A DNA stretch of 50,305 nt from Fusobacteria bacterium ZRK30. Its GTDB lineage: Bacteria; Fusobacteriota; Fusobacteriia; Fusobacteriales; Fusobacteriaceae. The notes beneath the pieces were generated by a model. It was not told where the DNA came from. It made no database searches and saw nothing but the letters and a program-made list of their open reading frames with translations. Location of the stretch: the NCBI GenBank assembly GCA_024628785.1, contig CP102407.1, positions 1-50,305 of the forward strand. The letters run 5' to 3'. The translations under genes were made by a program, and so were the position numbers. Below are positions 1 to 50,305 of the stretch, piece by piece (position 1 is the first letter of the stretch; each line of letters opens with the position of its first letter).

Positions 1-335
1 TAGAAGGAATGGTTTGCAGCAAGTGCACAGATAAAATCGAAGAAAAACTGAAATCTATTGATGGAGTGGAAGATGTGAAAGTACTTCTCGATGAAAAGGA
101 GGCATATGTATCTGGAGATGTGGATGAGCAGGTTTTAAAATTAGCTATTGAATCTGAAGGATATGAGGTTAGTGCAATAGAGTCTATAGAGGAAGTCAAA
201 CACCCTGAAGAAAGAAAAGGATTTTTTAGAAGACTTCTAAAAAAAATAGAAGATTCAAATCAGAATACTTTTGGATCTGGAAAGCTTCACTGCTGTGACT
301 CAGAAAAAAAGAAAAAGAGAACAAGTAACTCCTAA
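1..335 (+). CDS. CopZ-like HMA metal chaperone, 3' part (5' end at 50290-50305)
   Basis: This is the rest of a gene that starts at 50290 if the molecule is circular; the join is in frame and gives a 116-residue protein. The HMA motif GMVCSKC lies at the N-terminus, followed by a ferredoxin-like fold sequence of about 65 residues, so it probably binds Cu(I) in the cytosol and hands it to the CopA encoded just upstream across the junction. After the HMA domain comes a charged linker and a tail with LHCCD followed by lysines. That tail resembles the 37-residue LDCC-type peptide at 1843-1956, so this looks like an HMA domain fused to an LDCC-like metal-binding tail. Metal choice and the chaperone role are inferred from the motif and the neighbours. 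Confidence 0.85.
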   Translation, partial: EGMVCSKCTDKIEEKLKSIDGVEDVKVLLDEKEAYVSGDVDEQVLKLAIESEGYEVSAIESIEEVKHPEERKGFFRRLLKKIEDSNQNTFGSGKLHCCDSEKKKKRTSNS

Positions 336-511
336 AAAGGGAAGAATAAGACCAATATGTGTTCCTGGAAACCATGGGCATTAAATCGGAATAACCCCAT
401 GATTCTCTCACAACAACATTCAAAATCTCACTGTAGAAAGCTGTATATAGAGATTCCCATCAATATTACTACTAAATAATCTTTTCCCTTTGGAGCAAAG
501 TGTGATGAAAT

Positions 512-540
512 AAAAAAAGACTAGATAATTCCAGTCTTTA
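512..540. terminator. Bidirectional terminator-like hairpin
   Basis: AAAGACT and AGTCTTT form a 7-bp stem between the convergent HMA gene and the Spy-like gene, with A and T runs on the two sides. Nothing else is visible in the roughly 220 bases between the two genes. Confidence 0.6.
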
Positions 541-561
541 GTCATTTTGAAACCTTTTTAT

Positions 562-1086
562 CTATCCGTTTTTTATATTTTTCATTTCGTTAGAATCCAT
601 ATTTTTCATGTTTTCCATCATCTTTCCAGATTTCATACCCTTCATATCTTTCATTTTACCCATCATTTTACAGCTTTTATCTCCCATCATCATTTTACCA
701 GTCATTTCAATTCCAAATTTCTCTTTTACATCAATTTTAAATTTTAATGAGTCTTTTTGACTTTGAGCCATTAATTTTGATTTTTTATCGATCAATTGAT
801 TGATCTTTCTTTGGTTTGGCTTTTCAGCTAACTGCTCTTTTTCAATCTGGATATTAACTTCCTTAATATCTAACATTGTTTTTTTATGGTTAGTCATTTG
901 CTTTGACTTCATTTCTGTTAATTCTTTTTGTTGAGTTTCTGTAAGAGAGTTCATTTGGTTCATCTTACTCATCATCCCATTTCCATTCATTTCTGAAGAC
1001 ATTTGATTCATTTGTTGTGGTGAATTATCCTGTGCAAATGCCCCTGCTGATACTACTACTGCTAAAACTGCTATTAATTTTTTCAT
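562..1086 (-). CDS. Spy/CpxP-like Met-rich periplasmic protein
   Basis: The 174-residue product begins with a classic signal peptide (MKK, hydrophobic stretch to about residue 18, cleavage near AFA-Q). The mature part is helical, with the heptad-like pattern of the Spy/CpxP chaperone family around residues 48-130 (LTETQQKELTEMK...). It is flanked by methionine clusters (QQMNQMSSEMNGNGMMSKM) and ends in a tail rich in Met, Lys and one Cys. Met-rich Spy-like proteins are often copper-binding envelope proteins, so a role in copper buffering outside the inner membrane is likely. The ribosome-binding site AAAGGAGG sits about 8 bases upstream. A paralogue with the same architecture is at 46006-46512, and a GTGTGAA direct repeat lies just upstream of the gene. 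Confidence 0.8.
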   Translation of the reverse strand: MKKLIAVLAVVVSAGAFAQDNSPQQMNQMSSEMNGNGMMSKMNQMNSLTETQQKELTEMKSKQMTNHKKTMLDIKEVNIQIEKEQLAEKPNQRKINQLIDKKSKLMAQSQKDSLKFKIDVKEKFGIEMTGKMMMGDKSCKMMGKMKDMKGMKSGKMMENMKNMDSNEMKNIKNG

Positions 1087-1145
1087 TATATGTTCCTCCT
1101 TTAATTTTTAATAACTTATTGTTATGGGGTAATGATATCGTGTTT

Positions 1146-1164
1146 GTGTGAAAATTGTGTGAAG
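1146..1164 (-). promoter_or_regulatory. GTGTGAA direct-repeat operator upstream of the Spy-like gene
   Basis: GTGTGAA-AATT-GTGTGAA is a direct repeat with an 11-base period, one helical turn. The same element, with one base changed, occurs at 46841-46859 in front of the second SHOCT-Spy module. The spacing is typical of OmpR/PhoB-family response-regulator boxes. No such regulator is encoded in the window. Confidence 0.6.
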
Positions 1165-1215
1165 CACACTTAATATTTGATTAAGTAATACTTTGACTAT
1201 GCTAACATTTTATTT

Positions 1216-1439
1216 TTACTTTAAACTTTGTTTTATTTCCTGATATTCTTCCTCTGTTATTTCTCCTTTTACATATCTTGTTTTTAAAATTTCTAAAGGT
1301 TTTGAAAAATCTATTATAGTAAGGAAATCTCCATTGCCCTTTGAATTAATTTTCTCATAACCAGTAACGGCATTTTCAAATAATTTATAATTTATTTTAA
1401 AAGTTGTGATGATTATTAAAATAATAAATTTTTTTTCAT
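1216..1439 (-). pseudogene. SHOCT-domain membrane protein, frameshifted at an A8 tract
   Basis: A good start (AAAGGAG, 7 bases, ATG at 1439) is followed directly by eight A residues (T at 1429-1436 on the plus strand). The frame set by this ATG stops after seven codons. One more A would give an intact protein of about 74 residues: MKKKFIILIIITTF... membrane anchor, linker and a C-terminal SHOCT motif LEILKTRYVKGEITEEEY. It is closely related to the SHOCT protein at 46551-46793. The length (224) is one base short of a multiple of three. It could be a dead gene, or be restored by slippage on the A tract. In both copies the SHOCT gene lies just upstream of a Spy-like gene. Confidence 0.75.
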
Positions 1440-1507
1440 TAAATTTCTCCTTTAATATTATTTATACGATATAAAATGTTGTTACATTTAGATATTAATT
1501 CCAAAAT

Positions 1508-1553
1508 TAATACCCCCTATAGCTATTATATATAAGAAATACAAAATAGTCAA
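1508..1553 (-). promoter_or_regulatory. Promoter with CsoR-like G-tract, reading towards the SHOCT gene
   Basis: On the minus strand TTGACT (1553-1548), a 17-base spacer and TATAAT (1530-1525) make a strong sigma-70 type promoter. It is followed by GCTATAGGGGGTATTAA, a half-match to the G-tract operator at 1607-1625. Transcription would read into the SHOCT/Spy genes. The operator assignment is weaker than for the two perfect sites. Confidence 0.6.
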
Positions 1554-1567
1554 AACTAATTAAAATA

Positions 1568-1625
1568 TTGACAATAGAGTGAAATAGGTCTATACTATAT
1601 CAAATGTATAGGGGGGCACCCTATA
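1568..1625 (+). promoter_or_regulatory. Promoter and CsoR-type operator of the copA cluster
   Basis: TTGACA (1568-1573), 17 bases, TATACT (1591-1596), then TATAGGGGGGCACCCTATA (1607-1625), which overlaps the likely transcription start. Nearly the same operator (TATAGGGGGGTACCCTATT) lies in the same place relative to the lgt promoter at 6815-6872. G-tract pseudo-palindromes are the known target of CsoR/RcnR-family repressors, and a csoR gene lies at 6415-6732. Copper-induced release of the operon follows by inference. Confidence 0.8.
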
Positions 1626-1650
1626 TAAAAAAGATAAAGGAGTGATTAAT

Positions 1651-1827
1651 TTGGATTTTATTAAAGAAATTTTACAAGGGGATTTTATAAGAAACTTATG
1701 GGAATCAGATGTTTTTAGATATTTAATAATTATGTTTGGATTTCATATAGTTTTAGGAATGTTTGGGCTTGGGTGTTGTGGCAGCAAAAAAAATAAAAAA
1801 GGATCTAAAGATAAGGATTGCCACTAA
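1651..1827 (+). CDS. Small membrane protein with CC tail
   Basis: First gene behind the CsoR-type promoter, about 58 residues. I chose the TTG at 1651 because AAGGAG lies 8 bases upstream; the GTG at 1642 overlaps that site. An amphipathic N-terminus (MDFIKEILQGDFIRNLWESD) precedes one membrane segment (residues about 23-42, YLIIMFGFHIVLGMFGLGCCG). The GCCG at its end and a Lys-rich tail ending DKDCH would face the cytosol. Cysteine pair, size and operon position suggest a small metal-responsive or metal-handling membrane peptide, perhaps a partner of CopA. I do not recognise a named family. Confidence 0.7.
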   Translation: MDFIKEILQGDFIRNLWESDVFRYLIIMFGFHIVLGMFGLGCCGSKKNKKGSKDKDCH

Positions 1828-1842
1828 GATTAGGAGGTTGAA

Positions 1843-1956
1843 ATGAATAAATTAAAAGAGATGTTAAAAAAGCTCATCAATAAAATAGGAGAAGAAAATA
1901 ACAAGAGTTTCGGTAACAAGAGGATGGATTGTTGTGACTTAAATAAAAAAAAATAA
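1843..1956 (+). CDS. LDCC-motif type small metal-binding peptide
   Basis: A 37-residue product with a good ribosome-binding site (TAGGAGG, 6 bases before the ATG). An amphipathic helix (MNKLKEMLKKLINKIGEENN) is followed by KSFGNKRMDCCDLNKKK. The Phe-Gly ... Arg-x-Asp-Cys-Cys-Asp ... poly-Lys layout matches the family annotated as LDCC motif putative metal-binding protein, here with Met in place of Leu. The tail of the HMA protein at 50290-335 carries a related motif. It is co-transcribed with the copper ATPase genes. Confidence 0.75.
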   Translation: MNKLKEMLKKLINKIGEENNKSFGNKRMDCCDLNKKK

Positions 1957-1971
1957 AAAGGAGTGATTTTT

Positions 1972-2064
1972 ATGTTTAATACAGCTTTTATTATAAGTTT
2001 GTTTTTTAGCTATTATCTATTAAAGAGGGAAAGAAAAATTCATGTTTATTTAGGAAAGGGGTAA
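1972..2064 (+). CDS. Single-span membrane microprotein
   Basis: A 30-residue frame with a good ribosome-binding site (AAAAGGAG, 8 bases before the ATG), packed between the LDCC peptide and the HMA-like gene. It is one hydrophobic helix (TAFIISLFFSYYLL) followed by a basic stretch KRERKIH. Position and spacing argue for translation, but no family is recognised. Confidence 0.5.
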   Translation: MFNTAFIISLFFSYYLLKRERKIHVYLGKG

Positions 2065-2068
2065 AAAT

Positions 2069-2293
2069 TTGAAAAAGATAATTGTTAGATTTGAAGATCT
2101 GTTTTGTGATTTTTGCACTTATGACATTCAGATGGTTTTAAAAAAATATTCTCAAATTGAAAATTTTAAAATTAACAGAAATATTAATATGTTAGAAATT
2201 TATTTTAAAAAAAATAAGAAATTTCAACTGGAAGCAATAATAAAATCCTTTGAAGAAGAGGGGCTTAAAGTAGTTGAAGTTATTGGAGGGTAG
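2069..2293 (+). CDS. Divergent HMA-like protein
   Basis: A 74-residue protein starting with TTG after AAAGGGG, ending three bases before copA. It has HMA-like length and beta-alpha-beta rhythm, with FCDFC near residue 14 in place of the usual GMxCxxC. The CxxC spacing is kept, so it may still bind a soft metal. Its position directly before copA suggests a chaperone or regulatory role in copper export. It could also be an HMA domain split from an ATPase N-terminus. Confidence 0.65.
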   Translation: MKKIIVRFEDLFCDFCTYDIQMVLKKYSQIENFKINRNINMLEIYFKKNKKFQLEAIIKSFEEEGLKVVEVIGG

Positions 2294-2295
2294 CC

Positions 2296-4803
2296 ATGAA
2301 AGAAAACTATATTATAAAAGGAATGAGTTGCGCTAGTTGTGCATCAAAAATTGAAAAAATGGTTAATAATCTAATTGGAATAGATCAGGCAACGGTAAAT
2401 TTTTCTACAGAGACCCTTACCATCAATGGAACAGTCACAGAAGGTATTGTAGAAAAAACAGTAAGGGGTCTTGGATATGAAGCAGAAAAAAAATCTAACT
2501 TAAAAACTATAAATTTAAAGCTTATGGGGATGAGTTGTGCTAGTTGTGTTGCAAAGGTTGAAAAATCAATAAACAATTTAAATGGAATAAAAGAAAGCGT
2601 TGTAAACCTTGCTACAGAGAAAGCCACAGTTACCTATGACCCTCAAATTTTAAAGGTAAGGGATATAAAGGAGGCTGTCATTTATGCTGGGTTTGAAAGC
2701 AAAATGGCGCAAGATATAGATGTAGATCAGGAAGCCAAAGAAAAAGCTAGCATTCTAATGAAGCATAGAAATTCAATTATAATCATGGGGATGTTTACCC
2801 TTCCAGTACTATATTTAGCTATGGCAGAAATGTTTCTACCAAGCATTATTCCTAATTTTATAAAACCAGATGTAAATCCTAAATTATTTGCAGGGGTTCA
2901 GCTGCTCCTTTCTCTTCCAGTAATTTATCTGGGGAAGGGTTACTTTACCAGAGGGTTTAAAAGTCTATTAAAAAAGAGTCCTAATATGGATACCCTAATA
3001 GGGATAGGAACATCCGCAGCCTTTATGTATAGTATTTATAACACAATCATGCTTTTTATTACGCTTAATATAGACTATGTAATGCAGCTTTATTATGAGG
3101 CTGGTGTAGTTATACTTACACTTATCAGTTTTGGAAAGTATCTGGAAGATGTTACCAAAGGAAAAACTAGTGAAGCTATAAAAAAACTTGCAGGGCTTCA
3201 GCCTAAAACTGCTAACCTAGTAACAAAAAACGGGGAAGTGAAGTCAATAGATATTGATGAGGTAGAAGTAGGGGACGTACTATTAGTAAAACCAGGAGAA
3301 AGTGTTCCAGTAGACGGTATTGTTATAGATGGAATTACTGCAGTGAATGAGTCCATGCTCACTGGAGAGAGTCTTCCTGTTAAAAAATCTAAGGGAGACA
3401 AGGTTATAGGAGCATCAATCAATAAAACAGGATCTATAAAGTTTAAAACCGAAGCCATAGGGAGCGACACAGCTCTTTCACAGATTATAAAACTTGTGGA
3501 GGATGCTCAAGGATCAAAGGCTCCAATTGCAAGAATGGCAGATATAATTTCAAGTTATTTCGTACCAATAGTTATGGTTATATCAGTAGTTTCAGGGATA
3601 GCATGGTATTTTACAGCTAATGCTCATCCGGAGATCATTCCTGAAATATTTAACGGGAGCCCTATAGGGTTTGCACTTACAATTTTTATATCAGTTCTTG
3701 TTATTGCGTGTCCGTGTGCTCTAGGTCTTGCAACACCTACTTCAATAATGGTAGGAACAGGAAAAGGAGCTGAAAATGGAATCCTTATTAAAGGAGGGGA
3801 AGCATTAGAGACAGCTCATAAGGTGACTAAGATAATTTTTGATAAAACAGGGACAATTACCCTTGGAGAACCTAAAGTTACAGATATCATAGCAGTAAAA
3901 GGAATCTCAGAAGGTGAGATCCTGCAAAAAGTTGCCAGTGCAGAGGTTCATTCAGAGCACCCACTGGGAGAAGCTATAGTTAATGAAGCTAAAGATAAAG
4001 AGTTTAACCTTTCAGAGGTTTTAGAATTTCAATCTATTACAGGTAAAGGAATTACAGGCTATGTAGATGGAGTATTCGTAGCCATCGGAAATAAGAAACT
4101 TTTAGATGAGTATAATATAGTCTCTGTATTAGAAAATGAGATGGATAAACTGGCTGATGAAGGAAAGACACCCATGTATATTATCCTAGGAGAGAAACTA
4201 GGAGGAATAATAGCGGTAGCGGATCCGGTAAAGGAAACATCGAAAAAAGCAATAGAGGAACTACATAGAATAGGTGTGGAAGTAGCTATGGTAACAGGAG
4301 ATAATAGAAAAACGGCCAATGCTATTGCAAAGCAGGTTGGTATAGATGTGGTTCTGGCAGAGGTGCTTCCAAAAGATAAATCAGAAGAGGTTAAAAAGCT
4401 TCAGGCAGATGGAAGTATCGTCGCTATGGTAGGAGATGGTATCAATGATGCTCCAGCTCTAGCTCAGGCTGACATAGGTATAGCAATTGGAAGTGGAACA
4501 GATGTAGCCATAGAATCAGCTAATATAGTTCTTATGAAGGACGACTTGAATGACGTACCACTAGCTCTTAACCTTTCAAAGGCGACTATAAAAAATATCA
4601 AACAGAATCTTTTCTGGGCTTTTTTCTATAATACAATAGGAATTCCTGTGGCTATGGGAATGTTATTCGGAGTATATTATTTTACTACTGGAAAGATAAA
4701 TGGAATGCTTCTTTTAAGCCCTGCTTTAGCAGGAGGAGCAATGGCTTTTTCATCGGTATCAGTAGTTTCTAATGCATTAAGATTAAAAAAATTTAAAAAA
4801 TAG
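2296..4803 (+). CDS. copA: Copper-exporting P1B-type ATPase CopA
   Basis: An 835-residue P-type ATPase. Two N-terminal HMA domains carry CASC (Cys12/Cys15 and Cys81/Cys84). The membrane Cys-Pro-Cys at about 472-474 is the Cu(I) site of P1B-1 pumps. The phosphorylated Asp is in DKTGTITLGEP (Asp516), followed by the nucleotide-domain SEHPLGEAI motif and the hinge [10 protein letters not shown] near 714. The enzyme uses ATP to push Cu(I) out of the cytosol. The start follows GGAGGG and lies two bases after the HMA-like gene stop; the SPFH gene follows 12 bases downstream, so all belong to one operon under the CsoR-type promoter at 1568. A second CopA is at 47682-50273. Confidence 0.95.
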   Translation: MKENYIIKGMSCASCASKIEKMVNNLIGIDQATVNFSTETLTINGTVTEGIVEKTVRGLGYEAEKKSNLKTINLKLMGMSCASCVAKVEKSINNLNGIKESVVNLATEKATVTYDPQILKVRDIKEAVIYAGFESKMAQDIDVDQEAKEKASILMKHRNSIIIMGMFTLPVLYLAMAEMFLPSIIPNFIKPDVNPKLFAGVQLLLSLPVIYLGKGYFTRGFKSLLKKSPNMDTLIGIGTSAAFMYSIYNTIMLFITLNIDYVMQLYYEAGVVILTLISFGKYLEDVTKGKTSEAIKKLAGLQPKTANLVTKNGEVKSIDIDEVEVGDVLLVKPGESVPVDGIVIDGITAVNESMLTGESLPVKKSKGDKVIGASINKTGSIKFKTEAIGSDTALSQIIKLVEDAQGSKAPIARMADIISSYFVPIVMVISVVSGIAWYFTANAHPEIIPEIFNGSPIGFALTIFISVLVIACPCALGLATPTSIMVGTGKGAENGILIKGGEALETAHKVTKIIFDKTGTITLGEPKVTDIIAVKGISEGEILQKVASAEVHSEHPLGEAIVNEAKDKEFNLSEVLEFQSITGKGITGYVDGVFVAIGNKKLLDEYNIVSVLENEMDKLADEGKTPMYIILGEKLGGIIAVADPVKETSKKAIEELHRIGVEVAMVTGDNRKTANAIAKQVGIDVVLAEVLPKDKSEEVKKLQADGSIVAMVGDGINDAPALAQADIGIAIGSGTDVAIESANIVLMKDDLNDVPLALNLSKATIKNIKQNLFWAFFYNTIGIPVAMGMLFGVYYFTTGKINGMLLLSPALAGGAMAFSSVSVVSNALRLKKFKK

Positions 4804-4815
4804 GGAGGCAACAAG

Positions 4816-5697
4816 ATGTTATTATTTTTTCCATTGATATTAATAATTATATTATTAATTGTAACTAATATCAGAATTGTACCACAATCACAGTCATATG
4901 TTATTGAGAGGTTAGGAGCTTATATGGATACCTGGGGTGTAGGTTTAAGATTAAAGATTCCATTTATAGATAGAATAGCTCGAAAGGTATCTTTAAAGGA
5001 GCAGGTTATTGATTTTCCTCCACAGCCGGTAATTACCAGAGACAATGTAACTATGCAGATAGATACTGTTATATATTTTCAGATAACAGATCCTAAATTA
5101 TATACTTATGGAGTAGAATATCCTCTAAATGCTATAGAAAATCTTACAGCAACTACATTAAGAAATATTATAGGAGAATTGGAATTGGATTCTACATTAA
5201 CATCTAGAGATGTTGTAAATACTAAGATGAGAGCTATCTTAGATGATGCTACAGATCCATGGGGAATCAAGGTAAATAGAGTAGAATTAAAAAATATTAT
5301 GCCACCTGCAGAGATTCAGGATGCTATGGAAAAGCAGATGAAAGCTGAGAGAGAAAGAAGACAAAAGATATTAATTGCAGAGGGAGAGAAAACTTCTGCA
5401 ATATTAGTAGCAGAAGGGGAAAAGCAATCAGCAATTTTAAGAGCTGAAGCTAATAAAGAATCCGCTGTAAGGATAGCAGAAGGAGAAGCAGAAGCGTTGT
5501 TAGAAGTGACTAAAGCTCGAGCTGAGTCGTTGAAATTATTAAATGAATCACATCCAACTAAAGAAGTACTATCTTTAAAAGCTATGGAAGCATTCGTGAA
5601 AGTAGCAGATGGTAAAGCAACTAAGATAATAATTCCATCGGAATTACAAAATGTTGCTAATATCGCTACAGCTTTTACGGCAACAAATACTAAATAA
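4816..5697 (+). CDS. SPFH/stomatin-like membrane protein
   Basis: A 293-residue band-7 protein: a membrane anchor (residues 1-20), an SPFH domain (about 20-180, including ERLGAYMDTWGVGL and MQIDTVIYFQITDP) and a long Ala/Glu-rich coiled coil (about 175-250) with repeats of AEGEK-type sequence, then a short C-terminal domain. It matches the paraslipin/YbbK group, which normally pairs with an NfeD protein, but no NfeD gene follows here. Its place as the last gene of the copper operon suggests it supports membrane organisation or quality control around the exporter; that is inference. A strong terminator follows directly. Confidence 0.85.
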   Translation: MLLFFPLILIIILLIVTNIRIVPQSQSYVIERLGAYMDTWGVGLRLKIPFIDRIARKVSLKEQVIDFPPQPVITRDNVTMQIDTVIYFQITDPKLYTYGVEYPLNAIENLTATTLRNIIGELELDSTLTSRDVVNTKMRAILDDATDPWGIKVNRVELKNIMPPAEIQDAMEKQMKAERERRQKILIAEGEKTSAILVAEGEKQSAILRAEANKESAVRIAEGEAEALLEVTKARAESLKLLNESHPTKEVLSLKAMEAFVKVADGKATKIIIPSELQNVANIATAFTATNTK

Positions 5698-5706
5698 ATA
5701 TTAAAT

Positions 5707-5731
5707 AAAAGGACACTAGAGTGTCCTTTTT
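5707..5731 (+). terminator. Terminator of the copA operon
   Basis: A perfect 10-bp stem AAAAGGACAC/GTGTCCTTTT with a TAGA loop and a T run, 10 bases after the SPFH stop codon. Confidence 0.9.
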
Positions 5732-5752
5732 AAAGTTCATTTATTATTGATG

Positions 5753-6328
5753 TTACTTTATATTTTTAAAAACGCCCCTTATAAAGTTGTTTCCAAAAAA
5801 ATATTTTAAAGAAATTTTTTCGAAATTATTGATTTTAATAGTATTAAGGGTATCTCTATTTAAATGGCAGCCCATTGCAAAGATCTTCCATGCAGGGGTA
5901 AGGATATTTTGTAAAAAAAATAAAAATTTCTTTTCGTTTTTAATGTGTTCCAGGACTAAAAGTTTTCCATTTGGCTTGCACACTCTTTTGGCTTCTTTCA
6001 ATGCCTTATCAGGATTAGGAATAGTACACAGAGCCAGGGTTATCACTACAGTATCGAATGTATTATCATCAAAGGGCAGATCTTCTCCAGAGGCAGAAAT
6101 TATTTTTATATTTTTCCCACCGATTTTTTTCTTAGCCTCTAAACTCAAAGTTTCATCAGGTTCTACAGCTGTTACTTGGTGCTTTGAATAGAATTCAAAA
6201 TTAACACCAGTTCCCGCCCCAAACTCTATCACTTTTCCTTCAATATTTTTTAAAAGTATGTTTCTTTCCTTGTGCAGCATCTTTTTTTCGACTTTACTCA
6301 TTAATTTATCGTACAGATAAGCCTTCAT
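5753..6328 (-). CDS. Class I SAM-dependent methyltransferase
   Basis: A 191-residue Methyltransf_11/UbiE-like enzyme. SAM-binding motif I is EFGAGTGVNFEFY (about residues 36-48), an acidic residue ends beta2 (AVEPD), and DLPFDDNTFDTVV and LKEAKRVCKPNGKLLVLEH are the usual motifs II and III. The substrate cannot be read from the sequence; similar small enzymes near metal genes are annotated as metalloid, phospholipid or quinone methyltransferases. It is transcribed against the copA operon and follows csoR by about 85 bases on the same strand, so it is probably the second gene of the csoR transcript. Confidence 0.8.
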   Translation of the reverse strand: MKAYLYDKLMSKVEKKMLHKERNILLKNIEGKVIEFGAGTGVNFEFYSKHQVTAVEPDETLSLEAKKKIGGKNIKIISASGEDLPFDDNTFDTVVITLALCTIPNPDKALKEAKRVCKPNGKLLVLEHIKNEKKFLFFLQNILTPAWKIFAMGCHLNRDTLNTIKINNFEKISLKYFFGNNFIRGVFKNIK

Positions 6329-6414
6329 AACCGAACCTCCTTTTCATATCATTTGAAATGTTTTTTCAGTTATATCTTTCCAAGTTTATGAGGGTTTTTA
6401 CAAATAATTTTCTC

Positions 6415-6732
6415 CTATTTTAGAAGTCTTCCTACTGTTTTTATAAACTCTTGAATAATTTCAGGATCGTCTTTTTTTAATTTTTTAGCGACACAGCTTT
6501 CCATGTGCTTTTCTAAAAGTACTTTACCTACACCATTTAAAGCAGATTTAGCTGAACTTATCTGATTTAAAACATCATCACAATAGGCATCATTTTCTAT
6601 GAGTTTTTTGATACCTCTAATTTGACCCTCTATCCTATTTAATCTTGTAATAAAAACTTTTTTTTCTTTTTCATATGAAACCTGACCTTCTTCATCACAA
6701 ATTTCACAAGAATTTTTAATTTTATCTTCCAT
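6415..6732 (-). CDS. csoR: CsoR-family copper-sensing repressor
   Basis: A 105-residue DUF156/CsoR-RcnR protein, all alpha. The copper-site triad C-H-C is present: Cys51 (DAYCDDVL), His76 and Cys80 (EKHMESC). The N-terminal helix has the DNA-binding pattern RLNRIEGQIRGIKKLI. An extra N-terminal pair CEIC (Cys9, Cys12) is unusual and may tune metal binding. The G-tract operators at 1607-1625 and 6854-6872 are the expected targets. The gene is divergent from lgt and has its own promoter at 6765-6793. Confidence 0.92.
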   Translation of the reverse strand: MEDKIKNSCEICDEEGQVSYEKEKKVFITRLNRIEGQIRGIKKLIENDAYCDDVLNQISSAKSALNGVGKVLLEKHMESCVAKKLKKDDPEIIQEFIKTVGRLLK

Positions 6733-6764
6733 ACTGACCTCCTGTTTAAATACTCTCTATACCT

Positions 6765-6793
6765 ATTATATCTAATAAAAAATAAAAAGTCAA
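6765..6793 (-). promoter_or_regulatory. csoR promoter
   Basis: On the minus strand TTGACT (6793-6788), a 17-base spacer and TATAAT (6770-6765), 33 bases before the csoR start. No perfect G-tract operator overlaps it, so csoR may be less tightly autoregulated than its targets. Confidence 0.75.
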
Positions 6794-6814
6794 AAGTTAA
6801 AGCTCTTATATTTG

Positions 6815-6872
6815 TTGACAAAACCCAGTTTTGTAGATATACTATATAAAAGCTATAGGGGGGTACCCTATT
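6815..6872 (+). promoter_or_regulatory. lgt promoter with CsoR-type operator
   Basis: TTGACA (6815-6820), 17 bases, TATACT (6838-6843), then TATAGGGGGGTACCCTATT (6854-6872). The layout is almost identical to that at 1568-1625, which puts lgt and the following gene in the same copper regulon. Confidence 0.85.
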
Positions 6873-6943
6873 GAAGAGAGATATGTTTTATATAAATTAT
6901 CAGAACTGTATAATCAATATAAAAAAATATAGAGGAGGAATCA

Positions 6944-7780
6944 ATGAAGATATTGTTTACACTTGGAGGATTAAGAATACCATTTTTTGGAACAATGATA
7001 GCACTAGCTATGTTGGCTGCCATGCAGATCTTATCCTATGACGCTAAAAAGAAGAATATTAATCCAGAAAAGGTAACGGATATGGCAGTCTATGCACTTC
7101 TAGGTGGAATGATAGGAGCTCGTATAGGTTATATTCTATTTTATAGTTTAGATTTTTATCTAAAAAACCCTATAGAAATTCTTAAGATCCATGAAGGAGG
7201 AATGTCTATTCATGGAGGTATAGCAGGAGGAATTCTTGCTTCTTTAATATTTCTGAAAAGAAATAAGGAACTAAAGGTCCTGGAAATGGCAGATCTGGCT
7301 GCTCCACCTCTAATCCTCGCTCAGGCCATAGGACGTATAGGATGTGATGTGTATGGGGTAGTTATGACAAATCCTAAATTTTGGGGAATCCCTGTAAATG
7401 GATATATATATCATCCAGCTCAGTTATATGAATTTGTTTTGGATTATTTATTATTTTTTTATCTCTGGAGAAAGAGAAAATCAATAAAACACGAAGGACA
7501 GCTATTTGGAATATACTTAATAGGATTTGCTGCAATAAGGAGTATAGTGGAGCTATTTAGGGGAAATCCTAAAATATTAGGATTAATAAGCGTCTCGCAT
7601 CTTCTAAGTTTAACCTTAATAACAGTAGGTATAGTATGGTTAAAAATTACAGCTAAAAACTCTAGACCTAAAATAAAATCTCAATTGAAATGTTTTCCGT
7701 TATATATAGAAATAACGCTATTCTTAGTAGTATTACTGCTTTCGATAGGTATCTTTTACGGTGTACAACTTAATTTTTAA
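6944..7780 (+). CDS. lgt: Prolipoprotein diacylglyceryl transferase, copper-regulon variant
   Basis: A 278-residue polytopic membrane enzyme. It shares with Lgt the segments GGMIGARIGYILFY, GGMSIHGG and HPAQLYE (about residue 157). The family signature GRxGNFxN reads GRIGCDVYG here (from residue 130), with Cys replacing the usual Asn. Lgt moves a diacylglyceryl group from phosphatidylglycerol to the lipobox Cys of prelipoproteins. The start follows GAGGAGG, and the gene sits behind a CsoR-type operator. Lgt paralogues and other lipoprotein-modifying enzymes are known in copper islands of other bacteria, where they remodel lipoproteins under copper stress. The altered signature may change activity or substrate. 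Confidence 0.85.
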   Translation: MKILFTLGGLRIPFFGTMIALAMLAAMQILSYDAKKKNINPEKVTDMAVYALLGGMIGARIGYILFYSLDFYLKNPIEILKIHEGGMSIHGGIAGGILASLIFLKRNKELKVLEMADLAAPPLILAQAIGRIGCDVYGVVMTNPKFWGIPVNGYIYHPAQLYEFVLDYLLFFYLWRKRKSIKHEGQLFGIYLIGFAAIRSIVELFRGNPKILGLISVSHLLSLTLITVGIVWLKITAKNSRPKIKSQLKCFPLYIEITLFLVVLLLSIGIFYGVQLNF

Positions 7781-7809
7781 TAAGATAAAAAAATGGAGGG
7801 GACTATTAC

Positions 7810-8286
7810 ATGAAAATATTAAAGAGTAAAAAAATCATCTTAGTTTTATTATTGACAGTAGCAATGGGAATAATAGTGGAGGCAACCGTTTCAAAAAATA
7901 AAAATAATTCAGCACCACGTCAATTAATTCATATAATTAATGAAAGTTCAGAGAATAGTGAGGTAGATTTAGAAGTAAAATTTGAAAATTACCAAAATAA
8001 AAATCCTAAGTTTTTAAAATTTGAAGTGTTTTTAAATACTCATTCGGAAGATCTATCACAATACGATAATTTTGTAGATTTTTTGGAATTGATAGTTGAT
8101 GGAGTCCCTGTTAATGCTGAAATCATTTTTGAAAAAAGAGGGAGCGGACATCATATAAGTAATATTTTAAAAATTAAAAATGATAATCAAGGTAAAAAGC
8201 TCCTTAATGAAAACACCAAGGAAATTAAACTGATATTTAACAATATAAGTGGAGTAGAAAAAAGAATTCATTCATATAATTTTTAA
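7810..8286 (+). CDS. Exported protein of the copper regulon, THS/GHH motifs
   Basis: A 158-residue protein with an N-terminal signal or anchor (residues about 8-26, IILVLLLTVAMGIIV) and no lipobox Cys. The mature part looks like a beta sandwich. It carries FEVFLNTHSEDLSQYD and, about 40 residues later, RGSGHHISNIL, a pattern I associate with small uncharacterised extracytoplasmic proteins found near metal transporters. The His residues could bind a metal. It lies 29 bases after lgt behind GGAGGGG and shares its copper-type promoter. Confidence 0.65.
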   Translation: MKILKSKKIILVLLLTVAMGIIVEATVSKNKNNSAPRQLIHIINESSENSEVDLEVKFENYQNKNPKFLKFEVFLNTHSEDLSQYDNFVDFLELIVDGVPVNAEIIFEKRGSGHHISNILKIKNDNQGKKLLNENTKEIKLIFNNISGVEKRIHSYNF

Positions 8287-8343
8287 CTTTTTATAAAATA
8301 GCAATAGCTTCTAGCCAGAGCACCGTTCCAAAAATGTGTCCCT

Positions 8344-8741
8344 TTGACAGCCAGGTTAGCTTCATTTGATACTTGTCATGATTGGCCTGGTAGATGGTTT
8401 GAAATCAGTTCTTTGGAGGATTTAAAGGAGGCTGTATCGGTGTGTAACAGTTTTGGGGTAGAGGAGATAGAGGTCTGTAACTTTGAGGGGGAGTTTAGAT
8501 TTGAAGATATCAGCGGCAATCTCATGCTTAATTTTCTTTCTTATCACTTTGAGACCGTGGAGAGTCCATTTTATCTGACGAGGAGTTAGTTGGTTATTAT
8601 TTTGCAGAGATCATTGATTTTCATAGGATACCTGGCATTTTTAGAGATTACTTTGATTATGAGGCTTATGGGAGAGACATCATTATTGGTGGGATCTATG
8701 AGATCTTAGAGAGTGATAGTTGTCTCTACCTTATTTCATAG
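8344..8741 (+). pseudogene. Decayed copy of ardA (antirestriction protein)
   Basis: This stretch is nearly identical to the intact ardA at 43836-44357 but has lost two pieces, each between short direct repeats. The first loss, about 108 bases between TTCATTT repeats, removed the ribosome-binding site and start codon. The second, 118 bases between AGACC repeats, removed the middle of the gene and shifts the frame. The reading frame from a TTG at 8344 runs 81 codons, and the C-terminal part (RDYFDYEAYGRDIIIGG) follows in another frame up to the TAG at 8739-8741. About 57 bases upstream (from about 8302) also match the region in front of the intact gene, so this is a duplicated segment. Confidence 0.9.
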
Positions 8742-8742
8742 A

Positions 8743-8770
8743 AGATAGCCCCTATGGGGCTATCTCTTTA
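8743..8770. terminator. Terminator between the ardA relic and the GIY-YIG gene
   Basis: A perfect 10-bp stem AGATAGCCCC/GGGGCTATCT with a TAT loop and a following T-rich stretch. It overlaps the end of the convergent GIY-YIG gene and can serve both. Confidence 0.85.
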
Positions 8771-9710
8771 ATTTTATAATTTTATTTAAATAATCTTCTT
8801 TTAAAAGCTTTTCAAATCTATCGAAAATTAAGCATTCTTCTATTGGAAATATTCCTCTTTTTTCTTTTTCTTTAGCTAAATTACTTAAATATATCATAAA
8901 AATTTTATAGCTTTCTAAAAATGTTTTATTGGATTTATACATAATCATTCTTATTGAATGTAAATCACTCTCAATCATTTTATATTTTGGATTATGAACT
9001 AATTCTCTTAATGTTGATTTTGAGTTAAAATCACTTATCTCTGTTAAAGTAACATATTTAAATAAATTTCCATACTTTTTAATATATAATTTCTTTCTAG
9101 CTGACTTTGACCCTCCAATATTATTCCATTTTGGAATAATACCATAATTTAATCGATACTCTTCAATTAATGCTCCTTCTATTGAAAAAAGTTCATTTTT
9201 CTTTTCATTTTTCATTGCTAATTTAATTTCATTTCCAATAATTTTATCAAACCCTTTTGGTGATAATTCATTTATAGGAGATCTTACCAATAATGTATAA
9301 CCTAATATTTCATTTTCATTAAAATATTCTGTTATTTGTGAAAATTTATTTCCAGTGTTAGAATTTTGGACTAAACCATTATGTTCTTTGAATCTTCTTA
9401 AAACATTATTTGTAAGTCCTATATAATATATTTCTTTAGTTTCATAATTCCAAAAAAAATAAATACAATTGGAATGAAATGAATATGCATCTTTTTTATT
9501 ACAGACTTCACCTAAAGCTTTTACCATTTCTTTAATTTCATTTTTTTTATAAGATTCATTGATGATAGTTCCATATAAACCTGAACCAATTAGAAATTCT
9601 TTTGAAAATTTAGGTTCAATTCCTTTCAGTACAGAGGTTATAAAATTAATCTCTTTTTTCTTTTCTTCTTTTGTAATATTAATTTGTTTTTCTTGATCTT
9701 TCAGACTCAT
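8760..9710 (-). CDS. GIY-YIG nuclease-superfamily protein
   Basis: A 316-residue protein. Residues about 80-125 hold the GIY-YIG signature as NCIYFFWNYETKEIYYIGL followed by TNNVLRRFKEHN, which supplies the expected Tyr residues, Arg and His; a later EGALIEEYRLNYG can supply the metal-binding Glu. The N-terminal 75 residues and the C-terminal 150 are helical and unrecognised. Freestanding GIY-YIG proteins include homing endonucleases and phage or plasmid restriction-type nucleases. The gene stands alone between the ardA relic and the GC-rich segment, on very AT-rich DNA. Function beyond likely DNA cleavage is unknown. Confidence 0.75.
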   Translation of the reverse strand: MSLKDQEKQINITKEEKKKEINFITSVLKGIEPKFSKEFLIGSGLYGTIINESYKKNEIKEMVKALGEVCNKKDAYSFHSNCIYFFWNYETKEIYYIGLTNNVLRRFKEHNGLVQNSNTGNKFSQITEYFNENEILGYTLLVRSPINELSPKGFDKIIGNEIKLAMKNEKKNELFSIEGALIEEYRLNYGIIPKWNNIGGSKSARKKLYIKKYGNLFKYVTLTEISDFNSKSTLRELVHNPKYKMIESDLHSIRMIMYKSNKTFLESYKIFMIYLSNLAKEKEKRGIFPIEECLIFDRFEKLLKEDYLNKIIKLKR

Positions 9711-9854
9711 AGAAAATCAGCTCCTTTTATTACAATATATAAATTTACTATAATTATAACTTATATTTTTAATATTTAATCAAAAATATCAACTAATCTC
9801 CTCCTATTTCTCAAATTATTTATATTTGTATCCTGATATATATTAAAATTTCTC
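9711..9854. other. AT-rich spacer before the GC-rich segment
   Basis: Contains the GIY-YIG gene's ribosome-binding site (AAAGGAG, minus strand) and otherwise near-pure A/T sequence. No gene or strong promoter is visible. Confidence 0.5.
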
Positions 9855-10515
9855 ATTCCGGGCGATTCTCCGAAAGATTCGGCTGGAGATCAGCTCCTGT
9901 TCGACCAAGTATCCGCTTTCCTCTTTCGTCCTTATTGGAGACGGACTCGGAGGATCTCCAGCCGAGGGGAGCTTACTTCATCCCCCCTCGCCGTTCCCCT
10001 CACACTCCCCTTGGCTACCCCCTCTAAGCGGTAGCGTTCGTGAGGGGATACTCATATGGGGGATTCAGCTCCTTCGCCCTCGCTCGGTGTAGCACCGTAG
10101 GGATAGCCCTGTGACTACTATATTTTATAGCCCCTTCCACTTTTTCATAGAACATTCGGTAGGAATAAGCTACCTGCGTCACTAGAGCCGAAAGTACAGG
10201 CACCTCATAAGCTCCCCATAGCGATTCCTTGAAAGACTTCAAACCCTTCCCCACCCCTCCTGGATGGAATCTCCTGTTCATCCCCACCTTGCGGGTATTC
10301 ATTCCTGGCCTTTATATCCTGCCTTATCGGATATTCCCCCTTCATCTGTAGAGTGCGATCCATATGGGGCAAAACTTCCCTGAGTCAATAAGTACAGGAT
10401 TGGGTGAACCTCTACCATCTCTGCCACCCATTGACCCTCTGGCCAGAAGAACACGAAGTCCATTCCCTGAAGAAGCGATCCTAGGAGTATGGCAGGGATA
10501 AACTGTCTCGGATAT
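9855..10515. ncRNA. Candidate large structured RNA, GC-rich and stem-rich
   Basis: About 660 bases stand out from the AT-rich plasmid. Hand counts give 52% GC at 9901-9960 and 67% at 9961-10020, against 10% at 9721-9780. Many short perfect stems are present: TCGGCTGGAGATC 9879-9891 with 9953-9965; CCCCTCAC 9996-10003 with 10040-10047 enclosing GCTACC 10014-10019 with 10030-10035; CGGTG/CACCG at 10085-10097; GGTAG/CTACC at 10158-10174; TTGAA/TTCAA at 10229-10242; CCACCC/GGATGG at 10251-10267; TGGGTG 10401-10406 with 10425-10430. In AT-rich genomes this contrast marks structured RNAs. Size and plasmid setting resemble the ornate RNAs ROOL and GOLLD, but I cannot confirm a family. The strand is unsettled: TATAAT at 10539-10534 favours minus, the hairpin at 10569-10607 can end a plus transcript. 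Confidence 0.5.
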
Positions 10516-10568
10516 CCTCTTTTATAGTCTAATATTATAGTTTTAGACTTAAAAACTTAAAAGCAATC

Positions 10569-10607
10569 AAAAAGAGCAGATGAATGAAGATAGCATCTAC
10601 TCTTTTT
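10569..10607. terminator. Bidirectional terminator-like hairpin
   Basis: AAAGAG-c-AGATG pairs with CATCT-a-CTCTTT around an 11-base loop, with A and T runs outside. It lies between the GC-rich segment and the end of the broken GGDEF gene. Confidence 0.65.
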
Positions 10608-10649
10608 CTTCTCAAAGTTCTTAATTTATGATAATAAATTTCTAGATAC

Positions 10650-10723
10650 TTTGGTGATGCCCTTTACGGGTACTTTTTTCAATTCAAAACCTATGTTTAA
10701 GGCAAAAAGATCGCTCCGCCTTT
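10650..10723. repeat. Dispersed intergenic repeats (TTTGGTGATGCC and TCGCTCCGCCTTT types)
   Basis: Two short motifs recur in the non-coding parts of the plasmid. TTTGGTGATGCCCTTTACGG occurs at 10650 and in variant form at 12631, 12660 and 43426. A stretch ending TCGCTCCGCCTTT occurs at 10691-10723 and 12491-12525. Their order differs between sites, so they look like shuffled relics of one older region. Confidence 0.6.
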
Positions 10724-10728
10724 CCAAC

Positions 10729-11415
10729 TTAATATTCCACCCTGTTTCTACCGCTATTTTTAGCTGTATAGAGTTTATTATCTACTCGTTTTATAAAACT
10801 ATCCAAATCTTCTTCAAAATTAAAGGATACCACTCCAAAACTGCATGAAACCTTTTCTATATTTTTTATCTGGAGATTATAGATCGATTTTCTTATTCTT
10901 TCTGCAACTAATACTGCAAACTCTAAAGAGGTATTTGGAAGCAGTATCATAAATTCTTCCCCGCCCCACCGGCAGAAAATATCTGTTTCCCGGACTGATT
11001 TTTTTACCAGTTTAGAGATTTCGACCAGAACCAGATCTCCTACATCATGGCCATATCTGTCGTTGATCTTTTAAAAAAAATCAATATCAAACATAATTAT
11101 TGAAAGGTCTGTTCTATATCTTTTGGATCTTAGAACCTCCATCTTAATAACTTCATTAAATTTTAAACGGTTATATGCTTTTGTCAGATGATCTGTTTCT
11201 GAAAGATGGGTTACATGCTCCAGGTTCTCCTCAAGTTTCTTACTTAATTTAACATAATCATTTATCAGAGTTTTAAAAAGATCTCGTTGAATTTTATTAT
11301 GAGCTATCTGGCTTCTGTGCTCAATCAAGAGTTTTAATACCTCTGGGTGATCATTACAGACATCCAAATCTTTTACAACAGCTTTAAATATGTCGCTTTT
11401 TTTTATTTTTTTCAT
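10729..11415 (-). pseudogene. GGDEF diguanylate cyclase interrupted by an in-frame TAA
   Basis: The frame runs from ATG at 11415 to the natural end KNSGRNRVEY at 10729, broken only by a TAA at 11073-11071. In the expected sequence MFDIDFF-K-KINDRYGHDVGD the codon AAA has become TAA; the frame is the same on both sides, so this is a point mutation. The GGDEF domain has the catalytic CRWGGEEF and an RxxD inhibitory site (RETD) just before it. The N-terminal 60 residues are a helical linker without a sensor domain. The start overlaps the stop of the ODP gene by four bases, so the ODP protein is the likely sensor partner. As it stands only a truncated 114-residue peptide would be made. Confidence 0.85.
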
Positions 11416-12248
11416 ATCTGATCATCCTCAAAGAACTGGTCTATACCAATTTTCTTTTCTTTTTTTAAAATGTTTATTATAAATTCGATATCTTTACTTC
11501 CTCTGATGAGACTCCCATGCTGGGAAGCTATTGTTTTTATAGGTAATTTTTTTATTTTATCCAGTGCAAAATCTAAAGATTTTTTAGAAGTCATTATTTT
11601 TTGATGGAAAAGTAAAATTTTTGAGATAGGACACTCTTTTTTCCCTAATTTACAATTAAATGAACCAGATAAACTATAGTCAGAACAGATGTGACAAGTG
11701 GCATCTAAATTAGAAAATAAATCCCATTCTTTGGCGGTACTTCCAAAAAGATCACTGCTAAAAAGTGTTCCTGTCTCCTCATCAAAGGTAACAAAACTTG
11801 CACTTGAATGACAGTAAGGAGTCATTATAAATTTAAGTTTTCTTCCAGTTGCAAATTGAAATTCAAATTGATTTTTTTCTATACATTCGCTTTTAAGGTT
11901 TGTACCATAATATTTTATAAAAACATTGTTATCTTCGTGGGAAAGTATACTTAAATCATCGTTATCAATCAATTCTTCAAAGTCCGGGATACTCCCACAT
12001 AGGTCAGGATCATAGTGGTGATAAATTAATTTTTTGATATTATTAGGATTTACACCTGTCTGTAATATTTTTAACATCACAGTACTAAAATCATTCCTGC
12101 TTCCACCATCAATTAAGACAGCTTCATCTCCTTCAATTATTAAAAATGGATTACAGTGAAGAAAATATTCATCATCGTAGAATCCAACCCAGTAAATCCC
12201 CTTAGCTATCTCTATAGGCTGTTGATATTTTGATATTTTATTATTCAT
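11412..12248 (-). CDS. ODP-type metallo-beta-lactamase-fold di-iron oxygen sensor
   Basis: A 278-residue protein of the MBL-fold branch related to flavodiiron proteins. Metal-site motifs seen are YHHYDPDLCGS (His77/His78, Asp80, Asp82), PYCHSSASF, LFSSDLFGS and ASQHGSL near the C-terminus. The DPDxxGS form is typical of ODP, the oxygen-binding di-iron protein described as an O2 sensor for chemotaxis and signalling in anaerobes. There is no flavodoxin or rubredoxin domain. The four-base overlap with the GGDEF gene points to an oxygen-controlled cyclic-di-GMP module, now disabled by the nonsense codon in the cyclase. There may be another partner elsewhere in the genome. Confidence 0.8.
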   Translation of the reverse strand: MNNKISKYQQPIEIAKGIYWVGFYDDEYFLHCNPFLIIEGDEAVLIDGGSRNDFSTVMLKILQTGVNPNNIKKLIYHHYDPDLCGSIPDFEELIDNDDLSILSHEDNNVFIKYYGTNLKSECIEKNQFEFQFATGRKLKFIMTPYCHSSASFVTFDEETGTLFSSDLFGSTAKEWDLFSNLDATCHICSDYSLSGSFNCKLGKKECPISKILLFHQKIMTSKKSLDFALDKIKKLPIKTIASQHGSLIRGSKDIEFIINILKKEKKIGIDQFFEDDQI

Positions 12249-13054
12249 AATTATTTACCCCTTTATTTTGTGATTTAGAAAATTGTTTAGAACTTATTTT
12301 CATACTTTTATATTATTTATACACAAGTTCTCGCTGATTTCTTTTATTATTCAAATTTTTTCTGTATTTTCAAAGGAATATGTTTTTTATCCAGTATAAA
12401 ATAATAACTTTTAGACGTTTCACTTATAAAAAAGGCCATTTTCAATTACTCTTTCCTGAATGGTTTTTTTTTATTACGTTTTTTTCTAAAACCTCTATTT
12501 AAGACGAAAAAGTCGCTCCGCCTTTTTGGTTTTTGTCTTCATTTACTTCTTACCTTTTATCGCAATATTTTTAGTTTGTGAAAATAAACTCCATCTTAAA
12601 ATTCTATGTTTATAGAGTAAATTATTATCATTTCGGTGATACCCCATGCGGGCAGAAATATTGGTAATGCCCTTTACGAGTACTTTAACTACCCTCTCAT
12701 TTTTTCACAAGACTCTTCTCTATACATCTCTAAAGGTCTTTGTTATTCTTTAATGGGTATTTAATGCCTAACTTTCCTAGTTATTTTTTTCGTTTCTTTC
12801 CTCAAATAAAATATAAAACTGAATTCTAGTCCCATATTATTTTCTGTTAAACTAGTGGATAGACTATAATAAGCTGGACAGTTTTTTTTAGTCATATAAA
12901 ATAAATATAGAAATTACATGGAAGTAGATTTTATACTTTCCCATAATTGTTATATTAGAACCAAAAAAAAGAGGTAACATCCTTTATTTTATGATTAGAT
13001 AATTTTATGGTACACTCATTGTAAAGAGTTTTATAAATTAAGAGGTGGAATAAG
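12249..13054. other. Non-coding region upstream of the partition operon
   Basis: About 800 bases without a convincing gene. It holds TTATACACA at 12317-12325, an exact DnaA-box type 9-mer; a hairpin with T tail at 12428-12473 (CCATT/AATGG); the dispersed repeats at 12491-12525 and 12631-12685; and, before parA, a GGTAAC half site (about 12973) and an extended -10 like TGGTACACT. The parA ribosome-binding site is AAGAGGTGG. Confidence 0.55.
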
Positions 13055-13756
13055 ATGATTATTTATATTAAAAACTATAAAGGCGGAGTCGGAAAATCAA
13101 CGATTACAAAAAATTTAGCTTCTGGACTGGAGAAATCTAATCTAAAAACAGCTATTGTTACCTTTGATGCTCAAAATGACTCTCTGGCTATGTTTGGACA
13201 TGATTGGGAAGCCAGTAATGGTTTTAAACATTTTGTTAAAACAAACAATGACTGCTCTATCCACATTAGACCGAATATTCATTATTATCCTTTGGAAACT
13301 GATGTTTTTGGAGCTAATTTAAAAGGTAAGATAAAAAAAGCTTTTGAATATTTGAGAACAACTTATCAAGTTATTTTGATAGATGGTGCTCCTGCTGTAG
13401 ATGGAGTTTTAGATAGTGTGGCTCTTGAGATATCAAATAAAATAATAGTTCCTATTATGCTGGATAAATCTTCAGTTAACGGGTTGGCTAGATTTTTAGA
13501 AACTGAAGCCGGACAAAAAGTTAATTTAATCGCTCCTAATTTTTATGGGGGAACTAAAGTTAATAAAGCATATTATAAAGCTTTGGAAGATTTTACAAAA
13601 GATAGTAGTGTTACCTTATTAAATCCAATAAAAAGAACAGCTTTGGAAGAGGAACTTTCAGAAAAAGGGAAGACTATTTTTGAAACTGAAGATAAGAGAT
13701 CTTTTGAAACTAGAGACAGATATATTGAGATGATAGAGGTGATTTTTAATGATTAA
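13055..13756 (+). CDS. parA: ParA-type plasmid partition ATPase
   Basis: A 233-residue Walker-type partition ATPase. The deviant Walker A is YKGGVGKST at residues 8-16, the A' region has VTFDAQNDS, and Walker B is VILIDGAPA. There is no N-terminal HTH domain, so it belongs to the small (type Ib-like) ParA group, in which the partner protein is the DNA binder and repressor. The downstream gene overlaps its end by 8 bases, giving a two-gene partition operon next to the replication origin. Confidence 0.9.
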   Translation: MIIYIKNYKGGVGKSTITKNLASGLEKSNLKTAIVTFDAQNDSLAMFGHDWEASNGFKHFVKTNNDCSIHIRPNIHYYPLETDVFGANLKGKIKKAFEYLRTTYQVILIDGAPAVDGVLDSVALEISNKIIVPIMLDKSSVNGLARFLETEAGQKVNLIAPNFYGGTKVNKAYYKALEDFTKDSSVTLLNPIKRTALEEELSEKGKTIFETEDKRSFETRDRYIEMIEVIFND

Positions 13757-14435
13757 TGTTGATTTAAGTCATTTAAAAAGAAATAATTTAAAAAAAAGTG
13801 ATAAATCTAAAGGTAACAATTTGTTACCTACAAAAAAAGAGAATGTTATAGGTAACGAATTGTTACCTAGTAAAATAGAAGTTTCTTTTGAACTTTCTGA
13901 TAACCAGGAGTTAAATAGTTATTTAATCTTAAAATCTCAAGAATTATTAGGGGTTCAATTAAATGCCAGATTAGATTTAGGTAGAATTTTTCAAGATGTT
14001 TTTAATAAGTTAGCCGGTAATCCTCATAATGGATTATATGTTCAATGGCTGGGAATCAATGGATTTAACAAGATGACTGCATTAAGACACAGAAACAGAT
14101 ATAAAATTTATAAAGAAATGAAATTAGATCATTCAAAATATTTAATTGCTACAGCTTCTCAAAAGATTATTGACATTTTATTGACTCATCCTGAAAAAAA
14201 ATCTATTTTAGAGATGATTGAAAGTAATATAACTAAAGAAGAATTAAATACTTTGGTATTGGGGCAAGAAATTATTCCAATAGAAAAAGAATTTAATTTT
14301 GATTTGGAATCTGAATATAATAATTTTAAAAAGAAATATAATAAGATTAATATATCTAATTTGTCCAATAAACAGAAAGAGAAATTTTCTAAATTATTAG
14401 AAAGTTTTGATAAATTGTTTGAAGAGATAAAATAA
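13749..14435 (+). CDS. ParB-like centromere-binding partner
   Basis: A 228-residue protein translationally coupled to parA. The N-terminal 50 residues are Lys/Asn-rich and probably disordered; they contain the repeated peptides GNNLLP and GNELLP, which are encoded by two palindromic GGTAAC-N5-GTTACC sites. The middle has an HTH-like stretch (QWLGINGFNKMTALRHRNRY, about residues 98-117). The C-terminal half is helical. I see no canonical ParB nuclease-type motif, so the name rests on position, size and the palindromes. Confidence 0.65.
   Translation: MINVDLSHLKRNNLKKSDKSKGNNLLPTKKENVIGNELLPSKIEVSFELSDNQELNSYLILKSQELLGVQLNARLDLGRIFQDVFNKLAGNPHNGLYVQWLGINGFNKMTALRHRNRYKIYKEMKLDHSKYLIATASQKIIDILLTHPEKKSILEMIESNITKEELNTLVLGQEIIPIEKEFNFDLESEYNNFKKKYNKINISNLSNKQKEKFSKLLESFDKLFEEIK
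13812..13867. promoter_or_regulatory. Two palindromes GGTAAC-N5-GTTACC inside the parB-like gene (candidate parS)
   Basis: GGTAACAATTTGTTACC (13812-13828) and GGTAACGAATTGTTACC (13851-13867), 39 bases apart. Related sites occur at 16113-16129 (GGTGACAAGTCGTTACC, inside rep) and 16391-16407, with a half site at 16425-16430. All lie in the par-rep region, as expected for a partition or repressor binding site. Confidence 0.6.
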
Positions 14436-14611
14436 GCTCTTATTTTCATTTTAAGGTCTTAGATAATCTATTTGATGTATTAGTATTCATTTTTGTATAA
14501 GGGTAATTTAAAGAGGGTATATGAAGTTCTTATGAGGATTATATATTAATGCAGAGAATTATTATTAAATAATAGAGATATCTTCTTCTATATGTTTATA
14601 AAGAAAGAATC

Positions 14612-14643
14612 AAAAAAGACAACTTGTTTATAGGTTGTTTTTT
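14612..14643 (+). terminator. Terminator after the partition operon
   Basis: AAAAAGACAAC pairs with GTTGTTTTTT (one bulge) and is followed by further T residues. The preceding 170 bases after the parB-like stop show no other feature. Confidence 0.65.
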
Positions 14644-14711
14644 CTTTTTATATCTTTTAATGTTTTAGGAAAGCTGTAGACCAATAAAAACAAGTTATAG
14701 AAATAAGAAGA

Positions 14712-14791
14712 GGATACTCCATCTGACAATAAGGATACCCTATCTGACAAAGGGGATACTCTATCTGACTTTAGAGGATACTCTATCTGAC
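14712..14791 (+). repeat. Iteron array of the replication origin
   Basis: Four copies of GGATACTCTATCTGAC (one or two changes in two of them) start at 14712, 14733, 14754 and 14776, spaced 21, 21 and 22 bases. That two-turn phasing directly upstream of a Rep_3 initiator gene is the standard form of an iteron origin. The array is the likely initiator-binding part of oriV. Confidence 0.92.
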
Positions 14792-14811
14792 GAAACACAA
14801 AAATAAAACTT

Positions 14812-14837
14812 GGATACTTAGAATTGTTGTGGTATCC
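14812..14837. promoter_or_regulatory. Inverted half-iterons before rep
   Basis: GGATAC (14812-14817) and GTATCC (14832-14837) form an inverted repeat of the iteron core, 27 bases before the rep start. Initiators of this family commonly bind such inverted half-iterons as dimers to repress their own gene. Confidence 0.75.
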
Positions 14838-14864
14838 TTTTAAAAAGAGTTTTTTGGGGGAAAA

Positions 14865-16346
14865 ATGAATAGAAATGAAATGGTTGTACACCATAATTAT
14901 TTAAATGAAAGTAAATTTACAGATTTTACAGAATTAGAATTAAATTTATTTATTACTATTTTATATAAAATGAGACATGAAAAAGAAAATGAAGTAACTT
15001 TTAGAAGTGAAGACATAAAAAATATGACAAATGCAAAAGACAGGAGTTATAAAGAGTTTGAAAGGATTTTACATTCTTTGCAGGACAGGACATTTTATTT
15101 AAAAACAATTGATGGTTATGAAAGAATCAAACCTTTTCCAACTTTAATTTTTAATAATGAAAAGAAAAAAATAACGGTAGAGGTTAATAAGCGAATGGTC
15201 CCCGTATTTAGGCAATTAAAGGAACAGTTTACTCAATATTCATTGAAAGAATTTGTGTCGTTAGACAATAAATATGGAAAAAGATTATATCAATTATTGA
15301 AGCAATATGAATCTATAGGAAAAAGAAATTTTAAATTAGATAATTTTCGAGAACTATTAGATTGTACAAATAAAAGTTATGATAAGATGTCAAATTTGGA
15401 TAAAAAAGTATTGATGAAGGCTAGAGATGATATAAATGAAAAAACTTCTTTAAGCGTTGATTATGTAAAATTAAAAAAGGGCAGAAAGGTAGAAAGCGTT
15501 GAATTTACTATAAAAAAAAGTGATAAGACTACACTATCTGACAATAAGGATACTCCATCTGACAAATTAGTTAATTTAAAATTAGATATAGGAAGAATCA
15601 GTAAAATCAAGGTTTCAGAAGATGAAACAAGTATCGAAGCTAAAGAAATAAAGAAGGATAAGACTACATCATCTGACAATAAGGATACCCCATCTGACAA
15701 ATTAAAGAAACAGGAAGTTAAAAAGGAAAAAATAGACGAAACCAAAGGAAAAAAAGGAATTAAAAGGAAGGTAACAAAAAAAGATAAGACTACCCCATCT
15801 GACAATAAGGATACTCTATCTGACAAATTAGAGAAAGCAATAATAAAATCTAAAAGGAACATATATGTCTCTAAAGCTTGGAATAAAAGGGTAGATAATA
15901 AGATCAGTAAAATTATAAATGAAAATGGTGAGGAATATGCACTGGATATTTTGAACCGGCTATATGTCAGTGTAAAACAGGATATAAAAACTACCTTGGT
16001 TCAATATATAAATGGGATTATGAAAAATATTAAAATAGAGGTCAAAGAAAAAGCTCTTTCTAATTTTAATAAAGTAAAGGAAGAAAAGATCAGAAATGAA
16101 AAAGAAATTAAAGGTGACAAGTCGTTACCTGGAGAAAATAAAGATGAACAAGGGGAGAATGAAAGTGAAATAACCCTAGAAGAATTTGAAGAATTAGATG
16201 AAAAAACCAGGAATGAACTAGAAAAAGAAGCTATAAAACTAACTATGAAAAAAGTAGAAATTTCTGAGAAATTTCTTTCAGATCTAAAGAAGAGATCGAT
16301 GAAGATATACTTTAATACAATAAAAGCAAATATAAATAAAAAATAA
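14865..16346 (+). CDS. Rep_3/RepB-family plasmid replication initiator
   Basis: Residues 1-220 match the two winged-helix domains of Rep_3 initiators, with typical segments such as FTELELNLFITILY, LHSLQDRTFYL, VSLDNKYGKRLYQLLKQY and KLDNFRELL. The protein should bind the iterons at 14712-14791 and melt the origin. It is 493 residues long, about 200 more than usual. The extra C-terminal part is charged and low in complexity, with three copies of the peptide DKTTxSDNKDTxSDKL, and ends in helical sequence. Those repeats are encoded by iteron-like DNA (15522-15831). The start codon follows a GGGGG run. A terminator follows at 16357-16386. Confidence 0.92.
   Translation: MNRNEMVVHHNYLNESKFTDFTELELNLFITILYKMRHEKENEVTFRSEDIKNMTNAKDRSYKEFERILHSLQDRTFYLKTIDGYERIKPFPTLIFNNEKKKITVEVNKRMVPVFRQLKEQFTQYSLKEFVSLDNKYGKRLYQLLKQYESIGKRNFKLDNFRELLDCTNKSYDKMSNLDKKVLMKARDDINEKTSLSVDYVKLKKGRKVESVEFTIKKSDKTTLSDNKDTPSDKLVNLKLDIGRISKIKVSEDETSIEAKEIKKDKTTSSDNKDTPSDKLKKQEVKKEKIDETKGKKGIKRKVTKKDKTTPSDNKDTLSDKLEKAIIKSKRNIYVSKAWNKRVDNKISKIINENGEEYALDILNRLYVSVKQDIKTTLVQYINGIMKNIKIEVKEKALSNFNKVKEEKIRNEKEIKGDKSLPGENKDEQGENESEITLEEFEELDEKTRNELEKEAIKLTMKKVEISEKFLSDLKKRSMKIYFNTIKANINKK
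15522..15831 (+). repeat. Iteron-like repeats inside the rep coding sequence
   Basis: Three 49-base units at 15522-15570, 15657-15705 and 15783-15831. Each contains two iteron-like cores ending ATCTGAC, joined by the same AATAAGGATAC linker seen between iterons 1 and 2 of the origin. At protein level each encodes DKTTxSDNKDTxSDKL. So the gene carries up to six further candidate initiator sites. Confidence 0.85.
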
Positions 16347-16356
16347 TAAAGATAGA

Positions 16357-16386
16357 AAAAAGGCTGGAATTTGTTCCAGTCTTTTT
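16357..16386 (+). terminator. rep terminator
   Basis: AAAGGCTGGAA-TTTG-TTCCAGTCTTT with one G-T pair, followed by T residues. Confidence 0.85.
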
Positions 16387-16390
16387 GTTA

Positions 16391-16430
16391 GGTAACAATT
16401 TGTTACTTAATAAAAATGAAAAGTGGTAAC
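16391..16430. promoter_or_regulatory. Further GGTAAC/GTTAC palindrome sites
   Basis: GGTAACAATTTGTTACT at 16391-16407 matches the palindromes in the parB-like gene, and a half site GGTAAC follows at 16425-16430. They lie between rep and the thermonuclease gene. Confidence 0.5.
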
Positions 16431-16474
16431 AAGGAGATAGATATTAAGAATAAGTAGAAAAAAGGAGGTAATCT

Positions 16475-16921
16475 ATGAAAAAAATATTATTAATTTTTTT
16501 ATTGTTTGGAACTCTGGTATTTGGGGAAACATTAGTTGGGAAAGTAATAAAAGTCTATGATGGAGATACTATTACTATTATGGTAGATGGAGAGAAAGAA
16601 AAAATTAGGTTTTATGGGATTGATTCACTAGAGATAAAACAAAGTTATGGGATTGAATCCATGGATTTTATTAGAAGTAGAATTATGGATGAAGAAGTGA
16701 AAGTAGATGTAGTTAATACCGATAGGTATGGTAGAAAGATAGGGAAGATCTATTATAACAACGGTAGATCTCTTAACCTTGAAAGTGTAGAAACAGGTAA
16801 CTCATGGTAGTATGAATATTATGCCAAGAATGAGGAAGATTTGAAGTTAGCACAAGAACAGGCTAAAAGATCAAGGAAGGGTTTGTGGAGGGAGAAGAAT
16901 CCAGTGAATCCGTATAAATGA
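16475..16921 (+). pseudogene. Secreted thermonuclease (SNase family) with in-frame TAG
   Basis: A signal peptide (MKKILLIFLLFGTLVFG-E) precedes a staphylococcal-nuclease fold. The catalytic Arg in IRFYGID, Glu in SLEIKQ and Arg in TDRYGR are present, as is VYDGDTI. A TAG at 16808-16810 follows GNSW, and the same frame continues as YEYYAKNEEDLKLAQEQAKR and RKGLW to a TGA at 16919-16921. This is the normal C-terminal helix region of the family, so a single nonsense mutation has removed about 36 residues. The ribosome-binding site AAAGGAGG is intact. The truncated product is probably unstable. Confidence 0.85.
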
Positions 16922-16964
16922 AGGAAGATGCATTAGTAAGCAGGCAGCATGTAAATAGAGAGTT

Positions 16965-17003
16965 AAGGAGAGCGAGTGTTTAAAATATTCATTCTCCTTT
17001 TTT
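16965..17003 (+). terminator. Terminator after the thermonuclease gene
   Basis: AAGGAGA (16965-16971) pairs with TCTCCTT (16993-16999) followed by T residues. Confidence 0.65.
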
Positions 17004-17159
17004 ATTTAAATTTTAATTCCTTGTTTAACTTGTGCAAAAAATCAAAACATGAGGTACTACTATAGTATTTAAATAAATTTACATTAAATGATTTGAAGAG
17101 GTTAAAACCTCTGTTTTCAGTATAAAGTTATTAATTATAGTATGAGGAGGGATAATCAA

Positions 17160-17858
17160 ATGAAAATACATATAAAGAGTGGTAAATTTATAGGCTCAAA
17201 TTCGAATACATTTGGAAAGTTAAAAAAAGAGTGGTCATTCAGAAATTCCTCTGTGGATATTTTTGGAAGAAGTCCTTGGGAAAGGGAAGTGCCTTGGGAA
17301 ATAAAATTCAAAATAGATGGTAGAAATAAGTCAAAAACCTATACAGTAAATACTGTAGATGAGACAATACCGGTTATATTTGAAGGAGGTTCAGGCATCT
17401 TAGAAGATTTAAATTATAATGAAAATGAAGAAAAAGTATTCATTATCTCCCCTCAAGAAAAAATAATTTTTGAAATGATTTGCGTAAGGGTGGTAAAAAA
17501 ATTAGGGATGTTAAGTTTTGACAAGGAGTGTGCTTTGACTCAAAGTATGTTCCAGAAAGCAGTAGGGAATAAAAATAAAAAAGTAAAAAAAAATATAAAA
17601 GAATTTATGAATTTGTTTTCTCCTATTTTAAATAAAATAAATGTTGTAAAAAAAATAGATGTCCTTACTAATGATTTTTTAGTTTTTAATAATACTGATG
17701 AGGCAGAAAAATTTAAAAAATTTATATGGAAATATTTTTCAGAAGAGTTATTGTTTATATATGTCAATTTAGAAGAAAAATTTGATATGACAGAGGTTAG
17801 AGCACTTTCTGAGCAATATAACCCTGATTTAGATATTGATGAGATTATAATAATTTAA
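17160..17858 (+). CDS. Uncharacterised 232-residue protein
   Basis: I chose ATG at 17160 because GAGGAGG lies 9 bases upstream; an ATG at 17142 overlaps that site. The first 80 residues look beta-rich with a WSFRNSSVDIFGRSPWERE segment. The middle is basic (KKVKKNIKEFMNLF), and the C-terminal half alternates helices and strands and ends in an acidic stretch. No signal peptide, membrane segment or known motif is visible. It stands alone at the edge of the defence region. Confidence 0.6.
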   Translation: MKIHIKSGKFIGSNSNTFGKLKKEWSFRNSSVDIFGRSPWEREVPWEIKFKIDGRNKSKTYTVNTVDETIPVIFEGGSGILEDLNYNENEEKVFIISPQEKIIFEMICVRVVKKLGMLSFDKECALTQSMFQKAVGNKNKKVKKNIKEFMNLFSPILNKINVVKKIDVLTNDFLVFNNTDEAEKFKKFIWKYFSEELLFIYVNLEEKFDMTEVRALSEQYNPDLDIDEIIII

Positions 17859-18288
17859 TTTTATGTAAAGATCTAATCATTAGCTGAGTTATTAAAGGAA
17901 TTTTTTTAGGAAATAAATAGTTTGATAAATATCTAGGGTAGTAAAAAAGTAAAAAAAATCTAATTTTAATATAAGCACTTTTAAGAGCTTAAAACTTCCT
18001 AGGTTACCACTTTATTCTAAAAAGCATTGAACTTGCTCACAGAGGATATTAGGCAGCTTAAATTACGAATTTATATATCCTTGATTCTTAAGATTAAGCT
18101 TATATTCCTATATCACCTCATTTTAAAGTAATGCCAATTGCTTAAATATTTTTCTATGTAGGCTCTCCTTATCTACCATGTTATATATTTTTTAACTGAA
18201 GGAGAGAGTCAGTGTGGATCGACATAAAGCTTATATTAAATAATATTGTAAAGTGAAAAGATAATTAGTAAAAGCATAGGGAGGATAG
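17859..18288. other. AT-rich intergenic region
   Basis: No gene, strong hairpin or repeat is visible in these 430 bases. The last bases hold the ribosome-binding site GGGAGG of the next gene. Confidence 0.5.
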
Positions 18289-19299
18289 ATGAGTATTTAT
18301 AGTAGGTTGTTAAAGTTGTATAAAAACAATAGTGAAAAGACTCCTAAGGAAGATTTTACAACGGAAATCTTAGTTGGAATATTAGAAAAAAACTCAGAGT
18401 TTCTTGATGATTATGTTAATAACTTTTTAAAAATAAAAGGCGAAGGCTTTGAAATATCCTCACAGCGTTATTATAGCTTGGAGAAACAAAATGATTGTAG
18501 AGTAGATATAGTTATTGAAAATAAAGAAAAGATAATATTCATAGAAAAAAAAGTGGATTCATTCGAGGAGAATGGCCAACTAAAGAGGTACTCAGAGCTT
18601 TTAATGGGAATAGAAAATAAAATAGGGTACCTATTTTATTGTACGAAGTTCATGAAAGAAAAAAAAGTGAGTTATTCAAACTTTAGACAGTTTAGGTGGA
18701 AAGATATTTATGAATATTATAAAAATTCAGAATCGGAGCTTTTAATAGATTTTCTTGAATATTTAGAAGAGGAGAGAATAGTAATGAATAAAAAGTTTAA
18801 TTTTACAGATATGCTAGTAATGGAAAATATAGTAGAAATGATTGCAAAAATGGATGAAGTTTTAGATTATGCTTCTCATTTGCTTAGTAAACACTTTGAA
18901 AAATGTATTAAACATTCTGCAAGAAGTACTCAAATAGGTAAAAATCAAATGTATTCAACCTATACACGAAAGATTTTAAAAGGTAACGGTTATTCAGATG
19001 TTGAAGCAAACTTCAATTTTAATAAAGATAAATATGAAGTTCCACATCTAGAAGTAGTTCTATGGATTGAAAATAAATCAGAGTATTATTCTCAGTTTAA
19101 AGAGTATATGGAAAATCCAAACAGTGACAACTTTAAATTAATAATAGATGAAAATAAAATGCTAATCGGAACTAGCAAGCCTATTCAAGACTTTCTTTCT
19201 TCAGAAAACCAAATAGAGGATATGAAGTATTGGTTTAAAGAAAAAATAGAAGAAATGAGTAAATTTAAACATGAAACCCGAGATTTTGGTTGGAAATAA
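18289..19299 (+). CDS. PD-(D/E)XK nuclease-superfamily protein
   Basis: A 336-residue protein of the PDDEXK_4 type. The core is CRVDIVIENKEKIIFIEKK (about residues 70-90), where Asp72 and the Glu-Lys pair form the PD-(D/E)XK site, followed by QLKRYSELL. The N-terminal TTEILVGILEKNSEFLDDYV is typical of the family. The C-terminal 180 residues are helical and unassigned. Proteins of this group are common in defence islands and are thought to cut DNA. It lies just upstream of the type I restriction genes. Confidence 0.75.
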   Translation: MSIYSRLLKLYKNNSEKTPKEDFTTEILVGILEKNSEFLDDYVNNFLKIKGEGFEISSQRYYSLEKQNDCRVDIVIENKEKIIFIEKKVDSFEENGQLKRYSELLMGIENKIGYLFYCTKFMKEKKVSYSNFRQFRWKDIYEYYKNSESELLIDFLEYLEEERIVMNKKFNFTDMLVMENIVEMIAKMDEVLDYASHLLSKHFEKCIKHSARSTQIGKNQMYSTYTRKILKGNGYSDVEANFNFNKDKYEVPHLEVVLWIENKSEYYSQFKEYMENPNSDNFKLIIDENKMLIGTSKPIQDFLSSENQIEDMKYWFKEKIEEMSKFKHETRDFGWK

Positions 19300-19334
19300 A
19301 AGTTTAAGGTTTGTAATAGTGGGTTGAGCATTGG

Positions 19335-19569
19335 TTGATATTCCTCTTAGTTTTTAGGATATTCTATCATATTAAAGTTATTGCACCAGAACTCAAAAAA
19401 TTATATACTCTAGATAAAAATTTAGAGAACCCACACAGGATTAGAATTAATAGTTATAGAGTACTGTTAACTAGAGGAAGAGATGGAGTTATTGTTTACA
19501 TTCCTCATGGAAGATAGGTTTAATGAAACTTATGAGTTTTTAGTTGCAGCAGAAATGATTAAACTATAA
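19335..19569 (+). pseudogene. C-terminal relic of a DUF2075-type helicase
   Basis: The segment RINSYRVLLTRGRDGVIVYI is the conserved C-terminal helicase motif of DUF2075/Schlafen-like ATPases. Near 19505 the frame shifts, and MEDRFNETYEFLVAAEMIKL continues in the next frame to a TAA at 19567-19569. No upstream part of such a gene remains, so this is a leftover from an earlier insertion or deletion. Confidence 0.65.
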
Positions 19570-19609
19570 AAAATGTTAATAAAGGATTAATAGATATAGA
19601 AACAAAATA

Positions 19610-19648
19610 AAAGATAGATTCTATATATAATAAAATCTATCTTTTTTT
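19610..19648 (+). terminator. Strong terminator
   Basis: AAAGATAGATT pairs with AATCTATCTTT (11 bp) followed by a T run. The next 290 bases up to hsdR hold no gene. Confidence 0.85.
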
Positions 19649-19940
19649 ATCTTAAAATCCAGCTGTACACTCTTTAATTTTCGATTTTTCGATTTTTTCA
19701 ACTATTAAGTAGTATTGGGAGTCGATTTTAAAGCTTTTAACCCTTAAAACTGATATAAGAGCTCATTCAAATTCTAATCTATAAATAGTAGGAAGTGAAA
19801 AAATGTTCTCACCTTTTCCTTAGTAATTTGTATATAAAATACAACGGGAGGATAAAATACATTGAAAAGGAGATAAATAAGGGATATACTCTATGTAAAT
19901 TAAAAAATAAGAAGAAATTGAAATAAATAGGAGAAAATCT

Positions 19941-22727
19941 ATGAGACAATCTGAAGCGATGCTAGAAAATAACCTAATTAAAGAATTAATATCAATTGGG
20001 TATGAAAAAATAGATGTCAAAAATGAAGAGCAGCTGATTTCTAATTTTAAAATTCAACTAGAAAAACATAATAAAATAACTTTATCAAGAGATGAGTTTA
20101 AACAAGTTATGAACTATTTAGAAAAGGGAACTTCAGTTTATAAAAGAGCAAATCTTTTGAGAGATAGAGTTAATATAATACTAGATAATGGAGAGAAAAA
20201 ACATATTTCTTTTTTAAATCAAGAAAAATGGTGTCAAAATATATTTCAAGTAACAAACCAAGTGGAGATAGAAAAAGATAATTTAAATAGATATGATGTG
20301 ACTATATTGATTAATGGACTGCCATTGGTTCAAATAGAACTAAAAAGAAATGGTGTTGAAATAATGCAAGGCTTTAACCAAATTGTGAGATACAATAGGC
20401 AAACAATGCAAAAGACTTTATTTGGTTATGTACAGATTTTTGTAATAAGTAATGGAGTTAATACAAAATATTTTGCTAATAACAAATCGTTGGAAAAATT
20501 GGGGAAACAAGTATTTTCATGGTCAGACAAAGAAAATAAATTAATAAATAATTTGAGTGATTTTACTAATGTTTTTTTAGAAAAATGTCACCTAGCTAAG
20601 ATGATCACTAAATATATAGTGTTAAATGAGACTATGCAAGGGTTGATGGTACTTAGACCATATCAATACTATGCTGTAGAAAGAATAATAGAAAAAGTAG
20701 AAAATACAAGCAGTAATGGATATATATGGCATACGACAGGATCAGGAAAAACACTAACTTCATTTAAAGCTAGTCAGATAATTAAATCTCTTCCAAAGGT
20801 AAAAAAGGTTTTATTTGTAGTAGACAGGAATGACCTGGATAATCAAACTATGAAGGAATTTGATAGTTTTGAAAAGGGAAGTGTAGGGGGAACAGATGAT
20901 ACAAAGGAATTGGTAAAACATCTTTCTGATCCAAAACAAAAACTAATAGTAACAACTATTCAAAAGCTGAATAATGCAGTATCAAAGCCTCATAATATGA
21001 AAAAAATAGAGTATTTAAAAGATGAAAAAGTGGTATTTATCTTTGATGAATGTCATAGATCTCAGTTTGGGGAAACTCATAAGAAAATTTGTGATTTTTT
21101 TACAAACAATCAAATGTTTGGTTTTACAGGAACACCGATATTTGCAGAGAATTCAAATAAAAACAGGACTACAAAGGATCTATTTCATGAGAGACTTCAC
21201 ACTTATACTATTCAGAATGCTATAGCGGATGATAATGTCTTGGGATTTTCTATAGAATATATCGGGAAATATGAAAAGAAGGACTCGGCTACAGAGATAG
21301 ATATTCAGGTAGAGGATATAGACGAGAAAGAGATTTTGGAATCTGAGGAAAGGATAGAAAAAATAGTAGATTATATTATAGAAAATCATGACAGGAAAAC
21401 TCATACTAAAAACTATAATTCTATTTTTGCAATCACCAATACTAAAACTTTGATAAAATATTATGATACTTTTAAAAAGAAAAATCATAATTTGAAAATA
21501 GCTACTATCTTTAGTTTTGAAGCAAATGAAGATATCAGAGAAGAATCACACACACAGGATCTTCCTGTAGAATATAAGAGGGAAGCACTGGGAAGAATAG
21601 TGGAAGATTATAATGAGGAATATGGTGAAAATATTAACCTAAAGGTAAATGGTGGATATAACAATTATTTTGTAAATTTATCAAATAATGTAAAGGCAAA
21701 TAAGATCGATATACTTTTGGTAGTAAATATGTTTCTTACGGGTTTTGATAATAAAAAATTAAATACACTGTATGTAGATAAAAATCTTAAATATCATGGA
21801 TTAATACAGGCTTTTTCCAGGACTAACAGACTAGAAAGTGATGCTAAAAGTCATGGAAATATTGTATGTTTTAGAAATCTAAAAGCTAAAACAGACGAAG
21901 CTATCAGGTTATTTTCTAATGATAGTCCCACTGAAAACGTATTGATGAAAACATATGAAGAATATTTAAAATCATTTAATTTTAAGGCCAAAGAACTATT
22001 AAACCTGGTTCCAGAAGTACAAGATGTAGATGGGTTGATAGATGAAGAAGATCAAAAAACTTTTATAGAGATATTTAGAAATCTGGTAATGAGTAAGAAT
22101 AAGCTGGAAGGATTTGTAGACTTTAAATTCAGTGATTTGGGTATAGATGAAGATCTCTTTGAAAAATACAGGGGAAAATATCTGGATCTCTATGAGAAGG
22201 TAAAAAATAGAGGTAAAAAGGAGAAAGTGTCTGTATTAGATGAGATTGATTTTAAATTGGATCTATTGACCAGAGATATTGTAAATGTAAACTATATCTT
22301 GATGCTCCTAAGAAAATTAAACCCTAAAGGAAAAGAGTTTGTAAAAGACAGGGAATTTATTCTGGGGAAGATGGAGAGTATGCCAAATCTAAGAAATATA
22401 AAGGATTTGATAGAAGAGTTTATAGATAATCATTTGGATGGAATTACAACAGAAGAGGAATTTGATGAAAAGTTTGAAGAATATATTGAGGTAAAACGAA
22501 AGGAAGAATTAAATGAGATCCTGGAAAAAGAAGAACTAATGGAGGAGCCTGTAAATAAGTTTATAGATTATTTTGAATTTACCGGTAAAGATGATAAAGA
22601 TGAAATTTTAAAAAGTTCTTTTAGGGAAAAAGTGAAATTTAGAGAAAGAAGAGCTAAGACAGAGAGGGTCAAGGCCAGGGTACTTGATTTTGTGGAGAAA
22701 TTTAATAGTTTACATATAGGAATATAG
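19941..22727 (+). CDS. hsdR: Type I restriction enzyme motor and nuclease subunit HsdR
   Basis: A 928-residue R subunit. The N-terminal nuclease core is NRYDVTILINGLPLVQIELKRNG (Asp and Glu-x-Lys of PD-(D/E)XK). The SF2 translocase follows with Walker A TTGSGKT (near residue 265), DECHR (near 369), MFGFTGTP and the late motif GLIQAFSRTNR. The C-terminal 250 residues are the helical assembly domain. It pumps DNA with ATP and cuts when two complexes collide. It starts after ATAGGAG and ends at its own terminator, so it is transcribed apart from the modification genes downstream. Confidence 0.95.
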   Translation: MRQSEAMLENNLIKELISIGYEKIDVKNEEQLISNFKIQLEKHNKITLSRDEFKQVMNYLEKGTSVYKRANLLRDRVNIILDNGEKKHISFLNQEKWCQNIFQVTNQVEIEKDNLNRYDVTILINGLPLVQIELKRNGVEIMQGFNQIVRYNRQTMQKTLFGYVQIFVISNGVNTKYFANNKSLEKLGKQVFSWSDKENKLINNLSDFTNVFLEKCHLAKMITKYIVLNETMQGLMVLRPYQYYAVERIIEKVENTSSNGYIWHTTGSGKTLTSFKASQIIKSLPKVKKVLFVVDRNDLDNQTMKEFDSFEKGSVGGTDDTKELVKHLSDPKQKLIVTTIQKLNNAVSKPHNMKKIEYLKDEKVVFIFDECHRSQFGETHKKICDFFTNNQMFGFTGTPIFAENSNKNRTTKDLFHERLHTYTIQNAIADDNVLGFSIEYIGKYEKKDSATEIDIQVEDIDEKEILESEERIEKIVDYIIENHDRKTHTKNYNSIFAITNTKTLIKYYDTFKKKNHNLKIATIFSFEANEDIREESHTQDLPVEYKREALGRIVEDYNEEYGENINLKVNGGYNNYFVNLSNNVKANKIDILLVVNMFLTGFDNKKLNTLYVDKNLKYHGLIQAFSRTNRLESDAKSHGNIVCFRNLKAKTDEAIRLFSNDSPTENVLMKTYEEYLKSFNFKAKELLNLVPEVQDVDGLIDEEDQKTFIEIFRNLVMSKNKLEGFVDFKFSDLGIDEDLFEKYRGKYLDLYEKVKNRGKKEKVSVLDEIDFKLDLLTRDIVNVNYILMLLRKLNPKGKEFVKDREFILGKMESMPNLRNIKDLIEEFIDNHLDGITTEEEFDEKFEEYIEVKRKEELNEILEKEELMEEPVNKFIDYFEFTGKDDKDEILKSSFREKVKFRERRAKTERVKARVLDFVEKFNSLHIGI

Positions 22728-22736
22728 AAAATTATG

Positions 22737-22760
22737 AAAGGGAGCGAGAGCTTCCTTTTT
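22737..22760 (+). terminator. hsdR terminator
   Basis: AAAGGGAGC-GAGA-GCTTCCTTT, a 9-bp stem with one G-T pair, and a T run right after it. Confidence 0.85.
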
Positions 22761-22846
22761 GTAATTTATGGAAAATTACTTAAAAATGGATTGACTTTTC
22801 AAATGATTTTAGATATAATATTAGTAAGTAATTTATGGAAAATTAC
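22761..22846 (+). promoter_or_regulatory. Promoter flanked by two identical 19-bp palindromic operators
   Basis: GTAATTTATGGAAAATTAC occurs at 22761-22779 and again, without change, at 22828-22846. Each is a perfect 7-bp palindrome (GTAATTT/AAATTAC) around ATGGA. Between them lie TTGACT (22791-22796), 17 bases and TATAAT (22814-22819). One site is just upstream of the -35 and one just downstream of the -10, a classic repressor or loop arrangement controlling the genes from 22870 to 28036. Confidence 0.85.
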
Positions 22847-22869
22847 AAATATGAGGGGGTGATTTTGGA

Positions 22870-23439
22870 ATGAAATTAGAAGAATTGTGTGATATTAAAA
22901 TAGGAGTGCAGCTTCTGAGACATAAAATAAAAGAGAAAGAAGAAGAGAAAGAAAAATTAAAGAAAAAATCAATATCTTTGAAAAGTATAGAAAACTTTGG
23001 TCTATCTGAAGAGAAAATAGAGGAGATATATTTAAAAAAAGATGTATCCAGTGAATATTATACAAGAAAAGGAGATATACTTTTGAAACTAGCAAAGCCT
23101 AATGATGTAGTGTCTATATCAAATGAAATTGGAATAATAATACCTCATCATTTTGCTATATTAAGAATAAAAGAAAATATGGAAGTAGATCCAAAATATC
23201 TATCTTATTTACTAGGATCTAATAAAATAAAAAGGCAAATAAATAAAACTTTAGAGGGAGGAAGTGTAAGTATATTGAAAACCTCGTATCTAAAGGGGCT
23301 AGATATAGAGATTCCTAATTTAGAAACTCAAAATAAATATAGGAATTTTTGGGATTTGATAAGTAAAAAATCTAAATTGCTGAAAAAAAAGTGTGAATTG
23401 ATGGATAAATATAACAGTAAATTATTTGGGAATATATAG
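22870..23439 (+). CDS. Solitary half-size HsdS-like specificity protein
   Basis: A 189-residue protein with the layout of one type I target-recognition domain: KLEELCDIKIG at the start, YYTRKGDILLKLAKPND, HHFAILRIKENMEVDPKYLSYLL, then GGSVSILKTSYLKGLDIEIPNLETQNKY and a C-terminal coiled coil. Full HsdS proteins have two such units, as at 26822-28036. It is the first gene after the operator-flanked promoter and is followed 9 bases later by the HEPN gene. It might dimerise into an alternative specificity subunit, or target the HEPN protein. Confidence 0.75.
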   Translation: MKLEELCDIKIGVQLLRHKIKEKEEEKEKLKKKSISLKSIENFGLSEEKIEEIYLKKDVSSEYYTRKGDILLKLAKPNDVVSISNEIGIIIPHHFAILRIKENMEVDPKYLSYLLGSNKIKRQINKTLEGGSVSILKTSYLKGLDIEIPNLETQNKYRNFWDLISKKSKLLKKKCELMDKYNSKLFGNI

Positions 23440-23448
23440 GAGGAGATT

Positions 23449-25233
23449 ATGTATACTTCTAAAACTAAAAATGATGATTTAAAAAAATGGTTTGAAATGA
23501 AAGAAAGAAAAAGAAAAAAATATAACAGTTCTGTTTGGATACCATTAAAATCTAAAGAAACTATAATTAAAGAAGGAAAAATGGGAAATGTTGGATTTAA
23601 AAAAGAATTTTTATATAATGGATCTATTGCTTTTCCAATAGATAAAAAAGAAGAGGCTGTTAAATTAAAATGGATGGATATAGGGATTAATAATCAAAAA
23701 AGTTGGTATGATGATAAATATTATCCTTGTGATATCTATGAAAATCCATATAATAATCTAAAAGGAATACATTTAGTTTTAGAACAAGAAGTAATTAGAG
23801 AAAATTACAGAAGGTGGTATTTACATCAAGATTTAATTTTTGCTTTAAAACTTGAACAAATTAAAGATAGTTGGGTTTGTCCAGAAGAAAATTATTCAGA
23901 AGTAGCTAGATTAAAAAGAGATGAGGAAGGAAATCCAATTCTTATAGAGATAAAATCTGAGTATTTAAAAGATTATTTGTGTGCTAGAAATATGGGATTA
24001 TATATAACTTCTTATGCTGAAAGAAGTTTGTGCCATGAAGATGATGATTTAATTATAGATGAGGAAAATGAAGATGACATGATAAAGCACGAAATTTATA
24101 CTCGTGAAACTTATGAAGGCGGTTTCCCCTTTGGAGAAGAGATAGCTGTATTTAATACCTGGAGAACAGATGTGAAAGAATATGACGAAATTCCTGACTT
24201 ATCAGCAGAACCCTCAGATGAAAATATTGAACAAGTTAATTATATAAAAAAATTTGAAGGGAAAAAGGTTTTAACTACATATAGCAGACTTTGGTTTAAT
24301 GAATGGGTAGAAGCAGGAAAATTAAGTCCAAGAGTAAGAGGAGATTATATTGACTCAAATGTTGAATTTATAATAGATGCTTCTGGGAGTAAAATTAAAG
24401 GTAATGATTTAAGAAGTTGTGGAAAATGGCTATGGTTTAAACCTGAAGTAATCAGTCATTTATATAATCAACGCGATGGAAAGCTTGAATTTTATAGTCA
24501 AAATACAGGTGTAATATCTTATCTTTATAGCTATGATACTATTTTTGGAATAAATGATTTAGGCTATATTAATGTTTATTCAGAAGATATATGGATGTTG
24601 TCTGAATTAGAAAAAAAATTGTGGAGTTCGTACAACATTACTCCTGAAGGAGGAATATCAAAAGAACTTTATATGTCTCAGGTACTAGCAAAATCAACTA
24701 ATACAAGTGCACCAGATTTTTATTTAGAAAAACTTCTTACTAATTTAAATAATCTCTCATCTAGTTTATTTGGAATAAAATTATTTAGAGAACATTTTGA
24801 AATATCTAAAATACTTAAAACAATACATAGGTTTAGAGTATTTAAAGAGGATGATATTTATGATTTATCCAAAGATATAGCAAGAGTAATTATTGATGAC
24901 TTAAATAAAGAAGAAATTTTAAATATATTACCTAAAAATAAGGAATATAAAAAACTAGGTTCTATTAAACTTTTAGAAAAAGTATTGGAATTAAAGATAT
25001 CTAATGATGATGTTAGAAAAATAACTAAACCAATAGTAGGAATATATGAATTAAGACACTGTTCGGCACATCTTCCTAGTTCTGAAAAAGACAAAATATT
25101 TAACTTGGTTGAAATAGATAGAAATAAACCTTATATTTTTCAAGGGTATGAGTTGATATTAGATTGTGTTAAAAGTTTGAGTAATATAGAATATATCTTT
25201 AAAAATTGGAATAGATTTAAAGATAATATATAA
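23449..25233 (+). CDS. HEPN-domain protein inside the type I RM locus
   Basis: A 594-residue protein of unknown family. The C-terminal 150 residues are helical and contain IYELRHCSAHLPSSEK, in which Arg536 and His541 form the RX4H motif of HEPN ribonucleases (Apea-like). The N-terminal 430 residues are a large mixed domain rich in Trp, Tyr and acidic residues, possibly a sensor. Genes placed inside restriction loci, such as prrC and rloC, often encode HEPN anticodon nucleases that fire when restriction fails; this arrangement suggests a similar back-up, but there is no NTPase motif as in those. It sits between the half HsdS and hsdM in one operon. Confidence 0.7.
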   Translation: MYTSKTKNDDLKKWFEMKERKRKKYNSSVWIPLKSKETIIKEGKMGNVGFKKEFLYNGSIAFPIDKKEEAVKLKWMDIGINNQKSWYDDKYYPCDIYENPYNNLKGIHLVLEQEVIRENYRRWYLHQDLIFALKLEQIKDSWVCPEENYSEVARLKRDEEGNPILIEIKSEYLKDYLCARNMGLYITSYAERSLCHEDDDLIIDEENEDDMIKHEIYTRETYEGGFPFGEEIAVFNTWRTDVKEYDEIPDLSAEPSDENIEQVNYIKKFEGKKVLTTYSRLWFNEWVEAGKLSPRVRGDYIDSNVEFIIDASGSKIKGNDLRSCGKWLWFKPEVISHLYNQRDGKLEFYSQNTGVISYLYSYDTIFGINDLGYINVYSEDIWMLSELEKKLWSSYNITPEGGISKELYMSQVLAKSTNTSAPDFYLEKLLTNLNNLSSSLFGIKLFREHFEISKILKTIHRFRVFKEDDIYDLSKDIARVIIDDLNKEEILNILPKNKEYKKLGSIKLLEKVLELKISNDDVRKITKPIVGIYELRHCSAHLPSSEKDKIFNLVEIDRNKPYIFQGYELILDCVKSLSNIEYIFKNWNRFKDNI

Positions 25234-25263
25234 AAAAATAAAGATAAATTTTGGAGGAATAAA

Positions 25264-26811
25264 ATGGAAACAACACATAAAGCAGAATTGGAAAAAAGGT
25301 TATGGGCAATAGCTAATGATCTGAGAGGACAAATGGGAGCAGATGAATTTCGTGATTATATCTTGGGGTTAATATTTTTTAAATATTTATCTGAAAAGAT
25401 AGAGACATATCTGGATAAAGAATTAGTAGAAGATGAGATTAAATTTAGAGAGGTAAAAGACAAGGAATTATTGGAGGATCTGCAAGATGAAGCCCTGGAT
25501 ATGTTAGGATTTTATTTAGAACCTAAATATCTATTTAGAAATATAGTGGCTGATGCCAAGGAAGATAAATTTATATTGGAAGAACTCCAAAGTGCACTTA
25601 GAGAGATAGAAAAATCAACTATGGGAAGTGAGAGTGAGGAGGATTTTTCTGGATTATTTGAAGATTTGGATCTGTCTTCATCAAAATTAGGAAACTCTGA
25701 AAAAAAGAAAAATGAACTTATCTCAAAGGTATTAATTCATTTAGGAGAGATTGATTTTAACCTTGAAAACACTGAAATAGACGTTTTGGGAGATGCCTAT
25801 GAGTATCTGATAGGTCAGTTTGCAAGTGGGGCAGGAAAGAAGGCAGGGGAATTTTATACACCTCAACAAGTATCAAAGATATTAGCTAAATTGGTAACAT
25901 TGGGAAAAGACAAGATAAAGTCAGTTTATGATCCTACCTGTGGATCTGGTTCATTATTACTTAGAACATCTAAGGAAAGTGAAGTGGGACATTTTTACGG
26001 TCAGGAATTAAATAGAACTACATACAATCTGGCTCGTATGAATATGATATTACATGACGTTAAATTTAGTGATTTTGACATTAAATTAGATGATACTCTG
26101 GAACACCCACAACATCTGGATAAGAAGTTTGAAGCAATTATTGCAAACCCCCCTTTCTCTGCAAAATGGAATGCTGATAATCTAAAATTATCCGATGAGA
26201 GATTTAGTCCCTATGGAAAGTTAGCACCTAAAACAAAGGCAGACTTTGCATTTGTACAACATATGATTCACCACTTAGACGAGAATGGAACTATGGCTGT
26301 GGTATTGCCTCACGGGGTATTATTTAGAGGAGCAGGAGAAGGAATGATAAGAAAGTTCCTAATCGAAGAAAGAAACTACCTAGACGCAGTAATTGGCCTT
26401 CCTGCTAATATATTTTATGGGACATCTATTCCAACTTGTATCCTGGTACTAAAAAAATGCAGAGAAAGGGATGACAGTATTTTATTTGTAGATGCAAGTG
26501 GAAAAGATTGTTTTGAAAAAGCTAAGAATCAAAATTATTTGAGAGATTCTGATGTAGATACAATTATTGAAACATATAAAGAAAGAAAGGAAAAAGAAAA
26601 ATTCTCACATTTAGCCAGCTTAGATGAGGTAAGGGAAAATGACTATAATCTAAATATCCCAAGGTATGTAGATACTTTTGAAGAGGAAGAGGAAGTAGAC
26701 CTGGAAAAAGTGGCAGATGAGATAATAAAGATAGATGAAGATATGAAGGCTATAGATGAAGAGATCAAGAAATACTGTGAAGAGCTTGGAATAAAAGCTC
26801 CAATGGTTTAA
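25264..26811 (+). CDS. hsdM: Type I modification methyltransferase HsdM
   Basis: A 515-residue N6-adenine methyltransferase. The N-terminal helical domain (KRLWAIANDLRGQMGADEFRDY) is the HsdM_N type. SAM motif I is YDPTCGSGSLLL (near residue 223) and catalytic motif IV is ANPPFS (near 295). It methylates the target defined by HsdS and protects plasmid and host. It starts after TTGGAGG and is followed two bases later by the hsdS region. Confidence 0.95.
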   Translation: METTHKAELEKRLWAIANDLRGQMGADEFRDYILGLIFFKYLSEKIETYLDKELVEDEIKFREVKDKELLEDLQDEALDMLGFYLEPKYLFRNIVADAKEDKFILEELQSALREIEKSTMGSESEEDFSGLFEDLDLSSSKLGNSEKKKNELISKVLIHLGEIDFNLENTEIDVLGDAYEYLIGQFASGAGKKAGEFYTPQQVSKILAKLVTLGKDKIKSVYDPTCGSGSLLLRTSKESEVGHFYGQELNRTTYNLARMNMILHDVKFSDFDIKLDDTLEHPQHLDKKFEAIIANPPFSAKWNADNLKLSDERFSPYGKLAPKTKADFAFVQHMIHHLDENGTMAVVLPHGVLFRGAGEGMIRKFLIEERNYLDAVIGLPANIFYGTSIPTCILVLKKCRERDDSILFVDASGKDCFEKAKNQNYLRDSDVDTIIETYKERKEKEKFSHLASLDEVRENDYNLNIPRYVDTFEEEEEVDLEKVADEIIKIDEDMKAIDEEIKKYCEELGIKAPMV

Positions 26812-26821
26812 GGTGGTAGTG

Positions 26822-28036
26822 ATGAAAAAATTACAACCAGAATTAAGGTTTAAAGAATTTAGTGGGGACTGGGAAGAAAAGAAGTTAGGAGAAGTTTCAA
26901 AAAATACAATGTACGGAATGAATAGTTCTGCTATTAAATATGATGGGAAACACAAATATATAAGAATAACAGATATAAATGAGAATTCAAGAAAATTTTC
27001 TCCTAGACCTTTAAGTTCTCCTGATGGAAATATTGAAGAAAAATTTAAGTTAATAGAAAATGATATTTTATTTACTAGAACTGGGGCTAGTGTAGGAAAA
27101 ACATATATATATAATAAAGAAGATGGAGATTTATATTTTGCAGGGTTTTTAATTAAATTTAATATTGATAAAGCAAATTCTAAATTTATATTTAATTCAA
27201 CATTAAAAGAGAAATATAATAAATGGGTATCAATAATGTCTATGAGATCAGGACAACCAGGAATAAATGCAGAAGAATATAAGAGTTTAAGATTAAATTT
27301 ACCAACTATCTCAGAACAAGAAAAAATAGCTAATTTTCTCTCATCTATGGATGAAAAAATTCAGAAATTAGAGGGAAAAAAGGAGAAGCTAGGAGAATAT
27401 AAGAAGGGAATAATGCAGAAGGTCTTTTCACAGGAGATTAGGTTTAAAGATGAGGATGGTCAAAGTTTTCCTGATTGGGAGGAGAAGAAGTTAGGAGAAA
27501 TAGCCCATATAAAAAGAGGTGCTTCACCTAGACCTATAACTGATCCCAAATGGTTTTCTGATAAAAAAGAAGTCGGATGGGTTAGAATATCTGATGTTAG
27601 TAAATCCAATAAATACCTCAAAGAAACATTACAATATCTTTCGGATGAGGGAATTAAAAAAAGCAGATATATTGAACCTGAAAATATGATTATGAGTATT
27701 TGTGCAACTATTGGAAAGCCAATTTATACAACTTTTCCAGTATGTATTCATGATGGATTTATAGTGTTTGATAAATTACAATCAAATAAGGAATATTTAT
27801 ATTATTTTCTACAAATGATACAAAAAAGATGGTATAGATATGGTCAACCCGGTACTCAAGTAAACTTAAATTCCGATATAGTTTCATCAGAAAAAATACC
27901 TTATCCTTGCCTTGAAGAACAAGAAAAAATAGCTGATTTTTTATCTTCTATGGATGAAAAGATCGAGAAGGTTAAGGGAGAGATAGATAGGATGGAGGAG
28001 TTTAAGAAGGGATTGTTGCAAGGGATGTTTGTGTAG
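26822..28036 (+). CDS. hsdS: Type I specificity subunit HsdS
   Basis: About 404 residues with two target-recognition domains separated and ended by the conserved helices EKIANFLSSMDEKI and EKIADFLSSMDEKI. Each half starts with a similar WEEKKLGE sequence, the usual circular symmetry of HsdS. I placed the start at ATG 26822 because AAGGTGG lies 5 bases upstream; GTG at 26813 is possible. It sets the bipartite recognition sequence. The repeated central and distal parts could allow recombination with other hsdS genes. Confidence 0.93.
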   Translation: MKKLQPELRFKEFSGDWEEKKLGEVSKNTMYGMNSSAIKYDGKHKYIRITDINENSRKFSPRPLSSPDGNIEEKFKLIENDILFTRTGASVGKTYIYNKEDGDLYFAGFLIKFNIDKANSKFIFNSTLKEKYNKWVSIMSMRSGQPGINAEEYKSLRLNLPTISEQEKIANFLSSMDEKIQKLEGKKEKLGEYKKGIMQKVFSQEIRFKDEDGQSFPDWEEKKLGEIAHIKRGASPRPITDPKWFSDKKEVGWVRISDVSKSNKYLKETLQYLSDEGIKKSRYIEPENMIMSICATIGKPIYTTFPVCIHDGFIVFDKLQSNKEYLYYFLQMIQKRWYRYGQPGTQVNLNSDIVSSEKIPYPCLEEQEKIADFLSSMDEKIEKVKGEIDRMEEFKKGLLQGMFV

Positions 28037-28161
28037 GGTTTTAAATTTTATTTCTTTTTATGGTAATTTTTATTATAAGAGCCAGGTAATTGTTTTATGA
28101 GATAGAGGCGGAGAAAGACAAGCTAATATGTGAAGAGATAGTAGCATAAAATATTATTAAA

Positions 28162-28199
28162 AAAATGACCTCCTAGGATTAATTTTAGGAGGTCATTTT
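28162..28199 (+). terminator. Terminator of the modification operon
   Basis: A perfect 14-bp stem AAAATGACCTCCTA/TAGGAGGTCATTTT, about 125 bases after hsdS. The following 230 bases to the next gene hold only a promoter-like GGTATACT at about 28385. Confidence 0.88.
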
Positions 28200-28431
28200 A
28201 TATTCACGGCTTATCATCTATATATAAGTCCTATAACTAAAATATATGAATAAAATTATGATGATTATATATTTAGATTAGGACAAAAATGTCGCAATCT
28301 AAATTGACCTTATTAGCAGAGTTGAAATGTTAAATTAAATTGTAAATAAATGGTACTAAAACTTAGAAAAACTGAGAAAATAAGGTATACTTGTAGTGGT
28401 AAAACCTTTATAAAATAGGAGGTGAAAAGCT

Positions 28432-28983
28432 TTGAACATCGATATGATATTAACTCAAAAAGAGATGTATTTTAAAATGGCTGACGAAATGCATCAATTA
28501 GCGGAAATAATTTCAAAAGAATACCTTTTAAGTTTCTGTGAAAATGATTATATATATAATATAAAATATGCAACAATGAAAAATGAATTTTTTAAAATAT
28601 CTAACTTAGAAATAGATAGTGTATTTAAAAAAATTGAAGAAGAGATCTCAGAGATAAATGAAAGTAGAATCAAAAACTATTTTGAAAGATGCCACAGGTA
28701 TTGGACTGCTATTCAGAGTAATCTTAAGCAGATTTTCAGATATGACTTGAAGAATATTTTAGAAGAAGTTCAAAGGCTCAGCTCTGAAATAGATAGGATA
28801 AAAGTAAGTGAAAAAAACAGTAACAAATTGAAGCAAAGAATAAAAAAACTATTTAAAAAATTTTTTAGTAAAATTGAATTAATATTGGGAATACCAGCAA
28901 ATAATTTCAAATATTTTGAACTTTATAGTTTAGGATATTGTCATCAAGTAGCAACGGAACAATTTAGAGTACAACTAAACTAA
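28432..28983 (+). CDS. Uncharacterised helical protein
   Basis: A 183-residue protein starting with TTG, chosen because AGGAGGTG lies 7 bases upstream. It is almost all helix, with a likely coiled coil at about residues 95-140 (LKNILEEVQRLSSEIDRIK) and a basic patch KLKQRIKKLFKKFF. No motif is recognised. The sequence before it (GGTATACTTGTAGTGGTA) resembles the region before the recombinase gene at about 31450, so the two may share a promoter type. Confidence 0.6.
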   Translation: MNIDMILTQKEMYFKMADEMHQLAEIISKEYLLSFCENDYIYNIKYATMKNEFFKISNLEIDSVFKKIEEEISEINESRIKNYFERCHRYWTAIQSNLKQIFRYDLKNILEEVQRLSSEIDRIKVSEKNSNKLKQRIKKLFKKFFSKIELILGIPANNFKYFELYSLGYCHQVATEQFRVQLN

Positions 28984-29127
28984 ACCTCCTGAATAGAGAG
29001 GGCTTTTAATATGCCTTCCTTTTGATTATGAGTATTTTAAGATCAAAATTTATTCAGGGGGATTTTATATTTTTTGAAAAATATATTACTTCCCTAAGAG
29101 AAAAACAAATACAGGGAGGTTTTTTTG

Positions 29128-30039
29128 ATGGAAAAAAACCAGGTTGATTTTTTCAATCAAGGGCCAGATACTGCAAGCTTGGTTATTGAAACTCCTTATA
29201 CAAGAGATACAATATTGAGTTTAAGGTCAGAGCACCCAATGTTGAAATCAATTATTAAGGTGCAAATAAATAAATTTGGAAATATAAAGTTGGTTTTTCA
29301 AGTGAGTAAATTCGTTGATAACACAAGGCTAGTCAATGATGTAGAACTTTTTATTGAATATGTGGAGAAATGTTTGAAAATCCTCAAAGCGAAAGTGCTA
29401 CACCTGGAAAGGATAGACATAGCTCTAGATAGTAGGAATAAACTTAATAACTATAAAAAATTAGCTAGACTGATAGTGTTGTGTGTAGCTCAAAAGAAGA
29501 GGATAAGAACAGCTTTTAGAGTAGAAAATTTAACGGATCTGGAGGAGAAAACCGTTAAATTGAGGTCAGATAAGTTTGAAATGACTTTTTATTCTAGGGA
29601 AGATAGAGGGATCCATAGTGCTAAAAGTAGATTGGAAATGAGATATAAGAGGGAAGTTGAAGAGAAGTGGAAAAGTCAGATAAGAAATAGGATCAAAGAA
29701 AGCACCGGCCTTTTTACAAGGTTGAATATAGAACTTAAAACGGTGGAACGGATAATAGTGAGGGCCTTGAGTGAAGAGTATAAAACTTTTATAGAGGAAG
29801 GTATCATAAGAAGTTTTACTGATTATATTGTTAAAAGGGAGGGGTTTATTTACACCAAAACTATATTTGATGAATTATATAAGATCTCTGGATTGAAGGG
29901 AAACTCAAATAATTGGCTAAAAGATCATAGGTCAACCAGAAAAGGTGCTTTGAACTTTATCAGTTTCAGGGATGTGAATGACTTTTCTTCAAAGGCTAAA
30001 GCAAAGTTAAAGCAACTGAAATCTAATCCATCCCCTTAA
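29128..30039 (+). CDS. Putative rolling-circle/phage-type replication protein
   Basis: A 303-residue basic protein starting at ATG 29128 after GGGAGG. The segment VLHLERIDIALDSRNKL and the later FEMTFYSREDRG...SRLEMRYKREV resemble the RIDIALD and R-E motifs of Rep_trans or filamentous-phage type replication initiators. I do not see a full HUH motif. If correct it is a second replication function beside the Rep_3 initiator, pointing to a fused replicon. A long perfect inverted repeat lies 140 bases downstream. Confidence 0.5.
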   Translation: MEKNQVDFFNQGPDTASLVIETPYTRDTILSLRSEHPMLKSIIKVQINKFGNIKLVFQVSKFVDNTRLVNDVELFIEYVEKCLKILKAKVLHLERIDIALDSRNKLNNYKKLARLIVLCVAQKKRIRTAFRVENLTDLEEKTVKLRSDKFEMTFYSREDRGIHSAKSRLEMRYKREVEEKWKSQIRNRIKESTGLFTRLNIELKTVERIIVRALSEEYKTFIEEGIIRSFTDYIVKREGFIYTKTIFDELYKISGLKGNSNNWLKDHRSTRKGALNFISFRDVNDFSSKAKAKLKQLKSNPSP

Positions 30040-30177
30040 ATGCAGAAAATGAAATTTAGTAAAATCTTCTTTAGGGAATGAATATTAAAGGCTGGGAAAG
30101 TTTTAGGGGAAATACTTTGACAAGTAAGGATAAAAGAAAGAAAATTTATTAGCCTTAGCTAAAAAAGCTGATTGGAA

Positions 30178-30214
30178 TTTGCATATAGGGGGGGATTACC
30201 CCCCTATATGCAAA
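30178..30214. repeat. 16-bp perfect inverted repeat with a G7/C6 core
   Basis: TTTGCATATAGGGGGG (30178-30193), a five-base GATTA loop, then the exact complement (30199-30214). It is not followed by a T run on either strand, so it is not a standard terminator. The core TATAGGGGGG...CCCCCCTATA is also similar to the CsoR operators. It could be a replication-origin hairpin for the upstream Rep-like gene or a protein-binding site. Confidence 0.7.
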
Positions 30215-30373
30215 AAAATAAAAACCTTTCATTTCTTATGTAACTACTAAAAATAAAGGTGTAGAGGACGTTTGAAGTGAGTATTTTTGACTTAGTGTAT
30301 AGGAAGTGTATAGGAAATAAATATTTAAGGTATTTTTTATAGTTTATTACAAAGAAATTTTAGGAGGAATAAA

Positions 30374-30559
30374 ATGGGAACCTACGTAGCAAACCAAGAG
30401 AGAATAAATTTAAATAAGAGAAGAATTAAAAAACTTCTAACAGAGAACCCAGGTATTAACAACAGATCTATCCAAAAGCAAGTAGAGATATCTCATATGA
30501 GCTACTATAGACATTATAGTGAGTATGTAAGCGAAGTAAGAAACCAGATGTTTAAATAG
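30374..30559 (+). CDS. Small HTH protein
   Basis: A 61-residue basic protein after AGGAGGAAT. Residues about 20-48 form a helix-turn-helix (LLTENPGINNRSIQKQVEIS), followed by YYRHYSEYVSEVRNQM. The same kind of module ends the tyrosine recombinase at 31512-32702 (LLADNPKITQKALGEKLSVT...FGEFVKNIKKDL). It may be a regulator or accessory factor binding the same sites as the recombinase. Confidence 0.65.
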   Translation: MGTYVANQERINLNKRRIKKLLTENPGINNRSIQKQVEISHMSYYRHYSEYVSEVRNQMFK

Positions 30560-30594
30560 GGGTAGATTGAAAGGAATATTAAGGAGGAATAAGA

Positions 30595-30939
30595 ATGGAT
30601 TTAAAAATAAAAGAATATAAATGTACTGAAAAACATGGAGGAGATAGGATGAAATGGTTAAACATAGAAGGTATCAAAAAAATTAAAACATTAGAAGAAT
30701 TTGAGAGATGGGAAAAAATAGAAGAAGAAAAAGAAGAAAAGTTTGATTATAAAAAAATGACAACACTGGAAAAGATTAAGAATCTAGAAGATGCTAAAAA
30801 AATACATAACAAATTAGAAACAGATGATAGAATCATAGAAATAACAAAACATTATAAAGGTAACAAAGAAGAAATGATAGAAGTAGTAATTGAAATGAGA
30901 ATTAACGGTAACATTGAGCGAAAAATTTTGATTAATTAA
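30595..30939 (+). CDS. Small charged protein of unknown function
   Basis: A 114-residue, Lys/Glu-rich, mostly helical protein. There are two good starts: ATG 30595 with AAGGAGG, and ATG 30649 with GGAGGAG (MKWLNIEGIKKI). No motif is recognised. It may be translated in two forms. Confidence 0.55.
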   Translation: MDLKIKEYKCTEKHGGDRMKWLNIEGIKKIKTLEEFERWEKIEEEKEEKFDYKKMTTLEKIKNLEDAKKIHNKLETDDRIIEITKHYKGNKEEMIEVVIEMRINGNIERKILIN

Positions 30940-31511
30940 AAATTAGAGTATAATCAAAAATCTCAGTTTTTATCCCTAAGAAGATTTAGTCTAATAAAGA
31001 TTAATTTTCTTAGGGAGTTTTATTTTTACAAATAAATTTTAAATCTTCTGATAAATTTATCGATAGTGAATATTGTACGTTCTTTTTTATTTAATAAATT
31101 GACAAAATGATGGGGTAAAAAATGATGACCCAGAAAAAATGTAACTTTTTGTAATAAATAGCATAAAAAAGCATAATAAAAATTGTACCTGAAAAGTGTA
31201 ATAAGCTATTGAAAAGATTGGGGAGATCCAAAGTTAAAAAATCCTAAAAATGTAGGCAAAATTACACCCCAAATAAAAATCCCACTATCAGGAAAAAATA
31301 TAGGTGATAGTTATCTACAAAAAGTTCCTCTCAAAAGACCTAAATCCTTATAAATAAAGGGATAGAGAGTATCATTCCATTAGATATTAAATCCATCATA
31401 GAATTTTATAGCTACATAATGAATATTAAGTAGCCTTGTATACATTATTGAGGTATACTAGTAGTAGCAAGGGTTATATAAAAGTGGATAGACTATTAAG
31501 GAGGGGATATT
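30940..31511 (+). other. Intergenic region with terminator, upstream of the recombinase
   Basis: A 9-bp stem CCCTAAGAA (30974-30982)/TTCTTAGGG (31007-31015) with a T-rich tail is a likely terminator. The rest is AT-rich. Near 31436-31460 the repeated GTATAC and the sequence GAGGTATACTAGTAGTAGCAAGG resemble the region before the gene at 28432 and may be a promoter or a recombinase site. Confidence 0.55.
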
Positions 31512-32702
31512 ATGTCAAAAAATCCCAATACGAAGGAAGACAAGAGAGAGATTTTATTTAAAAATTACAATTTCAGCGATAAATTAGAAAAATTTTTAGC
31601 CAGGTTAAAAAGAAATTCAAAAAAGAAACTGACATCTATAACTTTGAGGAATTATGAGACATGGATAAATGTATTTTTAGCTTATGTAAGAAAAACTAAA
31701 AAAGGGGTCTCCCAGGAGGAAAATGCTGCTATAATAGAAAATCTAAAAATAGTATCCAATGGATACATTGATCATATGGTAAAGGAAGGTAAAAAAGCTA
31801 CTACCATCAACCACTATATAGGCGCTTTAAATATGTTACTGGATTATTCCAAAGTAAAAGAATTGGATGTCTATGAAGAAGTTCCAGATGGAGAAGAAGA
31901 TGAACTTTATAAGGTGGCCAGAGTGAAGGAAGATCTCAACATTACTTTATCAGATGATAAGGTCATGCAGAATGGAGATTACTTAAAATTATTGGAAGTG
32001 GCCAGTGAGGATAAAAGAGCATTAGCTATATTTTCATTTCTCTATGACTCCGGGGCTAGGATATCGGAAGCTTTACAAATCAAGGTAGAAGACTTGGTTA
32101 GAGATCATCAAGGACTAGAGGCTACTATCCAAAGAAAAGGTGGCGGTACTAGAGACGTGGATTTTTCTAATCACGCTATTAAATATCTGGAAGATTATCT
32201 GAAAGAAACAGGACGGTCCCTAAATAGTATAGGACCTATCTTTACCAATAAAAGAACTGGAGAAGGTCTTATCGATAAGACTATTCATAAGATCATCAAG
32301 AAATATGCAAGGCTCACAGGTTTACCTACCTCGAAATTTTTCTGCCACTCATTTAGAAAATCTTATGCAAGAAATCTCTATGATAATGGGGATGGGCTAG
32401 ACATAACTGAGGTGCAAGGAGCATTAGGACATAAAAGAATAAGCACTACACAATTATATCTTAGAAAGAGTAATTCAGATATAAGGGAGAGAAAAAGAGA
32501 ACAAAAAAGGAAAAAATGGCTTCAAACTATCAGTAAAAAATATTTAGGAGATAAAGAAAAATTACAGATAATTAAACTACTGGCAGATAATCCAAAAATA
32601 ACCCAGAAGGCATTAGGTGAAAAATTAAGTGTCACCAGTACAACATTCAACAGAAAATTTGGCGAATTTGTAAAAAATATAAAAAAAGATTTAGATCTTT
32701 AA
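31512..32702 (+). CDS. Tyrosine recombinase with C-terminal HTH
   Basis: A 396-residue integrase/XerC-like enzyme. The N-terminal SAM-like core-binding domain spans about 20-120. Catalytic residues visible are Arg183 (YDSGARISEAL), His279 and Arg282 (CHSFRKSYARN), His307 (GALGHKRIS) and Tyr316 (TTQLYLRKS). After the catalytic domain an extra 60 residues form an HTH like that of the small protein at 30374. On a plasmid its most likely job is resolving multimers, but integration of a mobile element is possible. Start ATG follows GGAGGGG. Confidence 0.9.
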   Translation: MSKNPNTKEDKREILFKNYNFSDKLEKFLARLKRNSKKKLTSITLRNYETWINVFLAYVRKTKKGVSQEENAAIIENLKIVSNGYIDHMVKEGKKATTINHYIGALNMLLDYSKVKELDVYEEVPDGEEDELYKVARVKEDLNITLSDDKVMQNGDYLKLLEVASEDKRALAIFSFLYDSGARISEALQIKVEDLVRDHQGLEATIQRKGGGTRDVDFSNHAIKYLEDYLKETGRSLNSIGPIFTNKRTGEGLIDKTIHKIIKKYARLTGLPTSKFFCHSFRKSYARNLYDNGDGLDITEVQGALGHKRISTTQLYLRKSNSDIRERKREQKRKKWLQTISKKYLGDKEKLQIIKLLADNPKITQKALGEKLSVTSTTFNRKFGEFVKNIKKDLDL

Positions 32703-32805
32703 AATATAGAGTAAATTTAAGCGTGATCAAGGTCTAAACATACAGGCCTTGAAAACAAAAGAGCTTAGATCGCAAATAAGAGTGTTGTTTTTGGAGGTGG
32801 TAGAT

Positions 32806-33378
32806 ATGGCTAGAAAAAAGAAATACTCATCTGAAGAAAAGGCTAAAATTCTTGATGAAATCAAATTACTTTGGGAAAGCTCAGAGAAAATAACATATAG
32901 AGAGCTTGAGGAAATCCAAAAGCAGAAATGGAAACAAGTAGTCTATAAGTCTGGTACATTGAGGAATTACGCTTCTAAAAAAGGGTGGAATAGAAATAAA
33001 GGGAAAGCTATCGAAGAAAAAAGAGAAGAGGTAAAAAACGATTTTATAAAAACGGTCCATCCAGAATTACTGGGGAAAGTTGAGGGATTAGAGGAGCATT
33101 CTCTGATTCTGAAGGGGCTAGAGAACAAGTACAGATCTGATTTTGATAAAGCTAGAGAAAAATTAAGCCAAGCTATTGAAGAAGAAGATGTACAAGCAGT
33201 AAAATTTTCTAATGAAGCATTCAAGGCATTATCTAGAGCCAGAAAAGTAGATTTAGAGCTCATGGGGGTATTAGACGTAGCAGATCAAAAGAAAATTGAA
33301 GTCGAATTATTCAAACTAGAAATGATTATGGTAAACAAGGCAATTCAAACAGGAGTTGAGCTAGATGACGATGAGTAA
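32806..33378 (+). CDS. Terminase-small-subunit-like DNA-binding protein
   Basis: About 190 residues from ATG 32806, chosen for GGAGGTGG 6 bases upstream. The basic N-terminus has an HTH-like segment (YRELEEIQKQKWKQVVYKSG, then TLRNYASKKGWNRNK) like PBSX-type terminase small subunits, and the rest is a long helical, partly coiled-coil region. No large terminase or other packaging genes are nearby, so it may be a plasmid DNA-binding protein with the same fold. It overlaps the next gene by 14 bases. Confidence 0.5.
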   Translation: MARKKKYSSEEKAKILDEIKLLWESSEKITYRELEEIQKQKWKQVVYKSGTLRNYASKKGWNRNKGKAIEEKREEVKNDFIKTVHPELLGKVEGLEEHSLILKGLENKYRSDFDKAREKLSQAIEEEDVQAVKFSNEAFKALSRARKVDLELMGVLDVADQKKIEVELFKLEMIMVNKAIQTGVELDDDE

Positions 33379-33589
33379 ACTTAGAAAAGATTTACAAAAA
33401 ATCAAAACTAAAACTAAAGAAGTTAAAGATGATAACCAGATTAACATTAATATTATAGCAGTGGGGAATTATAGAGATAAACCTAGGAAATCTATACTTC
33501 AAGATCTAAAGCATATAAAAGAAGAGCTCAAAGAAAGGGGGGAAATCTTTAGTGATGTACTCAAGGAAATTGAAAGTTTAGGAGGATAA
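33365..33589 (+). CDS. Small helical protein coupled to the upstream gene
   Basis: A 74-residue protein whose start lies inside the end of the preceding gene, with AGGAG 9 bases upstream. A basic N-terminus (KLRKDLQKIKTKTKEVKDD) and an amphipathic C-terminal helix (LKHIKEELKERGEIFSDVLK) flank a short NININIIAVGNY beta stretch. Probably a partner of the upstream DNA-binding protein; no family recognised. Confidence 0.6.
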   Translation: MTMSKLRKDLQKIKTKTKEVKDDNQININIIAVGNYRDKPRKSILQDLKHIKEELKERGEIFSDVLKEIESLGG

Positions 33590-33670
33590 ATTATTAAATA
33601 TATTAAGTCCTCAAAATCTAAAGTTATTTGGGGGAAATATCATTAAAATATCATCTGAAATAGTAAGTCA

Positions 33671-33706
33671 AAAAGAGAGCCTTCCACTTAAGAAGACTCT
33701 CTTTTA
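33671..33706. terminator. Bidirectional terminator
   Basis: AAAAGAGAG-c-CTTC pairs with GAAG-a-CTCTCTTTT between two convergent genes; A and T runs flank both sides. Confidence 0.85.
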
Positions 33707-33984
33707 TTTTTCATGTAGATTTTAACATTATATTTCAAATTTTTTTCTAACTCATCATTTATTTCTAGTTTATTATTATGTGCTATTAAAAAATATTTGT
33801 AAAGTTCAGATCTAAAAAATTCATCTATATCTTTTCTTTTCATATGAAAATTATTTTGTATGATTACAGTAGCAATATTGTAGTTTATCCTATTTTGTTC
33901 TTTTTGCTCATTTTTTATTATGACAGACCTTACCCAGCGTACTAATACAAATAAAATTATCATTACTACTATAATACTTATCAT
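33688..33984 (-). CDS. Small membrane-anchored protein
   Basis: About 98 residues from ATG at 33984, chosen because GGGGAGG lies 6 bases upstream. An N-terminal membrane helix (MISIIVVMIILFVLVRWV) is followed by a charged helical cytosolic part (KNEQKEQNRINYNIATVII and RKDIDEFFRSELYKYF). No family recognised. Confidence 0.6.
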   Translation of the reverse strand: MISIIVVMIILFVLVRWVRSVIIKNEQKEQNRINYNIATVIIQNNFHMKRKDIDEFFRSELYKYFLIAHNNKLEINDELEKNLKYNVKIYMKNKRESS

Positions 33985-34251
33985 AGCTATCCTCCCCATT
34001 CAATAATATTATTATATTTACTGCTATATAAATATAATTCCTTTTATTTATATGACAAAAAAAATTCAGAGAAAAAGGTTGAAAGTCCAATATATGGTAT
34101 AGAGATATAAGGGCTATAATAGCAATACAATTTTAACTTTCAAATACTGATGAAAGCTTATGAACTTGGTATAGCAGAGATTGATTCTCATCCAACAAAA
34201 AAATAAATGTTGAAATTAAAGCAAATAGATAATATATAAGGAGGAATCTAT
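33985..34251. other. AT-rich spacer
   Basis: No gene is supported. A short frame at about 34150-34206 (MKAYELGIAEIDSHPTKK) has no ribosome-binding site and may be a gene-end relic. The AAGGAGGAAT site of the next gene lies at the end. Confidence 0.45.
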
Positions 34252-34479
34252 ATGAGTAAGAGTGATATTAAACATGAAATAACGGAACGTATTGCAATTT
34301 TGTCAGAGCATGGTAACGGTTGGACAAAAGAGCTCAATAAGGTAAGTTGGAATGGCCGAACTGCAAAATATGATTTAAGAGATTGGCATCATGAGGATGA
34401 CAAAATAGGCAAAGGAATAACTCTAACTGAAGATGAAATACGCAATCTCAAAGAAGTATTGAATGCAATAGAATTGTAG
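34252..34479 (+). CDS. YdbC/PC4-like ssDNA-binding protein
   Basis: A 75-residue protein matching the YdbC branch of the PC4 (PF02229) fold: GWTKELNKVSWNGRTAKYD, then LRDWHHEDDKIGKGITLTE and a C-terminal helix DEIRNLKEVLNAIEL. Members bind single-stranded DNA as dimers. It is followed 14 bases later by the giant helicase-nuclease, so the pair may act together on unwound DNA. Its codon use is less AT-biased than the plasmid average (CTC, CGT, GGC appear), as is that of its partner, which suggests recent transfer as a unit. Confidence 0.85.
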   Translation: MSKSDIKHEITERIAILSEHGNGWTKELNKVSWNGRTAKYDLRDWHHEDDKIGKGITLTEDEIRNLKEVLNAIEL

Positions 34480-34493
34480 GGTAGGTGAAAGAA

Positions 34494-37400
34494 ATGGCAG
34501 AAATATTGAATATTTTTAATTTTTTAAAGGAGTTTAACGAACTTTCTAACCCCGTAGTCACTGAAATAAAAAATCAAAAGTGGAGTTTAAATATTTCAGA
34601 TATTCCTATGATAGAGGAGATAAGGTCAGCATTCCTCGGACATGATATGAAAGATTTGAGTTATTTAGAAGTTTGTCGTCCAACTTTATTGTCATGTCCT
34701 AAACCTCAAGAAATCTTGTTAGAGTGGATTGAAAATGACTGGATGAAGCTCAGCGTTAATGAAGTCAAATTTTTTGAGAAAATCCAAAAAGAACCAATAA
34801 CTGAAAAAGATGAATTGTTTTATGATGAGTATTTCGATGATGATCCAGAACGTAAAGAAGCCTCGGATTTATGGACTTCAGAAAGAAATCGTTGGCGAAC
34901 AACGGAACTACCTAAAGAAAAGGGAGTCGAGCTTTATAACAAGTTATTTCAATTATATTCGGATATGAAACGTGAGTCTGAAAGTGTTGAATTGATACTT
35001 GGGGATGGGAATATAAGATGGAATACATCTGAAAGAATAATTGATCACCCTATACTTCTTCAAAAGGTTGAGATTAGTTTTGATGCACATGCTCCGTCCT
35101 TCAGGGTTTATTGTGGAGAAATAAAGACCGAACTGTATACATCAATGCTTAGAGTTATACCTACAATCAACCAGAGAATGCTGTCGGATATCGTAACAGA
35201 TATTGATGAAGGGGAGTATGACATTTCACAAATCGAAAATACTAAGCCTTTATTCGAGAGAATCATCAATGTAATTGATACTGAAGGTATTTACGTAGAA
35301 CAGGTCAAGCCAATAAACTTAGTTCCAACAATACATTCAGCACCAATTCTATTTCTGAGAAAGAGAACATTAGGTTACTCAAGCTTTATTCAAAGTGTCA
35401 TTGAAGATTTGCAAAGAAATCATAACATGGAATTGCCAGGTTTCTTCAGGACAATGACCGGTGTTTATAAAAAACCACAAAAAGAAATTGTTGAAAAAAG
35501 CTGGAATTATAGTGGTATAGATAAAGATGTATTGTTAACACTACCAGCTAATACAGAACAACTTAGAATAATAAAGTATCTGGAGAAATACGGAGCCGTC
35601 CTTGTTCAAGGGCCTCCTGGTACAGGAAAGACTCATACCATTGCAAATATTATTGGTCACCTGTTAAGTCAGGGGAATAATGTATTAGTAACTAGTAATA
35701 CAGACAAAGCATTGAAAGTGCTAAAAGATAAGGTTTATAAAGATCCGCAAGATTCAGAGATTAATCTACAAAGCTTGTGTATCAATTTATCCAACTCTGC
35801 TTCACAAAAAAAAGAAATGGATGAAGCTATAAGTGAAATTGCATTAAAAAGTTCAACTTTAGATTTACATAGTTCACAAGAAAAGATTAGGTATCTTGAA
35901 GAAGAAAGGATGCAACTTGTGGAAAAATCTAAGCAATTAACAAAAGATCTTGTCAGAGTTAGATCAAAGGAATACAAAGACCTAATATATGACAATCACT
36001 CTATTTCCCCAATAGAAGCAGCCAAGTTTTTACATAGTGGTATTGGTATGTATAATTATATTGATGGAAAAAGCAATAAAGATGAAGTCGGATTACCATT
36101 AACTCATGAAGAACAGGTATTCTTATATGCATCAAATGGTCAGTTGAACAAAGAAGAAGAAGGATTATTAAAAAAAGATTATCCTAATGATAATCAAGTT
36201 ATTGATGATCTAGAATTCAAAGAAAATATAGATCGTATTAATGAACTCAAAGATGAAATAGCAAAAAATGAATTCATAGAAGATGTTAAATTTTTAGTTG
36301 ATCTTGATTTCATCAATCGACTCTTAGACGAATCGAAGAGGTTGGCTTCAAAAATTGTTAGTTTTGAACCGTTGGAAAGATCGATTGTTAATACTTCAAT
36401 GATCGATCCAACATATCCAAACTTATGGAGTGATGTCATTAAGAGAACAGAGGATATTCCATCAAAATATGAGTCATATAATAGGTTGAAGCTTAACGAT
36501 GATTTTAGTATCACTAATGATTCTATCTGTGAGCAGTCACTTTTAACACTAAGTGAAATAATTGATTCTGGTAGAGAAAAACCTATAGGTCTATTCTCAA
36601 AGGGGAGTTGGAAGAAGTTAAAAAAGAAGATAAAAGTAAATAGGAAAGAAATTGAAACAAGAGATGAGTTTATAAAAGTACATAAAATTGTTTCCTATGA
36701 AATCGAGAGAAAAGAGATTATAAGGAGAATTAAAAAATTATTAATGGATGTTGTCGCTCCTGAAAAACTTGAGTTTGATGACTTTGAAAACAAGGTGCGT
36801 ATCTATAGAGAAAAGATTATTGAAGCTCTTACTTGGTTTCAGAGTAACTGCCAAGGATATTTCAATAAAATTGAAGATTCTATATGTTGGACAACTGAAA
36901 ACAAACTAATGCGAACCTCCTTAATGAGCAATATTGATGTTGCCTTAAGTGAGCTACAGACTGTAACAGGGCTACTTCAGACACAAATATATAAGAATGA
37001 GCTGAGTGAGCTAGATAAGAAAATCGATGATTATAAAAGGCTATTAGATAATTATGCAGATCAAAATCCTTTGATAGATAATTTGGCTAAATCTGTACAA
37101 TCTCACGATCTTGACAGCTATAATAATAATATAAAAGCACTAAAGGGGTTAATCAGAAAACGAGAGATGGCAGATAGAAGAGAAACACTACGATCACGTA
37201 TAAGAGAGATTGCGCCAGTTCTCGCATCAGAAATAGAGAAGCGGGAAGGAATTCATTCACAAACAAAAATTCCAGACAACTTTGATGAAGCGTGGAAGTA
37301 TTTTCAAATTAAAAATCAAATAGAACGTTTAGATAATAGCGATCCAGCAAAAATACAATTGGATATGGAACAACTTAATAAAGCTTTATTGAAAAATGCC

Positions 37401-39185
37401 AGGGCACTTGCATATGAAAAAGCGTGGTATGAAAAGATTAGGAATCAGACGGATAAGCAAAATCAAGCACTACATGGATGGCGAAACACAATTAAACAAA
37501 TAGGTAAAGGGACAGGGAAAAAAGCTCCAATGCTGAAAGCTGAAGCTAGAAAATTGATGCCCCTTTGTCAAACTGCAATACCGATATGGATTATGCCATT
37601 AAATAAAGTTGTTGAAAGCTTTAATCCAGGGAAAAATAAGTTTGATGTTATCATCATTGACGAGGCAAGCCAAGCCAATATTTTGGCTTTACCAGTGCTA
37701 TATCTGGCAAAGAAAGTAATTATTGTGGGAGATGATAAACAGGTTAGTCCAGGTACTGTGGGAATCAAAACTGAAGAAGTAACTGCTCTTATTACTCAAC
37801 ATTTAGAGCGGATTCCCAATAATCATTTGTTTAACGAACTTACTTCCTTATATGATATGGCAAAATCTTCAGGATTTAGGCCTTTGATGCTTACAGAACA
37901 TTTTAGGTGTTTACCTGAAATTATTGAATTCAGCAACATCCTGTCATATAATGGCAAGATTAAACCTTTACGTGATTCCTCAAATGTATCTGTTTATCCT
38001 CCAGTTGTAGAATATAGAGTGTCTGGTGCGTCACGAAATGACAAAAAAATAAATAAAGTTGAAGCTGAGCACATAGTATCCTTAGTTCGAGCTTTTATGG
38101 ATACTGATGAGTATGTTAACCAAACTATTGGTATAATTTCTATGCTTGGTAATGAACAGAGTGCTATTATCGATAGGATGCTTCAATCGGTTATTGATCC
38201 TGTTGCATATGAAGAAAGGAGAATACAATGTGGAACGCCACCTCAATTCCAAGGAGATGAGAGGGATATTATCATTCTTAGTTTAGTAGATAGTCCAAAT
38301 GAGAATGGTGGACCTCTGAGACTTCTAAGTGAAGATGGTTATAATGATAAATACCGAAAGAGATACAATGTTGCGGTTAGTCGGGCCAGAAATCAATTGT
38401 GGGTAGTTCATTCATTGAATCCCGAAATTGATTTAAAGCCAGATGACTTAAGATTAAAACTCATAAAACATGCCATGAACCCAAACCTAGAACGCGATAG
38501 CTTGCTGGAAAGGAGTGAATCTCCTTTTGAAATGGAAGTCATGAAATACCTTTTAGATAGAAATTACAAGGTAATTCCACAGTTTAAAGTAGGGGCATAC
38601 CGTATTGATATGGTTATTCAATATAAAGATAAAAAAGTAGCTTTGGAATGTGATGGTGAAAGGTTTCATAACAAAGATAATTTGGGAAATGACCTTGCAA
38701 GACAAGCAATATTAGAGCGTTTGGGCTGGTGTTTTATAAGAATTAGAGGAAGTGTATATTATCGTGACCCAGAACAAACAATGAAGGATGTTGTTAAGAG
38801 TTTGTCTGAATACGGAATCTCTCCTTCATATGATGAAGTTGACTCAGAGTTACAGTCGGATAATTCGTTAATTGATGCTGTTAAGATTAGAGCCAGAGCA
38901 TATAGAGGTGAGGGTGTAGATGAAGGAGCTCAACCGAAGCCAGAACCGGATAACATAAAAAATCCAGTTACTAAACCTCCAAATACTATAATATCAACTG
39001 ATACAAAGAATACTCTGCCACCTCCTCAATTCGATTATAGAAAAGATAAAAAGACTAAGCCTTCACAAAATAAAGGCTCAGATCAAATCATTAAAATTAA
39101 TAAGGCTGATAAAAATACAAAATCTACTGTTACAGATAGTGAAAATACAAAACCTAAATTTGATTTTAGAAATAAGAAAGGTTGA
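34494..39185 (+). CDS. Giant SF1 helicase with C-terminal MTES_1575/Vsr-like nuclease
   Basis: About 1563 residues; start ATG 34494 has TAGGTG 6 bases upstream, with GTG 34485 as alternative. Walker A is GPPGTGKT at 373-380. A long insert of coiled-coil type (about 430-1000) follows, then Walker B IIDEASQA (Asp1056), IVGDDKQVSP, LTEHFRCLPE, QFQGDERDIIIL and NVAVSRARNQLWV, the motifs of Upf1/Dna2-like SF1 helicases. The C-terminal nuclease has RIDMVI (Asp1372) and ALECDGERFH (Glu1385), the pattern of the MTES_1575/DUF559 PD-(D/E)XK group. The last 150 residues are disordered. Such helicase-nuclease fusions are common in defence islands. With the PC4-like protein it forms a compact two-gene candidate defence module. 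A terminator follows. Confidence 0.88.
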   Translation: MAEILNIFNFLKEFNELSNPVVTEIKNQKWSLNISDIPMIEEIRSAFLGHDMKDLSYLEVCRPTLLSCPKPQEILLEWIENDWMKLSVNEVKFFEKIQKEPITEKDELFYDEYFDDDPERKEASDLWTSERNRWRTTELPKEKGVELYNKLFQLYSDMKRESESVELILGDGNIRWNTSERIIDHPILLQKVEISFDAHAPSFRVYCGEIKTELYTSMLRVIPTINQRMLSDIVTDIDEGEYDISQIENTKPLFERIINVIDTEGIYVEQVKPINLVPTIHSAPILFLRKRTLGYSSFIQSVIEDLQRNHNMELPGFFRTMTGVYKKPQKEIVEKSWNYSGIDKDVLLTLPANTEQLRIIKYLEKYGAVLVQGPPGTGKTHTIANIIGHLLSQGNNVLVTSNTDKALKVLKDKVYKDPQDSEINLQSLCINLSNSASQKKEMDEAISEIALKSSTLDLHSSQEKIRYLEEERMQLVEKSKQLTKDLVRVRSKEYKDLIYDNHSISPIEAAKFLHSGIGMYNYIDGKSNKDEVGLPLTHEEQVFLYASNGQLNKEEEGLLKKDYPNDNQVIDDLEFKENIDRINELKDEIAKNEFIEDVKFLVDLDFINRLLDESKRLASKIVSFEPLERSIVNTSMIDPTYPNLWSDVIKRTEDIPSKYESYNRLKLNDDFSITNDSICEQSLLTLSEIIDSGREKPIGLFSKGSWKKLKKKIKVNRKEIETRDEFIKVHKIVSYEIERKEIIRRIKKLLMDVVAPEKLEFDDFENKVRIYREKIIEALTWFQSNCQGYFNKIEDSICWTTENKLMRTSLMSNIDVALSELQTVTGLLQTQIYKNELSELDKKIDDYKRLLDNYADQNPLIDNLAKSVQSHDLDSYNNNIKALKGLIRKREMADRRETLRSRIREIAPVLASEIEKREGIHSQTKIPDNFDEAWKYFQIKNQIERLDNSDPAKIQLDMEQLNKALLKNARALAYEKAWYEKIRNQTDKQNQALHGWRNTIKQIGKGTGKKAPMLKAEARKLMPLCQTAIPIWIMPLNKVVESFNPGKNKFDVIIIDEASQANILALPVLYLAKKVIIVGDDKQVSPGTVGIKTEEVTALITQHLERIPNNHLFNELTSLYDMAKSSGFRPLMLTEHFRCLPEIIEFSNILSYNGKIKPLRDSSNVSVYPPVVEYRVSGASRNDKKINKVEAEHIVSLVRAFMDTDEYVNQTIGIISMLGNEQSAIIDRMLQSVIDPVAYEERRIQCGTPPQFQGDERDIIILSLVDSPNENGGPLRLLSEDGYNDKYRKRYNVAVSRARNQLWVVHSLNPEIDLKPDDLRLKLIKHAMNPNLERDSLLERSESPFEMEVMKYLLDRNYKVIPQFKVGAYRIDMVIQYKDKKVALECDGERFHNKDNLGNDLARQAILERLGWCFIRIRGSVYYRDPEQTMKDVVKSLSEYGISPSYDEVDSELQSDNSLIDAVKIRARAYRGEGVDEGAQPKPEPDNIKNPVTKPPNTIISTDTKNTLPPPQFDYRKDKKTKPSQNKGSDQIIKINKADKNTKSTVTDSENTKPKFDFRNKKG

Positions 39186-39223
39186 AATTTATGATTTAGA
39201 CAAAGTACGAATAATAATCTAAC

Positions 39224-39265
39224 AAAGAGATCTAGCAGCCTCAGTAGGTCTCTTTTGTTTTTTTA
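39224..39265 (+). terminator. Terminator after the helicase-nuclease gene
   Basis: AAAGAGATCTA pairs with TAGGTCTCTTTT (one G-T pair) and is followed by a T run. Confidence 0.75.
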
Positions 39266-39290
39266 TCTTATCAAATCTGTAATTAAAAAG

Positions 39291-39556
39291 GGGTCCCGTC
39301 AGGAAAATGCGGATTTACAACGCTAAGGAATTTCACCTAGTCTTTAACCCTAATATTATCAAGTAGTTAAGAAGAAACTTGATATTATTTAAAAAAAGAT
39401 TTTGTATTGTAATCTCAAGAATATCTCAATAGAGTTTACTCCAGTGATACATTTGATAATCCTTGAAAAATAAAGAGTTGAAGCGTTTCACGAGGGTTGT
39501 CTCAAAGAAGAGTTTTTTCTTAACGTTGTAAATCCGCATTTTCGGGACTCTACCCC
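39291..39556. mobile_element. MITE-like element with long terminal inverted repeats
   Basis: AAAATGCGGATTTACAACG at 39304-39322 is repeated as an exact inverted copy at 39524-39542, and the similarity extends outward (GGGGTCCCG and CGGGAC...ACCCC) and inward (CTAAG/CTTAA). The 266-bp element has no transposase gene; a short frame starting inside the right repeat (MRIYNVKKKLFFETTLVKRF) may be the remains of one. It sits between the defence module and the Cache-GGDEF gene. I cannot name the parent IS family. Confidence 0.8.
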
Positions 39557-39643
39557 TAGAGGTGATAAATATGGAATATACAGCAAATTTAAAAATGGTG
39601 GTGTGCTTGAGATAGCTCACCACCATTTTTACTATTTATGATT

Positions 39644-41236
39644 TCAAGTTATTTTTTGATATTCTACTCTGTTTCGTCCATTATGTTTTGCCTTATACAG
39701 CAAATTATCCACTCTTTCTAAGATAATGTCTAAGTTATCATTTTTCAAATTTTTGACAACTCCCACGCTGATAGTTATTACAATATCATATTCCCATGTG
39801 AGTTTTTCTATATTTTTTCTCAGTCTTTCTGCAATAATTGTTCCTTCAGGTAATCCGGTATTGGGTAATAAAATTAGAAATTCCTCTCCCCCGTATCTTC
39901 CGAAAACATCTGTTGATTTTATATCTTTCAATATGACCTTAGAAATATCTTTTAAAACGGCATCTCCAAATAAATGACCAAAAGTATCATTTACCTTTTT
40001 AAATTTATCCAAATCAAACATTATTAATGAGAAACTTAAATCAAAAAATTTTGATTGCTCAATTTCTTTTTCAATAAAACTTATAATAGCCCTCCTATTA
40101 TAACAACTAGTCAATTGATCAGTTTCAGATATATAGATCAGTTCGTTCTCTCTTTTTATAATTTCATAACTCATTTTTTGTATAGCTTTTTTTATAAAAT
40201 TAAATTCATTTTTTTCATCTATAATTTTAGTCAGTTTATCAAAATTCTTACTGTAATTTCCCCTGGAAATACTCTCTATAATATAGGTTAATCTGTTAAG
40301 GGAATTGTCAAAACTTATATTGAGTATGGATAAAGTGACAAGAATAAAGATTATAGTTAATATAACAACCTGAACAATATAAGTTCTTAATTTCAAAATA
40401 GTGCTGTTAAGGTCTTTTTCATAAGCACTTCCAATTAAAAGAAGGTTTGATCCCTTGATTTTTTTTGAATGATAAACTCTTGGTCCTAAGAGAGTAGTTT
40501 TTATAAACTCAAAATGATCTTTGGCAAATAGATCCATTTTAGAAATATAACTGAAATTTTTCTTATTATCTCCACCGTCTATTAAAATATTGTTATTTTT
40601 ATCAACAATAAAAAAACTACCAGAAGAACCGATCTTATATTTAGATATATCTTCCGATAAGTGAGAGAAGTCAACCATTGCCACCAGAACACCAACTACG
40701 TTACCGTTGGATACAACCTTTTTAGAGAGAGTAACGATGGGGTTACCTGTTCCTATGTGGTTGAAAACATCCGAGAGATAAACCCCTTTAGATTTAAGTG
40801 CTCCCATATACCATGGTCTTGTTGTGGGATCATAATCAGCTAATAAGTTTTGACTTTCAGTTAAATTATCAAACATCATTTCTTTATCAGCAGTTCCGAA
40901 AGCTATAAATTTTATGGTTTTTTCTAATTTAGATATATTTTTCATATGATATAACATCCGTTTAAGTCTAATTTCATCATTAACTTGAACCTTTATACCC
41001 TTGAAACCTATATGTTTTTTAGAATATATATCCGATATATATTTCAGCATCTCAATGGAAGTATAGATCTCTTTATTGATGTTTTTTTCTATTGCCTGAT
41101 TAAGTAGTTCAATTTTCTGATTTTCCACATCATTTAATTTTTTAGAAAATATTGAAAATGTAATTGTTGAAATAATTAATATTGGAATTATAGCCGTAAA
41201 AAAAATCAAAGTAAAAATTTTTCTTTTAATATTCAT
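39644..41236 (-). CDS. Cache-sensor membrane diguanylate cyclase
   Basis: A 530-residue protein: membrane helix (about 8-28), extracytoplasmic dCache domain (about 40-270) with the ligand-pocket signature DPTTRPWYMGA, second membrane helix (about 282-305), a HAMP-like linker and a GGDEF domain (about 370-528). The active site is GRYGGEEF with FDLDKFKKVND and GHLFGDAVL upstream. The inhibitory RxxD site is degenerate (KSTD). It makes cyclic di-GMP in response to an external small ligand. It stands alone with no partner gene. The other GGDEF gene in the plasmid (10729-11415) is broken, so this is the only intact cyclase here. Confidence 0.92.
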   Translation of the reverse strand: MNIKRKIFTLIFFTAIIPILIISTITFSIFSKKLNDVENQKIELLNQAIEKNINKEIYTSIEMLKYISDIYSKKHIGFKGIKVQVNDEIRLKRMLYHMKNISKLEKTIKFIAFGTADKEMMFDNLTESQNLLADYDPTTRPWYMGALKSKGVYLSDVFNHIGTGNPIVTLSKKVVSNGNVVGVLVAMVDFSHLSEDISKYKIGSSGSFFIVDKNNNILIDGGDNKKNFSYISKMDLFAKDHFEFIKTTLLGPRVYHSKKIKGSNLLLIGSAYEKDLNSTILKLRTYIVQVVILTIIFILVTLSILNISFDNSLNRLTYIIESISRGNYSKNFDKLTKIIDEKNEFNFIKKAIQKMSYEIIKRENELIYISETDQLTSCYNRRAIISFIEKEIEQSKFFDLSFSLIMFDLDKFKKVNDTFGHLFGDAVLKDISKVILKDIKSTDVFGRYGGEEFLILLPNTGLPEGTIIAERLRKNIEKLTWEYDIVITISVGVVKNLKNDNLDIILERVDNLLYKAKHNGRNRVEYQKIT

Positions 41237-41601
41237 TTAATCACTCCTTATTAATAAAATATATTTGAAGAATTATATTTTTCCTTTTTCCATGATGAAA
41301 TAAACTAACTAACTTTGAAATTAGATAATTATATTTTTTACCAAATTTTTGAAGTTTAGATACAAAAGTTCCAAAATAACTATTTTGGAACTTTCGAAAA
41401 TAAACCCAATAAAATCAACCTTAAAAGGACACCTAAACTTTAGTGTCCTTTTATTTAATACTTTTTCGATTTTTGTTTGCGATAATCTTTTAAATTTGTC
41501 CGCGTTTTTCCTATTTTCTTCAAGTTTTTTCATTCCTAGCATAATATTTAACCCAGAAGATATGATATAATTAAGTAATAGAAAAGTTTCATATTAAAGA
41601 G
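41237..41601. other. Intergenic region with two strong hairpins
   Basis: A 13-bp perfect stem AAAGTTCCAAAAT/ATTTTGGAACTTT at 41365-41394 and a terminator AAAAGGACAC (41423-41432)/GTGTCCTTTT (41443-41452). The sequence around the terminator (AAAATCAACC before, TTATTTAATACTTTTTC after) is repeated at 44396-44449 around a different hairpin. Confidence 0.7.
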
Positions 41602-43101
41602 GTGAGAACAATAAGAGAGATTTTAAATAAAATTAAAAAATTAGAAGGTATAGAGTTGAAAGAATATTTGATAAATATAGAGGAGAATTATCAAATCGAA
41701 CTGAAAAAATCTAAAAATAGCTTCCCAAAGGAAGCGTTAGAAAGTTATTCAGCCTTTGCCAATACAGATGGCGGACTCCTAATTTTAGGTATAGAGGAAA
41801 CTTCTACAGGACTAAATATTTCAGGAGTAAAAAGCCCGGATAAGGTAAAAAAAGAGATGTTTGATATTTTGAATAATTCTCAAAAAGTTAGCAAAAATAT
41901 TATCACAGATCAAAATATCGTTGAAAAAATCATAGACGATAAAGTTGTAATCATCATAGATGTCCCCAGAGCGTATTATAAAGATAAGCCAGTTTACTTA
42001 AACAACAATCCCAAGACTACTTTCAAAAGGAACTATGAGGGAGATTACAGGTGTACAGAACAAGAGATGATTATAATGATCCAGGATTCCAGTAATGAAT
42101 CTTTGGATAACAGTTTACTGGAGAATTTTACCATTGATGATTTAGATCCAGAAGCAATAAGATCTTACAGACAAAGGTTTTCCCTCCTAAAATCGGAACA
42201 TCCATTTACAGGGCTGAGTGACCAGGATTTTTTAATTAAACTAAAAGTTCTTAGGAAAAACAGAAGAACCAATACCTTGGAATTAACTTTAGGTGGCTTA
42301 TTGGTTTTTGGAAAATCAGAGGCTATAAAAGAGAGATTGCCGCATTTCCACGTAGAATACATAGACAAAAGTGATTTAAGTCATGAAAGGTGGAGCGACC
42401 GACTTGTATATGATGGTACTTGGGAAGATAATCTATATAATTTTTTCTATTTGGCAATAAATAGAATCTATAATAATTTGGAAAAAAACTTTAAAATTTT
42501 AGAAGATAACATTACCAGGGAAGAATTAAGTGAAGTTCATATAGCTCTAAGAGAAGCATTTATTAATTCAATAATTCACGCTAACTTTGAGTTAGAACAG
42601 CCAATTAAAGTAACTAAATATCCTAACTACTTTCAATTTGAAAATCCAGGGACCTTGAGAATTTCCAAGGAAGACTTTTTCGAAGGAGAACATTCTGACC
42701 CAAGAAATCATATTATTCAAGAAATTTTTAGACACTTAAATTTATGTGAAAGAGCCGGCAGCGGGATTCCTAAGATCTTAAAAGCTGTAAAAGATTATTC
42801 ATATAAGCATCCAGACATTGAGGAAGATAAAGATAAATTTACTTTTAAATTCTGGAATATAGAAAAAATTGAGGATGGTAAAAAACAAATAGAATCTTTA
42901 GATGACCTAAATAAGATAGAAAAAGATCTTCTGATATATTTACTTACCAATAAAACTATCAGCAATAAAGATGTTCAAGAGAACTTTGATCTAACTAAAA
43001 ATCAAACGACTAAACTTTTTAATAAACTAGTAGAAAAAAAATATATAAAAAAACTAGGAATAGGAAGAGGGACTTTTTATAAAATAGCAATAGACTTTTA
43101 A
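41602..43101 (+). CDS. AlbA_2/Schlafen-type putative DNA-binding ATPase-like regulator
   Basis: A 499-residue protein of the family once called RecG-related transcriptional regulators. The AlbA_2 domain is at about 20-135 (ESYSAFANTDGGLLILGIEE). The HATPase_c_4 domain is near 300-430 (ALREAFINSIIHANFE, FENPGTLRI, LCERAGSGIPKIL). A C-terminal winged helix is at about 435-495 (DVQENFDLTKNQTTKLFNKL). Such proteins are thought to be regulators or nucleic-acid enzymes, some linked to phage defence. The start is unclear: GTG 41602 lies inside the AAGAGGTGAG site, and the best-spaced codon would be the non-standard ATA at 41611. An array of TAGGAGC repeats lies just downstream. Confidence 0.85.
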   Translation: MRTIREILNKIKKLEGIELKEYLINIEENYQIELKKSKNSFPKEALESYSAFANTDGGLLILGIEETSTGLNISGVKSPDKVKKEMFDILNNSQKVSKNIITDQNIVEKIIDDKVVIIIDVPRAYYKDKPVYLNNNPKTTFKRNYEGDYRCTEQEMIIMIQDSSNESLDNSLLENFTIDDLDPEAIRSYRQRFSLLKSEHPFTGLSDQDFLIKLKVLRKNRRTNTLELTLGGLLVFGKSEAIKERLPHFHVEYIDKSDLSHERWSDRLVYDGTWEDNLYNFFYLAINRIYNNLEKNFKILEDNITREELSEVHIALREAFINSIIHANFELEQPIKVTKYPNYFQFENPGTLRISKEDFFEGEHSDPRNHIIQEIFRHLNLCERAGSGIPKILKAVKDYSYKHPDIEEDKDKFTFKFWNIEKIEDGKKQIESLDDLNKIEKDLLIYLLTNKTISNKDVQENFDLTKNQTTKLFNKLVEKKYIKKLGIGRGTFYKIAIDF

Positions 43102-43109
43102 CCTTGAAT

Positions 43110-43284
43110 TAGGAACAATAAAATCCTTAAAAATCAATAATTTATTGAATTATAGGAGCGTAAATAATTTTTTAGGAGCGAAAAGGACCTTTTTAGGAGC
43201 AATAAAATCCTTGAAAAATAAAGAACTTTAGAACTATAGGAGCGAAAAGGACCTTTTTAGGAGCGTAAATTTTATTTTAGGAGC
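43110..43284 (+). repeat. TAGGAGC repeat array with iteron-like phasing
   Basis: TAGGAGC (first copy TAGGAAC) starts at 43110, 43153, 43173, 43194, 43237, 43258 and 43278. The intervals are 43, 20, 21, 43, 21 and 20 bases, so each gap is about two or four helical turns. Longer units (TTTTTAGGAGCGAAAAGGAC) are repeated within it. It may be a second iteron origin, a partition site, or a multi-site operator for the upstream winged-helix protein. Confidence 0.85.
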
Positions 43285-43307
43285 AAAAAAGATTTAAATA
43301 ACAATAT

Positions 43308-43340
43308 CCCCCTAGATTTATTCCTGGGGGTCTTTTTTTT
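43308..43340 (+). terminator. Strong terminator after the repeat array
   Basis: CCCCCTAG...CTGGGGG stem (43308-43312 with 43326-43330 as the core) and a long T run. Confidence 0.88.
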
Positions 43341-43835
43341 ATCCTTCCCCACCCTTCCTGGATAGATATCAGCTGCTCCCCTCCTACTTTCGAAAAATTC
43401 TTAATCTACAGCGTAAATTTTAGTATTTTGGTGATACCTTTTACGGCTACAAACTCCTAGATCTTTATAATTAAAAGAGATACCATAGGTCTTTTCTCAT
43501 TCCAGGCAATTTAATCCAATTAAAAACCTTCCTAAAAGTTAAAGGTTCAGTGGACAGAGGTTGCACCACTTCTTTATTATCCCTTATTTTTAGGTGGCTT
43601 ATTTGGAAATTGTCGTTCACTCCGTTAAAACTACCTTCCCTTTGCGATTTTCCAAATTTTAAAGAAAAATTATCAGAAGAAGCATTGATTTTAATAGCTT
43701 CTAGTCAGAGCACCGTTCCAAAAATGTGTCCCTTTGATAGCTAGGTTATCTTCATTTTTTTCCCACTTCTGAAAAGTTTTTCTTTTATGTTTAGGGTGAT
43801 TCGTGATTCACACTATATTTTAGGAGGTGTTAAAG
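43341..43835. other. Non-coding region with relics, upstream of ardA
   Basis: At 43341-43375 a short stretch (CTTCCCCACCCTTCCTGGAT) matches the hairpin part of the GC-rich segment at 10246-10270. A TTTGGTGATACC-type repeat follows at 43426. At 43692-43757 about 57 bases match those before the decayed ardA at 8302-8360. The ardA ribosome-binding site GGAGGTG is at 43823-43829. Confidence 0.6.
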
Positions 43836-44357
43836 ATGACTATTAATTTATACCTGGCTTCATTTGATACTTGTCATGATTGGCCTGGCAGGTGGTTTGA
43901 GATCAGTTCTCTAGAGGATTTAAAGAGTGCTATATTATCTTGTAGAATTTATGGGGTAGAGGAGATAGAGGTTTGTGATTTTGAGGGAGATTTTAGGTTT
44001 GAAGATATTGGCGGTAATTTCATGCTTAATTTTCTTTTCTATCACTTTGAGACCTTAGAGGAGATCTATGAGACCATAGAGCCTAGAGTTGTCAGAGATT
44101 ACTTCTTACAGTCCTACCAGATAGATGAGGTTTTGTCAGCTTATAGCAGCTCTTCTATAGACATTATAGACCGGGGAGAGTCCATTTTATCTGATGAAGA
44201 GTTAGTTGGTTATTATTTTGCAGAGATCATTGATTTTCAGAGAATACCTGGTATTTTTAGAGACTATTTTTATTATGAGGCCTATGGGAGAGATATCATT
44301 ATTGGCGGGACCTATGAGATCTTAGAGAGTGATAGTTGTATCTACCTTATTTCATAG
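43836..44357 (+). CDS. ardA: Antirestriction protein ArdA
   Basis: A 173-residue, strongly acidic protein. It starts YLASFDTCHDWPGRWFEI, has EEIEVCDFEGDFRF in the N-terminal domain, and ends with YFYYEAYGRDIIIGGTYEI, which matches the conserved C-terminal EAYARDL region of ArdA. ArdA dimers mimic B-form DNA and block type I restriction enzymes, helping a plasmid enter a new host. That the same plasmid carries its own type I system makes timing or specificity of expression interesting. The start ATG follows GGAGGTG. A decayed copy is at 8344-8741. Confidence 0.88.
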   Translation: MTINLYLASFDTCHDWPGRWFEISSLEDLKSAILSCRIYGVEEIEVCDFEGDFRFEDIGGNFMLNFLFYHFETLEEIYETIEPRVVRDYFLQSYQIDEVLSAYSSSSIDIIDRGESILSDEELVGYYFAEIIDFQRIPGIFRDYFYYEAYGRDIIIGGTYEILESDSCIYLIS

Positions 44358-44409
44358 AAAATAGTCTCTATAGAGGTTATTTTATTTGTATTTTAACAAA
44401 ATCAACCAT

Positions 44410-44437
44410 AAAAGGATACTGAGAACAGTATCCTTTT
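44410..44437 (+). terminator. Terminator after ardA
   Basis: A perfect 12-bp stem AAAAGGATACTG/CAGTATCCTTTT with an AGAA loop. A weaker hairpin directly after the ardA stop (44361-44386) corresponds to the one at 8743-8770 after the decayed copy. Confidence 0.85.
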
Positions 44438-44524
44438 ATTTAATACTTTTTCATTTAAAAATAAATGGTAATTATAATTTAAGAACCGTTCTTATCTTTA
44501 TTAACTCGACTTGTGAAAATTTTA

Positions 44525-44641
44525 AAGGAAGATTTTTTCGAAGAAGAACATTTCGACCCAAGAAATGATATTATTCAAGAATTTTTTAGACACTTAAATC
44601 TATGTAGAAGAGTCGGTAGTAGAATTCCTAAAATCGCTTAG
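44525..44641 (+). pseudogene. Fragment of an AlbA_2-family gene
   Basis: Thirty-eight codons, KEDFFEEEHFDPRNDIIQEF then FRHLNLCRRVGSRIPKIA and TAG, correspond to the KEDFFEGEHSDPRNHIIQEI region of the intact gene at 41602-43101. The conserved ERAGSG motif is degraded to RRVGSR. No other part of the gene is left. The preceding terminator region is also duplicated, which suggests an old segment duplication around ardA. Confidence 0.8.
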
Positions 44642-44778
44642 AATCGAAATTAGAAAATATTAAATTTTAAAAGGAAATTACTAAGTTTATAAGAATTAAA
44701 TTATTAGGTAAAAAAAGTTGGAAGTGTTTTTAAGAGAAGTGAAATAAATTCAGTGTTGTTTAAGATGGAGGGGAGAGT

Positions 44779-45363
44779 ATGAAAAATTTAATCAAACAGC
44801 AGCAATGGAGTTGGTTTATAAGCGGTATAGTTCTAGGTCTTATTTTTATTATCGCTGTAGTTCTTGTAAAACCAATCGGTGTTTCTACACAATTTGTAAT
44901 ATTTGATGGTGTGGTGTGGAATTCAGTTGAAGAACTAGTTATTGAAGATGTAGGAGCCAAGAGCGGCTATTCTAGCTTCAACGCATATATAAATAAAAGC
45001 GGAGGGAAATATGCCAAAAATATTGCTAATCCTTTAAATTATAGTTTTGTATTTGTATTTGCGATGATACTAGGTGGTTTTACTGCCAGTAAATTAAAGG
45101 ATAAAAAAGTCAAAAAAGATGAACATTCTCTCCCTAAAGTCTGGAAGGATAGGTTTGGGGAATCATCTAAAAAAAGATACTTGGTATCCTTTTTAGGAGG
45201 AGTACTGGTGTTGTTTGGTGCCAGACTTGCTGGGGGATGTACTAGTGGGCATATGATGAGCGGCATGATGCAGACATCAGTCAGCGGTTATCTGTTTACT
45301 CTAGGAACATTTATTGTCGCAATACCTGCAGCCATAATTTTATATAAAGGAGGAAAAAAATGA
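44779..45363 (+). CDS. YeeE/YedE-family sulfur transporter, N-terminal half protein
   Basis: A 194-residue membrane protein with about four to five helices. The key segment GARLAGGCTSGHMMSG (Cys154) is the conserved Cys motif of PF04143 YeeE/YedE transporters, which import thiosulfate or other reduced sulfur compounds. After helix one it has a long outer loop (residues about 45-90). The stop codon overlaps the start of the next gene (ATGA), so the two halves are made together. Ribosome-binding site GGAGGGG. Confidence 0.85.
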   Translation: MKNLIKQQQWSWFISGIVLGLIFIIAVVLVKPIGVSTQFVIFDGVVWNSVEELVIEDVGAKSGYSSFNAYINKSGGKYAKNIANPLNYSFVFVFAMILGGFTASKLKDKKVKKDEHSLPKVWKDRFGESSKKRYLVSFLGGVLVLFGARLAGGCTSGHMMSGMMQTSVSGYLFTLGTFIVAIPAAIILYKGGKK

Positions 45364-45908
45364 ATATAATATTAGCTCTTATAATAGGATTTTTATTTGG
45401 ATTTATCCTTCAGAAGATTGGAGCTTCAAACCCACAAAAAATTATAAATATGCTCAGATTAAAAGACTTTCATTTAATGAAAACAATACTTTTTGCCATC
45501 GGATTAAGTAACCTTTTATTATTTATCCTTCTGTTATTTGGAATTGTAGATATATCACATTTGAGTATAAAATCATCATATATAGGAGTTATAGTAGGAG
45601 GAGGTATAATGGGACTGGGCTGGGCTATATCTGGATTTTGCCCAGGAACAGGTTTGGTGGCCCTTGGAGAGGGTAGAAAGGATGGTCTTTCATTTGTTTT
45701 AGGCGGAATGATTGGAGCATTATTTTTGACCCTTGTATACGACAAAATTAAAGATACAATCTTATTTTTCGATCTAGGAGGAAAGATGACTTTGGCCGTA
45801 ACTAATGTCGGGGGAAGTACTGCTCTATTTTCTTCCATTTCCGGCATATTTGTTGCAGGAGGAATAGGAGTTCTTTTTATAGTTATTGCATTTATATTAC
45901 CAGATTAA
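45360..45908 (+). CDS. YeeE/YedE-family sulfur transporter, C-terminal half protein
   Basis: A 182-residue protein with about five membrane helices and the second Cys motif GWAISGFCPGTGLVALGEGR (Cys94). With the upstream gene it makes the full two-repeat YeeE/YedE pore that passes sulfur compounds along conserved cysteines. Split YeeE genes are common. Its place beside copper genes suggests sulfur supply for metal binding or detoxification, which is inference. A bidirectional terminator follows. Confidence 0.85.
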   Translation: MNIILALIIGFLFGFILQKIGASNPQKIINMLRLKDFHLMKTILFAIGLSNLLLFILLLFGIVDISHLSIKSSYIGVIVGGGIMGLGWAISGFCPGTGLVALGEGRKDGLSFVLGGMIGALFLTLVYDKIKDTILFFDLGGKMTLAVTNVGGSTALFSSISGIFVAGGIGVLFIVIAFILPD

Positions 45909-45953
45909 TTGATTTTATTTTTAATTCATCTAAAACAGACTTTTAAAGGTAAA

Positions 45954-45989
45954 AAAATAGGGTATCCTAAATCGGAGGTACCCTATTTT
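45954..45989. terminator. Bidirectional terminator
   Basis: AAAATAGGGTA (45954-45964) pairs with TACCCTATTTT (45979-45989) between convergent genes. Confidence 0.85.
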
Positions 45990-46005
45990 AATCTATACAA
46001 TAAGT

Positions 46006-46512
46006 TTAGTAACCTCTGGTTCCATTCATCATTCTGCCACCCATATGCCTGCCATTACCATTCATCATTCCATTACCCATATGTCTGCCATTACCGTTCA
46101 TCATTCCACCACCCATATGTCCATCCATGCCCTTATATCCCATAGTTATTCCAAATTTATCTTCTACAGTCTTTCTAAATTTTATGTTATCTAGTCTTTG
46201 TTTAGCTCTCATGTCGGATATTTGCTTATTTACCTTTTCTACACTCTGCCAGTTTACTTTATCTTTTGATAATAATTTTTCTAGTTCTAATTGTTTAGAT
46301 CTTATATCTAAACCTTTTTTATAGCTAGCCTCTCTATGATCCTGCACCATATTAGTTAATTCATTCTGCTGGCTTGTCGATAACTCATTCATCATTTGAG
46401 TATAGTGTATCCCTCTTTGAGTGTTATAATTCATATTTATTTGGTTAGTGTTCATTGCTGCAAATGATAATGCTGATATTACTAATAATCCTACAATAAT
46501 TTTCTTTTTCAT
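46006..46512 (-). CDS. Spy/CpxP-like protein with Met/His/Gly tail repeats
   Basis: About 168 residues from the ATG at 46512 (GGGAG 8 bases upstream; a GTG at 46521 overlaps that site). A signal peptide (MKKKIIVGLLVISALSFAA) is followed by a helical Spy-like domain (LSTSQQNELTNMVQDHREAS, LDIRSKQLELEKLL) and a C-terminal tail with repeats of MMNGNGRHMG. The Met/His-rich tail is a likely copper-binding region in the periplasm. It is the second gene after the SHOCT protein in a short operon, the same order as at 1439-562. Confidence 0.82.
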   Translation of the reverse strand: MKKKIIVGLLVISALSFAAMNTNQINMNYNTQRGIHYTQMMNELSTSQQNELTNMVQDHREASYKKGLDIRSKQLELEKLLSKDKVNWQSVEKVNKQISDMRAKQRLDNIKFRKTVEDKFGITMGYKGMDGHMGGGMMNGNGRHMGNGMMNGNGRHMGGRMMNGTRGY

Positions 46513-46550
46513 TTTAATCACTCCCTTATTTAATATATATTTAGTTTTTA

Positions 46551-46793
46551 TTAGTCTTTTATTTTATTTTTCATCTCTTGATATTGTTCCTTTGTAATCT
46601 CTCCTTTAGCGTATCTTATTTTTAAGATTCCCATAGGTGTTTCACTTTCATTTTGTCTGAAGTTTCGACGATTTCCCATAAAACTATCTTTTAATATAGA
46701 GGCTATAAGTATTATTATCAATATCCAAAATATAAACATAAAGATCCCACCTCCCCAAAACATAGAACTGCCAAATCCATATCCATGCATCAT
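46551..46793 (-). CDS. SHOCT-domain membrane protein
   Basis: About 80 residues. The N-terminus is Gly/His/Met-rich (MMHGYGFGSSMFWGGG), followed by a membrane helix (IFMFIFWILIIILIASIL) and a C-terminal SHOCT motif MGILKIRYAKGEITKEQY. I placed the start at ATG 46793, with AAAGGA about 10 bases upstream; GTG 46802 is possible. SHOCT proteins of this size are often found beside metal-resistance genes, with unknown role. A GTGTGAA direct repeat lies upstream. The paralogue at 1216-1439 is frameshifted. Confidence 0.8.
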   Translation of the reverse strand: MMHGYGFGSSMFWGGGIFMFIFWILIIILIASILKDSFMGNRRNFRQNESETPMGILKIRYAKGEITKEQYQEMKNKIKD

Positions 46794-46840
46794 TGCAATC
46801 ACATCCTTTTATCTTCCTTATAATTAAGTATAGAGGACCT

Positions 46841-46859
46841 CTGTGAAAATTGTGTGAAG
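46841..46859 (-). promoter_or_regulatory. GTGTGAA direct-repeat operator upstream of the SHOCT-Spy operon
   Basis: CTGTGAA-AATT-GTGTGAA followed by G, almost identical to 1146-1164. Both lie upstream of genes for SHOCT/Spy products on the minus strand. Confidence 0.65.
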
Positions 46860-46860
46860 A

Positions 46861-46898
46861 AACAAAAAGACTTCACCTGCAGGTGAAGTCTTTTTGTT
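46861..46898. terminator. Perfect 38-bp palindromic terminator
   Basis: The sequence is its own complement across all 38 bases, centred on CTGCAG, with A5 and T5 runs near the ends. It follows the Cys-rich gene on the minus strand and precedes the SHOCT-Spy operon. Confidence 0.85.
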
Positions 46899-46909
46899 AG
46901 AATTTTTTT

Positions 46910-47431
46910 TTAATGACTGTGCTCTGCATTAATGTTATGAACTTCATCATGAGAGAGAGAATTTTTTTTTATGTCTACCTTTTGTTTTTCCTCCTTATGA
47001 TGGTTATCTTCCACTTCACCTTTTACTGGTGGATGATAGTGTTCTCCATTATTTTCAAAACCATATACTCCGAAGGTAATAACCTCTACTGCATCTGAAT
47101 CTACTCCTGGTATCTTTCCCCTCTTTTTATTCCAGGCAGCAGCACATTCTGGACATGATTGTTCTCGACCTTCTACCGTTATAAGGTCAGCACAAATACA
47201 GTGTCCCATATAGATTGCACACCATGCACAGTCATTTTGAATACAGCACCTGTATTCCCCTTTTTCTCTCAATTCTTGTTTTAAAGCCTCTAAATTGTTT
47301 TGAAGTGCTGCAACACTAATAACCTCACTCCCATTATAAGATGCTTTAGGTTCCCAAAATTCTATGGTGTAAAGATGGTATCCAATTAAAAGTAAAATTA
47401 TAGAAATAAATATATATATAAATTTTTTCAT
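46910..47431 (-). CDS. Cys/His-rich membrane-anchored exported protein
   Basis: A 173-residue protein with an N-terminal membrane anchor (IYIFISIILLLIGYHLYTI). The outer part has a dense cysteine cluster YRCCIQNDCAWCAIYMGHCI with a further Cys directly after, then SCPECAA about 25 residues later, and a His/Glu-rich tail (HYHPP, NHHKEEK, NAEHSH). These residues could bind copper, iron-sulfur or haem-type cofactors. I do not recognise a named family. It is divergent from the copA at 47682 and next to the SHOCT-Spy genes, so a role in metal binding at the membrane is likely. Confidence 0.7.
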   Translation of the reverse strand: MKKFIYIFISIILLLIGYHLYTIEFWEPKASYNGSEVISVAALQNNLEALKQELREKGEYRCCIQNDCAWCAIYMGHCICADLITVEGREQSCPECAAAWNKKRGKIPGVDSDAVEVITFGVYGFENNGEHYHPPVKGEVEDNHHKEEKQKVDIKKNSLSHDEVHNINAEHSH

Positions 47432-47681
47432 ATTAATTCACCTCGCTAAAAAATTAGTATACGACGATAATTATCAGCAATTTATTAACTTCAATTCAAA
47501 ATTTCTGTGCCTAAATTAATATCCTCCAACTGTACTATATTTTATACTATCTATTTCCTTTGTTCCTCTTTTTAATGGGTCTATTTTAAAGAGGAAATGG
47601 TATAAGATTTTAGTAAATAGTGTTTAAGGAGATACAATCTAAAAAAATTATAAATTTAGTATATAAAAATGGAGGTATATC

Positions 47682-50273
47682 ATGGTGAAAGATCCTATTT
47701 GTGGAATGAAGGTTGATCCAAAAAAAGCAAAGTTTACATTTGAAAAAGACGGTAAAACTTATTATTTTTGCAGCCAGGACTGTTATAAAGCTTTTAAAAA
47801 TAAAGATCTAGATAAAAATCAAGCAGAAGTTATATCTGTTAATAAAACAGAAAAATGCACTATCCGCATTGAAGGTATGAGCTGTGGTGCCTGTGCTGCT
47901 AAGGTGGAAAAAAACTTTAAAAGTCAGAAGGGGGTCAATAATGTAAATGTTAATTTAGCAACCGGCATGGCATCTATTGAATATGATCCTAAAGAAGTTA
48001 ATATAGATGCACTTGAAAAAATTGTTGTAGATTCCGGCTATACCGTGAAAAAACCTGAAAGACTTAGTATTTTAAGTCTTAAAGTATTAGGGATGGATAA
48101 TCCCCACTGTATTGGTATTGTGGGATCGGCTTTGGATAAACTTTCTGGTGTCGTGGAAAAAACTCTGCTTCCCACAGAAAAAGCTGTAATAAAATATGAT
48201 CCAGAAATTCTTGACTCAAGCAGGATAAGAGAGATAATAAAAGATGTAGGATATGAAAATTTTTTGGATACAGAAAACAAGGATGAGGAGAGGGAAGCCA
48301 GAGAAAGGGAGATTCAATCACTGAAACATAAGACAAGCATTGCCATGATTCTTTCCTTGCCCCTTCTATATTTTGCAATGGGTCCTCATATGGGGATGCC
48401 TGTAAATGAATTTATAGAGAAAAATATGGGGCTGATTCAATTACTCATTACCATCCCTATAATGCTTGTAGGATATGAATTTTATACAAAGGGAATAAGG
48501 TCTGTTATAAAGGCAAAGACCGCCAATATGGATACACTGGTGGCAATAGGTACCGGTTCAGCTTTCTTTTATAGTGTATGGGTTATGATTTTGGGAAGGT
48601 ACCATGAACTCTATTTTGAGGTAGCAGGAATATTAATTGCCTTCATCCTTTTGGGAAGGTTTCTCGAGGCAAAGGCAAAGGGAAAAACTAGTGAGGCTAT
48701 AAAAAAACTCATGGGTCTTTCTGCTAAAACTGCTATTGTCATAAGAGGTGGGGGAGAAATTGAAATACCCATAGAAGAAGTAATTGTAGGGGATATTGTT
48801 TTGGTAAAACCAGGACAAAAGGTCCCAGTTGATGGTGAGATTACAGAAGGACATTCTAGTGTAGATGAAAGTATGATTACAGGAGAAAGTATTCCTATTG
48901 AAAAAATTAAAGGTACCAGGGTAATAGGTGCAACCATCAACAAAACCGGAAGTTTTAAATTTAAAGCAACCAAGGTAGGGGCGGATACAGCCTTAGCCCA
49001 AATTATTAAATTGGTAGAAGAAGCTCAGGGAAGTAAGGCACCCATCCAAAAATTAGCTGATATAATATCCTCTTATTTTGTTCCCGTAGTCGTAGGAATT
49101 GCCATTGTATCCAGTACTGCATGGTATTTTTTTGGAGGAATAACCTTTGCATTGACCATCTTCGTTGCAGTATTGATTATAGCTTGTCCATGTGCTCTAG
49201 GGCTTGCTACTCCTACTGCCATCATGGTAGGAACCGGTAAAGGTGCGGAAAACGGGATTTTATTCAAAAATGCTGAAAGTCTCCAGATGGCTCAAAAAAT
49301 TAATACGGTAGTTTTTGATAAAACAGGAACCCTTACCAGGGGGGAACCACAGGTAACTGATATTATTGTTCTTTCGGATCGATCTCAGGATGAACTTCTG
49401 CTCTTTGCAGCCATAGCTGAAAAGAATTCAGAACACCCCCTTGGAGAAGCTATAGTCAATCATGCCAAAGAAAAAAAATTAAAGATTGTAGACCCAGATA
49501 AGTTTAATTCTATAACCGGTAAGGGAATCGAAGTTAAGTATATGGATTCCATCATTCACTTGGGAAATAAAAAACTTTTAGAGGACAATGATATAGACTA
49601 TGAATCAGCTTTAAAAAACCTTGAACAATTGGAAGATGAAGGTAAAACCGCCATGCTGATAGCTGTAGATAAAAAAATATCCGGTATTATTGCTGTGGCA
49701 GATACCCTGAAAGAATATTCGGCTAAAGCCATTCAAGCCCTCAATCAGATAGGTGTTGAAACAATAATGATAACGGGTGACAATCGAAGAACCGCAGAAG
49801 CAATAGCCAAACAGGTCGGTATTAAAAAAATATTGGCTGAAGTATTACCTCAGGATAAATCCGATAATATAAAAAAACTCCAGCAAGATGGGAAAAAAGT
49901 TGCCATGGTTGGAGATGGTATAAATGATGCCCCTGCTCTAACACAGGCAGATATAGGGATTGCAATAGGTTCTGGGACAGATGTAGCTATAGAATCAGGA
50001 GACATTATCCTTATAAAAGAAGACTTGAGAGATGTGGTTGTAGCCATGGAGCTGTCTAGATATACTATGAAAAAGATTAAACAGAATCTATTCTGGGCTT
50101 TCTTTTACAATTCATTGGGATTACCCCTTGCAGCAGGAGCGCTCTATCCATTTACCGGATTCTTATTGAGCCCTATCTTTGCAGGGGGAGCCATGGCTTT
50201 TAGTTCGGTTTCTGTAGTGAGCAATTCACTACTCATGAAACGTTGGAAATCAAAGGTTAAAGAAGACAATTAA
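47682..50273 (+). CDS. copA: Copper P1B-type ATPase with N-terminal YHS domain
   Basis: An 863-residue pump. A YHS domain (residues 1-45, PICGM at Cys7 and Cys30/Cys34 in FCSQDC) precedes a normal HMA domain (GMSCGAC, Cys68/Cys71). A second HMA domain has lost its first Cys (GMDNPHC: Asn140 in place of Cys, Cys143 kept). The membrane Cys-Pro-Cys is at about 502-504, the phosphorylated Asp at 546 in [11 protein letters not shown], then SEHPLGEAI and [10 protein letters not shown]. It exports Cu(I) or loads it to the envelope. It starts after GGAGGTAT; the CopZ-like gene starts 17 bases after its stop. No CsoR G-tract operator is visible in the 250 bases upstream, so its control differs from that of the first copA. 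Confidence 0.94.
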
Positions 50274-50289
50274 TAAAGGAGGAGAGTTT

Positions 50290-50305
50290 ATGAGAAAGAT
50301 CTTGA
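50290..50305 (+). CDS. 5' end of the CopZ-like gene (continues at 1-335)
   Basis: AAAGGAGGAGAG is followed by ATG AGA AAG ATC TTG A. Read into position 1 the frame continues MRKILIEGMVCSKC, a proper HMA start, so the two window ends join. The gene would follow copA in one operon. Confidence 0.88.

Follow-up and report, generated by a model that had tools for sequence, protein, structure and literature searches.

The GC-rich segment studied here lies in a 50,305-nucleotide stretch of Fusobacteria bacterium ZRK30 DNA (the window, meaning the whole of that stretch). In our reading it is a full-length copy of a mostly decayed dispersed repeat, specific to the genus Psychrilyobacter, confined to plasmids and structured in its left half, an interpretation to which we assign a probability of about 0.55. 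The repeat is so far undescribed (a literature search found no such repeat for Psychrilyobacter), and it is not a single gene. As a relic, it would serve as a marker of cargo exchange among Psychrilyobacter plasmids, and would account for a GC-rich patch that could be mistaken for a gene or for a new class of RNA.

Extent, copies and decay of the element

Base composition sets the segment apart from its surroundings, with 51.6% GC in 9850-10529 (52.0% in 9855-10515) against 16.2% in 9720-9849, 22.5% in 10530-10640 and 30.7% in the window as a whole. The contrast reported in the preliminary description is borne out, its range of 50-67% GC being slightly too high (43% to 65% in 60-base steps), and its coordinates (9855-10515) fall very near the ends defined by homology, 9849/9850 and 10523-10529. 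When copies are compared, the same breakpoints come up repeatedly amid unrelated flanks, at 9849-9855 on the left and at 10523-10529 on the right, giving an element of ~680 bp with two defined ends; several copies sharing the same ends within unrelated flanks are what characterizes a dispersed repeat. Neither inverted terminal repeats nor clear target-site duplications were seen by eye at these ends, and searches with the joined flanks, one of whose genes is itself multicopy, returned no usable orthologous empty site. Further to the left, the CTCCTACTTTC-like motif near which a loosely conserved extension begins (Table 1) is found directly 3' of a gene terminator in two other copies.

Table 1. 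Positions of the element, its parts and a related fragment in the window.
Feature	Position	Strand	Basis or remark
Dispersed GC-rich element, full-length copy	9850-10529	- (predicted better-folding strand)	nhmmer profile match; ends recur in other copies
Left extension, loosely conserved, beginning near CTCCTACTTTC-like motif	9801-9849		
Structured left domain, ~376 nt	9855-10230	- (predicted)	folding z against shuffles
Near-invariant core, 124 nt	9934-10057		column variability
Helix PA, 13 bp	9879-9891 / 9953-9965		perfect stem
Helix PB, 10 bp, closing multibranch domain	9966-9975 / 10208-10217		perfect stem
Nested hairpins: PC (9980-9986/10058-10064), enclosing PD (9995-10003/10040-10048), enclosing PE (10014-10019/10030-10035)	9980-10064		
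Hairpin PF (10106-10115/10178-10188), with PG (~10128-10138/10162-10172)	10106-10188		
Right domain, without consistent folding signal	10335-10523		stands alone in copies C1c, C5b and G007:C3:517714
Probable small element fragment, similar to 10243-10293, behind terminator of AlbA-type gene	43341-43392	+	profile match, weak, E 0.29

The source genome (3.6 Mb in five contigs, the window being contig C4) contains 11 DNA-search matches to the element including itself, distributed over C1, C3, C4 and C5, with no match on the 2.3-Mb contig C2. The 42-kb contig C3 has a full copy (92%); those on C1 and the 92-kb contig C5 are partial. Because C3 and C4 both encode a Rep_3 initiator, both are plasmids; C5 is presumed to be one. 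A profile search of plasmid contigs and islands located ~19 sites in four Psychrilyobacter genomes: seven in G007 (within 482-536 kb of that genome's own contig C3), three on C1 (at 936-945 kb), three on C5, two on C4, one on C3, two in G002 and one in G005. All copies sit either on plasmid contigs or on a single chromosomal island.

A DNA search of 61 genomes, including its own, found copies in three of the seven other members of the genus and in none of 53 more distant genomes; neither a protein query nor two covariance models found any among 90 Fusobacteriota genomes outside the genus, the covariance models (R1 and R2, run over 98 Fusobacteriota genomes) matching no genome but the window's own and that of one other genus member. 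Among genome contigs, the sole exact match to a conserved motif was in one Psychrilyobacter MAG; exact conserved motifs had no match in viral contigs, and a DNA search of plasmid and phage records yielded no match to the element. The weak fragment behind the AlbA-type gene in the window (Table 1) has a stronger counterpart (E 5e-6) in the equivalent position of G007 (L025:7888-7956). Between that gene and its terminator (43109-43292), short direct repeats are found around TTTTAGGAGCG, in G007 as well.

Only two copies are full length (C3 and C4), both in duplicated DNA, and most of the rest have lost an end or an internal stretch. These two sit in one duplicated module, together with GGDEF and metallo-beta-lactamase-fold genes, that is also found on C5. 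Each of the three contigs has a full or nearly full copy. Internal deletions join 10061 to 10361 at CATATGGGG (copy C5a) and 10105 to 10494 at AGGGATA (copy C1a), and several truncations and internal deletions are located at short direct repeats; three copies (C1c, C5b and G007:517714) retain the right part alone, and in copy C1b an independent repeat of 60 bp, ‘unit C’, interrupts the sequence near 10290. Substitutions relative to the consensus number 97 from GC to AT and 57 in the reverse direction.

Unit C (~60 bp, with two small palindromes) also occurs in the window, in intergenic DNA at 10608-10672, separate from the element, and in at least 20 places in the genome, including C2. A TPR-protein gene with a conserved terminator (L020:9661-10866 and its paralogues) is present in many copies genus-wide, one of them beside element copy C1b. 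Contig C3 additionally bears a plasmid-borne CRISPR-like array (L021:151-4320; 63 perfect 30-nt repeats, ~35-nt spacers), whose spacers have no full match among the plasmid contigs and islands examined.

Folding, conservation and coding potential

The perfect stems noted in the preliminary description, including a nested pair, are present (13-bp PA, 10-bp PB, and 9-bp PD enclosing PE, GCTACC/GGTAGC), and folding above chance is limited to the left ~55% of the element. The left domain of the window copy has z scores of -3.8 on the minus strand and -2.5 on the plus strand (300 dinucleotide shuffles). Minus-strand values are -4.0 for the C3 copy, -4.6 for C1b and -2.3 for a G007 copy, plus-strand values range from -1.4 to -4.0 over the four long copies, and in all four the domain is more stable than most or all of the 300 shuffles. 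The element is listed here on the minus strand, the one predicted to fold better. The right domain of the window copy (z +1.0 and +1.8) does not fold beyond chance, as is generally the case across copies.

Within the left domain lies a core in which 4 of 124 columns vary, compared with 65 of 301 elsewhere in 9856-10280 (four long copies; Fisher p = 4e-7); of the four that vary, two (10028-10029) fall in the hairpin loop. Simple decay of a passenger would not leave a core so strongly conserved, which argues against reading the element as a plain relic, and the core was probably the part selected or recognized, as folded DNA or as RNA. If functional, the core would offer a small, tractable, genus-specific structured element, for which the full, truncated and deleted copies provide a natural deletion series.

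A near-invariant hairpin core with varying loop bases, minus-strand folding of the left domain in every one of the long copies examined (four, with z from -2.3 to -4.6), and a full or nearly full copy on each of C3, C4 and C5 are consistent with a functional, plasmid-borne structured non-coding RNA transcribed from the minus strand, with the C3 and C4 copies active and the others dead; this would represent a new, one-genus RNA class, and we consider it unlikely. Helix PG, whose alternative blocks are complementary (TTA/TAA and CCC/GAG), has two pairs changed on both sides, yet some copies are mismatched, the window copy and the G007 copy G7c combining the blocks wrongly. Over five closely related rows, two pairs show two-sided change, against 1.7 expected from shuffled partners. 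The preliminary description had held that a lack of covariation in homologues would refute an RNA, and the observed level is close to that, at chance, in a comparison of 4-8 closely related copies that has little power. Wobble-type changes outside PG (eight on the minus strand, five on the plus) favor neither strand, and G-U pairs could not be used to assign the strand, because any single transition in a Watson-Crick pair gives a wobble on one of the two strands. Also weighing against an RNA are the unstructured right third, the broken state of the majority of copies, and the lack of any terminator or convincing promoter bracketing the element.

ROOL, GOLLD, OLE and HEARO are large structured RNAs of the kind termed ornate (PMC12286853). 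The element resembles them in being GC-rich, multihelical and several hundred nucleotides long in an AT-rich host, and its setting recalls the plasmid and phage setting of ROOL and GOLLD; it differs in its unstructured right third, its many dead copies, its unsupportive covariation and the absence of an Rfam match. The preliminary description had proposed scanning for these four families, and none matched, even up to E 10 in 9750-10700. More generally, Rfam gave no relevant match in the window at the gathering threshold, none that was credible in 9750-10700 up to E 10, and nothing relevant in three other copies up to E 1; no tRNA or tmRNA was found in the window. The ‘large ornate non-coding RNA’ originally proposed therefore survives in part: the sequence is non-coding, hairpin-rich, GC-rich, carried on plasmids and without an Rfam match, but a single RNA gene of ~650 nt is not supported, given ~19 mostly broken copies, folding in the left 55% and covariation at chance level.

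That no conserved protein is readable on either strand, as the same description stated, agrees with six-frame searches, in which no clear homology emerged. That the segment is instead a protein-coding sequence from a GC-rich foreign source, now decayed and with incidental hairpins, is in our view distinctly improbable. In its favor, some copies retain an open stretch of 60-90 aa, and across the right two thirds frame 0 of the minus strand has an excess of synonymous changes (55 of 141, with 41.5 expected; p = 0.009, one of six frames). The consensus of this frame nevertheless contains stops, the best phase differs between the left and right parts, GC content by codon phase follows no consistent pattern, and the left core is conserved at the nucleotide level, with palindromes. 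No homologue was detected in Pfam, NCBIfam or PHROGs, nor in plasmids, phages, viral contigs or the 90 Fusobacteriota genomes outside the genus.

Orientation and association with ardA

Fifteen of the 19 element sites lie behind a gene on the same strand (binomial p = 0.0096), several copies being directly 3' of a terminator T-run, and the gene downstream shows no strand preference. All copies point in one direction within C1 (three copies), C4 (two), C5 (three loci) and the G007 island (seven loci). The sole exception to one orientation per replicon is G002:C5 (in a draft genome), with two copies in opposite directions, which argues against a strict orientation rule.

Orientation is also shared with the antirestriction gene ardA, of which the window contains two loci (8303-8781 and 43486-44357), one truncated and one intact (PF07275). 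Wherever a replicon was found to have both element and ardA, they are on the same strand, and on C3 the element is inverted together with its ardA and the 340-bp conserved leader of that gene. The leader is ~92% conserved across C3, C4 and C5, equal to the conservation of the gene, and has a left-boundary motif in common with the element (TTCTTTT..CATTCC[AG]GGC[AG]ATT).

This shared strand (the C3 inversion included), the shared motif and a left domain that folds on either strand would suit a strand-polar single-stranded DNA element, such as a leading-region promoter or priming site, within an ardA plasmid module. We regard such a role as very unlikely, given the mixed orientation of the G002 copies, the only moderate folding of the ardA leader (z -2.2), the absence of relaxases of family PF03432 from the genome, and a sample of large plasmid proteins in which no conjugation gene was found. 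A broader proposal, namely a new plasmid-borne, strand-polar structured element (RNA or single-stranded DNA) moving together with ardA cargo modules in Psychrilyobacter and having an invariant hairpin core that some factor of plasmid or host recognizes, is a speculative one that we doubt.

Known mobile and repeated elements, and a possible route of spread

Bacterial genomes harbor dispersed intergenic repeats and non-autonomous elements, including MITE-like, REP/BIME and bcr-type families. Like these, the element is multicopy, intergenic, hairpin-forming, devoid of ORFs, often truncated and restricted to one genus. Unlike them, it is far longer (~680 bp), much more GC-rich than its host, strongly oriented, limited to plasmid contigs and one island, and without visible inverted terminal repeats or target duplication.

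Three mobile-element origins were considered and rejected. The element recalls the attC sites of integron cassette arrays in being structured, placed behind genes, associated with unrelated cargo genes and in one orientation per replicon (G002 excepted), but it measures 680 bp, compared with ~60-140 bp for attC, and no IntI-type integrase (TIGR02249) scored above the curated cut-off in eight genomes of the genus, where only generic tyrosine recombinase scores were obtained. As with group IIC introns, several copies lie right behind terminator T-runs, and the size is that of an ORF-less intron; however, no Rfam group II intron model matched, and neither domain V nor GUGYG was recognized by eye. 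The genome contains a single reverse-transcriptase match, located far away on C2. Derivation from IS200/IS605 was dismissed because the genome lacks a Y1 transposase (PF01797) as partner.

If the element is a decayed dispersed repeat, as we favor, it may be a non-autonomous passenger that spread on plasmids by inserting or recombining behind the 3' ends of genes, although no recombinase or transposase could be matched to it. It would then have been carried on with its cargo through segmental duplication, as in the GGDEF/metallo-beta-lactamase-fold module on three contigs, and its copies would now be mostly decaying.

In the window, the GGDEF gene of this module (10729-11415) is split into two frames (73 and 114 aa), while the C5 copy is intact (228 aa) and has a clear GGDEF match. 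The GGDEF/metallo-beta-lactamase-fold pair is flanked, in a cassette-like arrangement, by imperfect 53-bp direct repeats (10671-10723 and 12475-12525) that are ~80% identical.
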